DNA from: Sinorhizobium medicae
GTDB lineage: Bacteria > Pseudomonadota > Alphaproteobacteria > Rhizobiales > Rhizobiaceae
Length of the DNA stretch: 64,000 nucleotides
Reading direction: 5' to 3'
Assembly (NCBI RefSeq): GCF_007827695.1
Contig: NZ_VITA01000013.1
Coordinates: forward strand, 124,001 to 188,000
In this document: piece after piece, positions 1 to 64,000 of the stretch
Layout: every line of letters begins with the position of its first letter
How positions within the stretch are numbered: position 1 is the stretch's first letter
Position numbers and translations under genes: made by a program
The notes under the pieces: model-generated
What the model saw: only the letters and a program-made list of their open reading frames with translations
Told to the model about the DNA's origin: nothing
Databases searched by the model: none

Positions 1-561
1 CTGATGGATCTGCAGCAGGAACTCGGCCTGACCTTCGTCGTCGTCACCCATGATCAGGAAGAGGCTATGACCATGGCTGACCGTATCGCCGTCATGAGCC
101 ACGGCAAGGTCGTCCAGGTGGCGACGCCCGCTGAAATCTACGAAGCGCCAAATTCGCGTTTCGTTGCCGATTTCATCGGCGATGTGAACATATTCGACGG
201 GTCGGTGACCTCGGCCGGAGACGGTTATGTCGTCATCGAGACGACAGGCGCAATTTCGGTGCGGATGGCATCGGCGGAGAAGCCGGCGAAGGGCGCCAGG
301 GCCGCGGTGGCCATACGGCCCGAGAAGATCAGACTAAGCCGCCAGGCGCCTGCGCATGCGCCGACCAATGCTGCCGAAGGCGAGATATGGGACATAGGCT
401 ATCTCGGCGACATGACGGTTTTTCACATCCGGCTGAAGGACGGCAAGGTCATCAAGGCATCGTCGCTGAACGCCGTGCGGGCGGTCGAGGATCCTCTTGG
501 CTATGACCAGCAGGTCTGGGTCTCCTTCGGTGAAGATGCAGGCGTCGTATTGAAGGATTGA
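1..561 (+). CDS. potG: Polyamine ABC transporter ATP-binding protein, C-terminal part
   Basis: The gene enters from the left edge, so the Walker A and signature motifs are missing. What remains starts just after the D-loop, contains the switch histidine in VVTHDQEEA, and continues into a TOBE/OB-fold regulatory domain ([11 protein letters not shown] near residue 105). It ends 4 bases before the potH start. The C-terminal domain and the two following MalF-like permeases match spermidine/putrescine importers of the PotFGHI type, in which this subunit hydrolyses ATP at the inner face of the membrane. The exact substrate cannot be read from the fragment. Confidence 0.85.
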
Positions 562-565
562 AGCC

Positions 566-1477
566 ATGGCGAAACTTGCCTCAGCCTTTGTCAGCCGCCT
601 GGTCATCATCATTCCTTATGCCTGGCTGCTGTTCTTCTTCCTGATCCCCTTCTTCATCGTCTTCCGCATTTCGCTGTCGCAGACGGCCGTGGCGATGCCG
701 CCCTACATGCCGGTCTTCGACCTGGCGGGCGGCCTTTCCGGTATTGCGCAGAAGCTGCGGGAATTCTCTCTCGACAATTACGTATGGCTGACGGAGGACG
801 CGCTCTATTTCAACGCTTACGTGTCCAGTGTCGTTATCGCCGCGATCTCGACCTTTCTGACGCTCCTGATTGGATATCCGATTGCCTACGGCATGGCGAA
901 GGCGCCGCGCTCGTTGCGGCCCACGCTGCTGATGATGGTGATCCTGCCGTTCTGGACGAGCTTTCTGATCCGCGTCTATGCCTGGATCGCCATCCTGAAA
1001 CCGGAGGGCCTGCTCAATCAGTTTTTATCGACCCTCGGCCTGATCGATCAGCCGCTGATTATTCTCAATACCAACTGGGCGATCTATATCGGCATCGTCT
1101 ATTCCTATCTCCCCTTCATGGTGCTGCCGATCTACTCGGCTCTGGAGAAGATGGACCTTTCGCTGACGGAGGCTGCGCAGGATCTCGGCTGCACGCCGGC
1201 CGCCGCGTTCTGGCGCGTGACCTTTCCCCTGTCCCTGCCCGGCGTCGTCGCGGGCTGCCTGCTCGTATTCATTCCCGCCGTCGGCGAATTCGTCATTCCC
1301 GATCTCCTCGGCGGTTCGGAGACGCTGATGATCGGCAAGACTTTGTGGAGCGAGTTCAACTCCAACCGCGATTGGCCCGTATCGTCGGCAGTGGCGATCA
1401 TCCTGCTGATGATCCTGGTGATACCGATCGTATATTTCCAGAACATCCAGGCCAAAGCCGACGGCGAGGGAAGGTGA
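566..1477 (+). CDS. potH: Polyamine ABC transporter permease PotH
   Basis: 303 residues with about six hydrophobic segments, the first near residues 10-35. The cytoplasmic EAA loop that docks on the ATPase is clear (LTEAAQDLGCTP, followed by FPLSLPGV). Length and the long periplasmic insert after the first helix fit PotB/PotH. It follows potG by 4 bases and precedes potI by 3, so the three are one transcript. It forms the heterodimeric channel with PotI in the inner membrane. Putrescine or a related diamine is the likely substrate by family; this is inference. Confidence 0.88.
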   Translation: MAKLASAFVSRLVIIIPYAWLLFFFLIPFFIVFRISLSQTAVAMPPYMPVFDLAGGLSGIAQKLREFSLDNYVWLTEDALYFNAYVSSVVIAAISTFLTLLIGYPIAYGMAKAPRSLRPTLLMMVILPFWTSFLIRVYAWIAILKPEGLLNQFLSTLGLIDQPLIILNTNWAIYIGIVYSYLPFMVLPIYSALEKMDLSLTEAAQDLGCTPAAAFWRVTFPLSLPGVVAGCLLVFIPAVGEFVIPDLLGGSETLMIGKTLWSEFNSNRDWPVSSAVAIILLMILVIPIVYFQNIQAKADGEGR

Positions 1478-1480
1478 GAC

Positions 1481-2302
1481 ATGGAAAAGTGGTCACGATT
1501 CAATATCGCCTCCGTCGTTCTCGGCTTCGGCTTTCTCTATCTGCCGATCGTGCTCCTGGTGATCTTCTCCTTCAACGAGTCGAAGCTGGTAACGGTCTGG
1601 GCGGGGTTTTCCACCAAGTGGTACGGCCAGCTCTGGCAGAATCAAAGCCTTCTGGACGCGGCATGGGTCACGATCCGGGTCGCACTCCTTTCGGCAACCT
1701 GCGCGACCGTGCTGGGAACGATGGCCGCGCTCGCGCTGGTGCGCTACACCCGCTTCCGCGGGCGCGTTCTCTTTTCCGGCATGGTCTATGCGCCCCTGGT
1801 GATGCCGGAAGTGATAACCGGACTCTCGCTGCTTCTTCTCTTCGTGGCGATCGGGTTTGACCGTGGCTTCTGGACGATCACGCTCGCCCACATCACCTTC
1901 ACCATGTGTTTCGTCGCGGTCGTCGTGCAGTCGCGTCTTCTGAGCTTCGATCAGTCGATCGAGGAGGCCGCGCTCGATCTCGGCGCGACGCCGGTCAGGA
2001 CCTTCTTCGCGATCACCCTGCCGGTGATCGCCCCGGCGGTCTTTTCCGGCTGGATACTCGCTTTCACGCTGTCGCTGGACGACCTGGTGATCGCAAGCTT
2101 CACGACCGGGCCCGGCGCGACGACGCTGCCGATGAAGATCTACAGCCAGGTCCGCCTCGGCGTGACGCCGGAAATTAACGCAATCTGCACGATCCTGATC
2201 GGGGTCGTTGCCCTGGGCGTGATCGTCGCATCCATCGTTACGAGGCGTCGCGAAGCCCAGCGGGAGAAGGATGAGCGGGCCGCCTTCGCGGCCATCGGGT
2301 GA
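1481..2302 (+). CDS. potI: Polyamine ABC transporter permease PotI
   Basis: 273 residues, six predicted membrane segments and an EAA loop (IEEAALDLGATP, then LPVIAPAVFSG). This is the PotC/PotI half of the channel. The start ATG follows the potH stop by three bases. A charged, Arg/Glu-rich tail (RRREAQREKDER) ends the protein. Its stop lies only 5 bp from the stop of the convergent AsmA-like gene, leaving no room for a separate terminator between them. Confidence 0.88.
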   Translation: MEKWSRFNIASVVLGFGFLYLPIVLLVIFSFNESKLVTVWAGFSTKWYGQLWQNQSLLDAAWVTIRVALLSATCATVLGTMAALALVRYTRFRGRVLFSGMVYAPLVMPEVITGLSLLLLFVAIGFDRGFWTITLAHITFTMCFVAVVVQSRLLSFDQSIEEAALDLGATPVRTFFAITLPVIAPAVFSGWILAFTLSLDDLVIASFTTGPGATTLPMKIYSQVRLGVTPEINAICTILIGVVALGVIVASIVTRRREAQREKDERAAFAAIG

Positions 2303-2306
2303 GTTG

Positions 2307-4133
2307 TCAGTTCGGGCCAAGGAGGACTGAAAGCGGCGAGATCACCGCATTCGGCCAGGAGCCGCCGATGAAGAACTGCAGTGGTTCGTCGTCGTCTGCC
2401 GGGCTCGCGAGTGTTCCCGCCAGGGCAAGACTGCCGCTTCGATAGGGGACGACGCCGGTCACGGAAATAGTGCCGGCAGGCCCGGTGAAAGCGGCCCGGT
2501 CCAGCCGCGCCGTGCCGCCGCCGAAGCTCGCCTCGATGTCTGCCGTCCGGAAGTCGAGCGTGCCGTCGCTTGCCTGCGACAGCGAGAAGAATTCACCCTT
2601 GCGCACGAGATCGGTGAAGGCGCGAACGTCGAAACCGGCGAGGCTGCCATCGGTGAGGGAATAATCGAGACGACCGAAGACGTCGGTGATTCCCGTCTCC
2701 CAGAGCGGCCGGCCGGTCGCAAGATCGATGCTGAGTACGCCGCGGCCTGTCGGAAGCGGCCCCTTCAGGCCGAACCGGTCGAGAACGGCGGCGAAGTCGG
2801 CGTTTTTGAGGCTCGCCTGCAGCTTGCCGCCTTGTTCCAGCCCTTTCTCCGACAGCACGGCTCGGCCGCTCAGCCTGCCGTTCGCATAGGTGCTGTCTCC
2901 GATATCGAGCGAGACCCGACGGCCGTCGATCATCACCCCGGCGGCAACATCGGTCAGATGCAACGGCCCGGCCAGGACCTCCTGCGACGACAGCCGCACA
3001 TCCAGACGCCAACCCCCGACGACGGCTTGCACCATCTGCGATACACGGTCGTCTTCCTGTGCTGGCTTCAGCGCCGCCAGGGGCAGGCCGTTGAGATCGA
3101 TGCGGTCGAAGGCGAGCGTCCCTTCCACGCGCGGCCTTTTGCCGGATCCCAATTGCACATCCAGAACACCCGTCGCCGCGGCGCCGCCAATGGCCAGCTG
3201 GAGGTCCTCCAGTTTCAACGCCGTCTCACTCGTATCCACCTTTGTGTCGATACTGAATCCGCCTGCGGGCAATCCGGCGTCCGGCACGTTGCGGTACCAC
3301 GCGGCGAGCCTCGCCAGCGAGGGTGCGGACATCTGCAGATGACCGGAAGCGAAAAGCTGCGGCGGGAGATTTCCGGTACCCTCGAAGGAAAACGTCAGCG
3401 GAGCGGAAGTCAGCGATGTCTTGAGTGCGGCGTTGCGTCCGGCGAAGAGGGCGAGCGGCTCTTCGCACACGAAGGCCCAACCGATCTGTTCGCCGCCGAT
3501 CGTCGCGGAGAATTGCGTGCTCAGCCGCCCTCCGAAGGAAGGCCATTTGAGCGTGCCGGAAATCCCCGCAATGTCGATGCCCCCGCCATTGGCGGCCATG
3601 CGGTCGATAATGCGGACGCGGCCGTTCTCGATCGTGATGTCGCCGACGGGTGCCTCATCCTGCGGTATGGTGGTATCCGGGGGCACGAGCCAGCGCGGCT
3701 TTTGCCAGTTTACCGTTCCGTCCGCTCCGCGCTCGAGCGTGATGACCGGTTCGACAAGCGTGACCTCCTCAAGAGCCTGCTCGCCGCGAAGTGCCGAGAG
3801 CACGCTGAAGGAAGCGGTGATACGGCCGATCTCCGCGAGCGGGCGCTGTTCGGGCCCGGAGGTCACGATCGTCGCCATCGGGAGCGTCAACAGAGGTTCC
3901 GGCCAGAATCGGACTTCAGGTTCTCCGCTGATCGTGCTTTTTCCACCCGACCAGTCGTCAAGCATCCGCTCCATGGCCGCGCGCGCCTCGGTCGTCGAAA
4001 CCAGGAGCGGCAACGCAGCATTGTAGGCGGCGGCGAGCGCGACGCCTATGGCGGCCGACCAGACGAGGTGGCGCGGGCGAAGCCGAGATCTGAGGCCCGA
4101 ATCGCGCAATATGTGGAGCATCTTCCTCGTCAT
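2307..4133 (-). CDS. AsmA family outer-membrane-biogenesis protein
   Basis: 608 residues. A single N-terminal membrane anchor lies at about residues 24-46, and the rest is a long beta-rich periplasmic region. The C-terminal third has the AsmA repeat style (a GRGVLSIDLATG-like strand, then SLAGFDVRAFTDLV and GTISVTGVVPYRSGSLALAGT). AsmA-like proteins are thought to form bridge-like structures that move phospholipids between membranes or affect outer-membrane assembly. It is monocistronic and convergent with potI. Family assignment is good; the specific role is unknown. Confidence 0.75.
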   Translation of the reverse strand: MTRKMLHILRDSGLRSRLRPRHLVWSAAIGVALAAAYNAALPLLVSTTEARAAMERMLDDWSGGKSTISGEPEVRFWPEPLLTLPMATIVTSGPEQRPLAEIGRITASFSVLSALRGEQALEEVTLVEPVITLERGADGTVNWQKPRWLVPPDTTIPQDEAPVGDITIENGRVRIIDRMAANGGGIDIAGISGTLKWPSFGGRLSTQFSATIGGEQIGWAFVCEEPLALFAGRNAALKTSLTSAPLTFSFEGTGNLPPQLFASGHLQMSAPSLARLAAWYRNVPDAGLPAGGFSIDTKVDTSETALKLEDLQLAIGGAAATGVLDVQLGSGKRPRVEGTLAFDRIDLNGLPLAALKPAQEDDRVSQMVQAVVGGWRLDVRLSSQEVLAGPLHLTDVAAGVMIDGRRVSLDIGDSTYANGRLSGRAVLSEKGLEQGGKLQASLKNADFAAVLDRFGLKGPLPTGRGVLSIDLATGRPLWETGITDVFGRLDYSLTDGSLAGFDVRAFTDLVRKGEFFSLSQASDGTLDFRTADIEASFGGGTARLDRAAFTGPAGTISVTGVVPYRSGSLALAGTLASPADDDEPLQFFIGGSWPNAVISPLSVLLGPN

Positions 4134-4304
4134 TCAGGTCGGACTTGCCATCGCTTCGGGTGAGCCGTCTGGATAGGGCTTCGGCTTGCATAAAGCAAAT
4201 GGCGCCGAGATGGAATGTCGCCGCAGCGACGATGCCGAGCCGCATCCTCGCTGTTTGTTTCGCGCTGCAGCATGATATAGAAAGGCCAAAGAGTGGAGGA
4301 GAAC

Positions 4305-6257
<1,953 letters not shown>

Positions 6258-6297
6258 TCGACACCGTGCTGGGCGCCAATCCGCTCAGCAGGGTGTC

Positions 6298-6325
6298 GCT
6301 CCCGAAGGGGGAGCCGTCTTTTCTT
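6298..6325 (+). terminator. Terminator-like hairpin after acsA2
   Basis: GCTCCC and GGGAGC form a 6-bp stem around a 5-base loop, followed by a T-rich stretch (GTCTTTTCTT). A longer imperfect inverted repeat (CGACACC...GGGTGTC, about 6258-6296) lies just before it. Together they probably end the acsA2 transcript. Confidence 0.55.
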
Positions 6326-6391
6326 CGCTGCTCGGGAGCCATATTTATATATATATCCCGAGTTGCATATCCCGAAACACATGAGTCAACG

Positions 6392-6532
6392 ATGACCAGT
6401 CCGACCGGTTACACCGGGGCCGAGTTGGAACGCGCCGGTACACCCTGCGGTCCCCACGACATGATCGTCGTCACCGACAACGTTAAGGAATTCGTCCGGA
6501 TGTCCGGCGTCCGGGTAGAGAACTGGCTGTAA
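6392..6532 (+). pseudogene. VapC-type PIN toxin remnant
   Basis: This short reading frame of 46 codons keeps two pieces of a VapC ribonuclease in the right order. The first is the AELERAGTPCGPHD block, which carries an acidic residue of the PIN active site. The second is the VVTDNVKEFVRMSGVRVENW tail. The segment that normally joins them (roughly LIAAHALALG) is missing and the frame is joined across the gap. No N-terminal half and no VapB antitoxin gene are present. It is most simply a decayed toxin-antitoxin locus between acsA2 and the iron permease. Confidence 0.7.
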
Positions 6533-6576
6533 GCAGCACCGCGGACCACAGCCGTTACGCAATTTCCTGAAGCGCT

Positions 6577-8289
6577 CTACGTACGGCGTTCGAGCGACCG
6601 CGATACCAGGATGACGGGGACCATGCCGGCGATGACGATGATCATCGCCGCAACGGAGGCGTCTTCGACCCTTGCCCGCGAGGCGTCCTCGTAGACGAGC
6701 GTGGCGAGCGTGTTGAAATTGAAGGGACGCAGCATGATCGTCGCGGAAAGCTCCTTCATCGTCTCTATGAAGACGAGGAGTGCGGCCGTCAGCACCGCGG
6801 GGCGCATCATCGGCAGGAGCACCGAGCGCAGCGTCTGGCCGCTGGTGCGGCCGAGGGCGCGTGCGGCCATGTCCAGATGCGGCGATAGCTTCTGAAAGCC
6901 GGCCTCGAGCGTCCCCTCCGCCATGGTCAGGAAACGGACCGTGCAGGCATAGACGATGGCAAAGCCGGTGCCGGTCATGAGAAGGCCGGTGGAGATCCCG
7001 AAAAAGGCCCGCATCTGGGCGTCGATCGCGTTGTCGAGTGCGGCGATCGGAAAGAGCACCCCGATCGCCAGAACCGTGCCGGGCACGCCGTAGCCGAAGG
7101 AGGCGAGCCGCGCGGCGATATCGGTGATGCGCGAACGCCCGCTGCGGGCGGCATAGGCAAGCACGAAACCCAGGAGCACGGTCGCGAGCGCCGTCAGGCC
7201 CGATACGAGAACGCTATTGGCGAGCGCACTCAGCAGGCGCGGTGCCAGAAATTGATCGAGGCGTCGCATGGCATAGTCGCCGAGAACGAGGAAGGGAACG
7301 GCAAAGCCCGACAATATGGGCACGAAACAGGCGGCCGTGGCTGCCCATTTCTTCCAGCCGGAAAGCTTGAGCCTTGCAACATCGTGGATTGCCGCCGTCG
7401 TCTTCTGGCTCGCGAAGCGCTGCCGGCGGCGCGCGGCCCGCTCGATCATCATCAGGGCGATGACGAAAACCAGCATGACGCAGGCTATCTGCGCGGCGCC
7501 GGCGAGGCTGCCGCGGTTGAGCCAGGTGTTGAAGATGGAGAAGGTCAGAGTCTGGACCCCAAGAAATTCGACCGCGCCGATATCGTTCAGCGTTTCCATG
7601 GCAACGAGGGTAAGGCCGATCATGATCGCCGGGCGCGCCATCGGAAGCTGGACCCGGAAAAATACCCTTACCGGTCCCGCGCCGAGCGTCCGCGCCACGT
7701 CCGCAGCCGCCCGGCCCTGCATCAGGAACATGGAGCGGCAGGCGAGATAGACATAGGGGTAGAGCACCGAACTCAGCACGAGCACGGCGCCGCCGAGCGA
7801 ACGCACGTCCGGAAACCAGTAGTCGCGGCTCGTCTGAAATCCGAAGAGGCTTCGGACCAGCCCCTGGACGGGGCCGGCGAAAGTGAGCAGTTCCCCGAAA
7901 GCATAGGCCGAAAGATAGGCCGGTATGGCAAGCGGCAGCACCAGGGCCGCGGAGAGGATGCGGCGCAGCGGAAATTCGTAAGTTGCCACCAGCCAGGCGG
8001 CGAGAATGCCGATGATCGCACTGGCGGTGCACGTGAACAGGACCAGGAGAAGCGTGCGGCCGGTCGCGCGCGGAACCACGTTTTCGATAAGGTGCGGCCA
8101 GTCCGCGCTGCCGCCGGAAATGGCGAGCCAAGCGATGGACAGTATTGGCATCAGAACCACGATGGAGGCGAGCCCCGCCCAGCCTGTCAGAAGCGGATGA
8201 TGAAGACCGGTGCCGGATCTGGCGTAACGCTGTCTGAGAGTCTTGGTAGTGAAATGCAAATCTTCCATCCGAAGCAATGCGATCGACAT
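6577..8289 (-). CDS. fbpB: Iron(III) ABC transporter permease, fused two-domain type
   Basis: 570 residues with about twelve membrane segments, made of two tandem permease domains. Each has its own ATPase-docking EAA loop (ADVARTLGAGPVRVFF in the first half, MAARALGRTSGQTL in the second). This is the FbpB/SfuB architecture for ferric iron or similar ligands. No ATPase or binding protein is adjacent, but an FbpA-type binding protein lies at 21.0-22.0 kb beside rirA. A second in-frame ATG seven codons in is an alternative start. The iron assignment rests on family and on that neighbour. Confidence 0.8.
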   Translation of the reverse strand: MSIALLRMEDLHFTTKTLRQRYARSGTGLHHPLLTGWAGLASIVVLMPILSIAWLAISGGSADWPHLIENVVPRATGRTLLLVLFTCTASAIIGILAAWLVATYEFPLRRILSAALVLPLAIPAYLSAYAFGELLTFAGPVQGLVRSLFGFQTSRDYWFPDVRSLGGAVLVLSSVLYPYVYLACRSMFLMQGRAAADVARTLGAGPVRVFFRVQLPMARPAIMIGLTLVAMETLNDIGAVEFLGVQTLTFSIFNTWLNRGSLAGAAQIACVMLVFVIALMMIERAARRRQRFASQKTTAAIHDVARLKLSGWKKWAATAACFVPILSGFAVPFLVLGDYAMRRLDQFLAPRLLSALANSVLVSGLTALATVLLGFVLAYAARSGRSRITDIAARLASFGYGVPGTVLAIGVLFPIAALDNAIDAQMRAFFGISTGLLMTGTGFAIVYACTVRFLTMAEGTLEAGFQKLSPHLDMAARALGRTSGQTLRSVLLPMMRPAVLTAALLVFIETMKELSATIMLRPFNFNTLATLVYEDASRARVEDASVAAMIIVIAGMVPVILVSRSLERRT

Positions 8290-8546
8290 CGAATGAGGAA
8301 ACGGCCGCAGCTTCCTCGATCAGCAGGATCCCATAAACTGGTTCCCGAAGGTCAACATTTGCCTAAAGCATTAGAGCCTTTCCTGTCCAAAGGGAACAAT
8401 TCTGTTGGCTCAAGCGGAGTGGAGTGTTTGCTCGGCCGGCGCGCGTCATAGCCCAGGCATTCGTAAAAGCCGCCCGAGCAAACAGGCCGCCCGCTTCAGC
8501 AACCCGTATGCCGGGCATCTTTCCGCCAGGGCCAGCGGCGATCGTC

Positions 8547-11963
<3,417 letters not shown>

Positions 11964-12091
11964 CGGCAGACCTACTAACGGATCGCTTTCGCGTTAACGC
12001 TCTATTAATACCCAGCCCACCGGCGAGGGTCCAGCAACGGCGCCGTCTCGGCGGCGTCTTTCGGTGCGGAAGGTTAATTGCGGAAGGTTTA

Positions 12092-12124
12092 TTGTGCGCT
12101 GCACAAATTTGTTGCAATGCACAA
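12092..12124. promoter_or_regulatory. TGC-rich operator candidate upstream of the phasin gene
   Basis: Two closely spaced dyads sit 72-104 bp before the phasin start. One is TTGTGC-N3-GCACAA (12092-12106). The second is a looser copy, TTGTTGC...GCACAA (12109-12124). PhaR/AniA repressors of PHB granule genes bind TGC-rich sites in phasin promoters, so this is a plausible PhaR operator. The link is by analogy. Confidence 0.5.
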
Positions 12125-12195
12125 CGAAATAGGCTATAGAGCAGTCATCCATCAAAACGGCGCCTCTAAGAGGGCCACACCAAGGAGCGCATGCA

Positions 12196-12642
12196 ATGGC
12201 TACCAAGAAGACCGAAGACGCATTTTCCCTCGCTTTCGACCCGAGCAACTTTACCGACAGTTTCCGCGAGTTCGCCGAAAAGGGTGCCGCACAGTCGAAG
12301 GAAGCCTATGCCAAGATGAAGACCGCTACCGAAGAGGCAGCCAGGACAGTCGAGGCGACGGTCGAGAGCGCTCAGTCGGGCACGGTCGAACTGGGGCTCA
12401 AGGCCATCGACGCGCTGCGCGCCAATGCCGAGACCTCGCTCTCGCACATGGAAGCTCTGCTCGGCGTAAAATCGTTCTCCGAACTCGTCGAACTCCAGAC
12501 GGCCTTCATCCGCAGGCAGGCCGAGCTTGCTGTCGAGCAGGCGAAGACCATGCAGGAAGCAACGCGCAAGGTCGCCGAGAACGTCACCAAGCCCGGCAAG
12601 GAAGCCGCGGAACGGGCGATGTCCAACCTCAAGAAGAGCTGA
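12196..12642 (+). CDS. phaP: Phasin, PHB granule-associated protein
   Basis: 148 residues, almost wholly helical and amphipathic. It has the phasin pattern: an N-terminal FDPSNFTDSFREFAEKG segment, then a four-helix-like region around GLKAIDALRANAETSLSHMEALLGVKSF and LVELQTAFIRRQAELAVEQ. A strong Shine-Dalgarno (AAGGAG) lies about 9 bases before the ATG. Phasins coat polyhydroxybutyrate granules and limit their size. The promoter carries two TGC-rich dyads. Confidence 0.93.
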   Translation: MATKKTEDAFSLAFDPSNFTDSFREFAEKGAAQSKEAYAKMKTATEEAARTVEATVESAQSGTVELGLKAIDALRANAETSLSHMEALLGVKSFSELVELQTAFIRRQAELAVEQAKTMQEATRKVAENVTKPGKEAAERAMSNLKKS

Positions 12643-12803
12643 TCGGCCGCGCCGGATCGATCGGAACCGATGTAGGGACCGGGTGGCTTGCTATCCGGTC
12701 TTTTTGCTGGATAATCTGAACTTAAGGCTTGCAAATCGGCATGAGTGACCGTATGTGAGCCGCCAAGCGACGACCCAAATGAAGTTTGGAGTCGCTTGCA
12801 AGT

Positions 12804-12880
12804 GCGGTTGTAGCTCAGTTGGTTAGAGCGCAGGTTTGTGGCACCTGAGGTCGGAGGTTCGATCCCCCCCAACCGTACCA
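12804..12880 (+). tRNA. tRNA-His (GTG)
   Basis: The cloverleaf is complete, with anticodon GTG in the loop TTGTGGC at 12836-12842, T-arm GGTTCGATCC and CCA encoded. The acceptor stem is GCGGTTG/CAACCGT with discriminator A73. The base before position 1 is T, so the usual extra G-1 is not encoded. Confidence 0.95.
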
Positions 12881-12972
12881 TTTCTCTTCGTATTAACGAC
12901 CCTTCCCTCCCGCAGGCGAAGCCCGTGGTCCTTTCGGCCATATGGTCGTGGCGGCAAAAAGGCGTCCGACCC

Positions 12973-13800
12973 CTATCCCCGTGCACTCTCTTCGAGTGGA
13001 AGAGGCGGAAGAAGCCGTTCGACGAACATCGCGAAAAGCTCTCGCTGGCTCGAGATGTTCAGTCTCTTATATATGTTCTGCCTGTGCAGTTTGACGGTTC
13101 CCTCCGTCACCGAGAGGATCTGCCCGATTGCATAATTGCTGTTTCCTCTGAGGATAAGCTGCACGATCCGCCGTTGCTGATAGGTAAGACGATCCTCGCA
13201 AAATGACGCGAAGGCGGTCTCCATGAGATCGTCGAGACGAAGCTGACGTTCACTCGCGCGTACATCCCGCCAATGTGATCGCACCGTTTCGCGCACGAGC
13301 GGCTCGATCTGCTTCAGCCCGTCCATTTCGTCGCCTGAAAAAGGGGCCCCATGCGAACGCATGAGCGAGTACACGGCGTTGAAACCACCTTCCAAAGGGA
13401 TGAGGAAGCCGATCTCTTCGACGAGCGATCCGGCCCGCATGGATATGCAGGGATGAACCTCTCTCGAACTGTAGAACTCGGAGTCGAAGAAGTGGTCCGG
13501 AGCCAGTTCACGCATCCGCCACAGGCCCGCAGGAAAGCTTTGCGCACAGGCGGTATAGAACGGGTCGAACAGGTAAGCGCCGTCGAGATATGCATTCAGT
13601 GCCGCCGGTTCGGCGTGCTGGCGGTAGCCGTCGTGCAAGAGCAGCGGCCGCGAATCGAAAGGAAAGCCGAAGATCGCCGACAGGTCGAAACGGGCCACTT
13701 TCGCAAGCATCTCATCCAGGGCTTCCGGCAATGTCGGCCTCCCGATTTGCCCCACGATAGAGGCAATCGTCGACAGGTCTGGCACGTCAGTCTTCTGCAC
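12973..13800 (-). CDS. LuxR-family transcriptional regulator
   Basis: 275 residues. The C-terminal 65 residues form a LuxR/GerE helix-turn-helix (LTYQQRRIVQLILRGNSNY, then ILSVTEGTVKLHRQNIYKRL). The N-terminal 190 residues show no receiver aspartate pattern and no clear acyl-homoserine-lactone-binding signature. It therefore looks like an orphan LuxR-type regulator with an unassigned ligand domain. It lies divergent from the SDR/flavin oxidase pair at 14.0-16.0 kb and may regulate it; that is inference from position only. Confidence 0.75.
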   Translation of the reverse strand: MQKTDVPDLSTIASIVGQIGRPTLPEALDEMLAKVARFDLSAIFGFPFDSRPLLLHDGYRQHAEPAALNAYLDGAYLFDPFYTACAQSFPAGLWRMRELAPDHFFDSEFYSSREVHPCISMRAGSLVEEIGFLIPLEGGFNAVYSLMRSHGAPFSGDEMDGLKQIEPLVRETVRSHWRDVRASERQLRLDDLMETAFASFCEDRLTYQQRRIVQLILRGNSNYAIGQILSVTEGTVKLHRQNIYKRLNISSQRELFAMFVERLLPPLPLEESARG

Positions 13801-14002
13801 TGAACCCTCGTTTCCCCAGGGGCACGGCGGCCGCGCCCCCTTATCACCTTTGGAATATAGACCGCATCGTCACGGTACCGCAATGTAAGCGCGTGGAACA
13901 AGCATCATAGCTGCCCGCCGTCAGGTACCGGACATCGAGAGGCCAGAAGAGCCGTCGTCCAAAGCCGTCGAGCGGCAGCACTTACGACAGCTGGAGGAGC
14001 AA

Positions 14003-14770
14003 TTGGCTGGTCGACTGCACGGAAAAATCGCGCTCATCAGCGGCGGAGCAGGCGGATGTGGTCTCGCCGCTGCCGAGCTTTTCGCTCGAGAGGGCGCAGC
14101 GGTCGGGATCGTCGATCTGCCGCACAGTCAAGGCGAAGCCGTTGCCTCCCGCCTGCGCGGCGAGGGGTTCAAGGCGGTGTTCGCCGCGGCCGATGTGTCG
14201 AACGAAGTTCAGGTGGAGCAGGCGGTGAAGGCGGTATCCGGCGACCTCGGGCCGGTGACCGTCCTGTTCAATCACGCCGGCACTATCGTCATCCGGCCGT
14301 TTCTTGAGACCACGGTCGAGGAATGGGACCGGTTGATGGCCATCAATGTGCGCAGCATGTTCCTCATGACCCGCGCCGTCCTGCCGCAGATGATCGACGC
14401 CGGAGGTGGATCGATCGTGTGCACCTCATCCATCTCCGCGGTTGCCGCAACTCCCATGGAGGTCCTTTACAACACGACCAAGGGGGCATGCCACATGTTC
14501 GCGCGCTCCGTCGCCGTGGAGTTCAGGGACCGGAACATCCGGTGCAATGCGGTTTGCCCCGGCTTTATCCAGACGGCGCATGGGCAGAGGGAAGTCGACG
14601 AGCTGACCCGATACGGGGTCGATGTTTCCGACGCGGCGATCGCGGCCCAGCAGGGAAGAATGTGCCGCCCGGACGAGGTCGCCAAGGCCGCCCTTTATCT
14701 TGCGAGCGACGATGCTAGCTTCGTCAGCGGCGCCCATCTGTTCGTCGACAATTGTTTTACAGCGGTGTGA
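14003..14770 (+). CDS. Short-chain dehydrogenase/reductase
   Basis: 255 residues with the classical SDR signature: cofactor glycine motif SGGAGGCGLAAAE near the N terminus, NHAG in place of NNAG, and a YNTTK catalytic tetrad after a serine in CTSSISAV. The start is TTG, preceded by GGAGGAGC. It ends 10 bases before the flavin oxidase gene, so the two are probably co-transcribed and act on the same alcohol or polyol. The substrate is not evident. Confidence 0.82.
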   Translation: MAGRLHGKIALISGGAGGCGLAAAELFAREGAAVGIVDLPHSQGEAVASRLRGEGFKAVFAAADVSNEVQVEQAVKAVSGDLGPVTVLFNHAGTIVIRPFLETTVEEWDRLMAINVRSMFLMTRAVLPQMIDAGGGSIVCTSSISAVAATPMEVLYNTTKGACHMFARSVAVEFRDRNIRCNAVCPGFIQTAHGQREVDELTRYGVDVSDAAIAAQQGRMCRPDEVAKAALYLASDDASFVSGAHLFVDNCFTAV

Positions 14771-14780
14771 GGGGGAGAAA

Positions 14781-16019
14781 ATGGCTTTCGAGAAAGGTGG
14801 AGTCTGGCGGAACTGGGTGGGCAATCAGTACTGCGTGTCGCAGTACAAGGCGGCGCCGGAAACCGAGGCGGAGCTGGCCGAGCTGGTCGCAGAAGCGGAC
14901 AAGCGCGATCTCGGCGTACGCGTCTCCGGTTCGGGGCACTCCTTCACGCCGGTCGTCGGGACCAGTGGTCTCCTGTTGTCGCTCGAAAATCTCAGGGGCG
15001 TTCAGAACGTCGACAAGGAACGCAGGCAAATTACGGTCGCGGGCGGAACGCGCATCAATGAAGTCGGCAAGACTCTCAAGCAGCACGGCCTCTCGCTGAT
15101 CAATCAGGGCGATATCGACAGCCAGGCGGTGGCCGGCGCATTCACCACCGGAACCCACGGCACCGGGATCAAGCTCGGGAACATGGCGTCTTCGATCGCC
15201 GGAATGCGGATCGTCAAGGCGAATGGGGAAATCCTCGACATCGACGGGAGCGACACGGAGCTCCTTCACGCCGCCCAGGTTTCGGTGGGTACGCTCGGTG
15301 TCATCTCCTCGATGACCCTCAACGTCATGGACGCCTATAATTTGCACGAGCGGCTCTGGCGGGACGATTTCGAGACCTGCATGGAGCGCCATGACGAACT
15401 GGCGGAAAATCACAGGCATTTCGGATTCTTCTGGTGCCCGACGCCGGAAAGCCGCCATCTCTACTGCCTGCCGGATACCGCGGCGGTCTCGTCGACCGAT
15501 AAATTGGCCGATGTCTGCGAAATGAAGGTGATGGATATCACCGACGCGACACCGATGGAGAGCGCGTTCGAAAAGATCGCCTACAGTTCGGAAGTCTATC
15601 CGATCGAATATGTGCCGAATTTCGTCGAACTCGAATATGCGGTTCCCCTAGAGCACGGCAAGGCGGCGGTCCGTGCCGTTCGCGATCTCATGCTCAACAA
15701 GCATACGAACTGCATCTATCCCATCGAATATCGCTTCACCGCCGGCGATCCGGCTTGGATGAGCCCGTTCCATCATCAGGACAGCATCACGCTCTCCGTC
15801 TCGGGCGGACCGGGAATCGATTATTGGGCGTTCCTGAGGGACGTCGACCAGATCCTGCGCGGCTACGACTCGCGACCGCATTGGGGAAAAATGCATTTCC
15901 TCGATACCGAAGACGTGACGCACCTTTATCCGCGCGCTGGCGATTTCCGCGCGCTGCGGCGGGAACTGGACCCCAATGGCCGGTTCCTGAATGAGCACCT
16001 GAAAATGCTGCTCGGCTGA
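14781..16019 (+). CDS. FAD-linked oxidase of the aldonolactone oxidase family
   Basis: 412 residues. An N-terminal FAD-binding PCMH domain carries SGSGHSFTPVV, where the histidine is the usual covalent flavin site in the vanillyl-alcohol oxidase fold. A C-terminal ALO domain ends with HWGKMHFL. Relatives oxidise L-gulono-1,4-lactone, D-arabinono-lactone or sugar alcohols using O2 or another acceptor. A purine-rich GAGGGGGAG precedes the ATG. Pairing with the SDR just upstream suggests a short sugar or polyol oxidation pathway. Confidence 0.8.
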   Translation: MAFEKGGVWRNWVGNQYCVSQYKAAPETEAELAELVAEADKRDLGVRVSGSGHSFTPVVGTSGLLLSLENLRGVQNVDKERRQITVAGGTRINEVGKTLKQHGLSLINQGDIDSQAVAGAFTTGTHGTGIKLGNMASSIAGMRIVKANGEILDIDGSDTELLHAAQVSVGTLGVISSMTLNVMDAYNLHERLWRDDFETCMERHDELAENHRHFGFFWCPTPESRHLYCLPDTAAVSSTDKLADVCEMKVMDITDATPMESAFEKIAYSSEVYPIEYVPNFVELEYAVPLEHGKAAVRAVRDLMLNKHTNCIYPIEYRFTAGDPAWMSPFHHQDSITLSVSGGPGIDYWAFLRDVDQILRGYDSRPHWGKMHFLDTEDVTHLYPRAGDFRALRRELDPNGRFLNEHLKMLLG

Positions 16020-16055
16020 AGGACAGAGCGGCGTTCAGGGAATTTCAGGTGACGC

Positions 16056-16937
16056 TCACACGAAAATGGAGTGCTCTTCCGTCACCAATTCCTGCAGGAA
16101 CGAAACGGCTGTGCGCACGCGCACCAGGTCACGGGCGCTCTCGTGATAGGTCGTCCAATAGGCGCGCCGGATCGCAGTCTCGGGCAGGAGGCGGATGAGT
16201 TCCGGATATTGGCGGGCGATGTAATTATGCAGGATGCCGATGCCGGCGCTCGAGCGGACCGCTTCGGTCTGGCCGGTGGCGCTGGAGATCTCGAAAGAGG
16301 CGTCCCAGCTGCGCATGACCTCGGCGGAGAAATTGAGCGAAGGCGTAAAGATCAGGTCTTCCACGTAACCGATCCGGCGGTGCTTTTTCAGGTCGTCGAC
16401 CGTGCGGGGCGTGCCGTGACCGGCAAGATAATCTGCCGAAGCGTAGAGACCGAGCGTATAATCGGTGAGCTTGGACGAAACGAGCCGCCCCTGCTCGGGG
16501 CGTTCGATGGTGATCGCGATGTCCGCCTCGCGCTGCGACAGCGAGAAGGAGCGCGGAACCGGGACAAGCTGGAGTTTCAATTCCGGGTAACGCGCCATGA
16601 GTCGCCCGAGGCGCGGCGCCAGAAAGGAGACGCCGAAACCATCAGGTGCGCCGATGCGAACCGTTCCCGCGATCGCCGTGTCGATCCGCCCGACCTGCGA
16701 TTGGGCAGCAAGCATCTCGGTTTCCATGCGCTCGGCTGCGGCGAAGAAGACCTCGCCTTCGGCAGTCAGCTCGCAGCCGCTCGGGCGCCGGACGAGGAGC
16801 CTCGTCTTCAGCGTTGCCTCGAGTGCGGTGACCCGCCGGCTGAGCGTGGCGTGATTGACCCCGAGCCGTTTTGAAGCGGCGAGGATCTGGCCCGTTCTCG
16901 CGACGGCCAAAAAGACCCTGACGTCATCCCAGTTCAT
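16056..16937 (-). CDS. LysR-family transcriptional regulator
   Basis: 293 residues. A winged HTH opens the protein (NWDDVRVFLAVARTGQILAASKRLGVNHATLSRRV) and a LysR substrate-binding domain follows. In-frame sequence continues upstream, but MNWDD fits family starts. It is divergent from mmsA with 115 bp between the starts, the normal arrangement for a LysR regulator of the facing gene. Confidence 0.88.
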   Translation of the reverse strand: MNWDDVRVFLAVARTGQILAASKRLGVNHATLSRRVTALEATLKTRLLVRRPSGCELTAEGEVFFAAAERMETEMLAAQSQVGRIDTAIAGTVRIGAPDGFGVSFLAPRLGRLMARYPELKLQLVPVPRSFSLSQREADIAITIERPEQGRLVSSKLTDYTLGLYASADYLAGHGTPRTVDDLKKHRRIGYVEDLIFTPSLNFSAEVMRSWDASFEISSATGQTEAVRSSAGIGILHNYIARQYPELIRLLPETAIRRAYWTTYHESARDLVRVRTAVSFLQELVTEEHSIFV

Positions 16938-17051
16938 GTGGCCGCTTTCCTGGACTTCAATCTGTGCACAACGGTTCCTGAATTTCGGAAATTGAATTGT
17001 CGAAATCGTAGTGCGATCATAAGGCCACAATCAAGATCAGGAGGAACACTC

Positions 17052-18548
17052 ATGTATGAACTCGGTCATTTCATCGATGGAAAGCGCGTCGCCGGCAAGA
17101 GCGGGCGCGTAAGCAAGATCTTCAACCCGGCGACTGGCGAGGTGCAAGGCACCGTGGCGCTGGCGAGCGACGCGGATCTTGCTGCCGCCGTCGAGAGCGC
17201 CAAGGCCGCCCAGCCCAAATGGGCCGCCACCAATCCGCAGCGCCGCGCCCGCGTTTTCATGAAGTTCGTCCAGCTCCTGAACGACAACATGGACGAGCTC
17301 GCCGAGATGCTTTCCCGCGAGCATGGCAAGACCATCGACGATGCCAAGGGCGACATCGTGCGCGGCCTTGAAGTCTGCGAATTCGTCATCGGCATTCCGC
17401 ATCTGCAGAAGAGCGAATTCACGGAAGGTGCCGGTCCCGGCATCGACATGTATTCGATGCGCCAGCCCGTCGGCGTCGGCGCGGGCATCACGCCGTTCAA
17501 CTTCCCCGGCATGATCCCGATGTGGATGTTCGCTCCGGCAATCGCCTGCGGCAACGCCTTCATCCTGAAGCCTTCCGAGCGTGATCCCTCCGTGCCGATC
17601 CGGCTTGCCGAACTGATGATCGAAGCGGGCCTGCCTGCCGGCATTCTCAACGTCGTCAACGGCGACAAGGGCGCGGTCGATGCGATCCTGACGCATCCTG
17701 ACATCGCCGCAGTTTCCTTCGTCGGCTCGACCCCCATCGCCCGCTACGTCTACGGTACGGCTGCGATGAACGGCAAGCGTGCGCAATGCTTCGGCGGCGC
17801 GAAGAACCACATGATCATCATGCCGGATGCCGACCTCGACCAGGCCGCCAATGCGCTGATCGGCGCCGGCTACGGTTCCGCCGGCGAGCGCTGCATGGCG
17901 ATCTCGGTGGCCGTTCCGGTCGGCGAGGAAACCGCAAACCGGCTGATCGACAAGCTTGTGCCTATGGTCGAAAGCCTGCGCATCGGCCCCTATACCGACG
18001 ATAAGGCCGATATGGGGCCCGTCGTCACCAAGGAGGCGGAGCAGCGGATCCGCGGCCTGATCGAGAGCGGCATCGAGCAGGGTGCGAAGCTCGTCGTCGA
18101 CGGTCGCGATTTCAAGCTGCAGGGCTATGAGAACGGCCACTTCGTCGGCGGCTGCCTCTTCGATCACGTCACGCCCGATATGGACATCTACAAGACGGAA
18201 ATCTTCGGACCCGTCCTGTCTGTCGTGCGCGCAACGAATTACGAAGAGGCCCTGTCTCTGCCGATGAAACACGAATACGGCAACGGCGTTGCCATCTATA
18301 CCCGCGACGGTGACGCTGCCCGCGACTTCGCCTCGCGCATCAACATCGGCATGGTGGGCGTCAATGTTCCGATCCCGGTTCCGCTCGCCTACCATTCCTT
18401 CGGCGGCTGGAAATCTTCGTCCTTCGGCGACCTCAACCAGCATGGCCCGGACTCGATCAAGTTCTGGACCCGCACCAAGACCATCACCTCCCGTTGGCCG
18501 TCGGGCATCAAGGACGGTGCCGAGTTCTCGATCCCGACGATGCGGTAA
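17052..18548 (+). CDS. mmsA: Methylmalonate-semialdehyde dehydrogenase (CoA-acylating)
   Basis: 498 residues, full length for the family. The catalytic cysteine is about residue 281 in GERCMAIS, and the family-specific MYELGHFIDGK start and C-terminal SSSFGDLNQHGPDSIKFWT are present. It converts methylmalonate semialdehyde to propionyl-CoA, or malonate semialdehyde to acetyl-CoA, in valine, thymine or myo-inositol breakdown; in inositol users it is called iolA. A GAGGA Shine-Dalgarno precedes the ATG. A rho-independent terminator follows. The divergent LysR gene is the likely regulator. Confidence 0.93.
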   Translation: MYELGHFIDGKRVAGKSGRVSKIFNPATGEVQGTVALASDADLAAAVESAKAAQPKWAATNPQRRARVFMKFVQLLNDNMDELAEMLSREHGKTIDDAKGDIVRGLEVCEFVIGIPHLQKSEFTEGAGPGIDMYSMRQPVGVGAGITPFNFPGMIPMWMFAPAIACGNAFILKPSERDPSVPIRLAELMIEAGLPAGILNVVNGDKGAVDAILTHPDIAAVSFVGSTPIARYVYGTAAMNGKRAQCFGGAKNHMIIMPDADLDQAANALIGAGYGSAGERCMAISVAVPVGEETANRLIDKLVPMVESLRIGPYTDDKADMGPVVTKEAEQRIRGLIESGIEQGAKLVVDGRDFKLQGYENGHFVGGCLFDHVTPDMDIYKTEIFGPVLSVVRATNYEEALSLPMKHEYGNGVAIYTRDGDAARDFASRINIGMVGVNVPIPVPLAYHSFGGWKSSSFGDLNQHGPDSIKFWTRTKTITSRWPSGIKDGAEFSIPTMR

Positions 18549-18576
18549 CGCGGGCAAAGCTCTCCTCCTCGACTGG

Positions 18577-18602
18577 GGCCTCCTTCGCGGGGCCCTTTTT
18601 TG
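18577..18602 (+). terminator. Rho-independent terminator of mmsA
   Basis: A 7-bp stem (GGGCCTC/GGGGCCC, one G-U pair) with loop CTTCGC is followed by six T residues, 28 bases after the mmsA stop. Confidence 0.85.
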
Positions 18603-18757
18603 TTGCGCGAGGCCCGGCGGCGAAACTATCCTTGGTTGCGCTTGCGCGAGTCGGAGATTCGCGTGGCTACGGCTGGTCTTTGGGGATGGCAGCCGATCAT
18701 TGACCGGCAGAACGCCTGATCGGCGATGCTGCCAGGCATAGAGTCGAAGGGGGCATC

Positions 18758-19876
18758 ATGGCTATGGCAGGGTCGTTACCGACGCAAAGCGTCGGCGGGC
18801 GAAGCTTCGGACGCGCGGCGGAGGACGATTTCCAGCGTCTTTCCTTCACGGGCAGCGGCAGCGAATATTTCGGAATCTGGATCGTCAATATCCTGCTGAC
18901 GATCATCACGCTGGGCATCTACTCGGCCTGGGCGAAGGTTCGCCGCAACCGCTATTTCTACGGAAACACCATCCTGCTCGGACGCGGCTTCGAGTACCAC
19001 GCGAGAGGGGGGCAGATTCTCGTCGGCCGGCTGATCGTCTTCGCCTATCTGGTCATCTACAACGTCACGCTGACATTCGTACCGTTGGTCGGCCTCGGTC
19101 TTGGTCTCCTCATGCTTTGCTTCGTGCCCTGGCTCGTCGCGCGCGGTCTGCGGTTCAGCGCAAGGGTCACGAGCTACCGCAATGTCCGCTTCGACTTTGC
19201 CGGCCGCGCCGGCGGTGCGTTTCTGGCGTTCATCGTAGGCCCGGTGCTTGCGGCCCTGACGCTCGGAATTCTGACGCCGCTCGCCAGCCGCTGGTCCTAC
19301 CGCTATATCGGCAACAATCTGAGATACGGGCAGAAGGCTTTTTCGACCAATCCCGCGCTGGGCGAGATTTACAGAAGCTGGGCGCTCTCGGCTGCAATCC
19401 TCGTGCTGGGTCTCCTGATCGTGGGCTTCGTCGTCTTTCTCGTCACGAGCCTGGTTGGCGGTCTGACCGACGACGTCGATGTGGCTTCGCTGGGTTCCCA
19501 CCTGTCGGCCATCGTGCTGATAGCGCTCGGATATGTCCTGGTCCTGGCGATCTTCGGCGTGGCCGCTCTCATCTATGGGGCCGGGGTGCGCAACGTCGCC
19601 TGGTCCGCCGCCACTTTCGACGGCAGGCATCGGCTGCTGAGCGACCTGTCGCGCCTGCGCTACACCGGGATCGCGCTTTCGAATTTCGTCGTCACCATCG
19701 TCACGCTCGGACTGATGCGGCCCTGGGCAGCCGTGAGAATGGCACGCTACGTCAACGAGCATACGGGCATCCGCTTCGAGGGTGACGTCGGCGAGATCTT
19801 CTCGCAGATCGACCAGGAAGGTTCGGCGGTCGGCGCCGAGTTCATGGATATAGAAGGCTTCGACTTTGGCTTCTGA
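18758..19876 (+). CDS. DUF898 multispanning membrane protein
   Basis: 372 residues with a soluble N terminus (about 30 residues) and roughly seven hydrophobic segments. The segment ITLGIYSAWAKVRRNRYFYGNT is typical of DUF898/YjgN-type proteins, and a second copy of the motif near the C terminus (TIVTLGLMRPWAAVRMARY) suggests internal duplication. The function of the family is unknown. The stop overlaps the start region of the M48 protease gene, so the two are translationally coupled. Confidence 0.75.
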   Translation: MAMAGSLPTQSVGGRSFGRAAEDDFQRLSFTGSGSEYFGIWIVNILLTIITLGIYSAWAKVRRNRYFYGNTILLGRGFEYHARGGQILVGRLIVFAYLVIYNVTLTFVPLVGLGLGLLMLCFVPWLVARGLRFSARVTSYRNVRFDFAGRAGGAFLAFIVGPVLAALTLGILTPLASRWSYRYIGNNLRYGQKAFSTNPALGEIYRSWALSAAILVLGLLIVGFVVFLVTSLVGGLTDDVDVASLGSHLSAIVLIALGYVLVLAIFGVAALIYGAGVRNVAWSAATFDGRHRLLSDLSRLRYTGIALSNFVVTIVTLGLMRPWAAVRMARYVNEHTGIRFEGDVGEIFSQIDQEGSAVGAEFMDIEGFDFGF

Positions 19877-20927
19877 CGGCCCCGCGATTGCCTCTGGGGA
19901 GTGGTACCCGCCGGGATCGGGCCGCTCGATCATCGCAAGCCTTGCCGAACGCGGCGGACGTTTGATCGTGCGCGATGAGAGCGGTGGCGAGCTTGCGGGG
20001 AGCATGCTGCCCTCGATCGAGATATCGTCACGGGTGGGCCGTGTTGCGCGCCGGATCACCTTTCCGGACGGATCGACGTTCGAGACTGCCGAAAACGACG
20101 CGATCGACCGGTTCCTGGCCGGGAAGGGCCGCGTCCGGGAGGGGATTGTCCATCGGCTGGAGCGCTTCCATCCGCGGCTGATCGCTTTTGTCGCGGCCAC
20201 GATCCTGCTCGGCGTGCTGATTTATCGCTTCGCACTGCCGCTGATGGTGGAGGTTGCCGTCGCCTTCACGCCGCCGGTCGTGCCGCGCATCATGTCGGCG
20301 AGCACGCTGGAAACGATGGATCGGACGCTGCTCGGGGATTCGAAGCTCGACGAAGCCCGGCGCGGCCGGATCGTCGAGGGGTTCCGTCGCGTCGCGGCGC
20401 TCTCCGGCAGAGGGGAGGCGGGCTACACGCTGAACTTCCGCGAGGGCGGTCCGCTCGGCCCGAATGCTTTTGCCCTGCCCGACGGAACGTTGATCCTCAC
20501 CGACGAACTGGTGGATCTCGCAGGCGAAGATACCGAAATGATCGTCGGTGTGCTGGCTCATGAGATCGGTCACGTGGAGCACGAGCACAGCCTGCGCCAG
20601 ATCTATCGTGCTGCCGGGCTTACCGCCCTTATCATGCTGGTTGCGGGCGATATCGGTTCGGGAGCGGAGGACGTCCTGGTCCAGGGCGGCGGTCTTCTCG
20701 CGCTTTCCTATTCGCGATCCGCCGAAGCCGAAGCGGACAGGCATTCGGTCGAGCTGATGTTGAAGGCAGGCCTCGATCCGGGCGGGCTCGGCCGCTTCTT
20801 CCAACTGCTCGAAACAAAGCTGGACGACCGCTCCGAGACGAGCATCCTTTCCACCCACCCCGGAACGCCCGAGCGGCGCAAGGCGATCGCCGATTGGATT
20901 GGCAAGGCAAGGAAGCGGCTTGAATAG
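19866..20927 (+). CDS. M48-family metalloprotease, membrane anchored
   Basis: 353 residues. The zinc site is HEIGH (residues 232-236) with the downstream ligand glutamate in EAEADRHS, as in HtpX/Ste24/BepA-type proteases. An N-terminal domain of about 90 residues precedes a hydrophobic anchor near residues 105-130 (LIAFVAATILLGVLIYRF). The TTG start lies inside the end of the DUF898 gene (11-bp overlap). The pair recurs in rhizobia by my recollection. A role in envelope quality control is likely but not shown. Confidence 0.82.
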   Translation: MASDGPAIASGEWYPPGSGRSIIASLAERGGRLIVRDESGGELAGSMLPSIEISSRVGRVARRITFPDGSTFETAENDAIDRFLAGKGRVREGIVHRLERFHPRLIAFVAATILLGVLIYRFALPLMVEVAVAFTPPVVPRIMSASTLETMDRTLLGDSKLDEARRGRIVEGFRRVAALSGRGEAGYTLNFREGGPLGPNAFALPDGTLILTDELVDLAGEDTEMIVGVLAHEIGHVEHEHSLRQIYRAAGLTALIMLVAGDIGSGAEDVLVQGGGLLALSYSRSAEAEADRHSVELMLKAGLDPGGLGRFFQLLETKLDDRSETSILSTHPGTPERRKAIADWIGKARKRLE

Positions 20928-20959
20928 CAGCGTGCAGAGCTCGCCGGGACAAAACGAAA

Positions 20960-20981
20960 ACAGCGGGCATGGGCCCGCTGT
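20960..20981 (-). terminator. Hairpin terminator of fbpA
   Basis: ACAGCGGGC and GCCCGCTGT form a 9-bp perfect stem with a 4-base loop between the convergent M48 and fbpA genes. Read on the minus strand it is followed by TTTCGTTTT, so it most likely ends fbpA and may serve both strands. Confidence 0.7.
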
Positions 20982-21005
20982 CTCTCGTTCGTCAGTTCAG
21001 TCGGG

Positions 21006-22046
21006 TCAATCCTGCGGACCTTCGTTGTAGCCGACCTTGTCGACGAGTTCCGAGGCCTTCTTGCGGTTTGCCGCGATCTTGGCAAGCGGCAGCGTGTCCG
21101 GCTTGATCTCACCGAAGGATTTGACGACTTCCGATGTTTCGACGCCGGGCAGAACAGGATATTCGAAGACCTGTTCGGCATAGATCTTCTGCGCTTCGCC
21201 TTCGGACAGGAATTCCATGAGCTTCAGGGCATTCTCCTTGTTCGGCGCGTTCTTGGCGAGCGCCATGCCGGAGATGTTCACATGCGTGCCCCGGTCCTTG
21301 GCGTTCGGGAAAAGAACCTTGATGGCCGCGGCCCAATCCTTCTGTTCGGGCTCCTTCTCGTTGGTCATCATCCGGCCGACATAATAGCTGTTGCCGAGTG
21401 CCACGTCGCATTCGCCGGCGAAGATCGCCTTGGCCTGATCGCGGTCGCCGCCGTCCGGCTTCCGGGCAAGATTGTCCCTGAGGCCGGCGAGCCATTTTTC
21501 CGTTTCGGCTTCACCGTGGTGGGCGATCATGGAAGCGAAGAGGCCGACATTGTAGGAGTGCTGACCGTCACGGGTGCAGATCTTGCCCTTCCACTTCGGA
21601 TCGGCGAGGTCTTCATAGGTGATCTCGTCCTGTGCGACGCGCTCCTTGGAGGCATAGACGACGCGGCCGCGCGTCGTCAGGCCGAACCAATTGCCGTCCG
21701 GATCGCGGAAATGCTCGGGAATGTCCTTGTTGATGGTCTCGTTCACCACCGGCTGCGTCACGCCCGCGTCCTTGGCTTCGGTCAGGCGGCTGATGTCCAC
21801 AGTCAGGATTACGTCGGCAGGAGAGTTCGCGCCTTCGGCCTGGATGCGCTCGACAAGGCCCTTGTCGAGGAAGAGCACGTTGGTCGTGATGCCCGTCTCC
21901 TTGGTGAAGGCGTCCAATAGCGGCTGAATGAGTTCCGGCTGCCGGTAGGAGTAGATGTTGACTTCTCCTTCGGCATGGGCCGCCGTAGAACCCAGGAATG
22001 CCGTCGCTACGGACAGCGCTCCGATCAGCGCTTTCGAAATTTGCAT
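21006..22046 (-). CDS. fbpA: Periplasmic iron(III)-binding protein of an ABC transporter
   Basis: 346 residues. A Sec signal peptide (cleavage near AAHA/EGEVN) leads into a class II binding-protein fold. The consecutive tyrosines in GNSYYVGRM correspond to the iron-binding tyrosines of FbpA/FutA proteins, supporting Fe3+ as ligand. A purine-rich ribosome site (GGAGAG) precedes the ATG. It is divergent from rirA, the iron regulator, with 189 bp between the starts. No permease or ATPase adjoins it; the fused permease at 6.6-8.3 kb is the probable partner. Confidence 0.88.
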   Translation of the reverse strand: MQISKALIGALSVATAFLGSTAAHAEGEVNIYSYRQPELIQPLLDAFTKETGITTNVLFLDKGLVERIQAEGANSPADVILTVDISRLTEAKDAGVTQPVVNETINKDIPEHFRDPDGNWFGLTTRGRVVYASKERVAQDEITYEDLADPKWKGKICTRDGQHSYNVGLFASMIAHHGEAETEKWLAGLRDNLARKPDGGDRDQAKAIFAGECDVALGNSYYVGRMMTNEKEPEQKDWAAAIKVLFPNAKDRGTHVNISGMALAKNAPNKENALKLMEFLSEGEAQKIYAEQVFEYPVLPGVETSEVVKSFGEIKPDTLPLAKIAANRKKASELVDKVGYNEGPQD

Positions 22047-22076
22047 GGTGTTCTCTCCTTTTTCGTGTTTTAAACT

Positions 22077-22091
22077 TAACTAACTCAATCA
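22077..22091. promoter_or_regulatory. Possible iron-responsive operator upstream of fbpA
   Basis: TAA-N9-TCA lies 31-45 bp before the fbpA start; on the minus strand it reads TGA-N9-TTA, one base off the TGA-N9-TCA core described for RirA-controlled IRO motifs in rhizobia. The match is short and could be chance. Confidence 0.3.
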
Positions 22092-22235
22092 TCTTTCTGC
22101 CGCCTGCGGGCGTGTCAGTCAACAGTGAAACGGTGAAGAGATAAGCTTCGCGAAATTTTCCACTTTTTGGAATTGTTCCAAACTACGATCCGTCCTATAT
22201 GATGAGTCACGAATTCATCGAATCCGGAGTAAAAA

Positions 22236-22700
22236 ATGCGTCTGACGAAGCAAACCAACTACGCAGTACGCATGTTGATGTACTGTGCTGCGAACGGCCA
22301 GAAGCTCAGCCGCATTCCTGAGATCGCGCGGGCTTACGGCGTTTCGGAGCTGTTCCTTTTCAAAATTCTGCAGCCGCTGACAAGAGCCGGCCTGGTCGAG
22401 ACCGTGCGCGGCCGTAACGGCGGCGTCCGCTTGCCGAGGCCGGCGGCGGAGATCACCCTTTTCGACGTCGTGAAGGTGACGGAAGACAGTTTCGCCATGG
22501 CGGAATGCTTCGAGGCGGGCGAGATCGACTGCCCGCTGGTGGATAGCTGCGGCCTCAATGCCGCGCTGCGCAAGGCGCTGAACGCCTTTTTCGAAGTGCT
22601 TCAGGGCTACACGATCGACGACCTGGTCAAGGCACGGCCGCAGATCAACTTCCTGCTCGGACTGGAAGAGCCCACGCGGCCGCAGACGTCGGCCGCCTGA
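22236..22700 (+). CDS. rirA: Rrf2-family iron-responsive regulator RirA
   Basis: 154 residues. An Rrf2 winged HTH occupies the first 70 residues (MRLTKQTNYAVRML start, VSELFLFKILQPLTRAGLVE). Three cysteines at residues 91, 99 and 105 (C-X7-C-X5-C) match the iron-sulfur ligands of RirA. In rhizobia RirA with a 4Fe-4S cluster represses iron-uptake genes when iron is sufficient and loses the cluster when iron is scarce. Its divergent neighbour is fbpA, a natural target. A very strong terminator follows the gene. Confidence 0.95.
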   Translation: MRLTKQTNYAVRMLMYCAANGQKLSRIPEIARAYGVSELFLFKILQPLTRAGLVETVRGRNGGVRLPRPAAEITLFDVVKVTEDSFAMAECFEAGEIDCPLVDSCGLNAALRKALNAFFEVLQGYTIDDLVKARPQINFLLGLEEPTRPQTSAA

Positions 22701-22715
22701 TTTTCGGCATTTGGT

Positions 22716-22759
22716 AAACAAGGCGGGATGGGCGGTTTTCCGCCCATCCCGCCTTGTTT
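22716..22759 (+). terminator. Strong rho-independent terminator of rirA
   Basis: A perfect 20-bp inverted repeat (AAACAAGGCGGGATGGGCGG and its complement) with a TTTT loop, followed by TGTTTG. The stem begins 16 bases after the stop codon. Confidence 0.9.
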
Positions 22760-23134
22760 TGTTTGAGCGGCCGGGATGATGCGAGGCCATCGGCCCTGAG
22801 ACGGGGGCGATCTCAGATCGCCGCGCATCCGGCCGGGCCGCCCGGCGATCTCCTGCCATGCTGCGCGCTCGCCGCATCCTCTGGACGCAAATCCGCTGCA
22901 CATTTCACCAGGTCCCGCGACCCCTCTTCTTTCCTTGATTTCCGGACTCGCGCAAAAGCCGGGGATAGTTGCCGGGCGCCCTGTTGGAAGAAGAAATTTT
23001 CGCATAGAGAAAATTCCAAAGTCACTTATTGCATTGATAAGCCAAATGTCGTTCCATCCGCTCTTGACCGGGTGTAAACGTCATGCCGTGTCGGATAAAT
23101 ACGAGAACAAAAAACAAATCTGGGAAACAAGCTC
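22760..23134. other. Non-coding region before dppA
   Basis: 375 bp with no supported gene. The left half is GC-rich; the right half turns AT-rich (around 22990-23130) and probably holds the dppA promoter. A weak AT dyad (AATTTTC...GAAAATT, near 22994-23014) is visible. Confidence 0.5.
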
Positions 23135-24730
23135 ATGAAAAAGCTCACTACTCTTTTAGCGGCGACGGCGCTCGCCACGCTTATGGCCGGCACCGCCTGG
23201 TCGAAAACGTTCGTCTTCTGCTCGGAAGGTTCGCCGGAGGGCTTTGATCCTGGCCTCTATACGGCCGGCACCACGTTCGACGCTGCCGCCCACACCGTTT
23301 ACAGCCGTCTTCTCGAGTTCAAGAAGGGCACGACCGAAACGGAACCCGGGCTCGCCGAAAGCTGGACGATCTCCGACGACGGCCTCGAATACACCTTCAA
23401 GCTGCGTCCCGGCGTCAAGTTTCAGACGACCGAATACTTCACTCCGACCCGTGAATTGAACGCCGACGATGTCGTCTTTTCGATCGAGCGCCAGTGGAAA
23501 TCGGACCATCCATGGCATGGCTATGTGACCGGCGGTTCCTGGGAATATTTTGCCGGCATGGGGCTGCCGGAACTGCTCGAGTCTGTCGAGAAGGTCGACG
23601 ACATGACCGTCAAGATCAAGCTGAAGCGCAAGGAAGCGCCGTTCCTGGCCAATCTTGCCATGCCCTTCGCGTCGATCATGTCGAAGGAATATGCCGACAA
23701 GCTGCAGGCCGAAGGCAAGATGAACCAGCTCAACCAGATGCCGCTCGGCACCGGTCCCTTCGCCTTTGTCGCCTATCAGCAGGACGCGGTCATCCGCTAC
23801 AAGGCGCATCCGGAATTCTGGGGCGGAAAGCAGAAGATCGACGATCTGGTCTTTGCGATCACCACGGACGCGGCCGTTCGCTTCCAGAAGCTGCAGGCCG
23901 GCGAATGCCACCTGATGCCCTATCCGAACGCGGCGGATGTCGAGGCAATGAAGGCCGATCCGAACCTCAAGGTGATGGAGCAGGCCGGCCTCAACGTCGC
24001 CTATCTCGCCTATAACACGACGCAGCCGCCCTTCGATAAGCTCGAGGTGCGCAAGGCGCTGAACAAGGCGATCAACAAGGAGGCGATCGTCGACGCGGTC
24101 TTCCAGGGACAGGCGCAACCGGCGACCAATCCGATTCCGCCGACCATGTGGTCCTATAACGAGCAGATCGAAGACGACACCTATGATCCGGAAGCGGCGA
24201 AGAAGATGCTCGAGGATGCCGGCGTGAAAGATCTTTCGATGAAGGTCTGGGCGATGCCAGTGGCGCGTCCCTACATGCTCAACGCCCGTCGCGCCGCCGA
24301 ACTGATGCAGGCCGACTTCGCCAAGGTCGGCGTCAAGGTCGAAATCGTCTCCTACGAATGGGCCGAATATCTCGAGAAGTCCAAGGCGAAGGACCGCGAC
24401 GGTGCCGTGATCCTCGGCTGGACAGGCGACAACGGCGATCCGGACAACTTCCTCGACACGCTGCTCGGTTGCGACGCCGTCGGCGGCAACAACCGCGCGC
24501 AATGGTGCAACCAGGAGTTCGACGAACTCGTCACGAAGGCGAAGGAAGCATCCGACGTCGCAGAGCGCACCAAGCTCTATGAAGAGGCGCAGGTCGTCTT
24601 CAAGCGCGAAGCCCCCTGGGCTACGCTCGACCACTCGCTCTCCATCGTCCCGATGCGCAAGAATGTCGAAGGCTTCGTGCAGAGCCCGCTCGGCGACTTT
24701 GCTTTCGACGGCGTTGATATTGTAGAGTAA
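23135..24730 (+). CDS. dppA: Dipeptide ABC transporter periplasmic binding protein
   Basis: 531 residues. A signal peptide (cleavage about AWS/KTF) is followed by a family-5 extracellular solute-binding domain (FCSEGSPEGFDPGLYT; ELNADDVVFSIERQW; LNVAYLAYNTTQPPFD; AVILGWTGDNGDPDNFL). Length and motifs match DppA, which binds dipeptides and in some bacteria heme or delta-aminolevulinate. It is first in a five-gene operon (dppABCDF) and separated from dppB by 104 bp with a hairpin. Confidence 0.92.
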   Translation: MKKLTTLLAATALATLMAGTAWSKTFVFCSEGSPEGFDPGLYTAGTTFDAAAHTVYSRLLEFKKGTTETEPGLAESWTISDDGLEYTFKLRPGVKFQTTEYFTPTRELNADDVVFSIERQWKSDHPWHGYVTGGSWEYFAGMGLPELLESVEKVDDMTVKIKLKRKEAPFLANLAMPFASIMSKEYADKLQAEGKMNQLNQMPLGTGPFAFVAYQQDAVIRYKAHPEFWGGKQKIDDLVFAITTDAAVRFQKLQAGECHLMPYPNAADVEAMKADPNLKVMEQAGLNVAYLAYNTTQPPFDKLEVRKALNKAINKEAIVDAVFQGQAQPATNPIPPTMWSYNEQIEDDTYDPEAAKKMLEDAGVKDLSMKVWAMPVARPYMLNARRAAELMQADFAKVGVKVEIVSYEWAEYLEKSKAKDRDGAVILGWTGDNGDPDNFLDTLLGCDAVGGNNRAQWCNQEFDELVTKAKEASDVAERTKLYEEAQVVFKREAPWATLDHSLSIVPMRKNVEGFVQSPLGDFAFDGVDIVE

Positions 24731-24749
24731 TCTTATCGACTGATCCGAA

Positions 24750-24778
24750 GGGGGCGTTTGCCGCTGGCGAGCGCCCCT
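24750..24778 (+). terminator. Hairpin between dppA and dppB
   Basis: GGGGCG pairs with CGCCCC across a 15-base loop, followed by TCTTCCTTTTT. Such intercistronic hairpins after a binding-protein gene usually give partial termination or protect the upstream message, so that the binding protein exceeds the membrane subunits. Confidence 0.6.
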
Positions 24779-24834
24779 CTTCCTTTTTGCCAGTGCCGCC
24801 CCTTCTGCGGCCACCTTCGGCATGAGGTTTGACT

Positions 24835-25839
24835 ATGTTCCGATTCTTTCTGGGGCGCTTGGCAGTGCTGATCCCGACCTTCATCGGGGTTTCCATCATC
24901 GCCTTCTCCTTCATTCGTCTGCTTCCCGGCGACCCGGTGGCGCTGCTTTCCGGTGAACGGGTGATGTCGCCGGAGCGGCACGCCGAAATTTCTCGCCAGC
25001 TGGGCTTCGACCGCCCGATCGTCATGCAGTACCTGGATTATCTCTGGGGCGTTCTGCAGGGCGATTTCGGCACGTCGATCGTCACCAAGAGGCCGGTGAT
25101 GGATCAGTTCCTGGAGCTCTTCCCGGCAACCGTCGAACTGTCGCTCTGCGCCATCATTTTCGCCGTCCTTGTCGGTATTCCCGCCGGTGTCGTCGCGGCG
25201 GTCAAGCGCGGGTCCATCTTCGACCAGATCATCATGGGCACCGCGCTCGTCGGCTTCTCGATGCCGATTTTCTGGTGGGGCCTGCTGCTGATCATGCTTG
25301 TCTCCGGTACGCTGCAATGGACGCCGGTGTCCGGCCGGATTTCGCTGATGTTCTACTTCCCCTCAGTCACCGGCTTCATGCTGATCGACTCGCTTTTGTC
25401 GGGACAGGAAGGTGCGTTCCGGTCGGCCCTCCACCACCTTATTCTGCCGACGATCGTACTCGGCACCATTCCGCTCGCCGTCATCGCGCGCCAGACCCGC
25501 TCGGCAATGCTCGAGGTACTTTCCGAGGACTATGTCCGCACCGCGCGCGCCAAAGGGCTCTCCACCTTCCGGGTGGTCGGCATCCACGCGCTGCGCAATG
25601 CGATGATCCCCGTCGTCACCACCATCGGCCTGCAGATCGGCGTGATGCTGGCGGGCGCGATCCTGACGGAGACGATCTTCTCCTGGCCGGGGATCGGCAA
25701 ATGGCTGCTCGATTCGGTGTCCCGGCGCGACTATGCCGTCATCCAGGGCGGGCTTCTGATCATCGCCGCGGTGATCATGCTGGTGAACCTCGCCGTGGAT
25801 CTGCTCTACGGCCTGATCAATCCGCGCATCCGGCACTGA
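24835..25839 (+). CDS. dppB: Dipeptide ABC transporter permease DppB
   Basis: 334 residues, about six membrane segments, with the family start MFRFFLGRLAVLIPTFIG and the EAA-type loop YVRTARAKGLSTFRVVGIHALRNA. Forms the channel with DppC. A TTG two codons upstream is a less likely start. It ends 10 bases before dppC. Confidence 0.92.
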   Translation: MFRFFLGRLAVLIPTFIGVSIIAFSFIRLLPGDPVALLSGERVMSPERHAEISRQLGFDRPIVMQYLDYLWGVLQGDFGTSIVTKRPVMDQFLELFPATVELSLCAIIFAVLVGIPAGVVAAVKRGSIFDQIIMGTALVGFSMPIFWWGLLLIMLVSGTLQWTPVSGRISLMFYFPSVTGFMLIDSLLSGQEGAFRSALHHLILPTIVLGTIPLAVIARQTRSAMLEVLSEDYVRTARAKGLSTFRVVGIHALRNAMIPVVTTIGLQIGVMLAGAILTETIFSWPGIGKWLLDSVSRRDYAVIQGGLLIIAAVIMLVNLAVDLLYGLINPRIRH

Positions 25840-25849
25840 GGAGGGCGAT

Positions 25850-26758
25850 ATGACCGAAGCTACCGCAACCACCGCCATATCGGCCGATCCGACGCGCCGG
25901 GCGCGCCTCGCCGAATTCTGGTATTATTTCTCGGAGAACCGCGGCGCCGTCTTCGGCCTGTTCTTCTTCCTGTTCCTGGTGCTGCTCGCCATCTTCGCAC
26001 CGCTCGTGGCGCCGCATAACCCGACCATCCAGTTCGGCGACGCGCGACTGGTCCCGCCGGTCTGGCAGGAAGGTGGCCGCGCGACATTCCTGCTCGGCAC
26101 CGATGCCGTCGGCCGCGACATGCTCTCCCGTCTCATTTATGGAACACGCTTCTCACTCTTTATCGGCGTTATCGTTACGGTCTTGTCTTTGACCGGCGGC
26201 ATTCTGGTCGGCGTCATCGCCGGTTATTTCCGCGGATGGATCGACACGGTCATCATGCGGCTGATGGACATCATCCTGGCTTTCCCGTCGCTCCTTCTGG
26301 CGCTTGTCCTCGTGGCGGTGCTGGGACCTGGCCTTACCAATGCGATGATCGCGATCGCACTGGTCTTCCAGCCGCATTTCGTCCGTCTGACCCGAGCGGC
26401 GGTGATGACGGAGAAGACGCGCGATTACGTCGTGGCGGCGAAGGTCGCCGGAGCAGGCCATGCGAGGCTCATGTTCAAGACGATCCTGCCGAACTGCATG
26501 GCGCCGCTCATCGTTCAGGCGACGCTGTCTTTCTCGAACGCGATCCTCGACGCGGCGGCGCTCGGCTTCCTGGGCATGGGGGCGCAGCCGCCGACGCCGG
26601 AATGGGGAACCATGCTTGCGGAAGCACGCGAGTTCATCCTGCGTGCCTGGTGGGTCGTCACGCTTCCGGGCCTCGCCATCCTGGTGACCGTCCTGGCCAT
26701 CAATCTGATGGGCGATGGCCTGCGCGACGCTCTCGATCCGAAGCTGAAGAGGTCCTGA
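25850..26758 (+). CDS. dppC: Dipeptide ABC transporter permease DppC
   Basis: 302 residues. A soluble N-terminal stretch is followed by the first membrane segment (AVFGLFFFLFLVLLAIFAPLV), the DppC hallmark LLGTDAVGRDMLSRLIYG, and the loop DYVVAAKVAGAGHARLMFKTILPN. Second half of the inner-membrane channel. The stop is one base from the dppD start. Confidence 0.92.
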   Translation: MTEATATTAISADPTRRARLAEFWYYFSENRGAVFGLFFFLFLVLLAIFAPLVAPHNPTIQFGDARLVPPVWQEGGRATFLLGTDAVGRDMLSRLIYGTRFSLFIGVIVTVLSLTGGILVGVIAGYFRGWIDTVIMRLMDIILAFPSLLLALVLVAVLGPGLTNAMIAIALVFQPHFVRLTRAAVMTEKTRDYVVAAKVAGAGHARLMFKTILPNCMAPLIVQATLSFSNAILDAAALGFLGMGAQPPTPEWGTMLAEAREFILRAWWVVTLPGLAILVTVLAINLMGDGLRDALDPKLKRS

Positions 26759-26759
26759 C

Positions 26760-27614
26760 ATGGCGCTTCTCGAAATCGAAAATCTCGTCGTCGAATTCCA
26801 GACGGCGTCCGGGCCCTTCCGGGCGGTAGACGGCGTGTCGCTCAAGGTGCATGAGAGCGAGGTCCTGGCAATCGTCGGAGAATCGGGCTCCGGTAAATCC
26901 GTGTCCATGCTTGCCGCCATGGGGCTTCTGCCCTGGACCGCCAGGGTGACGGCGGACAAGCTCGCCTTCAAAGGGCGGGATCTGCTGAAAATGCCCGCTT
27001 CCGACCGTCGCAAGATCATCGGCAAGGACATTGCGATGATCTTTCAGGAGCCTATCGCCAGCCTCAATCCATGCTTCACCGTGGGTTTCCAGATCGAGGA
27101 AGTGCTGCGGATACATATGGGCCTCGACCGGGCAGCGCGGCGCAAACGCGCGATCGAGCTGTTCGAGTCGGTCGGCATTCCCGACCCGGCCGAGCGCCTC
27201 GGGCACTTCCCGCACCAGATGTCGGGCGGACAGTGCCAGCGCGTGATGATCGCCATCGCGCTTGCCTGTAATCCGAAGCTGCTCATCGCAGATGAGCCGA
27301 CGACCGCATTGGACGTGACGATCCAGAAGCAGATCCTCGACCTCCTGATGAAGCTGCAGCAGGAATACCGCATGGGCCTGATCATGATCACCCATAACAT
27401 GGGCGTCGTTGCGGAGACCGCGGACCGCGTCATCGTGCAGTATAAGGGCCGCAAGATCGAGGAGGCGGACGTTCTGTCGCTGTTCGAATCGCCGAAGAGC
27501 AATTACACCCGCGCCCTTCTCTCGGCCCTGCCGGAGAATGCGACGGGGGACCGGTTGCCGACGATTTCCGAACTTTTCAATGAGCAGCAGATGCTCGATG
27601 GAGCCGCTCGATGA
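26760..27614 (+). CDS. dppD: Dipeptide ABC transporter ATPase DppD
   Basis: 284 residues. Walker A GESGSGKSVSM, signature MSGGQCQRVMIA, Walker B LLIADEPTTALD and switch MITHNMG are all intact. At 284 residues it is shorter than the common 320-330, with a reduced C-terminal oligopeptide-type extension. The last four bases overlap the dppF start. Confidence 0.92.
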   Translation: MALLEIENLVVEFQTASGPFRAVDGVSLKVHESEVLAIVGESGSGKSVSMLAAMGLLPWTARVTADKLAFKGRDLLKMPASDRRKIIGKDIAMIFQEPIASLNPCFTVGFQIEEVLRIHMGLDRAARRKRAIELFESVGIPDPAERLGHFPHQMSGGQCQRVMIAIALACNPKLLIADEPTTALDVTIQKQILDLLMKLQQEYRMGLIMITHNMGVVAETADRVIVQYKGRKIEEADVLSLFESPKSNYTRALLSALPENATGDRLPTISELFNEQQMLDGAAR

Positions 27615-28438
27615 CCCATGTTCTCGAAGCCCGCAATCTGGTGCGCGACTATCACATTCCCGGAAACCTCTTCCGCCAGGCGCGCAGCGTGCACGCGCTG
27701 AAGGGCGTGAGCTTCACCGTCGACGAGGGCAAGACGCTCGCGATCGTCGGCGAAAGCGGCTGCGGCAAGTCTACGCTCGGGCGCATCATCACGCTCATCG
27801 ACCCTGCAACGGCGGGAGAGCTTCTGATCGACGGCAGGAAAGTCGACATCGCCCGCGAGGGTTTGACGGCCGAGATGCGCCGCAAGGTACAGATCATCTT
27901 TCAGAACCCTTACGGCTCTCTCAATCCCCGCCAGAAGATCGGCGATATCCTGGCGGAACCGCTGATCATCAACACCAAGACCCCGGCAGGCGAACGCCGC
28001 GAGCGGGCCATGGCTATGTTGAAGAAGGTTGGCCTGGAGGAGAAGCATTACAACCGGTACCCGCATATGTTCTCCGGCGGTCAGCGGCAGCGTATAGCGA
28101 TCGCTCGCGCCCTGATGCTCAATCCCAAGCTTCTCGTTCTGGACGAACCGGTCTCGGCGCTCGATCTTTCCGTGCAGGCCCAGGTTCTGAACCTGCTCGC
28201 CGATCTCCAGGACGAGTTCAAACTCACCTATGTCTTCATCAGTCACGATCTGTCGGTGGTGCGCTATATCGCCGACGACGTGATGGTGATGTATTACGGT
28301 GAAGCGGTCGAGTATGGCAGCCGGGACGCGGTGTTCTCCGATCCGCGGCACGACTATACCAAGACCCTGTTCGCGGCGACGCCGCGGGCGGACGTCGCCA
28401 GCATCAAGGCCCGTCTGGCGCGGAAGAACGCCGCCTGA
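27611..28438 (+). CDS. dppF: Dipeptide ABC transporter ATPase DppF
   Basis: 275 residues. Walker A GESGCGKSTLG, signature FSGGQRQRIAIA, Walker B LVLDEPVSALD, switch ISHDLSVV. The ATG overlaps the dppD stop (ATGA), so the ATPases are translationally coupled. It also lacks part of the usual C-terminal extension. A RidA-family gene follows 66 bp downstream and may be the operon's last gene. Confidence 0.92.
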   Translation: MTHVLEARNLVRDYHIPGNLFRQARSVHALKGVSFTVDEGKTLAIVGESGCGKSTLGRIITLIDPATAGELLIDGRKVDIAREGLTAEMRRKVQIIFQNPYGSLNPRQKIGDILAEPLIINTKTPAGERRERAMAMLKKVGLEEKHYNRYPHMFSGGQRQRIAIARALMLNPKLLVLDEPVSALDLSVQAQVLNLLADLQDEFKLTYVFISHDLSVVRYIADDVMVMYYGEAVEYGSRDAVFSDPRHDYTKTLFAATPRADVASIKARLARKNAA

Positions 28439-28504
28439 TCGGAAAGATACAGGTCACTTCAATGCCGGCAAACTCTTGTTCGGCTCAATACCAGGATGAG
28501 GATT

Positions 28505-28849
28505 ATGGAAATTAAGCGTTTCGAAAGCGGCTCGCGGATGAGCCAGGCCGTGGTCTACAACAACACCGTCTATCTCGCCGGCCAGGTCGGCAATGCCGGT
28601 GACGATGTCGTCACCCAGACGAAGCAGGCGCTGGCGGAGGTGGATCGTCTGCTTGCGCTCGCAGGAACGGACAAGACGCGCATTCTCTCCACGACCGTCT
28701 GGCTCGCGGACATGGCGGACTTTGCCAAGATGAACTCGGTCTGGGACGCCTGGGTGCCTCAGGGCAATGCGCCGGCCCGCGCGACCGGCGAAGCGAAACT
28801 GGCGACCCCGGAATATCTCGTCGAAGTGATCGTGACGGCAGCTCTCTAA
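28505..28849 (+). CDS. RidA/YjgF family protein
   Basis: 114 residues, full length. The conserved arginine lies in APARATGEAKL near the C terminus, in the position used to bind carboxylates of imine/enamine intermediates. RidA proteins hydrolyse reactive enamines from PLP enzymes; the wider family includes catabolic members of peptide and amino-acid operons. It sits 66 bp after dppF, probably in the same transcript. The upstream in-frame ATG is less well placed. Confidence 0.82.
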   Translation: MEIKRFESGSRMSQAVVYNNTVYLAGQVGNAGDDVVTQTKQALAEVDRLLALAGTDKTRILSTTVWLADMADFAKMNSVWDAWVPQGNAPARATGEAKLATPEYLVEVIVTAAL

Positions 28850-28887
28850 ATCGGTTCACGCGAGCAGATATGCGCTCCATCTTCTCC

Positions 28888-28910
28888 GCCGTCGGCCCCT
28901 GGCCGGCGGC
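28888..28910 (+). terminator. Terminator after the RidA gene
   Basis: GCCGTCGGCC and GGCCGGCGGC make a 10-bp stem (one G-U pair) with a CCT loop, followed by GTTTTGC. It likely ends the dpp-ridA transcript. Confidence 0.75.
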
Positions 28911-29000
28911 GTTTTGCTGCCGGCCGTACACGCTTGCGGCGAAAGGAACGATTTACGCAGTTGCGGCGTTTAACGGGGCATTCCGCATGGAGGATGAAGC

Positions 29001-29171
29001 ATGCTTTACTGGGTGCCAAGGCTCGTCGTGTCGGCGCTGGTCCTCCTGGTACTTGGCATGGATCTTTTCCCGCGCACGCCGGAGGAGGTGGCCTGTACAT
29101 TGTTGATCATCGTCGGTGGGCTTGGCCTGCTTTCCGCCACGCTCCACCTGTTCCCGTCCGAACAACATTGA
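29001..29171 (+). CDS. Small two-segment membrane protein
   Basis: 56 residues (MLYWVPRLVV start). Two hydrophobic segments (about 5-21 and 31-49) are joined by a short polar turn, DLFPRTPEE. A Shine-Dalgarno-like GGAGGA lies 8 bases before the ATG. No family recognised. It fills the gap between the RidA terminator and the AI-2E-type transporter gene. Confidence 0.6.
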   Translation: MLYWVPRLVVSALVLLVLGMDLFPRTPEEVACTLLIIVGGLGLLSATLHLFPSEQH

Positions 29172-29272
29172 GGAAGGCTTCGTGGCAGCAGACATCCTGC
29201 CGTGGAGCGCAGCTCCGTCCTGCATCCGCGAGCGGGCTGTTCGGCGCATGCGCGTTTGAGAGGTAGTTGCCG

Positions 29273-30403
29273 ATGGATATAGCCGAACGGACAACGGCCA
29301 AGCGTCGGCGAAAGCGGGAAGCGGCGAAAGAAATCGCTCTGGCCGAGGCATCGGCGATCGTTGCCCGGAAACGCGACAGCATAGAGCTTGCCGGCAGCTG
29401 GAGCGTGATCGGTCTGTTCGTGATCGCCTGCGCAGCGGTGGTTTATGCGATGGAACCGATCCTCCTGCCGATAACGCTTGCGGTCGTTGTCGGTATCGTC
29501 CTCGGCCGGGCTGCCGATGAGCTTGCCCGGTTCGGTCTTCCGCCTATCTTCGGCGGGCTGTTGCTGGCGCTTTTCTTCCTGCTGGGCCTGTCATATCTGG
29601 TCAATGCCATTCTCTGGCCGATTACCGAGGTCGCGCGCGAAGCGCCGCGGCTGGTCGAAGGCGTGATCGAGCGGATACTGCCCTATCTGCAGCGCTTCGA
29701 ATGGCTGAACCTGGTGCTTGCCCGCGGGACGGAAGAGGAGGCCTTTGCCGACGTCATCGTCAAGAATGCGGGGCCGCTGATCGGTGGCGCGGCGGCCAGC
29801 CTCACCCCGGCTCTCGTGCAGACCCTGATCTTTTTGGCGGCGCTCGTTCTATTTCTGCTCGGGCGCGTTCAACTGCGCAGCACGATCATTCTTGCCTTCC
29901 CCAGCCGCGAAGGGCGTTTGACGGCAATCCGGGTCATGAACGCCCTCGAGGATGCGCTTGGGCATTATTTCTCGACCGCAAGCCTGATCTACCTGGCGCT
30001 TGGCGCAGTTACCATGGTGGTCGCGCTCGTCGGCGGATTGGCGATGCCGCCGCTTTGGGGCCTTTTCGCCTTCGTCTCGAGTTTCATTCCCTATCTCGGT
30101 GTCACGTTCATGACCCTGGCTTTGCTCGTTGGCGGGCTGATGACCCATGATGCGCTCATCGTTGCGCTCGCCCCGGCCACCGCCTTCTTCTTCGTTCACC
30201 TCGCCATGGAGAACCTGCTGGTGCCCGCCATCCTCGGCCAGCGCTTCGATATCAATCCATTCCTGATCTTCGTAGCGATCATCTTCTGGACGTGGATGTG
30301 GGGCGCCGTCGGCGCGATCCTCGCCTTTCCGCTATCGCTGATCGCGATGATCATCTTCGAACAGGTGCTGCTGCCGCCGCAGGAACGGCAGCTGCCGGGC
30401 TGA
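29273..30403 (+). CDS. AI-2E family (UPF0118) transporter
   Basis: 376 residues. A basic N terminus (ERTTAKRRRKREAAKE) is followed by about seven to eight membrane segments and the family region GLFAFVSSFIPYLGV, then ENLLVPAILGQRFDINPFLI. Members export AI-2 or exchange cations; the function in rhizobia is unknown. A TTG two codons upstream is an alternative start. Confidence 0.82.
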   Translation: MDIAERTTAKRRRKREAAKEIALAEASAIVARKRDSIELAGSWSVIGLFVIACAAVVYAMEPILLPITLAVVVGIVLGRAADELARFGLPPIFGGLLLALFFLLGLSYLVNAILWPITEVAREAPRLVEGVIERILPYLQRFEWLNLVLARGTEEEAFADVIVKNAGPLIGGAAASLTPALVQTLIFLAALVLFLLGRVQLRSTIILAFPSREGRLTAIRVMNALEDALGHYFSTASLIYLALGAVTMVVALVGGLAMPPLWGLFAFVSSFIPYLGVTFMTLALLVGGLMTHDALIVALAPATAFFFVHLAMENLLVPAILGQRFDINPFLIFVAIIFWTWMWGAVGAILAFPLSLIAMIIFEQVLLPPQERQLPG

Positions 30404-30485
30404 CCCAAGAAGGGGCGGGGAAGATCGGCACCCGTCCGGCTCATCCCATTATACGTTCAAGACATCAGGTCTGACCTGACCGCAT

Positions 30486-31283
30486 CTAATACGTTCCGGC
30501 CTGCGCATGCTCGTCGAAGAAAAGGGCCTGGCTGATCAGCGCCTTCACGGTATCCGGGTTGAAGGGCTTGGTCACCAGAAAGGCAGGCTCCGGTTTCTTG
30601 CCGGTCAGCAGTCGTTCGGGGAAGGCGGTGATGAAAATGACGGGAACGGCAGCCTGCGTCAGGATGTCGTTGACTGCGTCGATGCCGGAACTGCCGTCGG
30701 CCAGCTGTATGTCCGCCAGCACCATCTTCGGCGATGTCTTGCGATACAAACTAAGCGCCTCGCCGTGCGTGCGGGCGATCCCGGTGACCCGATGACCGAG
30801 GCTGGTTACCATGTCCTCGATGTCGAGTGCGATCAGAGGTTCATCCTCGATGATCATGACGTCGGTCGCGATCTGACGCGAGATCTCCTCCGAGGCGCTG
30901 GTCAGCAATTTCGCAAAGGCGCTTGCGTCTAGTCCCATGATTTCGGCTGCCTCGCCATTCGAGAAACCTTCGAGCGCGACGAGCAGGAAAGCCTGCCGCT
31001 GAGGGGGCGCGATAAGCGAGAGGTTGGACGCAGCCCTCTGCTCCCATGCGAAAGGCGAGGCGAGCTGTGTCCGATCGATCTTGAGTTGTCCGAACAAGGA
31101 ACAGAACAGCTTGTAAAGGCTGGTGCGATCATTGGACGTGGAGGGGAAAAGTCCTATATCGTCGATCAACGCTTCGAGCACTGCAGCGACATAGGCGTCG
31201 CCGGCTGCTTGCGAGCCTGTGACGGCGCGCGCATAGCGCCGAAGATAGGGGAGATGGGGTGCAATCCTTGTGGAAAGTGGCAT
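30486..31283 (-). CDS. rsiB2: PhyR-type anti-anti-sigma response regulator
   Basis: 265 residues in the reversed PhyR order: an N-terminal ECF-sigma-like domain (residues 1-125; SLIAPPQRQAFLLVALEGFSNGEAAEIMG) and a C-terminal receiver (acidic pocket IIEDEPLIALD; phosphoacceptor in MVLADIQLADG; signalling Thr/Lys in FITAF and VTKPF). When phosphorylated, PhyR binds the NepR anti-sigma factor and frees the general-stress sigma factor. S. meliloti has two such pairs (RsiB1/RsiA1 and RsiB2/RsiA2). This one lacks an adjacent sigma gene, which matches the second pair. It is divergent from the NepR gene. Confidence 0.92.
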   Translation of the reverse strand: MPLSTRIAPHLPYLRRYARAVTGSQAAGDAYVAAVLEALIDDIGLFPSTSNDRTSLYKLFCSLFGQLKIDRTQLASPFAWEQRAASNLSLIAPPQRQAFLLVALEGFSNGEAAEIMGLDASAFAKLLTSASEEISRQIATDVMIIEDEPLIALDIEDMVTSLGHRVTGIARTHGEALSLYRKTSPKMVLADIQLADGSSGIDAVNDILTQAAVPVIFITAFPERLLTGKKPEPAFLVTKPFNPDTVKALISQALFFDEHAQAGTY

Positions 31284-31487
31284 TTAGACCTTCCTAAACT
31301 GTTATGCGTATGGTCCTGTCTTGCTGGGAGAGTGCAGCAGGATACGTTAATGTATTGAGCACGTCTTTCGGTTTATGAAAAGACTTGAGAATCAGCCACG
31401 GCAATGAATCGAGAGCGAAGAGCTGCGCGATCTTGGACCGGATTTCGGCCGAGTGCAGATCACGGGATAGGACATCGATTTTTGCGA

Positions 31488-31500
31488 GTGTGAAACACAC
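31488..31500. promoter_or_regulatory. Small palindrome upstream of the NepR gene
   Basis: GTGTG-AAA-CACAC, 20 bp before the NepR start. It could be an operator in the divergent phyR/nepR intergenic region; no regulator is assigned. Confidence 0.3.
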
Positions 31501-31520
31501 GGATCGCGCGGAACGGAACG

Positions 31521-31715
31521 ATGAAGAAGTCCTCAAAAAGCGGCGGCACTCCAGCATGGCTCGCCCGCGCCGAGGCGACGCAAGCCAACAATCAGATCGC
31601 TTCGAAGCTGAAGATGCTCTATCAGGCGGTGGAGCACGAACCCGTGCCGCAGCACTTTCTGGACCTCTTGCATCGTCTGGACGAGGCCGAGGAACGACCC
31701 CGCGCCGACCGGTAG
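31521..31715 (+). CDS. rsiA2: NepR-type anti-sigma factor
   Basis: 64 residues. The NepR core helix pair is plain: IASKLKMLYQAVEHEPVPQ and then HFLDLLHRLDEAE. NepR proteins hold the ECF general-stress sigma factor (RpoE2 in Sinorhizobium) inactive until phosphorylated PhyR removes them. A GGAAC-rich purine run lies right before the ATG. The gene is divergent from the phyR-type gene with 237 bp between starts. Confidence 0.9.
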   Translation: MKKSSKSGGTPAWLARAEATQANNQIASKLKMLYQAVEHEPVPQHFLDLLHRLDEAEERPRADR

Positions 31716-31817
31716 CCGGGTGAATGGCGCAAGCAATCGGCAAGCGTCACACTCCACACCGCGTCATATCTCAGGACAAATGGCAGCGATTTGCCGGCCC
31801 AACTGCGAACGGTAATG

Positions 31818-31858
31818 TGGAACAGTTCCGCTTTCCGAGGGAAAGCGGAACTGTTCCA
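31818..31858. repeat. Perfect 19-bp inverted repeat
   Basis: Arms TGGAACAGTTCCGCTTTCC and its exact complement flank the spacer GAG. It lies between the convergent nepR and glycine-zipper lipoprotein genes. There is no T-run on either side, so a simple terminator is not obvious. It may be a dispersed rhizobial palindromic element or a bidirectional transcript-end structure. Confidence 0.8.
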
Positions 31859-31910
31859 TCTCGTCAATTCGAGGCGCGCCAGCTTCAGCGCGCGGTTCGC
31901 GCGATTCCCG

Positions 31911-32159
31911 TCAGCAGCGCGCGGTGTACTGACGACCGTATCGGTCGCGATAGACGCAATAGCCGGGCTCGTTAGCGCGACCGATGAGGGCACCGGCGAC
32001 ACCACCTACCGCTGCGCCGACGGCAGCGCCTCGAACATCATTCGATATTGCGCCACCGATAATGCCGCCGGAGGCCGCGCCAATTGCCGCTCCCTTTTCC
32101 GTTTGCGTGCAGGCGGCCAGGGGAAGGATCAGGCATGCGACGACGAGTAGCTTCTTCAT
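31911..32159 (-). CDS. Glycine-zipper lipoprotein
   Basis: 82 residues. A lipoprotein signal with lipobox LAAC (Cys17) is followed by a glycine-zipper region (GAAIGAASGGIIGGAIS, then GAAVGAAVGGVAGALIG) and a short Tyr/Arg tail with a terminal Cys. Related to the 17-kDa surface antigen and OmpA-like glycine-zipper lipoproteins of alphaproteobacteria, presumed to sit in the outer membrane. Beside the general-stress pair, it could be a stress-regulon member, but no sigma site was identified. Confidence 0.8.
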   Translation of the reverse strand: MKKLLVVACLILPLAACTQTEKGAAIGAASGGIIGGAISNDVRGAAVGAAVGGVAGALIGRANEPGYCVYRDRYGRQYTARC

Positions 32160-32445
32160 GACGCGTTCCTATTCAGGGTTGAGTACAACTGCTGGATATG
32201 ACCAGGTACGATCTTCGGCGGAAATGCGCGCCGAAGTATAACGGGAGCTGGCGGGATGCTCGGTCGAGCGTCGTTCCGCGTTGGCGAGGCTAAACATGGA
32301 CGCCGAAGCTCGCATTCCCATCTCCCATGGATGCCGCCGCCGCGGCGCTTGTTATTGTCGCAAAAACGCCGGTTGGCGCCATTTGTTCCGCGCCGCGGGA
32401 CGCGGGCGCGCATTCCTGTTGTCGTATGGGTAGCGAAGCGTTCTG
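32160..32445. other. Non-coding region with no recognised feature
   Basis: 286 bp between the glycine-zipper lipoprotein and a doubtful small reading frame. It must hold the lipoprotein promoter, on the minus strand. I see no supported gene or strong hairpin. Confidence 0.4.
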
Positions 32446-32640
32446 TTATTTCGCGGACGCGCGTTCGGTTTGCTCCAACGTCTCGAGCAGACGCTGGAGC
32501 CGGTTGTTATATTTTTGTTCCGATTGCTGCTGGAGTTCGCGCATCGTCCTGCCGATATGCAGATTCTGGTTGCGCAGTTCCGCCTGATGGCGGCCAGCCT
32601 CGTTTACGGTTTTCCATATATGTCGCGAGGATATCTTCAT
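32446..32640 (-). CDS. Possible small coiled-coil protein
   Basis: 64 residues, strongly helical and Gln/Glu/Leu-rich (LRNQNLHIGRTMRELQQQSEQ, then LQRLLETLEQTERASAK), predicted coiled coil, no signal or membrane segment. A weak GGAAG lies before the ATG. No family recognised. It may be real or an accidental open frame in a long intergenic region. Confidence 0.35.
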   Translation of the reverse strand: MKISSRHIWKTVNEAGRHQAELRNQNLHIGRTMRELQQQSEQKYNNRLQRLLETLEQTERASAK

Positions 32641-32866
32641 CGTCTTCCAGGGAATTCTTTCACTGCGGACAACGCCAAGCGCTTTCGAAGGTTCCTATTG
32701 CTTGGAGGCGAAAATACCGTCCTCTCTTCTATTTCCGGTTTTCTTGGTTAATCAAAGGTTTCCAATGGCAACGGCCTGCTCGCCCGCCGCGAAGGCAAGT
32801 TGATCCGGGAACAAAGGCTTGCGGGCGCGCGTTTTGATTTCGGTAGCGCAGACAAGGAGATAGCAG

Positions 32867-33031
32867 ATGCTCTATTACGCTCTCGTGTTTCTGATCGTCG
32901 CGATCATCGCCGGTGTACTCGGTTTCGGCGGTATTGCCGGCGCTTCGGCAGGGATCGCACAGGTCCTGTTCTTCCTGTTCCTCATTTTCCTGGTGATCTC
33001 GCTCGTGGCGGGTCTCATCCGCCGAACCTGA
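32867..33031 (+). CDS. DUF1328/UPF0391 small membrane protein
   Basis: 54 residues ([16 protein letters not shown] start), almost entirely two hydrophobic segments with a Gly/Ala-rich turn ([11 protein letters not shown]) and a basic end (GLIRRT). This exact pattern is the UPF0391 family, often stress-induced and sometimes a member of the general-stress regulon. A GGAG ribosome site lies 9 bases upstream. Confidence 0.88.
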
Positions 33032-33076
33032 CCCTGCCGCCGGCGCTTGCCGGCGGGAAATTGGTATTCGAACGAC

Positions 33077-33105
33077 AAGGGGTGGAGCTCTCGTCTCCAC
33101 CCCTT
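33077..33105 (+). terminator. Rho-independent terminator of the DUF1328 gene
   Basis: AAGGGGTGGAG and CTCCACCCCTT form a perfect 11-bp stem with a 7-base loop, 46 bases after the stop and followed by TCC. Confidence 0.7.
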
Positions 33106-33221
33106 TCCAGTTGCGGTTTGACGCTCTGTTGCCTTGCCCTGCCGGATGCCCTTGGCTATGCATGCGCACACCCGCCGCGCGTGGCGCGACAGCCGCACCC
33201 AGGACAGGAGAGCATCTGCAC

Positions 33222-34475
33222 ATGAAGACGGACGTTGTGGTTCTCGGTGCCGGCATTGTCGGAATTTCCTGCGCGATCCACCTGGCACGGCGGGGAAAAT
33301 CGGTGGTGCTTGTGGACCGGCGCGGACCGGGCGAGGAGACGTCCTACGGCAATGCAGGCCTTATACAGCGCGAGGGCGTTTTCCCTTACGGGTTTCCGCA
33401 CAATTTCGGTGCGCTTTTCCGCTACGCCCTGAACAACACGATCGACGCCAGCTACCATGTCCGGGCACTGCCCAGCCTGGTGCCTTTCCTGGCGCGCTAC
33501 TGGTGGCACTCCGGCTTCACCCAGCACCAGAAAATAGCCCATCTTTACGCGCCGCTCATCGAGCACTCGATCGCGGAGCATCAGGAGCTGATCGATGCAT
33601 CCGGAGCCGGCGAGCTCATTCGCAGAGATGGCTGGATGAAGGTTTTCCGCACGGAAAAGGAACGTGATGCGGCCTACAAGGACGCCGAGCGGCTTTCGAC
33701 GGGTTTCGGCGTCAGCCATCAGAAGCTTTCGGCCAGCGAGCTAAAGACCCTCGAGCCGTCGATCCAGGTCGAACTCTCTGGCGGCCTGCGCTGGACCGAT
33801 CCATGGTCGATCCGCGACCCGCACAGCCTCAACAAGGCCTATCTCGCTTATTTCCAGTCGCTTGGCGGCAGGCTCATTTCCGGCGATGCGGCGACGCTGG
33901 AGCATATCCTCGAAGGCGCGGGCTGGCGTGTCGCCACTCCGGACGGCCCGTTGGAGGCTCGGGAGGTCGTCGTCGCCCTCGGCCCATGGGCAGACACGGT
34001 GACGCGCAAACTCGGCTACCATTTCCCGCTTGCCGTGAAGCGCGGTTACCACATGCATTATGGTACCAGGGAGGGAGCGCAGCTCAACAACTGGGTGCTC
34101 GATGCCGAAAAGGGCTATTTCCTGGCGCCGATGCTGCGCGGCATCCGCTTGACGACCGGTGCGGAGTTCGCGCTGCGTGACGCGCCGAAAACTCCGGTGC
34201 AACTGACCCGAGCGGAGCGCGTCGCGCGCGAGTTCTTCCCGCTCGCCGAGCGGCGCGATGAGGAGCCATGGATGGGCGCGCGCCCCTGCACGCCCGATAT
34301 GATGCCGATCATCGGCAAGGCCCCGCGGCACGAAGGCCTCTGGTTCGCCTTCGGCCACGCGCATCACGGCATGACGCTAGGTCCCGTCACCGGCCGGGCG
34401 CTGGCCCAGGCGATGACGGGTGAAAAGACCGTTATCGACATCGCGCCTTACCGGCCGGAGCGATTTCTGGCCTGA
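33222..34475 (+). CDS. FAD-dependent D-amino-acid dehydrogenase-like oxidoreductase
   Basis: 417 residues. The dinucleotide motif is VVVLGAGIVGISCAIHL at the N terminus, and the DAO fold closes with GLWFAFGHAHHGMTLGPVTG. This is a DadA-like flavoenzyme oxidising the C-N bond of a D-amino acid or a related amine. The long open frame reaches further upstream, but this ATG follows an AGGAG ribosome site and starts the conserved fold directly. It converges on the CUT2 ABC operon, so a shared substrate is possible though unproven. Confidence 0.85.
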   Translation: MKTDVVVLGAGIVGISCAIHLARRGKSVVLVDRRGPGEETSYGNAGLIQREGVFPYGFPHNFGALFRYALNNTIDASYHVRALPSLVPFLARYWWHSGFTQHQKIAHLYAPLIEHSIAEHQELIDASGAGELIRRDGWMKVFRTEKERDAAYKDAERLSTGFGVSHQKLSASELKTLEPSIQVELSGGLRWTDPWSIRDPHSLNKAYLAYFQSLGGRLISGDAATLEHILEGAGWRVATPDGPLEAREVVVALGPWADTVTRKLGYHFPLAVKRGYHMHYGTREGAQLNNWVLDAEKGYFLAPMLRGIRLTTGAEFALRDAPKTPVQLTRAERVAREFFPLAERRDEEPWMGARPCTPDMMPIIGKAPRHEGLWFAFGHAHHGMTLGPVTGRALAQAMTGEKTVIDIAPYRPERFLA

Positions 34476-34500
34476 AGCTCTGATCCCTGTAGAGGGACGA

Positions 34501-35460
34501 TCAGATGCAATTCCCTTCGTAAAGGTATTTGGCCACGTCCGGGTCGGCAATATTCGCCTTGGTCGCGGTTACCGTGCCGGTGCCGATCGGCGTCTCGACG
34601 GGCTCGCCCTTGACGGCAGCGACGGCCTGCTTGAAGCCGACATAGCCCATTTCGTAGGGCTGCTGGATGACGAGAGCGTCGAGCAGCCCCTCATTCAGAG
34701 CCTCGATCTCGGCTTCATCGGCATCCACCGCAATAGCGACGACGCTCTCGGCCGTCTCGGTGGAACGGATGCCGCCGGCAACGCCGATCGCGGGATTGTT
34801 CGATTGGGAGACGACGCCGATGAGGTCGGGGTTGGCGCTCATGAGCGACACGTAGGCCTGCTGTGCCTTCGGGATATCCTCACTTGCAAACTGGTTGCCG
34901 ATATAGGTGAGATTCGGATACTTCTTGATCTCTTCTTCGAAACCCTTGATCCGGGCATCGACGGTGGAAATGCCGGGAATGCTGTTGATCTGCGCCACCT
35001 TGCCGGACTTTCCGTCGAGTGCCTTCGCGAGCGCCTTGGCGGTTTCGCGGCCGACGCTTTCATTGTCGGTTCCGACCACGGCGGAGAGCACCGACGGGTC
35101 GTCGAGCGTGGTGTCGACGGCGACGATCTTGGCGCCGTTGGCGGCTGCCTCCATCAGTGGCGCGATCAGCGCGGTCGAGCTCGTCGGATCGAGCACGATG
35201 GCAGAAGGGCTCGTCGCCATGACGGCGTTCAGCACCGGGATCTGCTCGGAGGCCGAGTAGGTCGGTGCGGCCTGGATGTTGACCTTCACGCCCAGTTCCT
35301 TGGCGGCGGCGCGGGCGCCGCAGGCGATCGCCTCATGAAACCCGCTATTGCGCTGGCCGAGCACAAGCGACACGCTGATATCGTCCGAGGCCGAGGCGGC
35401 GGTTGCCGAAATCGCCGTGGCGGCAAGCAGGATAGAAAGTCTCGCAATAGCCTTCGTCAT
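34501..35460 (-). CDS. Sugar-type (CUT2) ABC transporter periplasmic binding protein
   Basis: 319 residues. A signal peptide (ALA-rich, cleavage near ATAASAS/DD) leads into a type I periplasmic-binding fold (Peripla_BP_4) with the RbsB-style opening SLVLGQRNSGFHEAIACG and the site region VLDPTSSTALIAPLMEAAANGAKIVAVDT. Family members bind ribose, xylose, AI-2 or other small ligands. It is the last gene of the operon, 29 bp after the permease. A further upstream start is open but lacks the signal peptide. Confidence 0.85.
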   Translation of the reverse strand: MTKAIARLSILLAATAISATAASASDDISVSLVLGQRNSGFHEAIACGARAAAKELGVKVNIQAAPTYSASEQIPVLNAVMATSPSAIVLDPTSSTALIAPLMEAAANGAKIVAVDTTLDDPSVLSAVVGTDNESVGRETAKALAKALDGKSGKVAQINSIPGISTVDARIKGFEEEIKKYPNLTYIGNQFASEDIPKAQQAYVSLMSANPDLIGVVSQSNNPAIGVAGGIRSTETAESVVAIAVDADEAEIEALNEGLLDALVIQQPYEMGYVGFKQAVAAVKGEPVETPIGTGTVTATKANIADPDVAKYLYEGNCI

Positions 35461-35489
35461 TATGTTCCCTCTTTTGGTTTGGTTGGAGG

Positions 35490-36533
35490 TCAGGAGGAGC
35501 GGGTGCGGCGTCGGTACTGGTCGAGCAGCACGGCCGCGAGAAGGACGATGCCCACGGCCACTTCCTGCCAGAAGCTGGGCAGGCCGACGATGATCAGACC
35601 CGAAGCCAGTACGACAGGGATGAACACGCCGGCTGCTGTGCCGTACATGGAGCCGATGCCACCGAAGAGGCTGGCGCCGCCGAGGACGACCGCTGTAATG
35701 GCCTTCAGATTGTCCATGGCGTGGCCGGAAATCGTTGTCGAGGAGAAGCGGGTGAGGGTGAGATAACCGGCCAGTCCAGCGCAAACGCCGGAAAACACAT
35801 AAATCGATATGAGATGCCGATCGACCTTGATGCCGGCGCGGCGTGCTCCTTGCTCGTTGGAGCCGACTGCATAGGTATAAAGGCCGAAGCGGGTCATATG
35901 CAGAGCGATACCGGCGACGGACGCGAAGACGCAGGCGATCAGCACGATGACTGGAATGCCGCCGATACGGCCGATACCGATCGATGTGACGATCGAGCGA
36001 GGCACGCCGGTCAGATCGACGCCGCCGGTCATCAGCCGGGCGAGACCGAGTGCGATGCCCATGCTGGCAAGGGTGACGATGAGCGGCGTAAGCCGGGCTC
36101 GGGCGATGAGGAGGCCGTTGACCAGCCCCCAGAAGGCTCCGGAGGCAAGCGCAACGGCGAGGCCAAGCACCGGCACCCAGGGTGCGTCTGAGCCCGTCGC
36201 GCGCATGGCAATCAACGACGCGACGCTTGAGAAGACAAGCACGGCGCCCACCGACAGATCGATGCCGGAGGTGATGATCACATAGGTCATGCCGACCGCG
36301 AGGATCATCATCATCGATGCTTCGATCGCCATGTTTCTCAGGTTGATACCGCTCAGGAATGCCGTCGGCGCCATGACCGTAAAGATCGCTATGATGATGA
36401 TCAGCGAACCGAAGATCATCAGTTCCGGGCCGTCGAGCAGCCGGCGGATCACGGATTTTTGCGGCGCTACTTCATGCTGCATCGAAGCTTGGTCCTTGGT
36501 CGTACTCTTGCTGGAGGCGGTATCGATCGTCAT
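35490..36533 (-). CDS. CUT2-type ABC transporter permease
   Basis: 347 residues, about nine hydrophobic segments, RbsC/XylH family (MTYVIITSGIDLSVGAVLVFSS, then GRIGGIPVIVLIACVFASV and GAASLFGGIGSMYGTAAG). A soluble 50-residue N terminus precedes the first helix. The start overlaps the ATPase stop by 4 bases. The channel is presumably a homodimer, as usual for this class. Confidence 0.87.
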   Translation of the reverse strand: MTIDTASSKSTTKDQASMQHEVAPQKSVIRRLLDGPELMIFGSLIIIIAIFTVMAPTAFLSGINLRNMAIEASMMMILAVGMTYVIITSGIDLSVGAVLVFSSVASLIAMRATGSDAPWVPVLGLAVALASGAFWGLVNGLLIARARLTPLIVTLASMGIALGLARLMTGGVDLTGVPRSIVTSIGIGRIGGIPVIVLIACVFASVAGIALHMTRFGLYTYAVGSNEQGARRAGIKVDRHLISIYVFSGVCAGLAGYLTLTRFSSTTISGHAMDNLKAITAVVLGGASLFGGIGSMYGTAAGVFIPVVLASGLIIVGLPSFWQEVAVGIVLLAAVLLDQYRRRTRSS

Positions 36534-37297
36534 GCCGCGGCTCCTTCCCTTTCGAGAGCGCCGGTCATAGCCCCCACGAGCTCGTCGGAGGTGACGGTGC
36601 TGGTGGTATAGGTCGCGACGCGGCGCCCATGGCGAAGCACGGTGACACGGTCGGAAACCGCAAGCACATCCGGCATGCTGTGGCTGATGAGTACGACGGA
36701 GACGCCGGTGTCGCGAACCCGGCGGATGAGGTCGAGCACGTTGCGCGTCTGCGCAACGCCGAGCGCTGCTGTCGGTTCGTCCATGAAGACCACCCGTTTC
36801 GCCCACATGAGCGCTCGTGCAACGGCGATGCCTTGGCGTTGTCCGCCGGAGAAATTAGCGACGGCTGCGCGCATGTCGGGAACGCGCACGCCCAGGCGCG
36901 CAAAAGACTCCTGGGCCTTGCGCCGCATCAGCGCCTTGTCGAGAAAGCCGAGGCGGCCCATCAGACCGGGGGAGGCGATTTCGCGGCCGAGGTAAAGGTT
37001 CTGCACGGCATTGAGATCGACCGCCAGCGACAGGTCCTGGTAGACGGTTTCGATGCCATGGGCACGCGCGTCGAGGGGACTATCGAAATGGACCAGCGTG
37101 TTGTCGATATAGATTTCGCCGCTGTCGGGTTGGAGCACGCCGGACAGGATCTTTGTCAGCGTTGATTTTCCGGCGCCGTTATCGCCGATGAGGGCAACGA
37201 CCTCGCCTTCATGGATATCGAAATTCGCGCCTTGCATGGCGCGCATCTGCCCGAAGCTTTTTTCGATGTTCCGGGCAGAGAGAATGGGTGTGGTCAT
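36530..37297 (-). CDS. CUT2-type ABC transporter ATPase, single domain
   Basis: 255 residues. Walker A GDNGAGKSTLT, signature FSGGQRQGIAVA, Walker B VVFMDEPTAALG, switch LISHSM. Unlike RbsA or XylG, which have two ATPase domains in about 500 residues, this has one, as in the FrcA type. It probably works as a homodimer. It lies 92 bp after the M20 deacylase and overlaps the permease start. Confidence 0.87.
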   Translation of the reverse strand: MTTPILSARNIEKSFGQMRAMQGANFDIHEGEVVALIGDNGAGKSTLTKILSGVLQPDSGEIYIDNTLVHFDSPLDARAHGIETVYQDLSLAVDLNAVQNLYLGREIASPGLMGRLGFLDKALMRRKAQESFARLGVRVPDMRAAVANFSGGQRQGIAVARALMWAKRVVFMDEPTAALGVAQTRNVLDLIRRVRDTGVSVVLISHSMPDVLAVSDRVTVLRHGRRVATYTTSTVTSDELVGAMTGALEREGAAA

Positions 37298-37389
37298 GCA
37301 AGTCTCCAAGGCATGAAGAACGATCGGTGGATCCGGCTCGGACACGTTGTTCAGGCGCAGATTGCGACATGAACGGCTGGTTCTTCGCG

Positions 37390-38733
37390 TCAGTCGGCCG
37401 TGCCGCACCACTCGGCGATGGCACGGGCGTAGATGCGGGCGCATTCGCGCCATTCCCTCATATTGAGCCGTTCATCGACAGCGTGAGCGTAGCGGATGTT
37501 GCCGGGGCCGAGCACGATTGCGGGAATGCCCTGAGCCTGAAGGAAGGAAGCATCGCTCACCGCGTTGAAGGAGGCCGTGGCGGGGCGCCCCGCAGGCGGA
37601 GGCCCAAGCACCGCGGAACGGGACCGGACCAGCACGTCGACCAGCGGGTGCTCCGTGGATACGTCTGCGACTGGCCAATGGCTGCGCCAGCTGAATGTCG
37701 GCGGATTCTCGCGGAGCCAGGGATCGAGCTGGGCGGCGTGATGCACATGGCGCTCGATTTCAGCCTTCACCGCCTCAGGATCTTCTTGCGGTGCGTACCA
37801 GACCAGGTATCCGACATAGGCGTGGTCGGCCATATAGCCGACGCTCGGAACGCCGACATCGCCGTGAAAAACGCCGGGCACGAGTGAAAAGAGGCCTGGC
37901 GGAAAGGCTGGATGGCGTTTTGTGATACCCCATTCCTGTTCAAGGTCCTGCAGCGCCTGCACGACCTTGATCAGCTTCTCGACGGCATTGACCCCGGCGC
38001 TCGGGCCTTCCCCGCCGGCCCTGATGGCGGCGCCCCTGTTGCCGGCATGGGTGCCATGACCTTTCACCGAAATCTCGAGATTGAAATTGCCGGCCGACAC
38101 GGGAGCGATCGTCAGCGGCTCGGGCTGGGAGGAGGGCTCTGCGACGATGGCGGCATCGGAACGAAACCCCGCCTTGATGACTGCTGTCGTGCCGTTTTCG
38201 TGATCCATCGTCTCTTCGCCGACGACGGCATGGACCTGCAGGTCGCCCTTCAGCCGCACGCCGGCTTCCTTGAGAGCCGCGATGGCGAGGCAGGCCGCCG
38301 CAAGGCCCCCCTTCATGTCGGTGGAGCCAAGGCCGAAGAGCTCCTCACCGCGCCTTACGGGCTTCCACGGGTCGCCGGAGGTCCAGGCTTCGGGCTTGAA
38401 GGGAGCGACGGTATCGACATGCCCGTTGAAGAGCAGGGAGCGCCCGCCGCCGGTGCCCTTCAAGACTGCAGCAAGGTTGATCCGCTGCGGATCGGCTGCG
38501 ACGTCATTGAGTTCGAAATCGAGTTTGGAAAGATAGGCGCCGATCAGGCGCGTGCACGCCGTTTCGCCGCCGATCACGCTTTCGCGGTCGATACCGGGAA
38601 AGCCGGGATTGATGCTGTTGATGCCGACGAGCTGTTCGAGGAGCTGCTCCGCTCCCGGGGCGAGGCGGTCGATAGCATCGTCGATGCGCCCCGAAAGTGC
38701 GGAAGCCTGCACGTCTTTCACTGATGAGTGCAT
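37390..38733 (-). CDS. M20-family deacylase (ArgE/DapE-like)
   Basis: 447 residues. The M20 zinc site is visible: FNGHVDTVAP, GLGSTDMKGGLAAACLA, and the catalytic glutamates in VVGEETMDHENG. Family members remove an acyl group from N-acyl amino acids or cleave succinyl-diaminopimelate. It is the first gene of a four-gene operon with ATPase, permease and binding protein. That arrangement suggests that the imported compound is an N-acylated amino acid or a similar amide; this is inference. Confidence 0.82.
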   Translation of the reverse strand: MHSSVKDVQASALSGRIDDAIDRLAPGAEQLLEQLVGINSINPGFPGIDRESVIGGETACTRLIGAYLSKLDFELNDVAADPQRINLAAVLKGTGGGRSLLFNGHVDTVAPFKPEAWTSGDPWKPVRRGEELFGLGSTDMKGGLAAACLAIAALKEAGVRLKGDLQVHAVVGEETMDHENGTTAVIKAGFRSDAAIVAEPSSQPEPLTIAPVSAGNFNLEISVKGHGTHAGNRGAAIRAGGEGPSAGVNAVEKLIKVVQALQDLEQEWGITKRHPAFPPGLFSLVPGVFHGDVGVPSVGYMADHAYVGYLVWYAPQEDPEAVKAEIERHVHHAAQLDPWLRENPPTFSWRSHWPVADVSTEHPLVDVLVRSRSAVLGPPPAGRPATASFNAVSDASFLQAQGIPAIVLGPGNIRYAHAVDERLNMREWRECARIYARAIAEWCGTAD

Positions 38734-39182
38734 GTCTGATCCCAGGTTTTTTTCCCGCAGGCCATTTCTTGTTCTACCGGACGCGAATGACTTGCCGTCG
38801 CTCGAGCCGCACGTGGTCTGCAGGAAAAAACTGCGCGATTGTCAGACATCTGTCAACAGGAAAAATCGCCTTCGTGGCGAGGCATGGGAGGTCGGCCGCG
38901 TCGGTCGGGATGCTTCACGCCAGGAAGGTTGGATACAGACGATATTGGCGTATCTCTGCCGGCTTAACCCAAAGCAAAAAATCACAAAGAGGTCAGTTGT
39001 CATACAAGAGAGGCCGCGACCCGTAACAAGGGTTCGCGAATGGTAACATGGGAGGCGGCCTGCATTCGTCGTTATTTATCTCTGGCGACGGAACCAAGGG
39101 AAGTCTTGCGTGTTTCTCCCGCGGCTGACCTCAAGATCGGCCGGCTCGGGCTTTGCCCGGCTTTGGGAGGAGTTTCGTACAA
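38734..39182. other. Non-coding intergenic region
   Basis: 449 bp between divergent genes. No supported reading frame. It must contain the promoter of the M20-ABC operon. A short AT-rich part (38970-39050) lies in the middle. No clear terminator or strong dyad was found. Confidence 0.45.
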
Positions 39183-39431
39183 ATGAGCAAGCAGACGGTG
39201 GAGGTGGCCGGCGAAGCTGTGGGCGCGCTTATCCCGGACAATGGCCGGTTGCGCTTCCTGGCTGTGAAGTTCAGCGTCTGGTCCTTGGACGGCCGGGTCT
39301 TTGCGACGCCCGATGAAGCGCGCAAGGCCGTGGCCGCGGTTCATGGTCTAGAAAAGAGGGCACCTGTGTTCAGCACAGGGATGCTTGCAATGAACGGACA
39401 GGAAATAGCCCCCGCGCCCGACGCGCGGTGA
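39183..39431 (+). CDS. Small hypothetical protein
   Basis: 82 residues. Starts MSKQTVEVAGE after a GGAGGAG site; contains a beta-rich stretch (GRLRFLAVKFSVWSLDGRVFATPDEARKA). No signal, membrane segment or family recognised. The in-frame extension upstream is possible but the ribosome site favours this start. Confidence 0.5.
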   Translation: MSKQTVEVAGEAVGALIPDNGRLRFLAVKFSVWSLDGRVFATPDEARKAVAAVHGLEKRAPVFSTGMLAMNGQEIAPAPDAR

Positions 39432-39457
39432 AGGGCGCCCGGTCTTGGTTTTGAGCT

Positions 39458-40015
39458 CTACTTAGGTGTGCGAGCCTGTTCCTGCAGGGCATCATCACCC
39501 GCTCGCGAAGCGCCATCGGTCGCGTTGAAATCTTCCGGCGCCTTCCACTGCAGCGCGACTTCCAACCGGCCGAGGACGAAGAGTACGACGAGACTCGTCA
39601 CGGCGGCAAAGACCGCGATCAACCAGAAACCGAAACCGACAGAAAGTCCGACCGCTCCGGCGAGCCACATGCCGGCGCCCGTCGTCAACCCTTTCACTTC
39701 ACCCTTCGAGAACACGATCATGCCGGCGGCGAGAAAGGCCACGCCCGCCGTTACGGCTTCTACCACGCGAATGGGATCGATGCGCACCTCCGGGCCCGAA
39801 AGGCTCTTCATGTGAACGCTTTCGATGGCGACCACGGCGAAGATCGCCGAGGCGAGGCTGACGAGAATATGGGTCCTCAGGCCCGCTGGCCGCTGCCGCC
39901 TTTCGCGCTCGATGCCGATGAATGCCCCGAACAGGACGGCGCCGAAGAGACGCGCGAACAATATCGGATAGGGGGTATGCGTATCTGCGAAGATGTCGGC
40001 GAAGATTTCATTCAT
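39458..40015 (-). CDS. MgtC/SapB family membrane protein
   Basis: 185 residues with four to five membrane segments. The MgtC signature is clear: LFGAVLFGAFIGIERERRQRPAGLRTHILVSLASA, a later FLAAGMIVFSKG, and GLTTGAGMWLAGAVGLSVGFG. MgtC proteins act in Mg2+ limitation, acid and intracellular survival; short SapB-like forms also occur. The start chosen (MNEIFADIF) sits better against homologues than the longer frame. Confidence 0.85.
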   Translation of the reverse strand: MNEIFADIFADTHTPYPILFARLFGAVLFGAFIGIERERRQRPAGLRTHILVSLASAIFAVVAIESVHMKSLSGPEVRIDPIRVVEAVTAGVAFLAAGMIVFSKGEVKGLTTGAGMWLAGAVGLSVGFGFWLIAVFAAVTSLVVLFVLGRLEVALQWKAPEDFNATDGASRAGDDALQEQARTPK

Positions 40016-40126
40016 GAAAGACGAACCAACTCCGAGGTCGGTCAGAATCGATCGTGATCTGGCCCGCAATGATGGAAGAAGAGCGGGATGCGGCGGCAGA
40101 CCGCCTGCATCCCGCTCGCGTCCGGA

Positions 40127-40561
40127 CTACTGCGCCGGAGCGGCCGGCGGCTGTGCCGGTGCTGCAGGCGTCTGCGTTTCGGGTGCTGCCGGCGGTGCTG
40201 CCGGCGTCTGCGTGTCAGGCGCGGCCGGCGCTGTCGTTCCTCCGGCGGGCGGCGTCGCCTGGTCGGTCGGTGCTGCCTCATTCGTAGGCGCAGGCTGATC
40301 CGTCGGTGCGGCCGGCGGAGTCGTATCCGACGGGGCCGTTTCGGATTGGCTCGGCGCGACCGGCTCGTTCTCGGCGTCGGTGGTCAACTCCGCCGGCAGC
40401 CAAGCGATAAGCGCGAGTATCAGGCCGGCGAGGATGATGATCATCAAAGGCCAGCGGCTGCGCCGCGTTGTAACCACGGTCGTATCCGGATCCCGAGGCG
40501 TCGGCTGACCGGTGGCTGGATCGAGCGGCGGTTTCGTCCTCAATTCGTCGTGCTGATTCAT
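40127..40561 (-). CDS. Pro/Ala/Thr-rich repeat protein with one membrane segment
   Basis: 144 residues. A basic N terminus is followed by a single hydrophobic helix (WPLMIIILAGLILALIAWLP) and then an Ala/Pro/Thr/Gln tail made of short imperfect repeats such as PAAPETQTPAAP. The tail is predicted disordered and would be extracytoplasmic. No enzymatic domain. It may be an envelope linker; a second ATG three codons upstream is possible. Confidence 0.6.
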   Translation of the reverse strand: MNQHDELRTKPPLDPATGQPTPRDPDTTVVTTRRSRWPLMIIILAGLILALIAWLPAELTTDAENEPVAPSQSETAPSDTTPPAAPTDQPAPTNEAAPTDQATPPAGGTTAPAAPDTQTPAAPPAAPETQTPAAPAQPPAAPAQ

Positions 40562-40570
40562 GGTATGCAT

Positions 40571-40879
40571 CCTTTCTGTCCGTCACCCCGCCGACAGATC
40601 GCCTCCGCTGGACCAAGCCGGCGAAGGCTTGAGGAGAGGGGTTCCGTGCCACCGCACGTAAAGCGCGGCCTCGCCGCGGCGCAGACGGCGCACGAGGCAA
40701 TGATAAACGATTGGGAGCCTGCAAGGTTCCGTTGCGCGCAATCCGGATACGCAACTTGGCTGAGAATGCGGTTTCGCCGCTTCGCAACCGTCAGTGGCGC
40801 GTCGTCATAAAACTGTCACAAAAGCGGCTGACCGTCGCGGCGGCGCAAGGATGGGGCATCTAATCTGCGGAGGATCGAG
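40571..40879. other. Non-coding intergenic region
   Basis: 309 bp between two divergent genes. No supported reading frame. An AT-containing segment (40795-40820, around ATAAAACTGTCAC) is the likely promoter zone of the membrane protein gene that follows. Confidence 0.4.
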
Positions 40880-41539
40880 ATGGATGTCGAAGGCTTTACC
40901 ACGGCGCGGGTCCTGACAAGGCAGAGGCGGCTACAGGGCGACTTTCACTGGGCGCTTCTCGTCATTTTCGCCGGCGTTGTGCTGCTGACTTCGATCGTCA
41001 TCGCCGATCGGCTTTTTGGAATTGACTATTACGACCTGGTGCGCGACCCCAACGCCATTGCCGGGCAGCCGAAATATTTCGGGCTGGTCTCCAACCTCGG
41101 CGTCATCTTCTGGTTTGCGGGCGGGTTCGCTGCTCTTCAGGCCTATTGGGCCGGCGCCGGTTTCGCCGCGCCGCATCTGCGCCGAGCGCTCCTCGCCGGC
41201 GGGCTCTTTTCCGGCCTTATGGGTGTCGACGATCTCCTGATGCTACACGAAGCGGTAGCTACTGCGGGCGTACCGGAATCGCTCGTTCTTGTGCCCCATA
41301 TGCTTCTGCTGGCGACGCTTTGTTACCACGCCTGGTTCATCCGCCGGGATGTCCAGTCCCTCCTGCTTGTCGCCGCCGTCATGTCGCTCGGCTGCTCCTT
41401 CCTGGTCGACGCGGTTTCCGAGCACATTGCCGGCCTTGTCTTCGTCGAAGAGGGCTTCAAGATACTGGGGATCATGTTCCTGGCAGTCTTTCTCAGCCTT
41501 ACCAGCCATGCGGCGCTGAGCACGAGAGCCCGGCGGTGA
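40880..41539 (+). CDS. Hypothetical multispanning membrane protein
   Basis: 219 residues with about six membrane segments. Conserved-looking acidic and His residues lie at membrane edges (DDLLMLHE near residue 120, DAVSEH and EEGFK near 180-195), which recalls metal-dependent membrane hydrolases of the CREST type. That resemblance is weak and not enough for a function. A GGAGG-like site precedes the ATG. Confidence 0.6.
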   Translation: MDVEGFTTARVLTRQRRLQGDFHWALLVIFAGVVLLTSIVIADRLFGIDYYDLVRDPNAIAGQPKYFGLVSNLGVIFWFAGGFAALQAYWAGAGFAAPHLRRALLAGGLFSGLMGVDDLLMLHEAVATAGVPESLVLVPHMLLLATLCYHAWFIRRDVQSLLLVAAVMSLGCSFLVDAVSEHIAGLVFVEEGFKILGIMFLAVFLSLTSHAALSTRARR

Positions 41540-41650
41540 TCTCAGCCCCTTTGGTGGGCCCGGAAGAATGCGGGCATGTTGCAGCCTTCTTCGAATCTGC
41601 TAGCTTCACCATCCTGGGATAGTGGCATCTTTGGGAGTGGGCTGACGACA

Positions 41651-42016
41651 ATGCGGATGGCGAGGCTGGCTTGCACTTGTCTAATCCTTGTTCTTGCAGG
41701 CGCTGAGCGGCTCCACGCCGAACCGCTCTATACGGTGGACGACCTCGGAGCGGCGCTCAGCAGGTGCTGGACCCCGCCGGCAGGTTTCAAGGATTCCTTC
41801 GTTACGCTGAGATTCGGCTTCCGCGGCGACGGAACGCTGATGGGTCCGCCCCGGCCGACCGCGATCCGGGTGAGCGGGGATGAAAAGCAGCGGCAGGCCT
41901 TCGTCGCCGCCGCCACCGAAGCACTGCAGAACTGCGTGCCGCTGGAGTTTGCCAAGGAACTCTCCGACGAGATCGCGGGGAACGTGTTCACGCTGCAGTT
42001 CAAGTCGGCTCCCTGA
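41651..42016 (+). CDS. Hypothetical secreted protein
   Basis: 121 residues. A signal peptide (cleavage near RLHA/EPLY) leads a small domain whose layout (SRCWTPPAGFKDSFVTLRFGF, RVSGDEKQRQAFVAAATEALQNC) is like the TonB-C-type domain found in periplasmic proteins. Function unknown. Confidence 0.6.
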   Translation: MRMARLACTCLILVLAGAERLHAEPLYTVDDLGAALSRCWTPPAGFKDSFVTLRFGFRGDGTLMGPPRPTAIRVSGDEKQRQAFVAAATEALQNCVPLEFAKELSDEIAGNVFTLQFKSAP

Positions 42017-42030
42017 TCCCGGAGCCCGGA

Positions 42031-42270
42031 TCAGGGAGCGGCTCCCGTTTTCCCGGACACAAGCCTCAGCCACGGCGGCAGGTGAAACAGGGACATCAGC
42101 CCGTACATGCTGGCCATTCCGTTCAGCAGCGATGCACCCTGCATGGAAGAGCAGATATCCGCATCTCCGCCAGACGCCGCGAGCAGCGCCATGGCCGCAA
42201 AAGTCGGGGCGGCGGCGAGGCCCAGCCAATCGGGCAAGCCACTGACGGCGGTACCCTTCCCAAGTGTCAT
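42031..42270 (-). CDS. Small hypothetical membrane protein
   Basis: 79 residues, Ala/Leu/Ser-rich, with two weakly hydrophobic segments (LGLAAAPTFAAMALLAASGG and NGMASMYGLMSLFHLPPWLRL). Its start lies six bases after the DUF899 gene stop, so it is probably co-transcribed with it. No family recognised. Confidence 0.55.
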   Translation of the reverse strand: MTLGKGTAVSGLPDWLGLAAAPTFAAMALLAASGGDADICSSMQGASLLNGMASMYGLMSLFHLPPWLRLVSGKTGAAP

Positions 42271-42276
42271 GGAACA

Positions 42277-43044
42277 TCACCCCCGGGCATATTCGTCATG
42301 GCGGCGCCACCAGATGCCGTTCTCGTTGCGTCCCTTTGGCGCCCGGTCGAGCCACTGATACATGCCCCATAGTCCGTCCAGACCACGCGCGTAGCTGGAA
42401 TAGGTGTGGTAGACGATTCCGTCCTCGAGCACGAAGGCGCTGACGCCCGGCCTGTCGCGCGTGAAAGTGGCGACGTCGGTTCCCGCCATGGCGGCGATCT
42501 CGGCGGCCGGCCCCCGGCTTTCGCCTGGTTCGAGCAGAGGGGGCTCGCGGCGGAAATTGTACTCGATGCCGCCTTCGCGTTGCTGTTGTTCGGTGAACCA
42601 GACGCAGAAATCGCGGTTGAACTCGCCGTCGTTCGATGCGGCCCAGGGGAAACTCCACCCGAGACGCTGCTTATAGGCCGTGAGTTTCGCAAGTGGGGCA
42701 CGGGAGACCGCATAAAAGGCGAGGTCGTGGTTTTCAAGATGAGGGACGATTCCGTTGAAGCCATCCGCGATAGCAGAACAGGATGGGCAGCCGGCCGTAT
42801 AATCGGGCCCGAACATGAAATGGTAGACGAGAAGCTGCGAGCGTCCCTTGAAGAGGTCGCGCAGCGAGGCTTCACCCTCGTCGGTCTCGAACCTGTATGC
42901 CTGGTCGATCCGCACCCAGGGCAATTCCCGACGCCAGCGCGCCAGCTCGTCGCTTCTCCGTGTCAGATCCTTCTCGGCTGCGAGAAGATCGACGCGGGCC
43001 GCCAGCCATTCTTCCCGTGTTCCTGTTGCATGTGCCGTCATCAT
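42277..43044 (-). CDS. DUF899 thioredoxin-like protein
   Basis: 255 residues. The DUF899 pattern is clear: EWLAARVDLLAAEKDLTRRSDELARWRRELPW, then YHFMFGPDYTAGCPSCSAIADGFNG and FVLEDGIVYHTYSSYARGLD. CPSC sits at the place of a thioredoxin CXXC, so a redox or peroxidase-like role is possible, but the family is uncharacterised. It is divergent from an HTH regulator gene with 121 bp between starts and followed by a small membrane protein gene. Confidence 0.85.
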   Translation of the reverse strand: MMTAHATGTREEWLAARVDLLAAEKDLTRRSDELARWRRELPWVRIDQAYRFETDEGEASLRDLFKGRSQLLVYHFMFGPDYTAGCPSCSAIADGFNGIVPHLENHDLAFYAVSRAPLAKLTAYKQRLGWSFPWAASNDGEFNRDFCVWFTEQQQREGGIEYNFRREPPLLEPGESRGPAAEIAAMAGTDVATFTRDRPGVSAFVLEDGIVYHTYSSYARGLDGLWGMYQWLDRAPKGRNENGIWWRRHDEYARG

Positions 43045-43165
43045 GCTTCTCCTTTGGCTATCTGTCGTCGTAGATTGGCGCCGCCGGGCGCGGGTCGCCG
43101 GTGTTCATGAGCCAGACTAGAGCCGGAGATCGAATGGTGAGAGTGACAAGTTTGGCGGGATTTCG

Positions 43166-44407
43166 ATGGACTCGCTGATCACCGCTGCGGCACGGGCGCT
43201 CGCGGCCGGCGATCTCCTTGGCGCGCTGAACCGCGTCGCGTTGCGGGAGGACGCGCATGCGCTCGCGCTTCGTGGCATCGCGATGGCGCAGCTTGGCGAC
43301 TTCGCCCGGGCGAAGGCTCTCCTCAAACGAGCGGCACATGGTTTCGGCCAGAGGCAGGCGGTGGCACGCGCCCGGTGCATCGTTGCCGAGGCCGAGATCG
43401 CTCTCGTTTCGCGCGACCTGGGCTGGCCCACGAAAACGCTCGAAGCGGCGAGGGCAACGCTCGAAGTGCATGGCGACCGAGTGAATGCCGCTCACGCCCG
43501 AAATCTCGAGGCCCGCCGCCTGCTTCTCATAGGCCGCCTCGACGAGGCCGAGGGTGCGCTGTCGGTACTCGACGCCGTGTCCGAGCGAAAGATGGGCACC
43601 GCGCTCCCGTCCGCGACGAGGGCAGCCCGCGAGCTGGTCGTTGCGGGCATCGCCATACGGCGTCTGCAGGCGAAGGCGGCGCGGGTTGCGCTTGACCGAG
43701 CCGAAGATGCTGCGCGCGAGGCGAACGTCCCTGCGCTGACGGCGGAGGTGGAGGCTGCGTCCCTTATCCTTGATGCGCCTGTCGCGCGCCTGATCGGCAG
43801 CGGCGGGGAGCGTCTTCTCCTGATCGATGAAGTCGAAACGCTGCTCGCTTCGGGTGCCCTCGTCGTGGACGCTTGCCGCAATATGATACGGTACGAAGGG
43901 CTGGTCGTCTCGCTAGCCACACGCCCTGTCCTCATGGCGCTTGCCCGTGCGCTCGGCGAGGCCTGGCCCGGGGACGTGCCGCGAGCCACGCTGCTCACGC
44001 GCGCTTTCCGCGCCCGGCATGCCGATGAATCGCACCGCGCTCGGCTGCGCGTGGAGATCGGGCGTCTTCGGGCGGAGCTTCGAGGGCTTGCGGAGGTGAG
44101 GGCGACGAAGCAGGGTTTCACGCTATCGCCCCGCCGTGCCGGTGCGGCCGTCGTGTTGGCGCCGCCCGTCGAGGAAAGGCATGCGGACGTACTCGCCATG
44201 CTTTCCGACGGGGAGGCATGGTCGAGCTCGGCGCTGGCAATTGCGCTCGGTGCGAGCCCGCGCACCGTGCAGCGGGCACTCGAAAATCTTGCCTCGGCCG
44301 GCAAGGTGCAATCCTTCGGCCGCGGCCGGGCGCTTCGCTGGATGACCCCGTCCATACCGGGCTTCCCGACAGTCTTGTTACTCCCGGGGCCGTTGCCGAG
44401 CGACTAG
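43166..44407 (+). CDS. Helix-turn-helix regulator with TPR-like N terminus
   Basis: 413 residues. The N-terminal half is a run of Ala/Leu/Arg-rich helices resembling TPR repeats (GIAMAQLGDFARAKALLKRA; LEARRLLLIGRLDEAEGALSVLDAV). A central transcriptional-regulator-like region (ATRPVLMALARALGEAWPGDVPRATL) and a C-terminal winged HTH (SSALAIALGASPRTVQRALENLASAGKV) follow. No receiver, kinase or membrane part. Its position between the DUF899 gene (divergent) and the propeller gene (35 bp downstream) suggests a local regulator. Confidence 0.7.
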   Translation: MDSLITAAARALAAGDLLGALNRVALREDAHALALRGIAMAQLGDFARAKALLKRAAHGFGQRQAVARARCIVAEAEIALVSRDLGWPTKTLEAARATLEVHGDRVNAAHARNLEARRLLLIGRLDEAEGALSVLDAVSERKMGTALPSATRAARELVVAGIAIRRLQAKAARVALDRAEDAAREANVPALTAEVEAASLILDAPVARLIGSGGERLLLIDEVETLLASGALVVDACRNMIRYEGLVVSLATRPVLMALARALGEAWPGDVPRATLLTRAFRARHADESHRARLRVEIGRLRAELRGLAEVRATKQGFTLSPRRAGAAVVLAPPVEERHADVLAMLSDGEAWSSSALAIALGASPRTVQRALENLASAGKVQSFGRGRALRWMTPSIPGFPTVLLLPGPLPSD

Positions 44408-44442
44408 AATGCGAGATGCAACAGGCGACGAGGATTTGAAAT

Positions 44443-45087
44443 ATGAAACGATCGAAAGCCGAAATTGTCAGGGAATATGGACCTTTTCCCGGTACTGAAC
44501 AGGTGCATGGCGTCACCTTCGACGGCAGGCACGTCTGGTTCGCCTCGGGCGACCGGCTGAACGCACTCGACCCCGGAAGTGGACAGACGGTGCGCTCCAT
44601 CGATGTTGCCGCCCATGCGGGAACCGCCTTCGACGGTCAGCACCTGTTCCAGATCGCGGAGGATCGCATCCAGAAGATCGATCCTGAGACCGGTCGCGTG
44701 CTTGCAACGATTCCGGCGCCTGCCGGGGGCGGTGATTCCGGCCTTGCCTGGGCCGAAGGAACGCTCTGGGTCGGCTGTTACCAGGGGCGCAAGATCCATC
44801 AGGTCGATCCCGAAACCGGGCGGGTCCTTCGCACCATCGAGTCCAACCGGGTCGTGACCGGTGTCACCTGGGTTGACGGTGAGCTTTGGCACGGCACCTG
44901 GGAAGGCGACGAGAGCGATGTGCGGCGTCTGGATCCGGATACAGGAGAGGTGTTGGAGATGATAGAAATGCCGTCGGGCACCGGCGTTTCCGGTCTTGAA
45001 TCCGACGGCGGCGACCGTTTCTTCTGTGGAGGAGGAAACAGCGGAAAGGTCCGCGCGATCCGCAAGCCCGGCCGGATCTCCGCATAG
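44443..45087 (+). CDS. Beta-propeller (YVTN/glutamine cyclotransferase-like) protein
   Basis: 214 residues of short propeller repeats, each ending in a D-P-E/D-T-G-x-V turn (LDPGSGQTV, IDPETGRVL, VDPETGRVL, LDPDTGEVL). No signal peptide, so probably cytosolic. Similar small proteins are annotated as glutaminyl-cyclase-like or SMP-30-like, but the catalytic residues of those enzymes are not evident. It follows the HTH gene and shares its strand. Confidence 0.7.
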   Translation: MKRSKAEIVREYGPFPGTEQVHGVTFDGRHVWFASGDRLNALDPGSGQTVRSIDVAAHAGTAFDGQHLFQIAEDRIQKIDPETGRVLATIPAPAGGGDSGLAWAEGTLWVGCYQGRKIHQVDPETGRVLRTIESNRVVTGVTWVDGELWHGTWEGDESDVRRLDPDTGEVLEMIEMPSGTGVSGLESDGGDRFFCGGGNSGKVRAIRKPGRISA

Positions 45088-45110
45088 GCGATCCATGGCC
45101 CGTATGGAAG

Positions 45111-45161
45111 GAAGGTCCCGGAGCGTTTAGAAGGGACAATCGCGTTGGCTCCGGGACCTTC
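45111..45161. repeat. Perfect 14-bp inverted repeat
   Basis: GAAGGTCCCGGAGC and its exact complement GCTCCGGGACCTTC are separated by 23 bp. It lies 23 bp after the propeller gene. It may be a long-loop terminator, a repeated element end or a structured RNA; no T-run follows. Confidence 0.75.
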
Positions 45162-45237
45162 AGGCGCCGCAGCGGCTGACGAGGGTGCCGCCTTGGTCGC
45201 CTCAGAACGATATGCTTCACTGATATTGGCGGGCAAC

Positions 45238-45278
45238 AGTCCTAGGACTTTTAACCTTGTCAGCTAGGACCAAGGTCC
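45238..45278. promoter_or_regulatory. CTAGGAC repeats upstream of the DUF1236-like gene
   Basis: The perfect palindrome AGTCCTAGGACT (45238-45249) and an imperfect dyad GGACC-AA-GGTCC (45267-45278) both contain CTAGGAC, at 45242 and 45264. The copies are 22 bp apart, about two helical turns, and end 80 bp before the start. This spacing suits a dimeric activator or repressor bound on one face of the DNA. Confidence 0.55.
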
Positions 45279-45357
45279 GATGGCGCCGATAGGCCGGAAC
45301 AAAGCCTGCAGCAGGCGATTCCTCCACTTGAAGGGATACGTAGCTGGAGAAGCACTC

Positions 45358-45726
45358 ATGACAGTCTTTCTCGTCAAGAGTTCCGTCGCACTGAGCCTTG
45401 CGGTCTTCCTGACTGCGGCTCCTGCCGAAGCGCAAAGCACAATCGAAATCGGCGCGGCTGAGACGGCTGCGGTCGCCATCGCGGGGCCGGACGCGGGCGC
45501 GACAATCGATCCGCCGCCGAAGGGCGTGATTGAATATGTCGAGCTGCAGCCGTTGCCGCAGCGGCCGCTGGTTCTTCAGGAGCAGATAGCAGTCGGTAAA
45601 CCGGTACCCGAAACCGTCTTTCTCAATACGGTCCCGGCCGACAGGCGCTATGGCTTCGCGGTGGTCAACAAGAAGCGTGTCATTGCAGACGTGAAGAGCC
45701 GCACCGTCGTACAGCTCGTTCAATAG
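45358..45726 (+). CDS. DUF1236-like secreted protein
   Basis: 122 residues. A Sec signal peptide (TVFLVKSSVALSLAVFLTAA, cleavage about AEA/QST) and a C-terminal DUF1236-style strand region (RRYGFAVVNKKRVIADVKSRTVVQLVQ, with the sequence read here as RYGFAV...VIADVKSRTVV). This domain is common in rhizobial periplasmic proteins of unknown role. The start used places the signal peptide first; the open frame runs further upstream. Promoter with CTAGGAC repeats. Confidence 0.7.
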   Translation: MTVFLVKSSVALSLAVFLTAAPAEAQSTIEIGAAETAAVAIAGPDAGATIDPPPKGVIEYVELQPLPQRPLVLQEQIAVGKPVPETVFLNTVPADRRYGFAVVNKKRVIADVKSRTVVQLVQ

Positions 45727-45746
45727 ATCCTGAGCCGTGGTCGGGT

Positions 45747-45929
45747 CTACAATGCCCCGCCGGTGACCGGATTGACTTCGGGCTTTTCACTCCTGTCCTT
45801 TGCACCTGGAGGCTGGACAGTGGAGGGTGCAGTCGACTCCTCGTCGCGGTGCTTCTTCCGATCCGCCGGTTGACGGACGTCGGCAGGCTTCGCCTGTTCC
45901 GGAGTGGCATTCGTATCCTTGGTGCTCAT
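45747..45929 (-). CDS. Small polar, charged hypothetical protein
   Basis: 60 residues, very polar and rich in Lys, Asp, Glu, Pro (STKDTNATPEQAKPADVRQP), with no hydrophobic segment; likely disordered. A GGAGACG ribosome site precedes the ATG. Proteins like this occur in rhizobia as small stress-related hypotheticals. Function unknown. Confidence 0.55.
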   Translation of the reverse strand: MSTKDTNATPEQAKPADVRQPADRKKHRDEESTAPSTVQPPGAKDRSEKPEVNPVTGGAL

Positions 45930-46067
45930 TGTCGTCTCCTCTCGGGTGAAAGGACAACGGACTGAACGCAAAGGGGTTCCTGTCGCCTGGGACCGAAAGG
46001 GATGTAACACACATTGCGATCAGAGGCCCACCAGGTTTGTTGGCGGGCCTCGCTCTGGTAGCCCGTC

Positions 46068-46529
46068 TCAAACGGAGGGCTGTTTCGAGCCCTTGCTCTT
46101 GCTCTTCCGCTTCTTCGGCGCCGTGGCCTTGGCCGGTGCCTTCTTTCCAAGCGGCCTCAGTTCTATATGGGCGGGGTTTGGATAGTGGTCCAGCGCCGCG
46201 CCCGTTGCCGCGTCGACCCCCATTCCAATAACGCCGCCGATCACGATGTTTCCGGCAAATCCGGCGGCACCCGCACCGACGACCTTCGTCCTGATTTCAA
46301 TGGAGCCCTTCTCATACCCTTCCTTCTCGGCGAATGCGGTAAATTCAGTGCGCCGCATAACCTCGATCGTGCAGGGAGAACGCGGGCAATACTGCCCCGT
46401 CGATGTTGTGATCTTAGCATCGGACGGCGAGGCCGTGATCGTTACCTTTTCCGTTGTGCCCCGAGTAATAGATCCACAGCCGGAAAGTGCCGTTATGGTG
46501 GCGATTGCCACGAGCATGTTCAATTTCAT
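46068..46529 (-). CDS. Hypothetical lipoprotein with basic tail
   Basis: 153 residues. A lipoprotein signal peptide with lipobox LSGC (Cys18), then a PEGA-like beta stretch (VTITASPSDAKITTSTGQYCPRSPCTIEV), a Gly/Ala-rich hydrophobic segment (GAGAAGFAGNIVIGGVIGMG) and a strongly basic Lys/Ala tail (KKRKSKSKG). No known function. The start is chosen for the signal peptide; an upstream frame exists but has no such signal. Confidence 0.65.
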   Translation of the reverse strand: MKLNMLVAIATITALSGCGSITRGTTEKVTITASPSDAKITTSTGQYCPRSPCTIEVMRRTEFTAFAEKEGYEKGSIEIRTKVVGAGAAGFAGNIVIGGVIGMGVDAATGAALDHYPNPAHIELRPLGKKAPAKATAPKKRKSKSKGSKQPSV

Positions 46530-46783
46530 CTCAACCCCAGTTGCCAAAAAGTTACTTGCGATGGGAATCAAGCTGATAAACCTGTGGTTGTCTATGGAGA
46601 AAACAGGGACATGGGGAGATATTAACAAGGTGTGGAGTGTTGCTGTTGGTTCATCCTGGTTTTTATTGGCGGGTAAACGGGTTACAGGCAGGATTTAACA
46701 TGGCGGAATTCGATGCTTGATCTTATCGAAATTCAACAATGAGGGTTGCGGAACGAACAGACAATGCGTGCCGGCTTCTATAT

Positions 46784-46812
46784 AAATGATAACTTTGGTC
46801 GATCTATCATTT
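46784..46812. promoter_or_regulatory. Operator-like inverted repeat before the methyltransferase gene
   Basis: AAATGATA and TATCATTT face each other across 13 bp, ending 14 bp before the methyltransferase start. It is a good candidate site for the TetR-family regulator encoded by the next gene. Confidence 0.55.
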
Positions 46813-46826
46813 TATGGAGAGTCTCG

Positions 46827-47270
46827 ATGCGCCGCCTTCTGCCCCCATTGCTTGTCGGCTTGCTGCTGATTGTCCTGTTTGCGCTGTCTCGTGTGGAACG
46901 GCCGATTGACCCATTGCCAGTCTCGTCAGCGATGATTGGATGGGCATGCATCCCTGTCGCGCTGATCGGTCTCGCCGTTGCGCGCAGGCAGTTTTCCAAG
47001 GCCAGTGCGGAGATCATGACATTTGATACGCCCCGCAATCTCGTGACTGATGGCCTCTTCGCGTACAGCCGAAATCCGATGTATCTTTCGATGCTCCTGC
47101 TGGTTCTAGGGGCGGCACTGATCGCCGGACATTGGGCGGGTTTGTTGATGCCGCTCGTCTTTTTTATCGCCGCCAATTGGCGGTATATCCCGTTTGAGGA
47201 AAGCGCTGCCGAGCAGGCCTTCGGTGACCCGTACAGGCAGTATCGCGCGCGCGTACGCCGCTGGATTTAA
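46827..47270 (+). CDS. Isoprenylcysteine carboxyl methyltransferase-like membrane protein
   Basis: 147 residues with three to four membrane segments. The ICMT/PEMT signature is present: TDGLFAYSRNPMYLSMLLLVLGAAL and the later YIPFEESAAEQAFGDPYRQYRARVRRW. In bacteria such proteins methylate small molecules or lipids. It precedes a TetR gene by 3 bp in one transcript, an arrangement in which the TetR protein usually controls its own operon. Confidence 0.8.
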   Translation: MRRLLPPLLVGLLLIVLFALSRVERPIDPLPVSSAMIGWACIPVALIGLAVARRQFSKASAEIMTFDTPRNLVTDGLFAYSRNPMYLSMLLLVLGAALIAGHWAGLLMPLVFFIAANWRYIPFEESAAEQAFGDPYRQYRARVRRWI

Positions 47271-47273
47271 GCC

Positions 47274-47855
47274 ATGCCTCGGCCTGCTGTCGAAAAAACG
47301 CTCATGCGTCAGCGCTTTGTGATGGCGGCCGAGGAGATATTGCGAGAAAATGGCGGTGCGCGTCTGGCCTTGGCCGATGTCGCCGCGCGCCTCGGCATGT
47401 CGCAATCCAACAGCTATCGTTACTTTCCGGACCGGCAGGCGCTGATTTCCATGCTGGCTGAAAACTGGTTTGCCGGAGTGGAGGATGAAGTCACTGCCGC
47501 TGTTGTGGCTGAGTCCGAACCGGATGGCCAGGTGACAGCTTGGGTTCTGCGAACGATGCGCGCCAAATGTGAGCGATATGACGCCGACCCGAGCTTGTTC
47601 TTAGCCTATCTGCGTCTCGCCGGCGGGGAGGCTGAGGCGGTTGCCCGCCACGTCGGCCGCTTGAGGGAAATCATCCGCCCCGCTGTTGCCACGCTTACTG
47701 GAGAAACAGAGGCGGAAGACGCGCTGATCTTGCTGGAGGACGCTACGATCCTGTTTCGAAATCCATTTCTGATAGCCCAGTACCGAGCAACGCTGTCTGA
47801 GAAACGGGCGCGCCAAGTTGCCGAGGCAATCATTCAAGCGATCAGCCAGCATTAG
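47274..47855 (+). CDS. TetR-family transcriptional regulator
   Basis: 193 residues. N-terminal TetR HTH (MRQRFVMAAEEILRENGGARLALADVAARLGMSQSNSYRYFPDRQALISML) and a helical ligand domain. It follows the methyltransferase gene directly. A dyad at 46784-46812 is a candidate operator. Confidence 0.88.
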   Translation: MPRPAVEKTLMRQRFVMAAEEILRENGGARLALADVAARLGMSQSNSYRYFPDRQALISMLAENWFAGVEDEVTAAVVAESEPDGQVTAWVLRTMRAKCERYDADPSLFLAYLRLAGGEAEAVARHVGRLREIIRPAVATLTGETEAEDALILLEDATILFRNPFLIAQYRATLSEKRARQVAEAIIQAISQH

Positions 47856-48164
47856 CTCGACTTCGGATTGCCGGTGCACAACACATCGAGATGGCAAAGT
47901 TCGGTGATCGCAAGCGGCCGAAGGCAGGCGCCCGCAGTGTTGGCGCGTGCTCGTGAGCGTCAACAATACACCGCCGTCCACCTGAAGGCCGCCAGTCCGC
48001 CTCCGGCCCAAAGTCGATCGGCTGCTTTTGAACTGCCCGCAGCAGATCACCCCGCGCTACACCGAACAGCAGGTTAAACAGGTTGTCGCTCCTCTTGGTG
48101 AGCGACTGCAGCGATTGGAAACTGAAAACGCGACGTTGCGAACCCAATTGGGAGGACCTTGAAG
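47856..48164. other. Gene remnant before the frameshifted NTF2-like gene
   Basis: An open frame of 58 codons without a start (47986-48162) ends in a coiled-coil-like tail (ITPRYTEQQVKQVVAPLGE, then [17 protein letters not shown]). The upstream part of this gene is missing. The stop lies two bases before the next ATG, as in an operon, so this looks like the 3' end of a truncated gene. Identity unknown. Confidence 0.45.
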
Positions 48165-48637
48165 ATGAGCGAAGCTCAGCGGCCACCACTTCCCCCGTTC
48201 ACATTCGAAAGCGCAGTCGAGAAAGTCCGGCTTGCCGAAGACGGATGGAACAGCCGTGACCCAGCTAGGGTTGCGTTAGCGTGCACCGTGGACAGCCAGT
48301 GGCGAACCGTGCCGAGTTCGTCACCGGAAGGGAAGCGATCGCCGCGTTCCTCTCGGCAAAATGGCGGCGGGAGCTCGACTACCGTTTGATCAAGGAACTT
48401 TGGGCGTTTAGCGACACTCGTATCGACGTTAGGTTTGCCTATGAGTGGCACGACGACAGCGGGAACTGGTTCAGATCGTTCGGGAACGAGAATTGGGAGT
48501 TTGACGGCAGCGGCCTGATGTGGAAGCGCTATGCCTGCATCAACGACTTGCCTAGCCGCACCGACGACCGCTGCTTTCAGTGGACACTTGGTCGCCGGCC
48601 TGATGATCATCCGGGACTCGGCGAGCTCGGCCTTTAG
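48165..48637 (+). pseudogene. NTF2-like (DUF1348) protein gene, frameshifted
   Basis: The first frame gives [33 protein letters not shown] and a second frame continues [44 protein letters not shown] and [14 protein letters not shown]. Together they make a full-length DUF1348/SnoaL-like protein of about 157 residues. The frames join at about 48304-48310, where one base appears missing in GGCGAACC. The rest is well preserved, so the loss is recent or a sequencing error. Confidence 0.8.
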
Positions 48638-49027
48638 TCGAGCCGAACCTGCCTCTTTCATTTGTGACTCAAAGGTGGGGCTCAGGAGCCATTCTTCCAT
48701 TCAAAGTATTCAGAACGCTTATTCAGTTTTGGCTACCGACGGTCCGCCTCCGGCCCACAACGAATTGACACCTCGCACCAAGCACACGTCTCCAATGGCG
48801 GGACGGGCCGGAGAAACCTAGGCCGCTGTACACTCGAAGCGGCCGATACTGTTTCCCCTACATGGCGATGCCGCTTGAAATAATTGCATTTCACAGTGGC
48901 GCAGTTTGGCAGTGTGTCGTCAGCGGCCACAAAAAGTCACCTCGTCCCATATTTACTTTTATAATTATATAATGCAAATTCTTCGCACGGCTCAGGAGGT
49001 GAGCCTTACCAGCAGGAGGAAATCGCT
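48638..49027. other. Non-coding region before tctC
   Basis: 390 bp without a supported gene. The left part carries the 16-bp motif also found at 47995-48010 (see findings). The right end is AT-rich (48950-48975, ATATTTACTTTTATAATTATATAATGC) and probably contains the tct promoter. Confidence 0.5.
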
Positions 49028-49999
49028 GTGCGCAATTACTTCAAACTCGGAATTCTGGCCGCCGTCGTCGGCGGCACCTTGGGCCTTGGAACGCTGCAGG
49101 CTTCGTCGCAGGATCTGGAACTGACCATCATGGCGCCCGCTGGCGCTGGGGGCGGATGGGATTCGGCTTCGCGCTCAATGCAGGAAGCCATGATGGCGAG
49201 CGGCAATGCGAAAAGCGTGCAGGTTATCAACGTCCCCGGCGCAGGTGGCACGGTTGGTCTTGCTCAGTTCATCGGCTCCGCGAAGGGCAGCTCAAATCAG
49301 CTTTTTGTCGCGGGCATTACGCTCGTCGGCGCAAGCATCTCCAACCAGTCCCCGGTCGATCTGACGGAGGTCACTCCGATCGCTCGCCTAACCGGCGACC
49401 CGCTTGTGATCGTCGTCCCGAAGGATTCGCCGATCAAATCAATGGACGATCTGCTGGCTACGATTAAGAAAGACGTCGCGACAACGATCTGGGTTGGCGG
49501 ATCGGCGGGCGGTGCGGATCATATCCTCGCAGCGCTCGTCACCAAGGCAGCAGGTGCTGACCCCAGCAAGATCAACTACGTCGCCTATTCTGGCGGTGGT
49601 GAGTCGCTTGCCGCCATGCTCGGTGGTCAGGCGACCGCAGGCGTGTCGGGCTACGGCGAATGGGAAGGCCAGATCAAATCCGGCGACCTCAGAGCATTGG
49701 CGATTTCCTATCCGGAGCCGATCGAAGGCATCGAGGCAAAGCCTTTGAAAGCACAGGGCCTCGATATCGAACTCGTCAACTGGCGCGGTGTCTTCGCGGG
49801 TCCGGGCGTCGAAGGCGCCGATCTCGATGCGCTCAAGTCCGCCGTCGAGAAGACGGTGAAGTCCGCCGAGTGGCAGGCAATCCTTAAAGCCCGCGGTTGG
49901 ACCGACTACTATGCGCCTTCCGACGAATTCAAGGCTTTCATCGGTTCGGAAACCGAACGCGTGAAGACCATCCTGACGTCCATCGGTCTCGCAAACTAA
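49028..49999 (+). CDS. tctC: Tripartite tricarboxylate transporter binding protein TctC
   Basis: 323 residues. A signal peptide (cleavage about QASS/QDL) precedes a Bug/TctC fold with IMAPAGAGGGWDSASRSMQEAM and NVPGAGGTVGLAQFIG. These periplasmic receptors bind citrate, tartrate, tricarballylate or other carboxylates. The start is GTG after an AGGAGG site. It opens a tctCBA operon, with the regulator and aconitase genes following. Confidence 0.93.
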   Translation: MRNYFKLGILAAVVGGTLGLGTLQASSQDLELTIMAPAGAGGGWDSASRSMQEAMMASGNAKSVQVINVPGAGGTVGLAQFIGSAKGSSNQLFVAGITLVGASISNQSPVDLTEVTPIARLTGDPLVIVVPKDSPIKSMDDLLATIKKDVATTIWVGGSAGGADHILAALVTKAAGADPSKINYVAYSGGGESLAAMLGGQATAGVSGYGEWEGQIKSGDLRALAISYPEPIEGIEAKPLKAQGLDIELVNWRGVFAGPGVEGADLDALKSAVEKTVKSAEWQAILKARGWTDYYAPSDEFKAFIGSETERVKTILTSIGLAN

Positions 50000-50054
50000 C
50001 CTGACGGAGCACGCGGAAGCCGGCAAGTGCCCTTCCGCGTGCGACGAGGACACC

Positions 50055-50528
50055 ATGACCCAGAAAACTCTTCGCATTCCCAACCGTCCAACTGCGATGA
50101 TCGCTGTCGTCCTGTTCGCCATCGCCTTCATCACCTACTGGGATGCAAGCCATATGAAGGTGCGGGCAACCTACGGGATGAGCGCCAGCGCGGCGTCCTA
50201 TTTCGTGGCGATCCTTTTTGTAGTTCTTGCCATCGGTCACCTGATCAGCGCCTTCAAGCCATCGGACATCGAAGTCGAGAGCGCAGACTGGATGGCCGTC
50301 GGCTGGATCGGTTTTGCTCTTGCAGGGTTGATCGGATCGATCTGGCTTGGTGGCGGTTTCATTCCAGGCTCGACGCTTCTCTTCGCACTGACCGCGCGGG
50401 CGTTCGGCCGCAAGGCCCTTCTCGTCGATCTATGTCTCGGGGCGGTCATCGGGGTGTTTGTCTTCCTTCTCTTCAATAAGCTCCTGACGCTCGCGTTGCC
50501 GCAAGGCCCGCTTGAGCGGCTCTTCTGA
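50055..50528 (+). CDS. tctB: Tripartite tricarboxylate transporter small membrane subunit TctB
   Basis: 157 residues, four membrane segments ([69 protein letters not shown]). It matches the TctB length and layout. It lies between tctC and tctA with 55 and 10 bp gaps. Confidence 0.9.
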
Positions 50529-50538
50529 GGACGCCCTG

Positions 50539-52038
50539 ATGGATACATTTTCGTTTTTGATCGATGGGTTCGCACTGGCTATTCAGCCTGCGAACCTCAT
50601 CTACGCCGCCATTGGCGTTCTTATTGGAACGGCCGTCGGTGTTCTCCCAGGTATTGGCCCGGCACTGACGGTGGCACTTCTGCTTCCAGTTACCTTCAAG
50701 CTGGATCCCGGCGGCTCGATCATCATGTTCGCCGGAATTTACTATGGCGGAATGTACGGTGGTTCGACCACGGCGATCCTGCTCAACGCGCCTGGCGAAA
50801 GCGCATCGGTCGTCACCGCGCTCGAGGGCAACAAGATGGCACGAGCCGGACGCGGTGGGCCGGCGCTCGCGACAGCAGCCATCGGTTCGTTCGTTGCCGC
50901 ACTCGTTGCTACAGCCGGGCTGGCCGTTCTCGCACCGTATCTCGTGAAGATTGCTGTCAAGTTCGGTCCCTGGGATTATTTCGGTCTGATGCTGATCGCG
51001 TTCGTGACGGTATCGGCAACGTTCGGGTCATCGCCGCTGCGGGGGCTCACCAGTCTGGCCTTTGGCCTCTGGCTGGGACTGATGGGCATCGACCAGTTGA
51101 CGGGCCAGGCTCGCCTGACGTTCGGTGTTCCGGGACTGCTTGATGGCGTCGAGGTGACAACGCTCGCCGTCGGTCTGTTCGCGATCGGTGAAGCCTTCTT
51201 CGTGGCGTCGCGTCATCTCTACAAGCCCGAGAAGCCTATCCCGGTTAAGGGGTCGATCTGGATGACCAGAGAAGACTGGAAGCGGTCCTGGAAGCCATGG
51301 CTTCGCGGTACGGTCATCGGCTTTCCGATCGGCGCACTTCCGGCTGGCGGCGCCGAGATTCCTACTTTCCTGAGCTATACGATCGAACGCAAGCTGAGCA
51401 GCAAGCCGGAAGAGTTCGGCCGCGGGGCAATCGAAGGCGTCGCCGGTCCGGAAGCTGCGAACAATGCGTCCGCCGCCGGCACGCTGGTTCCGCTGCTGAC
51501 GCTTGGATTACCGACGTCTGCCACGGCCGCCGTCATGCTCGCGGGCTTCCAGCAGTACAACATCCAGCCGGGTCCCTTGCTGTTCACGCAGCATGCTGAC
51601 CTCGTCTGGGGACTGGTCGCCAGCCTGTTTATCGCCAATGTCATGCTGCTTGTTCTCAACCTGCCTTTGGTCGGAATTTGGGTGAAGCTCCTCAAAATTC
51701 CGCTGCCCTGGCTCTATGCAGGCATCCTCGTGTTTGCTTCGATGGGCACCCTTGCAGCGAACCCATCCGTGACGGAACTGCTGCTGCTGACGGGATTCGG
51801 CGTCGTCGGATTTGTGATGCGCCGCTACGACTATCCCATCGCTCCGGCGGTTGTCGGTCTGATCCTTGGCCCGCTTGCAGACAGCGCCTTGCGCCGCTCT
51901 CTGCAAATGAGCCTTGGCGATCCGATGATCCTGGTCCAGCATCCGAGTTCGGCCATCATGATCGGCATAGCCGTTGTTGCCTTGGTCGCTCCTTTTGTAT
52001 TCAGAGGCCTCGCGAAATTCCGTCAAGACGAGGATTGA
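50539..52038 (+). CDS. tctA: Tripartite tricarboxylate transporter large membrane subunit TctA
   Basis: 499 residues, about twelve membrane segments. The hallmarks are [21 protein letters not shown] and the second one [21 protein letters not shown]. It is the ion-coupled channel subunit. An upstream in-frame start is possible; MDTFSF follows GAGGA and is preferred. Confidence 0.93.
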
Positions 52039-52121
52039 TGGCGCAAATCTGTTTGACCGCGCCGGGCGGCGCACATCACTGTGGCAATTCCAACTGAAAG
52101 AACAGGACACACGGACAAGGC

Positions 52122-53006
52122 ATGGCCAGGAACAGTCTCTCACCCCGGATCAGCACGGAAATCATTGAGTTCGTGAAATCCACCGCGATGCGAAAGGGAG
52201 ATCATCTGCCTCTGCAGATGCTGGCCGACAATTTCCGTGTGTCGCGTGCCCCGATCATGAGCGCTCTGCAGAAACTGGAAGAGAAGGGCATTGTGCGAGC
52301 CGAGCCGAACCGCGGCTATTTTCTTGCGGTGAATGGCGATGCAATCGACGATCTTGGGCCCGCGGATGGCAAGGCTGCCGAGGGTGACGATGCGATCTAT
52401 CTCAGGATCGCAGACGATCGCCTGTCCGGGAAGTTTGCCGAGCGCGTCAGCGAAAACGAGTTGATGCGCATCTACGAGGTGCCACGAACCAGGTTGTTGA
52501 AGATCCTTCACCGGATAGCGGACGAGGGCTGGATCGAGCGGCTTCCCGGAAATGGATGGTCGTTCAAACAGACCCTCATGTCGAAGAAGAGCTATGAGGA
52601 AGGCTATGTCTTCCGCGCCGTGATCGAGCAGCAGGCGATGCTGCTGCCGACGTTCCAATCGGATGCGGACGGCTTTCGAAGAGCGCGCGACACACAGACG
52701 GAGCTTGGAAACGGCGGCCACGAACATTGGTCGCGGGCCGAGATCTTCAAAGCCAATAACGACTTCCACGAAATGCTTGTCGCTTGTTCCGGGAACGAAT
52801 TTTTCCTGGACGCGATAAAGCGGATCAACAGATTGCGACGCCTCCTGGAATACCAGATCACCATCGATCGCAGCCGCTTGCCGAAACAGACGGCAGAGCA
52901 TCTGCACATCCTCGATCTTCTCGAGAGTGATCGACGATCAGAAGCGGCAGCCTTCCTCTACACCCACATCATGGGTGCCGGCAGGATCAAAACACCGAAA
53001 GTGTAA
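52122..53006 (+). CDS. GntR/FCD-type transcriptional regulator with two winged helices
   Basis: 294 residues. The first winged HTH (residues 1-70, ADNFRVSRAPIMSALQKLEEKGIVRAEPN) is followed by a second HTH-like segment around 105-150 (ENELMRIYEVPRTRLLKILHRIADEGWIERLPG). A C-terminal FCD-type ligand domain follows (FKANNDFHEMLVACSGNEFFL; LLEYQITIDRS). The position between tctA and the aconitase gene marks it as the regulator of both. The binding domain should sense a carboxylate. Confidence 0.82.
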   Translation: MARNSLSPRISTEIIEFVKSTAMRKGDHLPLQMLADNFRVSRAPIMSALQKLEEKGIVRAEPNRGYFLAVNGDAIDDLGPADGKAAEGDDAIYLRIADDRLSGKFAERVSENELMRIYEVPRTRLLKILHRIADEGWIERLPGNGWSFKQTLMSKKSYEEGYVFRAVIEQQAMLLPTFQSDADGFRRARDTQTELGNGGHEHWSRAEIFKANNDFHEMLVACSGNEFFLDAIKRINRLRRLLEYQITIDRSRLPKQTAEHLHILDLLESDRRSEAAAFLYTHIMGAGRIKTPKV

Positions 53007-53050
53007 TCAGGAGGAGACTGACAGGCGAAAACGCGCGGCCGCAAGAGAAT

Positions 53051-53074
53051 TGCATTTTGCTATCATAAAATGCA
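53051..53074. promoter_or_regulatory. Operator candidate between the GntR gene and the aconitase gene
   Basis: TGCATTTT-N8-AAAATGCA is a perfect 8-bp dyad, 66-89 bp before the aconitase start. The AT-rich tct promoter (about 48955-48980) has ATGCAAAT, similar to one arm. It is a likely site of the GntR-type regulator. Confidence 0.6.
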
Positions 53075-53139
53075 GATGACCCCTGCACTTGGTCCTTGTC
53101 TATCCCGTTCCAAAACGGACATGCGATGAGAGATTTGGG

Positions 53140-55758
53140 ATGACCATCATATCGAAACTCACGGTAAACGAGGTGGCGTACGACGTCATCGACCTGCCAG
53201 CGGAGGTTGGACACCAGCTTCGGTCGCTTCCATACATTCACCGCATCCTGTTGGAGAACGTTCTTCGAACAGCAGGCGAAGATGCTGCAAGAGCCAAGGC
53301 TGCGATCATTGACTGGCTTGCGACGGGTTCGAGCGAGTTGGAGATCCAATTTCTCCCCAATCGTGTCATGATGCACGATACTACCTGCGGTCCTGCATTG
53401 GTTGATATCGCGGGAATGCGGTCGGCACTTGCAGAGGCAGGCTATGATCCGGCGCTTCTCAATCCCGTTGTCCCGGTGGACGTCTCCACGGACCACTCCC
53501 TGGCTGTCGATGTCTTTGGACACTCTGCGTCGCTTGAACTCAACATGAAACGCGAGTTCGAGCGCAACGCCGAGCGGTATCGCTTCATGAAGTGGGCAAC
53601 CAATACCCTTACAGGGTTTCGCGTGCATCCGCCTGGGACCGGCATCATGCATACGCTCAATCTCGAGCGCCTCGCGACGGTCGTCTCGACGCTCGAGAAA
53701 GACGGTCGGCGCTGGGCGGCGCCTGACACGTTGATCGGGACGGACAGCCACACGCCGATGATCAACGGCATCGGTGTCCTCGCTTGGGGCGTCGGTGGAC
53801 TGGAAGCGGAAAGCGTATTCTTCGGCATGCCTGTGTCGCTCCGCGTGCCCGATGTGGTCGGTGTTCGTCTGACCGGACGTCTCGGCGATGGGGTGCTTGC
53901 GACCGATCTGGCATTGACGGTGACGCATATCCTGCGAAAGATCGACCTTCAGGATAAGTATGTGGAATTCTATGGCCCCGGCGTGTCGCTGCTGACGGCC
54001 GGCGACCGGTCGGTGGTCGCGAACATGACGCCCGAGTTTGGCGGCAATTCCGGCTACTTTCCGGTCGACGGTCGCACGCTCGATTATCTCCGCACGACAG
54101 GTCGAACGTCCGAGCAAGTCGAGCTGGTCGAAGCCTTCACCAAGCGTGTCGGTCTTTGGTTCGACCCGGACGAAAAGCCGCGCTACACGCACGTCGTCGA
54201 AATTGATCTGTCGGCGATCGAACCGAGCCTTGCCGGACCGACGCGTCCCCACGACAGGATATCTGTGGGAGAGACTTCCGCAGCGATCTCTTCGATGAAA
54301 CGCGACGCGGTCGTAAGTGCCCACACTTCGGAGCCGAACGATGGCGCGGTCGCCATCGCAGCCATTACAAGCTGCACCAACACGTCCGATCCGCGGCTGG
54401 TTATTGCGGCGGGCTTGCTGGCCCGAAAAGCGAGAGCGCTCGGTCTGCATCCGGCTCCCTGGGTGAAGACGTCGCTCGCGCCGGGATCACCAACAGCGGA
54501 AAGATACCTGCGTCGGTCTGGACTGCTGCAGGATCTCGAAGCGGTCGGATTCGGGATCGTCGGCTACGGCTGCACGACCTGCATCGGCAACTCCGGACCA
54601 TTGACCGAGCCGATCGCCGTGGCGATGAAGGACCGGGGAATCCTGCCGGTCGCCGTTCTCTCGGGCAACCGAAATTTCCCCGGTCGCGTACACCCGCAGC
54701 TCGAGGCCGGGTTCCTCGCATCTCCTCCGCTTGTCGTGGCGTTCGCGCTGGCTGGGACCGTCGAGCTGAATATTCTAACCGACGTGATCGGTCGGTCGTC
54801 CGATGGGCAGGCCGTGACCCTGTCTATGTTGTGGCCGACGAGCCAGGAGATCGACGAGGCGGTTACACTTGCTGCGGATGCAATGGACTTCAAGCGAGCT
54901 TATGACGAAGCCGAGGCCAGCAAGGCCTGGCGCGAACTCGAGGCGCCGACCACGACATTGTTTCCGTGGGACGAGACCTCGACATACATCCGCAGGCCAC
55001 CGTTCGCAGGCTTCGGAAAAGGCAGCTTGCTCGGGACCTACGATGCGCATCCGCTCATCGTTGTCGGTGACGACATCACGACCGACCATATCTCGCCAGC
55101 CGGGGCGATCCGGGCTCAGAGTGAAACCGGCCGGTATCTCGTTGAGCTTGGCGAGGTCCCGACAGACCTTAATGTTCACGCTTCGCGGCGGGGTAACTGG
55201 GAGTCGATGGTTCGGGGTCTGTACACAAACCGAACCGTTCAAAACTTTCTCGGCGTTGAAATCCCGCCAGGATCGACGATCCACGCGCCTTCGGGCGAAC
55301 TCCTCCCGCTCTGGTCGGCCGCCAATCGCTACGCGGAGAGTAAGCAATCCGTCGTGATTGTCGCTGGTGAACGCTACGGCATGGGTTCGTCGCGAGATTG
55401 GGCGGCAAAAGGAGCATCCCTCCTCGGCGCCCGCGCGGTCCTGGCTGTGAGCTTCGAAAGGATTCACCGATCCAATCTTATCGGTATGGGCGTTCTGCCG
55501 ATGAGATTACCGGAAGGTTTGGGGCCAGATGAACTCGCTCTGAGGTCGGGTGACCTCATCGAAATCCATGCCGATGCGGGCCTGATCGCTCCGCGTTGTC
55601 CGATCGACGTCGTCATTCGGAGACGCGACGGGGAAATCACGAGATTCAGAGCAACGACGGCCATAGAAACTGTCGCCGAGGTAGAGATGTTGAAGGCGGG
55701 TGGAATTCTCCCGTTGATGTTGAAAAACTTGGTAGCGACCGAACGCACTTCGATTTAG
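53140..55758 (+). CDS. Aconitase, AcnA-type paralogue
   Basis: 872 residues. The three 4Fe-4S cysteines are C412 (TSCTN), C478 and C481 (YGCTTCIGN), with family blocks VPVDVSTDHSLAVD, GTDSHTPMINGIG and SRDWAAKGASLLG. It interconverts citrate and isocitrate, or acts on a related tricarboxylate such as methylcitrate or aconitate. At 872 residues it is slightly shorter than the usual housekeeping AcnA of about 895. Its place beside tctCBA suggests it processes the imported acid, separately from a core aconitase not seen here. Confidence 0.9.
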   Translation: MTIISKLTVNEVAYDVIDLPAEVGHQLRSLPYIHRILLENVLRTAGEDAARAKAAIIDWLATGSSELEIQFLPNRVMMHDTTCGPALVDIAGMRSALAEAGYDPALLNPVVPVDVSTDHSLAVDVFGHSASLELNMKREFERNAERYRFMKWATNTLTGFRVHPPGTGIMHTLNLERLATVVSTLEKDGRRWAAPDTLIGTDSHTPMINGIGVLAWGVGGLEAESVFFGMPVSLRVPDVVGVRLTGRLGDGVLATDLALTVTHILRKIDLQDKYVEFYGPGVSLLTAGDRSVVANMTPEFGGNSGYFPVDGRTLDYLRTTGRTSEQVELVEAFTKRVGLWFDPDEKPRYTHVVEIDLSAIEPSLAGPTRPHDRISVGETSAAISSMKRDAVVSAHTSEPNDGAVAIAAITSCTNTSDPRLVIAAGLLARKARALGLHPAPWVKTSLAPGSPTAERYLRRSGLLQDLEAVGFGIVGYGCTTCIGNSGPLTEPIAVAMKDRGILPVAVLSGNRNFPGRVHPQLEAGFLASPPLVVAFALAGTVELNILTDVIGRSSDGQAVTLSMLWPTSQEIDEAVTLAADAMDFKRAYDEAEASKAWRELEAPTTTLFPWDETSTYIRRPPFAGFGKGSLLGTYDAHPLIVVGDDITTDHISPAGAIRAQSETGRYLVELGEVPTDLNVHASRRGNWESMVRGLYTNRTVQNFLGVEIPPGSTIHAPSGELLPLWSAANRYAESKQSVVIVAGERYGMGSSRDWAAKGASLLGARAVLAVSFERIHRSNLIGMGVLPMRLPEGLGPDELALRSGDLIEIHADAGLIAPRCPIDVVIRRRDGEITRFRATTAIETVAEVEMLKAGGILPLMLKNLVATERTSI

Positions 55759-56109
55759 GTGAGACCTCGTCCGATAGGCTGTTCCGTGGCGATCTCGGCG
55801 CGAAAACCCCTTGCGCCTTTGTACTGGCCGTCAGCTCATCCGGCACTTCATCGCAAGATCTATCTGTCCGGCCCCGGCTCCGTACCCGCCAGCAGCCGAG
55901 AGCGGAGATTATTTCCGCATTGCGCCTTCGTTTCGGTTCTCCAGGATACTCAAACGATATCCCAGAGGCCGACGGTCTGCTTTTCCGCTCGTCATCGCAC
56001 ATCGCCGGTCGCCTACCGGCCGCATACCGGTCATTCACGCATTGCAAATCTGTGTCCGCTGGGAGCGTTGTAGAGACAAACAGGCTTCTCCACTGGCGGT
56101 TCAATTGGC
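55759..56109. other. Non-coding region after the aconitase gene
   Basis: 351 bp. Reading frames in this stretch are long but show no family, ribosome site or codon pattern. No terminator is obvious. Possibly remnant DNA from past insertions. Confidence 0.4.
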
Positions 56110-57006
56110 TCACTGTCGCGAGAACTCACGCGCAAGTTCCAAGAACGCCCTGACACCGGCTGACAGATTTCGGCGCCCAGGGTAGTAAAGGCAAAGCCCC
56201 GGATATGGTGGCGTCCAATCTTCCAGGACACGGACAACGCTCCCCACCTCGATGTCGGGGAGAATGTCTTGCTCGAAGACGTAGCCTATACCGGCGCTTT
56301 CCAGGACAGCGGTTCTTGTGAGGCCAGCCTCGTCCAGGGATATCGGACCGCGTGCATCGATTTGCACCTGCTCCCCGTTCTTCTCGAAACGCCACCGAAA
56401 CGAGGAGCCATCGGGCAGGCGAACGCGAATGCATCGATGGTTGAGAAGGTCGGCAGGGACCACTGGCTTCCCATGCCTCTCGAAGTATTCAGGAGACCCA
56501 ACCACAGCATGTCGCTGGGGCTGGCCGAGCGAAACGGCAATCATGTCGCTGGGAACGAGGCCCGCAACCCTAACCCCCAGATCAAACCCGTCCTTGACGA
56601 TATCAACCATCTTTCCTTCAGTTACAATATCGACATTCATGTCGGGATAGCGGCGCAGGAACTCAAGCACGAGCGGTGAGATAATGGCGCGAGCCGCAAA
56701 CGGCGCCGCGTTGATCCGTATTGTTCCGGAAGGTGTCTCACGTTGCGCGCGCACCGAATCCAAAGCGGCATAGAGATCCTGGAGTGACGGCGCCACCTGC
56801 TGCACAAAGAGCCTGCCGGCATCTGTGAGCGACACGCTGCGTGTGGTGCGGTTGAACAATCGCACTCCCAGCCCCGCCTCCAGCCTGCCTATTGTGTGGC
56901 TCAGCGCGGTCGTGGACATATCGAGATCGATGGCCGCTGCGCGGAATGTCCCGCGCCGGGCAATAGCAATAACCGCTTCAAGTTCTTTCAGGCTGGTCTG
57001 TTCCAT
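56110..57006 (-). CDS. LysR-family transcriptional regulator
   Basis: 298 residues. HTH at the N terminus ([53 protein letters not shown]) and a LysR ligand domain. It is divergent from the NTF2-like/SDR pair with 95 bp between starts and probably controls it. Confidence 0.9.
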
Positions 57007-57101
57007 TGTCCCGGTTTGTTCATTACCGCATGCCGGTTTATCCCACTTTTCTACGCAATGGTCGAGCGCTAACTATCGGTCAGCCAGTGAGGAGAAACAC
57101 A

Positions 57102-57422
57102 ATGGATATGCCCGATATCGTGAACTTGTACTTTGACGCTGACAGCGGCAGCAACGCGGATGCGCTGTCGGATACCTTTGCGACCGAAGCCGTTGTCGAA
57201 GATGAGGGATCGCGTCATCAAGGCGTCGTCGCAATCCGTGAATGGTGGGTGGCAGCTAAGAGGGCCACTCAGTACGCTTCTGAACCTTTGGAATCGACCA
57301 TTGACGGCAGCAAAGTGCTCGTCCGAGCCAAAGTTAGCGGCCAGTTTCCCGGCAGTCCGGTGACGCTCTCATATGCCTTCACCATCGAGAACGGCAAGAT
57401 CGCTAGGCTGGAGATCCGGTGA
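57102..57422 (+). CDS. SnoaL/NTF2-like protein
   Basis: 106 residues ([16 protein letters not shown] start) with the NTF2 cone fold sequence [26 protein letters not shown]. Such proteins act as isomerases, dehydratases or bind small molecules. A GGAGAAA site precedes the ATG. It overlaps the SDR start by 4 bases, so both are co-translated. Confidence 0.82.
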
Positions 57423-58201
57423 TGACAGACTTTCTCAACCTGAGAGGCAAGCGAGCCCTCATCACTGCTGGAACCAAGGGCGCCGGCGCTGCGACCGTCA
57501 GCCTGTTTCGGGAACTCGGCGCGCAGGTGTTGACGACCGCGCGCGCGCGCCCTGAGAACCTGCCGGAAGAATTGTTTGTCGAGGCCGATCTCACGACTGA
57601 AGAGGGGTGCGCGGCCGTCGTGGACGTTGCGCGTCAACGTCTCGGCAACATCGATATCATCGTTCATATGCTGGGTGGCTCGTCAGCAGCCGGCGGTGGC
57701 TTTCGGGCGCTAACTGATGCCGAGTGGCAGAAAGAAATGTCTCTCAATCTTTTTCCCGCTGTTCGACTCGATCGCGAACTGGTTCCAGACATGGTCGCAC
57801 GCGGAACCGGTGTGGTAGTGCATGTCACGTCCATCCAAAGAGTGCTACCTCTCCCGGAAGCGACCACGGCATATGCCGCAGCCAAGGCGGCACTTTCGAC
57901 TTACAGCAAGGCCATGTCCAAGGAGGTGTCGCCCAAGGGCGTCCGCGTCGTGCGAGTTTCTCCGGGGTGGATCGAAACGGAAGCGTCTGTCCACTTGGCC
58001 CAGCGCTTGGCGGAAAAGGCGGGCACGGACCTTGAGGGCGGCAAGAAAATTATCATGGACAGCTTGGGTGGCATACCTCTCGGGCGCCCGGCCAAGCCGA
58101 CGGAAGTCGCAGACCTGATTGCCTTCCTGGCATCGGATCGCGCTGCATCGATCACTGGTACCGAATACACCATCGATGGAGGAACTGTGCCAACAGCCTA
58201 G
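57419..58201 (+). CDS. Short-chain dehydrogenase/reductase
   Basis: 260 residues. Cofactor motif [16 protein letters not shown], catalytic S and YAAAK ([22 protein letters not shown]). A GTG overlaps the NTF2-like gene's TGA; the following ATG is an alternative start. Substrate unknown; probably works with the NTF2-like protein under the LysR regulator. Confidence 0.85.
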
Positions 58202-58220
58202 GGACCGACGCCCTCACGGA

Positions 58221-58688
58221 TCAGGCGGGTGCGTCCCAGCCGCCGATCTGTGAATAGATGGTGTCGCGAAGATGCCGGACATCGCGATTCAAGGATGCCA
58301 ACTCCTCGGGCGTTTGTGTCGAGGTTGCGAGCAATGTGTCGCTGAGGCAGCCAGCCCTGTGCTGCAACGCGCGTCCCTCGTTCGTCAATGCAACGACAAC
58401 CTGCCGCTCATTGCTCAGATTTCGTGTTCGTCGCAGCAAGCCTGATGCTTCCAGCCGCTTCAGAAGCGGCGTAAGCGTGCTGGATTCCAGAGCGAGGGTA
58501 TGGGCGATAGCACCAACCGTCTGCTCGTCTTCGCGCCAAAGAACGTTGAGCACGAGGTACTGCGGATATGTCAAACCCAACTCGTCGAGCACCCGCTTGT
58601 AGGCACGCTGGATAGCTATGCCAGCGGTATAGATTGCGTAGCAGAGCTGATCGTGAAGCGGCGGTGGGTCGTTATGCCGTTTAGTCAT
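58221..58688 (-). CDS. MarR-family transcriptional regulator
   Basis: 155 residues. MarR winged HTH (YPQYLVLNVLWREDEQTVGAIAHTLALESSTLTPLLKRLEASGLLRRTR). No cysteine at the OhrR redox position is apparent at the N terminus. The start MTKRHN follows an AGGAGCT site. It is divergent from an alpha/beta hydrolase gene; the 143-bp gap has three TATCGC sites. Confidence 0.88.
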   Translation of the reverse strand: MTKRHNDPPPLHDQLCYAIYTAGIAIQRAYKRVLDELGLTYPQYLVLNVLWREDEQTVGAIAHTLALESSTLTPLLKRLEASGLLRRTRNLSNERQVVVALTNEGRALQHRAGCLSDTLLATSTQTPEELASLNRDVRHLRDTIYSQIGGWDAPA

Positions 58689-58737
58689 TTTGAGCTCCTG
58701 TCTGCTCACAAATAGCAAGAAGTACCGTAAAAAACAA

Positions 58738-58810
58738 TATCGCGATAAATGATGTTGACACAAAAAATGAAATCTGGCAGCTAATAGATATCGCAATAAC
58801 AATTATCGCG
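58738..58810. promoter_or_regulatory. TATCGCGATA sites between the MarR and hydrolase genes
   Basis: The perfect palindrome TATCGCGATA (58738-58747) and a second imperfect dyad CGCAATAA-N3-TTATCGCG (58792-58810) flank the divergent promoters. MarR proteins usually bind such paired dyads and repress both directions. Confidence 0.6.
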
Positions 58811-58831
58811 CGTCAGCAAGAGGAGAAAGTC

Positions 58832-59614
58832 ATGACCACCAGGACCATATTGGCCACCGCCGCAGCCATAGCCGCAATATCCACCGCAGTGCCTGCGAAC
58901 GCTGCGTACACCATCCCTGCTAACCAGGCCGTGAAGAACATAGTCCTCGTTCACGGTGCTTTCGCCGATGGTTCGGGCTGGAGGGGCGTCTACGACAATC
59001 TCACGAAGCGTGGATATCGTGTCACCATCGTCCAGAATCCGTTGACCTCCCTCGAAGACGATGTTGCCGCCACCAAGCGTGCGCTTGAGCGGCAAGATGG
59101 TCCCGCCATTCTGGTAGGCCATTCATGGGGTGGGACAGTCATTACGGAAGCCGGCATTGATATGAAGGTCGCGGGACTGGTTTACGTCTCCGCGCTGTCA
59201 CCGGACGCAGGCGAGACGTCGGCCCAGCAGTATGAAGGTTTTGCCCCTGCAACGGAATTCGTCATCGAGACCACAAAAGATGGTTTTGGTTATGTCAGCC
59301 CCGAAAAATTCAAGGCTGGATTTGCGCATGACGCCAGCGACAACGACGTCGCGTTCATGCGGGATTCGCAGGTCCCCATCAACATGTCGGCGTTCGGCAC
59401 GATCCTGGAGAACGCTGCTTGGCGGACCAAGCCAAGCTGGGCTGTCATCGCCACGGAAGACAAGGCATTCGACCAAGCCATGCTGATCCATATGGCAGAG
59501 CGGATTAAAGCCAAGATCACCAAAGTCTCAGCAAGCCACGCGCTGCTCATGACGCAGCCGACGGTGGTCGCGGACACCATCGACGAGGCCGCGAAAACTG
59601 TTTCGGCGCAGTAA
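58832..59614 (+). CDS. Secreted alpha/beta hydrolase
   Basis: 260 residues. A signal peptide (cleavage about ANA/AYT) precedes an alpha/beta-hydrolase fold with oxyanion HGAFADGSGW, nucleophile elbow GHSWGG and the C-terminal histidine in SHALLMTQP. The substrate is not known; relatives are esterases or hydrolases of small aromatic or lactone compounds. Probably induced through the MarR regulator. Confidence 0.85.
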   Translation: MTTRTILATAAAIAAISTAVPANAAYTIPANQAVKNIVLVHGAFADGSGWRGVYDNLTKRGYRVTIVQNPLTSLEDDVAATKRALERQDGPAILVGHSWGGTVITEAGIDMKVAGLVYVSALSPDAGETSAQQYEGFAPATEFVIETTKDGFGYVSPEKFKAGFAHDASDNDVAFMRDSQVPINMSAFGTILENAAWRTKPSWAVIATEDKAFDQAMLIHMAERIKAKITKVSASHALLMTQPTVVADTIDEAAKTVSAQ

Positions 59615-59819
59615 GGATGATCATTCGAGTTTTATCATCGGGACAGGCATCCCCTGTTCGATGATTGCATGCTGGAACGTCTCACCTCCCACTACGCTCG
59701 ACACTGCAGCCAGTATGGAAAACCGTCGATCTCCCATGGAGATCGATCGCGCCTTTGAGCCGTTAGCGCTCACCGCCATTTCTCACAATCGAAGCTCTTC
59801 AATTCACAAAGGTAATCCA

Positions 59820-61448
59820 GTGGATCAGAATAAGCCTGACCTAAAGCGACATGAAAATCCGGCACCAACACATCATGAGGTTTCAGACGATTTTGACTTT
59901 ATCGTATGTGGAGCCGGCTCCAGTGGTTCAGTCATTGCCGCTCGACTGGCACAATGCGGAAGCGCCCGCGTCTTGCTTCTTGAGGCAGGCGGCGATGACG
60001 TAGCCGAGTCTGTTAGAGACCCGGCCCAATGGCCACTCAATCTCGGCACGAGCCGTGACTGGGGTTTCGTTGGAGAGCCGGCGCCTGAGCTCTACGGTAG
60101 GCGGCTACCTCTCAGCATGGGCAAGGGTTTGGGCGGCGGATCGAGCATCAACGTGATGGTCTGGGCGCGGGGCCACATGGAAGACTGGAATTATTTCGCT
60201 GCCGAAGCGGGCGATGAAGCCTGGGGCTATGAATCGGTTCTCGGTTACTATCGGCGAATTGAAGACTGGCGCGGCACGCCAGATACTGTACGCCGCGGCG
60301 CTGGAGGGCCGGTATATGTCGCCCAGCCACGTTCGCCGCAGCCTATCGCAGAGGCTTTGCTGAACGCTGCGTCGGCGATAGGAATTCCGGTATTCGACAC
60401 TCCAAACGGCGAACTGATGGAAAGTGGAGGAGGTGCATCGATCGCAGAACTGCGCATCCGGGATGGCAAGCGGGAGTCCGTATTCGGATCTTATGTTCGT
60501 CCGCTCATGTCACGACCAAACCTAACGGTCCTAACCGACGCGTTGGTCACGCGCATCATCTTCGATGGCATACGGGCGACAGGCGTCGACGTTCTCGTCA
60601 ACGGTCAACGGTGCGCGTTCACTGCGCGATGCGAAACGGTATTGTCGCTGGGTGCTATCAACACGCCAAAGGTGCTGATGCAGTCAGGCATTGGCCCGAG
60701 GGACGAGCTGAAGGCCCACGGGATATCTGTCGTGCAGCATCTTCCGGGTGTGGGTCGAAACCATCAGGATCATCTCGCGTTCGGCTGCACGTGGGCATAT
60801 CGAAAGCCGGAAGGCATCGGCGGGGGAGGCTGCGAAGCAAAACTCTATTGGAAAAGCGACTCCCGCCTCTCTCAGCCGGACATTCTTCAGTGCCAGTTGG
60901 AGTTCGCCGTACCTTCGCCGGTGGAGACAGGTCTGGAAACCCCGGCGCATGGCTGGACGATGTTTTCAGGGCTTGCGCAGCCGAAAAGCCGTGGCCGGCT
61001 GAGGCTCTCCGGCCCCAATACAAACGACCCTATCCTGATTGAACCAAACTCTCTCAGTGAGCCGGAAGACGTGGCTGCAGCCTTGGCAGCGGTTGAGCTG
61101 TGTCGCGAACTCGGAAATAGCGACGCCTTCACGCCGCTGGTCGCGTGCGAAGCAGTGCCGGGCACGCGAGACCGGGCAGGGATGATCGATTTCATCCGAA
61201 AGTCGGCCGTCACTTACTGGCACCAGTCCTGCACGGCCAAAATGGGACGCGACAGCATGTCCGTGGTCAATAACGAGCTCAAGGTCTACGGGGTTGAAAG
61301 TCTTCGTATCGCAGATGCCTCTATCATGCCGCGTATCACCACCGGAAACACGATGGCACCGTGTGTCGTCATCGGAGAGCGCGCAGGCGATTTGATCAGA
61401 AAGACGCATGGTCTTGCTGACTCGAGTGGTGTCGCTCCATTCGCCTGA
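59820..61448 (+). CDS. GMC-family FAD oxidoreductase
   Basis: 542 residues from a GTG preceded by AAAGG; starts at 59661 and 59736 are also open but add N-terminal residues not matched in GMC proteins. The FAD motif VCGAGSSGSVIAARLAQ lies near residue 27, the second signature is SLGAINTPKVLMQSGIGP, and the catalytic His lies in TYWHQSCTAKMG, with the closing Asn in GNTMAPCVV. Members oxidise alcohols such as choline or glucose derivatives. No transporter or regulator adjoins it. Confidence 0.82.
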   Translation: MDQNKPDLKRHENPAPTHHEVSDDFDFIVCGAGSSGSVIAARLAQCGSARVLLLEAGGDDVAESVRDPAQWPLNLGTSRDWGFVGEPAPELYGRRLPLSMGKGLGGGSSINVMVWARGHMEDWNYFAAEAGDEAWGYESVLGYYRRIEDWRGTPDTVRRGAGGPVYVAQPRSPQPIAEALLNAASAIGIPVFDTPNGELMESGGGASIAELRIRDGKRESVFGSYVRPLMSRPNLTVLTDALVTRIIFDGIRATGVDVLVNGQRCAFTARCETVLSLGAINTPKVLMQSGIGPRDELKAHGISVVQHLPGVGRNHQDHLAFGCTWAYRKPEGIGGGGCEAKLYWKSDSRLSQPDILQCQLEFAVPSPVETGLETPAHGWTMFSGLAQPKSRGRLRLSGPNTNDPILIEPNSLSEPEDVAAALAAVELCRELGNSDAFTPLVACEAVPGTRDRAGMIDFIRKSAVTYWHQSCTAKMGRDSMSVVNNELKVYGVESLRIADASIMPRITTGNTMAPCVVIGERAGDLIRKTHGLADSSGVAPFA

Positions 61449-61863
61449 AGATGCTTTAGAAGAGCTCGGCGGTCAGCATACACCGGCGGTCGAGCTCTTT
61501 GCGCCCTTTTTGGGTCAACCGTTCGGCTTGTTTCAAGACCTTCTACTAGCACCTCAAGAGATGAGCGCTTACTGTGTTGAGCTCAGCAGCATATTGACGG
61601 CAGTGTCGCGCACCCAATCAGGCATTGAGGCTCCAAGATAGAGCCCGCCAGTAGAAGATGTTGCCGCGGCGAATGAGATTTTCGACGTCGTGGCGGACTG
61701 CCAAGGCTATGTTGCCCTTGCCTGCCACCGGCGAGGCCGCCGCGCACGTTTCGCGTGGGCATCACCTCTAGGCACCAGTTTCTGGGCATCAGGTCGCCAA
61801 TGACGCCAAAACGATATCCGGCACGACTGAAAAATCAAGGAATTAAGGGCTTATAGGGAGAAT
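61449..61863. other. Junk-like stretch holding the integrase remnant
   Basis: 415 bp between the GMC gene and tRNA-Gln. Apart from the integrase stub at 61618-61728 no gene is supported. A T-rich region (61500-61515) follows a weak hairpin. Confidence 0.4.
61618..61728 (-). pseudogene. Phage-type integrase N-terminal stub
   Basis: 36 residues from a GTG on the minus strand. The block VRHDVENLIRRGNIFYWRA matches the beginning of tyrosine-type site-specific integrases in rhizobia as I remember them; after it the frame ends in LSWSLNA and a stop, so the catalytic domain is gone. It lies about 130 bp from the 3' end of tRNA-Gln, the usual place of such an integrase. Remnant status is certain; the identity is a recollection, not a search. 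Confidence 0.6.
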
Positions 61864-61937
61864 TGGCTGGGGAACCTGGATTCGAACCAGGACTAACGGA
61901 GTCAGAGTCCGCTGGTCTACCGTTAACCTATTCCCCA
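61864..61937 (-). tRNA. tRNA-Gln (CTG)
   Basis: On the minus strand TGGGGAA pairs with TTCCCCA, discriminator G73 and CCA is encoded. The anticodon loop CTCTGAC gives anticodon CTG. The T-arm is GGTTCGAATCC. The 3' end faces left, toward the integrase remnant. Confidence 0.95.
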
Positions 61938-62218
61938 AGGCCGCTGGCGGTGTCTTGCCGCCGCGTCGGTGTGGCGGGCTTATAAACAAAAGAACGCCTG
62001 ATGCAAATACCTTTTGCCAAAAAAATGCGGCCGCGCTGTGTCGGACCGCCTCGCGCGCACGCCGAACGGTGCCGTCCCTGGCAATGTTCGCTCCGCTTGT
62101 CTCTCTTCGCAGGGGTTCAAAAAAAGTTTGGCGAACGGGGGCGGCGCTGGTACAGTCGCCCCAACGCAAAATCGAGAGAGCGCCTTGAGCGGCCGTAAGG
62201 CTTCGCGCGGCGCCATGG

Positions 62219-63823
62219 TTGAGACAAGTGAAAGACCCCGATCACGGCGAGAAGCCGTCTGAATCCGGGGCGTCGGCAGCAGGTCGCGGCGAGGTGCGCA
62301 CAGGCGCGTCACGAAGCGGCAAGGGCAAACGGAGGCGGCGCAGGCCGTCCGGTTCGCCGTCTGCAATTGCCAGCCAATCCGGCCCGTCCGGAGAAGCAGG
62401 GCGTCCCGCAGCACTGAATGAGGCGGAGCCGTCGCGCAAGCGAAAACGGCGCCGGCGCTCGAAATCAGCAAAACCAGAGGACTCATCTGCCGCATCAGGT
62501 GCACGCGCGCCGGAGCCGGATGCTGCCGCCGGCGACAAAAAGAACAATAAACGCAACAGGAAGGCGCGTCATCGGCGTGGCCTTCAAGGGCGGCCGCTGG
62601 CTTCCACGAATACGCCCCCCGCAACTGTGCGGGCTGGCGAAGCTGTGCGCTCGCGCAGTGGCGACAGCGCAGCACCGCGTCAGCAGCAGTCGCGCGCGGA
62701 GCGGCCGGGCGGTCAACCCGGTGCGCCCTTCGTCGCGCCAAGCGAACCGCCCGCGCCGCTTTACGCGGCGCTCGACCTTGGCACCAACAATTGCCGGCTG
62801 CTCATCGCGCAGCCGACCCGGCCGGGGCAGTTCCGTGTGGTCGATGCGTTTTCGAGGATCGTCCGGCTGGGCGAGGGGCTCGGTGCAAGCGGACGGCTTT
62901 CGGACGACGCAATGGAGCGTTCGGTCGAAGCGCTCAAGGTCTGCGCGGCCAAGCTCGGCGCCCGCTCGATCCGCCGTCATCGGCTGATCGCGACGGAGGC
63001 TGCGCGCGCGGCCGCCAATGGCGAGGCCTTCATGCGGCGCGTCGCCGAGGAAACCGGCCTGGATCTCGAAATCATCGACCGGGAGACGGAGGCACGGCTT
63101 GCGGTATCCGGCTGCTCGTCGCTCGTCGACCGGGAAACCAAGTCCGTCGTCCTCTTCGATATCGGCGGCGGCTCTTCGGAAATCGCCGTCATTCGCATAG
63201 GTGAAAATCGTTCCAGCCGGCTTGCCAATCACATCACCCATTGGACGTCGCTGCCCGTCGGCGTCGTCACCCTTTCCGAGCGCCATGGCGGCGAGCATGT
63301 GACGCCTCAAAGCTTCGAGGTGATGGTGCGCGAGGTCGAGGCCATGCTCGCCGGCTTCGAGTGCCCCTCCGTCGATGTCCTGGCAAGCGGCTCCTATAGC
63401 GATGGCTTCCATCTGATCGGAACTTCGGGAACCGTCACGACGCTCGCCGGCGTGCATCTCGACCTGCCGCGCTACGACCGTCGCCGTGTCGATGGCCTAT
63501 GGCTTTCGGACGACGAGGTTTCCGCCATGCAGGCGCGCCTCCTCTCCTGGGATTTTGCCGCGCGTGCCGCCAATCCCTGCATTGGGCCCGACCGGGCAGA
63601 CCTGGTGCTTGCCGGATGCGCGATCCTCGAGGCGATCCGTCGCCGCTGGCCGTCGACCCGCATGCGCGTTGCCGATCGGGGGCTTCGCGAAGGGTTGCTG
63701 ACCGACATGATGGCGGATGACGGGGCCTGGCGCCGGGCGCGTCCACGCCGCCACCAACGCAGCTTCGGTCCCCCGCAGGCGGGGGAGGAGTGCGCGAAGC
63801 GCCATGAAGGAACCGACGCATGA
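62219..63823 (+). CDS. ppx: Ppx/GppA-family phosphatase with long basic N terminus
   Basis: 534 residues from a TTG (a GTG three codons later is also possible). The first 170 or so residues are disordered and Arg/Lys/Ser-rich ([31 protein letters not shown]). The Ppx/GppA catalytic domain then starts at [16 protein letters not shown] and has the second phosphate loop [14 protein letters not shown]. It hydrolyses polyphosphate or pppGpp. The stop overlaps the rlmE start (ATGA). Confidence 0.85.
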
Positions 63824-64000
63824 CGAAACCCCCGGTCGGCAGCAACCGCAGCGGCCGAAAGCTCGGTCAGAAGGTCAAGAAGGGCAAGCTCAAGGCATCC
63901 TCGCGCCGCTGGATCGAGCGCCACATCAACGATCCCTATGTGCAGCGCGCGCAGCTTGAAGGCTATCGGGCGCGGGCGGCCTTCAAGCTTCTGGAGATAG
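63820..64000 (+). CDS. rlmE: 23S rRNA 2'-O-ribose methyltransferase RlmE, N-terminal part
   Basis: Cut by the right edge after 60 codons. The start [17 protein letters not shown] is followed by [30 protein letters not shown], the conserved RlmE/FtsJ entry to the methyltransferase domain. The enzyme methylates U2552 in 23S rRNA. It overlaps the ppx stop by four bases and is co-translated. Confidence 0.92.

Follow-up and report, generated by a model that had tools for sequence, protein, structure and literature searches.

A 26-bp operator-like element links a TPR-like, double winged-helix regulator and its propeller partner to DUF899 genes

Results

Genes at the locus

The window analysed here, a 64,000-nucleotide stretch of a Sinorhizobium medicae contig, contains two genes, for a small membrane protein (SMP) and a DUF899 protein, that are divergent from a regulator gene followed by a beta-propeller gene (Table 1). 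The open reading frames (ORFs) of the window leave 6 bp between SMP and DUF899, 121 bp between DUF899 and the regulator, and 35 bp between regulator and propeller. The layout proposed in an earlier note, with SMP and DUF899 divergent from the regulator and the propeller 35 bp further on, agrees with these coordinates.

Table 1. Features of the locus, in window coordinates
Feature	Coordinates	Strand	Basis
SMP, 79-aa small membrane protein	42031..42270	-	ORF list
DUF899, thioredoxin-like, CPSC, 255 aa	42277..43044	-	PF05988 profile match
Divergent promoter region, 121 bp	43045..43165	.	ORF coordinates
Putative -10 hexamer TAGTCT, DUF899 promoter	43114..43119	-	Inferred; conserved in part after sites in cis and in trans
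26-bp operator-like element GTGAGAGTGACAAGTTTGGCGGGATT	43137..43162	+	Ends 3 bp before regulator start codon
Regulator, 413 aa: TPR-like 1-201, OmpR/PhoB-like winged helix ~225-322, second winged helix ~328-393	43166..44407	+	Model and hhalign
Five-bladed beta-propeller, 214 aa	44443..45087	+	Model

The DUF899 protein matches PF05988 over the full profile (positions 1-224 of 224, 307.8 bits against a Pfam cut-off of 27) and also scores above the AhpC-TSA cut-off (28.2 bits against 26). Its CPSC, pointed out earlier, is read directly in the sequence, and the CxxC motif is retained as CPSC, CRGC or CPMC in 13 representatives. No solved homologue was found by sequence at E < 0.1. To our knowledge, no function has been assigned to DUF899, a thioredoxin-like family that is named in three papers of the open-licence library, PMC6259199 among them.

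SMP is probably co-transcribed with DUF899, and its homologues remain with the module even beside another DUF899 subfamily (L097, L099, L100). It belongs to no Pfam or NCBIfam family above cut-off, and NCBIfam gave nothing above cut-off for any of the seven proteins searched. A truncated PpoB2 was ruled out as its identity (hhalign probability 0.1). A PpoB2/DUF2182 gene (PF09948) occurs in 11 of the 87 loci scanned; ten of these loci have DUF899, and SMP was detected in none.

The regulator model (pLDDT 78) has eleven TPR-like helices, followed by strands and helices in OmpR/PhoB order and by a second winged helix. The TPR-like helices of the "TPR-like HTH" protein described earlier are thus borne out, and the DNA-binding part proves more elaborate than that label. 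Residues ~225-322 align with Trans_reg_C, represented by 12 such domains of the same genome, at an hhalign probability of 91 (E 1.3e-7, 94 columns); the TPR part and the second winged helix gave 0.04, and ten column shuffles gave 0.02-0.20. No Pfam family lies above cut-off for the regulator, its winged-helix matches all falling below, and the 14 families reported at E <= 1 do not include PF00486, so we call the domain OmpR-like only. Sequence searches gave no solved homologue below E 0.1, and the whole model had no Foldseek match at E <= 0.001. Model and Pfam show no receiver domain, the TPR-like helices standing in its place.

The propeller model (pLDDT 88) has 20 strands of at least three residues. 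Its best PDB matches of close length are five-bladed glutaminyl cyclases (TM 0.74-0.77), and many other propellers match too. The strand count and the five-bladed best matches favour five repeats, so that of the four to five repeats counted earlier the propeller stands and the lower number falls away. PF05096 scores 40.1 bits against a cut-off of 22.3, with a best stretch of 37 residues only. The protein looks cytosolic.

Recurrence of the regulator, propeller and divergent gene

Regulator and propeller occur, adjacent, in the same 34 of 100 related genomes, a contig break falling inside the regulator in one of them (G043). These counts are of strong matches: 36 genomes had a regulator match at E 0.001, of which G015 (6e-5) and G057 (2.6e-6, 44 residues) were excluded, and 40 had a propeller match, 34 being kept at E < 1e-100 and weak matches to other proteins discarded. 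DUF899 is divergent from the regulator in 33 of the 34, and an AHSA1 gene takes this place in the other (G064). Any DUF899 match was found in 56 of the 100 genomes, 23 of which have no regulator. The divergent DUF899 of G063 and G093 is from a distant subfamily (30-31% identity), an indication that this partner can change without loss of regulator or propeller. The three families named in the earlier note thus do recur together; its suggestion of a module, which a failure to co-occur elsewhere was to have refuted, holds for 34 of 34 genomes as to regulator and propeller and for 33 as to DUF899.

DUF899 is divergent within 1.5 kb in 59 of 80 named loci; these are the 80 top-ranking of 565 confirmed stretches, and the fraction is valid for close relatives. 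They span Rhizobium, Mesorhizobium, Pseudomonas, Paraburkholderia, Caballeronia, Dyella and others, and AHSA1, PpoB2/DUF2182 or SMP alone can stand in for DUF899 as the divergent gene. The regulator-propeller pair is widespread among soil and plant-associated bacteria. The closest named regulator among the same best 80 stretches is that of Ensifer sp. USDA 6670 (85%), and those of Sinorhizobium strains in plasmid records are 86-87% identical. Two of 20 plasmid-record rows annotate the regulator, as "helix-turn-helix domain-containing protein", and its ORF is 325-411 aa long in 32 loci that contain the regulator start. Sinorhizobium meliloti USDA1021 carries both regulator and element on pSymB. 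In a single Phyllobacterium plasmid copy, nearby genes carry the annotations organic hydroperoxide resistance, MsrA and MarR, a neighbourhood that fits oxidative stress.

The propeller gene lies behind the regulator in 116 of 117 loci; in the remaining one (L333) it is beside the regulator, tail to tail. The distances of the two proteins between loci are correlated (r 0.82, n 113). In Chelativorans salis (L129), regulator and propeller form one 632-aa ORF; fusion as a common state was rejected, this being the sole case found. The fused form suggests that the two proteins may assemble 1:1. Linkage persists at 57-60% regulator identity and across classes, and the regulator tree mixes classes (9 class changes against a minimum of 3), a pattern that fits transfer between lineages as far as the tree can tell.

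A 26-bp element between DUF899 and the regulator

Alignment of the divergent promoters uncovered a conserved element right before the regulator start codon, which reads AATnnCGyCACACTTGTnACTCnCAC in the direction of the target. Among 86 aligned upstream regions (L142 left out), 82 contain it with at most 5 mismatches to a 24-mer, and none of 1,720 mononucleotide shuffles came closer than 7; it was not found upstream of the regulator in L164, L169, L177 and L180. It lies -3 to 54 bp from the start codon, at 3 bp in 61 of the 82. Because this distance varies, the element is not coding, and two readings, as regulator coding sequence and as a regulator leader RNA, were rejected on this variation and on copies in trans that have no regulator behind them.

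The window has one match to the element, with 0 expected. At 3 mismatches or fewer the whole genome has two, and a reversed control has none. On another contig (C8, L207), the second site precedes a second DUF899 gene by ~115 bp, and no site was found at the third DUF899 gene of the genome (L208).

The hexamer TAGTCT and the TCTCAC end of the element (43137-43142) are 17 bp apart, and behind the distant sites comes a stretch that resembles it and is less conserved. Parts of this neighbourhood persist at trans sites that have no regulator gene, so the hexamer is assigned to the target; a TAGACT-like hexamer as the -10 of the regulator is possible and not preferred. A CCGG-like block is conserved ~16 bp downstream of the element, whose orientation is constant, and no consensus sigma-70 promoter was found in 41900-45400. 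The earlier case for a module is strengthened by this operator-like element, which, judging by sequence, would tie the regulator to DUF899 from within their shared promoter.

Occurrence of sites and regulator

Sites follow the regulator in three genome sets that overlap. They occur in 33 of 34 regulator-bearing relatives and 0 of the other 66; in 48 of 67 regulator-bearing genomes and 1 of 330 others among 397 genomes of the order; and in 23 of 38 and 0 of 360, respectively, in the third set. The one exception (G270) has a contig that ends inside the regulator gene (L214). The reversed control patterns gave one, one and two matches in these sets, respectively. No site was found in the 23 genomes of the first set that have DUF899 and lack the regulator.

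In a table of 117 regulator loci (L142, L315 and L323 skipped; L095 and L096 not included), the element is present in every one of the 94 whose divergent gene is DUF899, SMP or AHSA1. A further 13 have neither element nor target, and ten have the element with no known target family, one of which (L179) has a PpoB2 gene there. The Fisher p value for the association of element and target (2e-11) overstates independence, since the loci share ancestry; more weight goes to the distant sites. As an exception, G740 (L317) keeps the element although the OmpR-like domain of its regulator lacks its core, residues ~268-322.

Sites away from the regulator

Most sites lie directly before the regulator: 33 of 43 in the 100 relatives, where the other ten precede eight second DUF899 genes and two AHSA1 genes, and 46 of 60 in the 397 genomes, where the other 14 precede DUF899 or SMP-DUF899 in 13 cases and an MFS transporter gene in one (G306). 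Over all sets, 25 sites are not directly before the regulator, a total that includes the second site of the present genome, added by the third set; 22 stand before DUF899 or SMP-DUF899, two before AHSA1 and one before the MFS gene. Four are still near a regulator (G268, G266, G353, G144) and 21 are on another contig or far off (18 DUF899, 2 AHSA1, 1 MFS). Where other sequence separates regulator and DUF899 (G353 and G144), the site stays with DUF899, and where SMP and DUF899 are apart (G266), each has its own site. No site was found at the second DUF899 genes of two regulator-bearing genomes (G016, G022; L209, L210). An extra site (L211, G013), matched only by a relaxed pattern, is not counted among the 25. 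The first-set pattern was a 22-mer including the flank ATT, so that the flank is independent evidence only for sites of the 397-genome and third sets; the NCAC end was in neither search pattern. With the same element before other DUF899 genes, AHSA1 and a transporter gene, and with a divergent gene that can be replaced, the response is not "self-contained" as the earlier note supposed.

Discussion

Comparison among genomes establishes, at the level of sequence, the linkage of the genes, the element, its copies in trans and their restriction to regulator-bearing genomes. We consider it likely that the regulator binds the element and controls, probably by activation, a small DUF899-centred regulon and itself, with the propeller as constant partner. 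That the regulator itself is the protein that binds the 26-bp element is very likely. It would do so between the divergent genes and at a few sites elsewhere in the genome, its OmpR-like domain perhaps sitting on the tandem GTnAC / GTGrC motif, and the regulon would comprise DUF899 or a substitute (AHSA1, SMP, perhaps PpoB2/DUF2182) together with the regulator's own operon. The spacing between element and -10-like hexamer, at a poor -35 region, inclines us towards activation of the target: the element would serve as an activator site in place of the -35, abutting that region. Its position against the start codon of the regulator makes it likely that the regulator also limits its own synthesis by autorepression. 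The propeller would act on the regulator, perhaps via the TPR-like part, as a sensor or gate; linkage, correlated distances and the one fusion make gating the role we prefer for it, on a tentative footing.

The same regulator and operator could instead repress DUF899 and its partners, with the propeller or a ligand as inducer or anti-repressor. Divergent repressor-target pairs are common, and an element near both start sites could block both promoters; this reading is the main rival to activation. We nevertheless think it the less likely of the two, since the element occupies the place of the -35, 17 bp before the hexamer, and the region lacks a consensus promoter, as activator-dependent promoters do; the hexamer on which this counterpoint leans is only partly conserved. 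The element might also be the site of another protein, an alternative sigma factor or global regulator, the regulator being merely one target. Binding by the regulator is a prediction, a constant orientation and a downstream CCGG-like block would suit a promoter element, and L317 keeps the element despite a damaged OmpR-like domain. Such a protein should not, however, leave its sites confined to genomes with the regulator, the only apparent stray having a cut-off regulator gene, nor bypass every first-set genome that has DUF899 alone, and we regard this origin of the element as quite improbable. An unseen factor that co-occurs with the regulator may yet be involved.

As to the propeller, a role as an enzyme of the glutaminyl-cyclase kind, or as some other product of the regulon and not a partner of the regulator, would accord with its PF05096 score and with its structural similarity to type I glutaminyl cyclases. 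It is an unlikely role in our estimation: the Pfam match is confined to its short best stretch, and the propeller tracks the regulator and not DUF899, being present in G064, where DUF899 is absent, and fused in L129. We prefer to see it as too faithful to the regulator for a mere regulon product. That the grouping is an accidental neighbourhood conserved by descent is hardly credible; most loci do come from related proteobacteria, yet linkage survives at 57-60% regulator identity and across classes, and the trans elements before DUF899 contradict it.

The make-up of the target set (DUF899, AHSA1, and SMP or PpoB2) may point to protein thiols or metals, and the redox or metabolite response suggested earlier is a candidate. 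The full picture, a new type of one-component control in which a TPR/double-winged-helix regulator, gated by its own cytosolic five-bladed propeller, acts through a conserved 26-bp operator on DUF899, AHSA1 and SMP (or PpoB2) in proteobacteria at large, with thiol or copper stress as a possible trigger, is speculative as a whole. The open-licence literature searched contains no description of the module and, in line with the earlier note, no function for it; the folds are known, and the papers searched give no account of their combination, of the operator or of the regulon. With a predicted operator, two sites in the genome and a constant partner, DUF899 becomes part of a small putative regulon that can be tested. 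If the propeller gates the regulator, a propeller-partnered architecture would be added to bacterial one-component control.

Among known systems, the regulator resembles SARP/EmbR-type proteins in having both an OmpR-like winged helix and a TPR/BTAD-like part, and EmbR (2ff4) appears in its Foldseek list at rank 42 (E 0.06); EmbR and SARP were not prominent in a structural alignment of 1000 Foldseek-ranked chains. EmbR and SARP proteins carry the DNA-binding domain first, before TPR/BTAD, whereas in our model this order is reversed, a second winged helix is added and a propeller is the partner, which places the regulator outside that group. Its TPR-like part superposes on those of the RRNPP proteins (PlcR, NprR, Rap) and domain III of MalT (NprR Z 18.1, PlcR Z 17.1, MalT Z 15.9); TPR repeats match widely, so this likeness is one of shared fold only. 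The HTH of RRNPP proteins, whose ligand is a secreted peptide, is N-terminal to the TPR part, again the reverse of the order modelled here, and the regulator is not one of them. Nor is it a two-component response regulator: it is like the OmpR/PhoB-type domain (Trans_reg_C, PF00486) in profile and in strand and helix order, and differs from OmpR/PhoB response regulators in its TPR-like front and the second winged helix behind. The copper chaperone PpoB2/DUF2182, which hands copper to tyrosinase in Marinomonas according to a passage of PMC2855505, occurs at some module loci, and SMP is not detectably related to it. Type I glutaminyl cyclase is defined as five-bladed in a passage of PMC7948796; the propeller shares that fold and exceeds the PF05096 cut-off, and differs in that its gene sits behind a regulator.

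Genomic context and variants of the module

The two genes upstream of that for the small membrane protein (SMP) have homologues in the same position in only a few loci. The DUF1236 gene recurs in L103 and L105 and, judging from the loci compared, is not part of the module.

Features flanking the module and in compared loci
Sequence	Position	Feature	Remark
Window	40880-41539	Gene upstream of SMP	No Pfam family above cut-off
Window	41576-42016	Gene upstream of SMP	No Pfam family above cut-off
Window	45280-45726	Gene encoding a DUF1236 protein	Downstream of propeller
L317 (G740)	1764-2738	Regulator	325 aa
L207 (own genome)	962-2605	Second DUF899 gene and neighbour	Tail to tail
L200 (relative)	472-2115	Second DUF899 gene and neighbour	Tail to tail
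L340 (Phyllobacterium plasmid)	628-2651	Cassette	Nearby: msrA, MarR and organic hydroperoxide resistance genes

The neighbour in L207 and L200 encodes a product that we take, by eye, to resemble GroEL. A regulator-propeller-DUF899 contig filed under an Actinomycetota metagenome-assembled genome (L113) clusters among alphaproteobacterial copies and may be mis-binned.

In genome G740 the regulator has undergone an in-frame loss of approximately residues 268-322, the core of its OmpR-like domain; the 26-bp operator-like element, DUF899 and the propeller are retained despite this shortening.

Of 87 loci, 11 (L098, L124, L131, L144, L150, L152, L154, L156, L179, L181 and L184) have a PpoB2/DUF2182 copper chaperone gene next to the module. 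None of the 11 has a detected SMP, and PpoB2/DUF2182 is a possible functional replacement for SMP.
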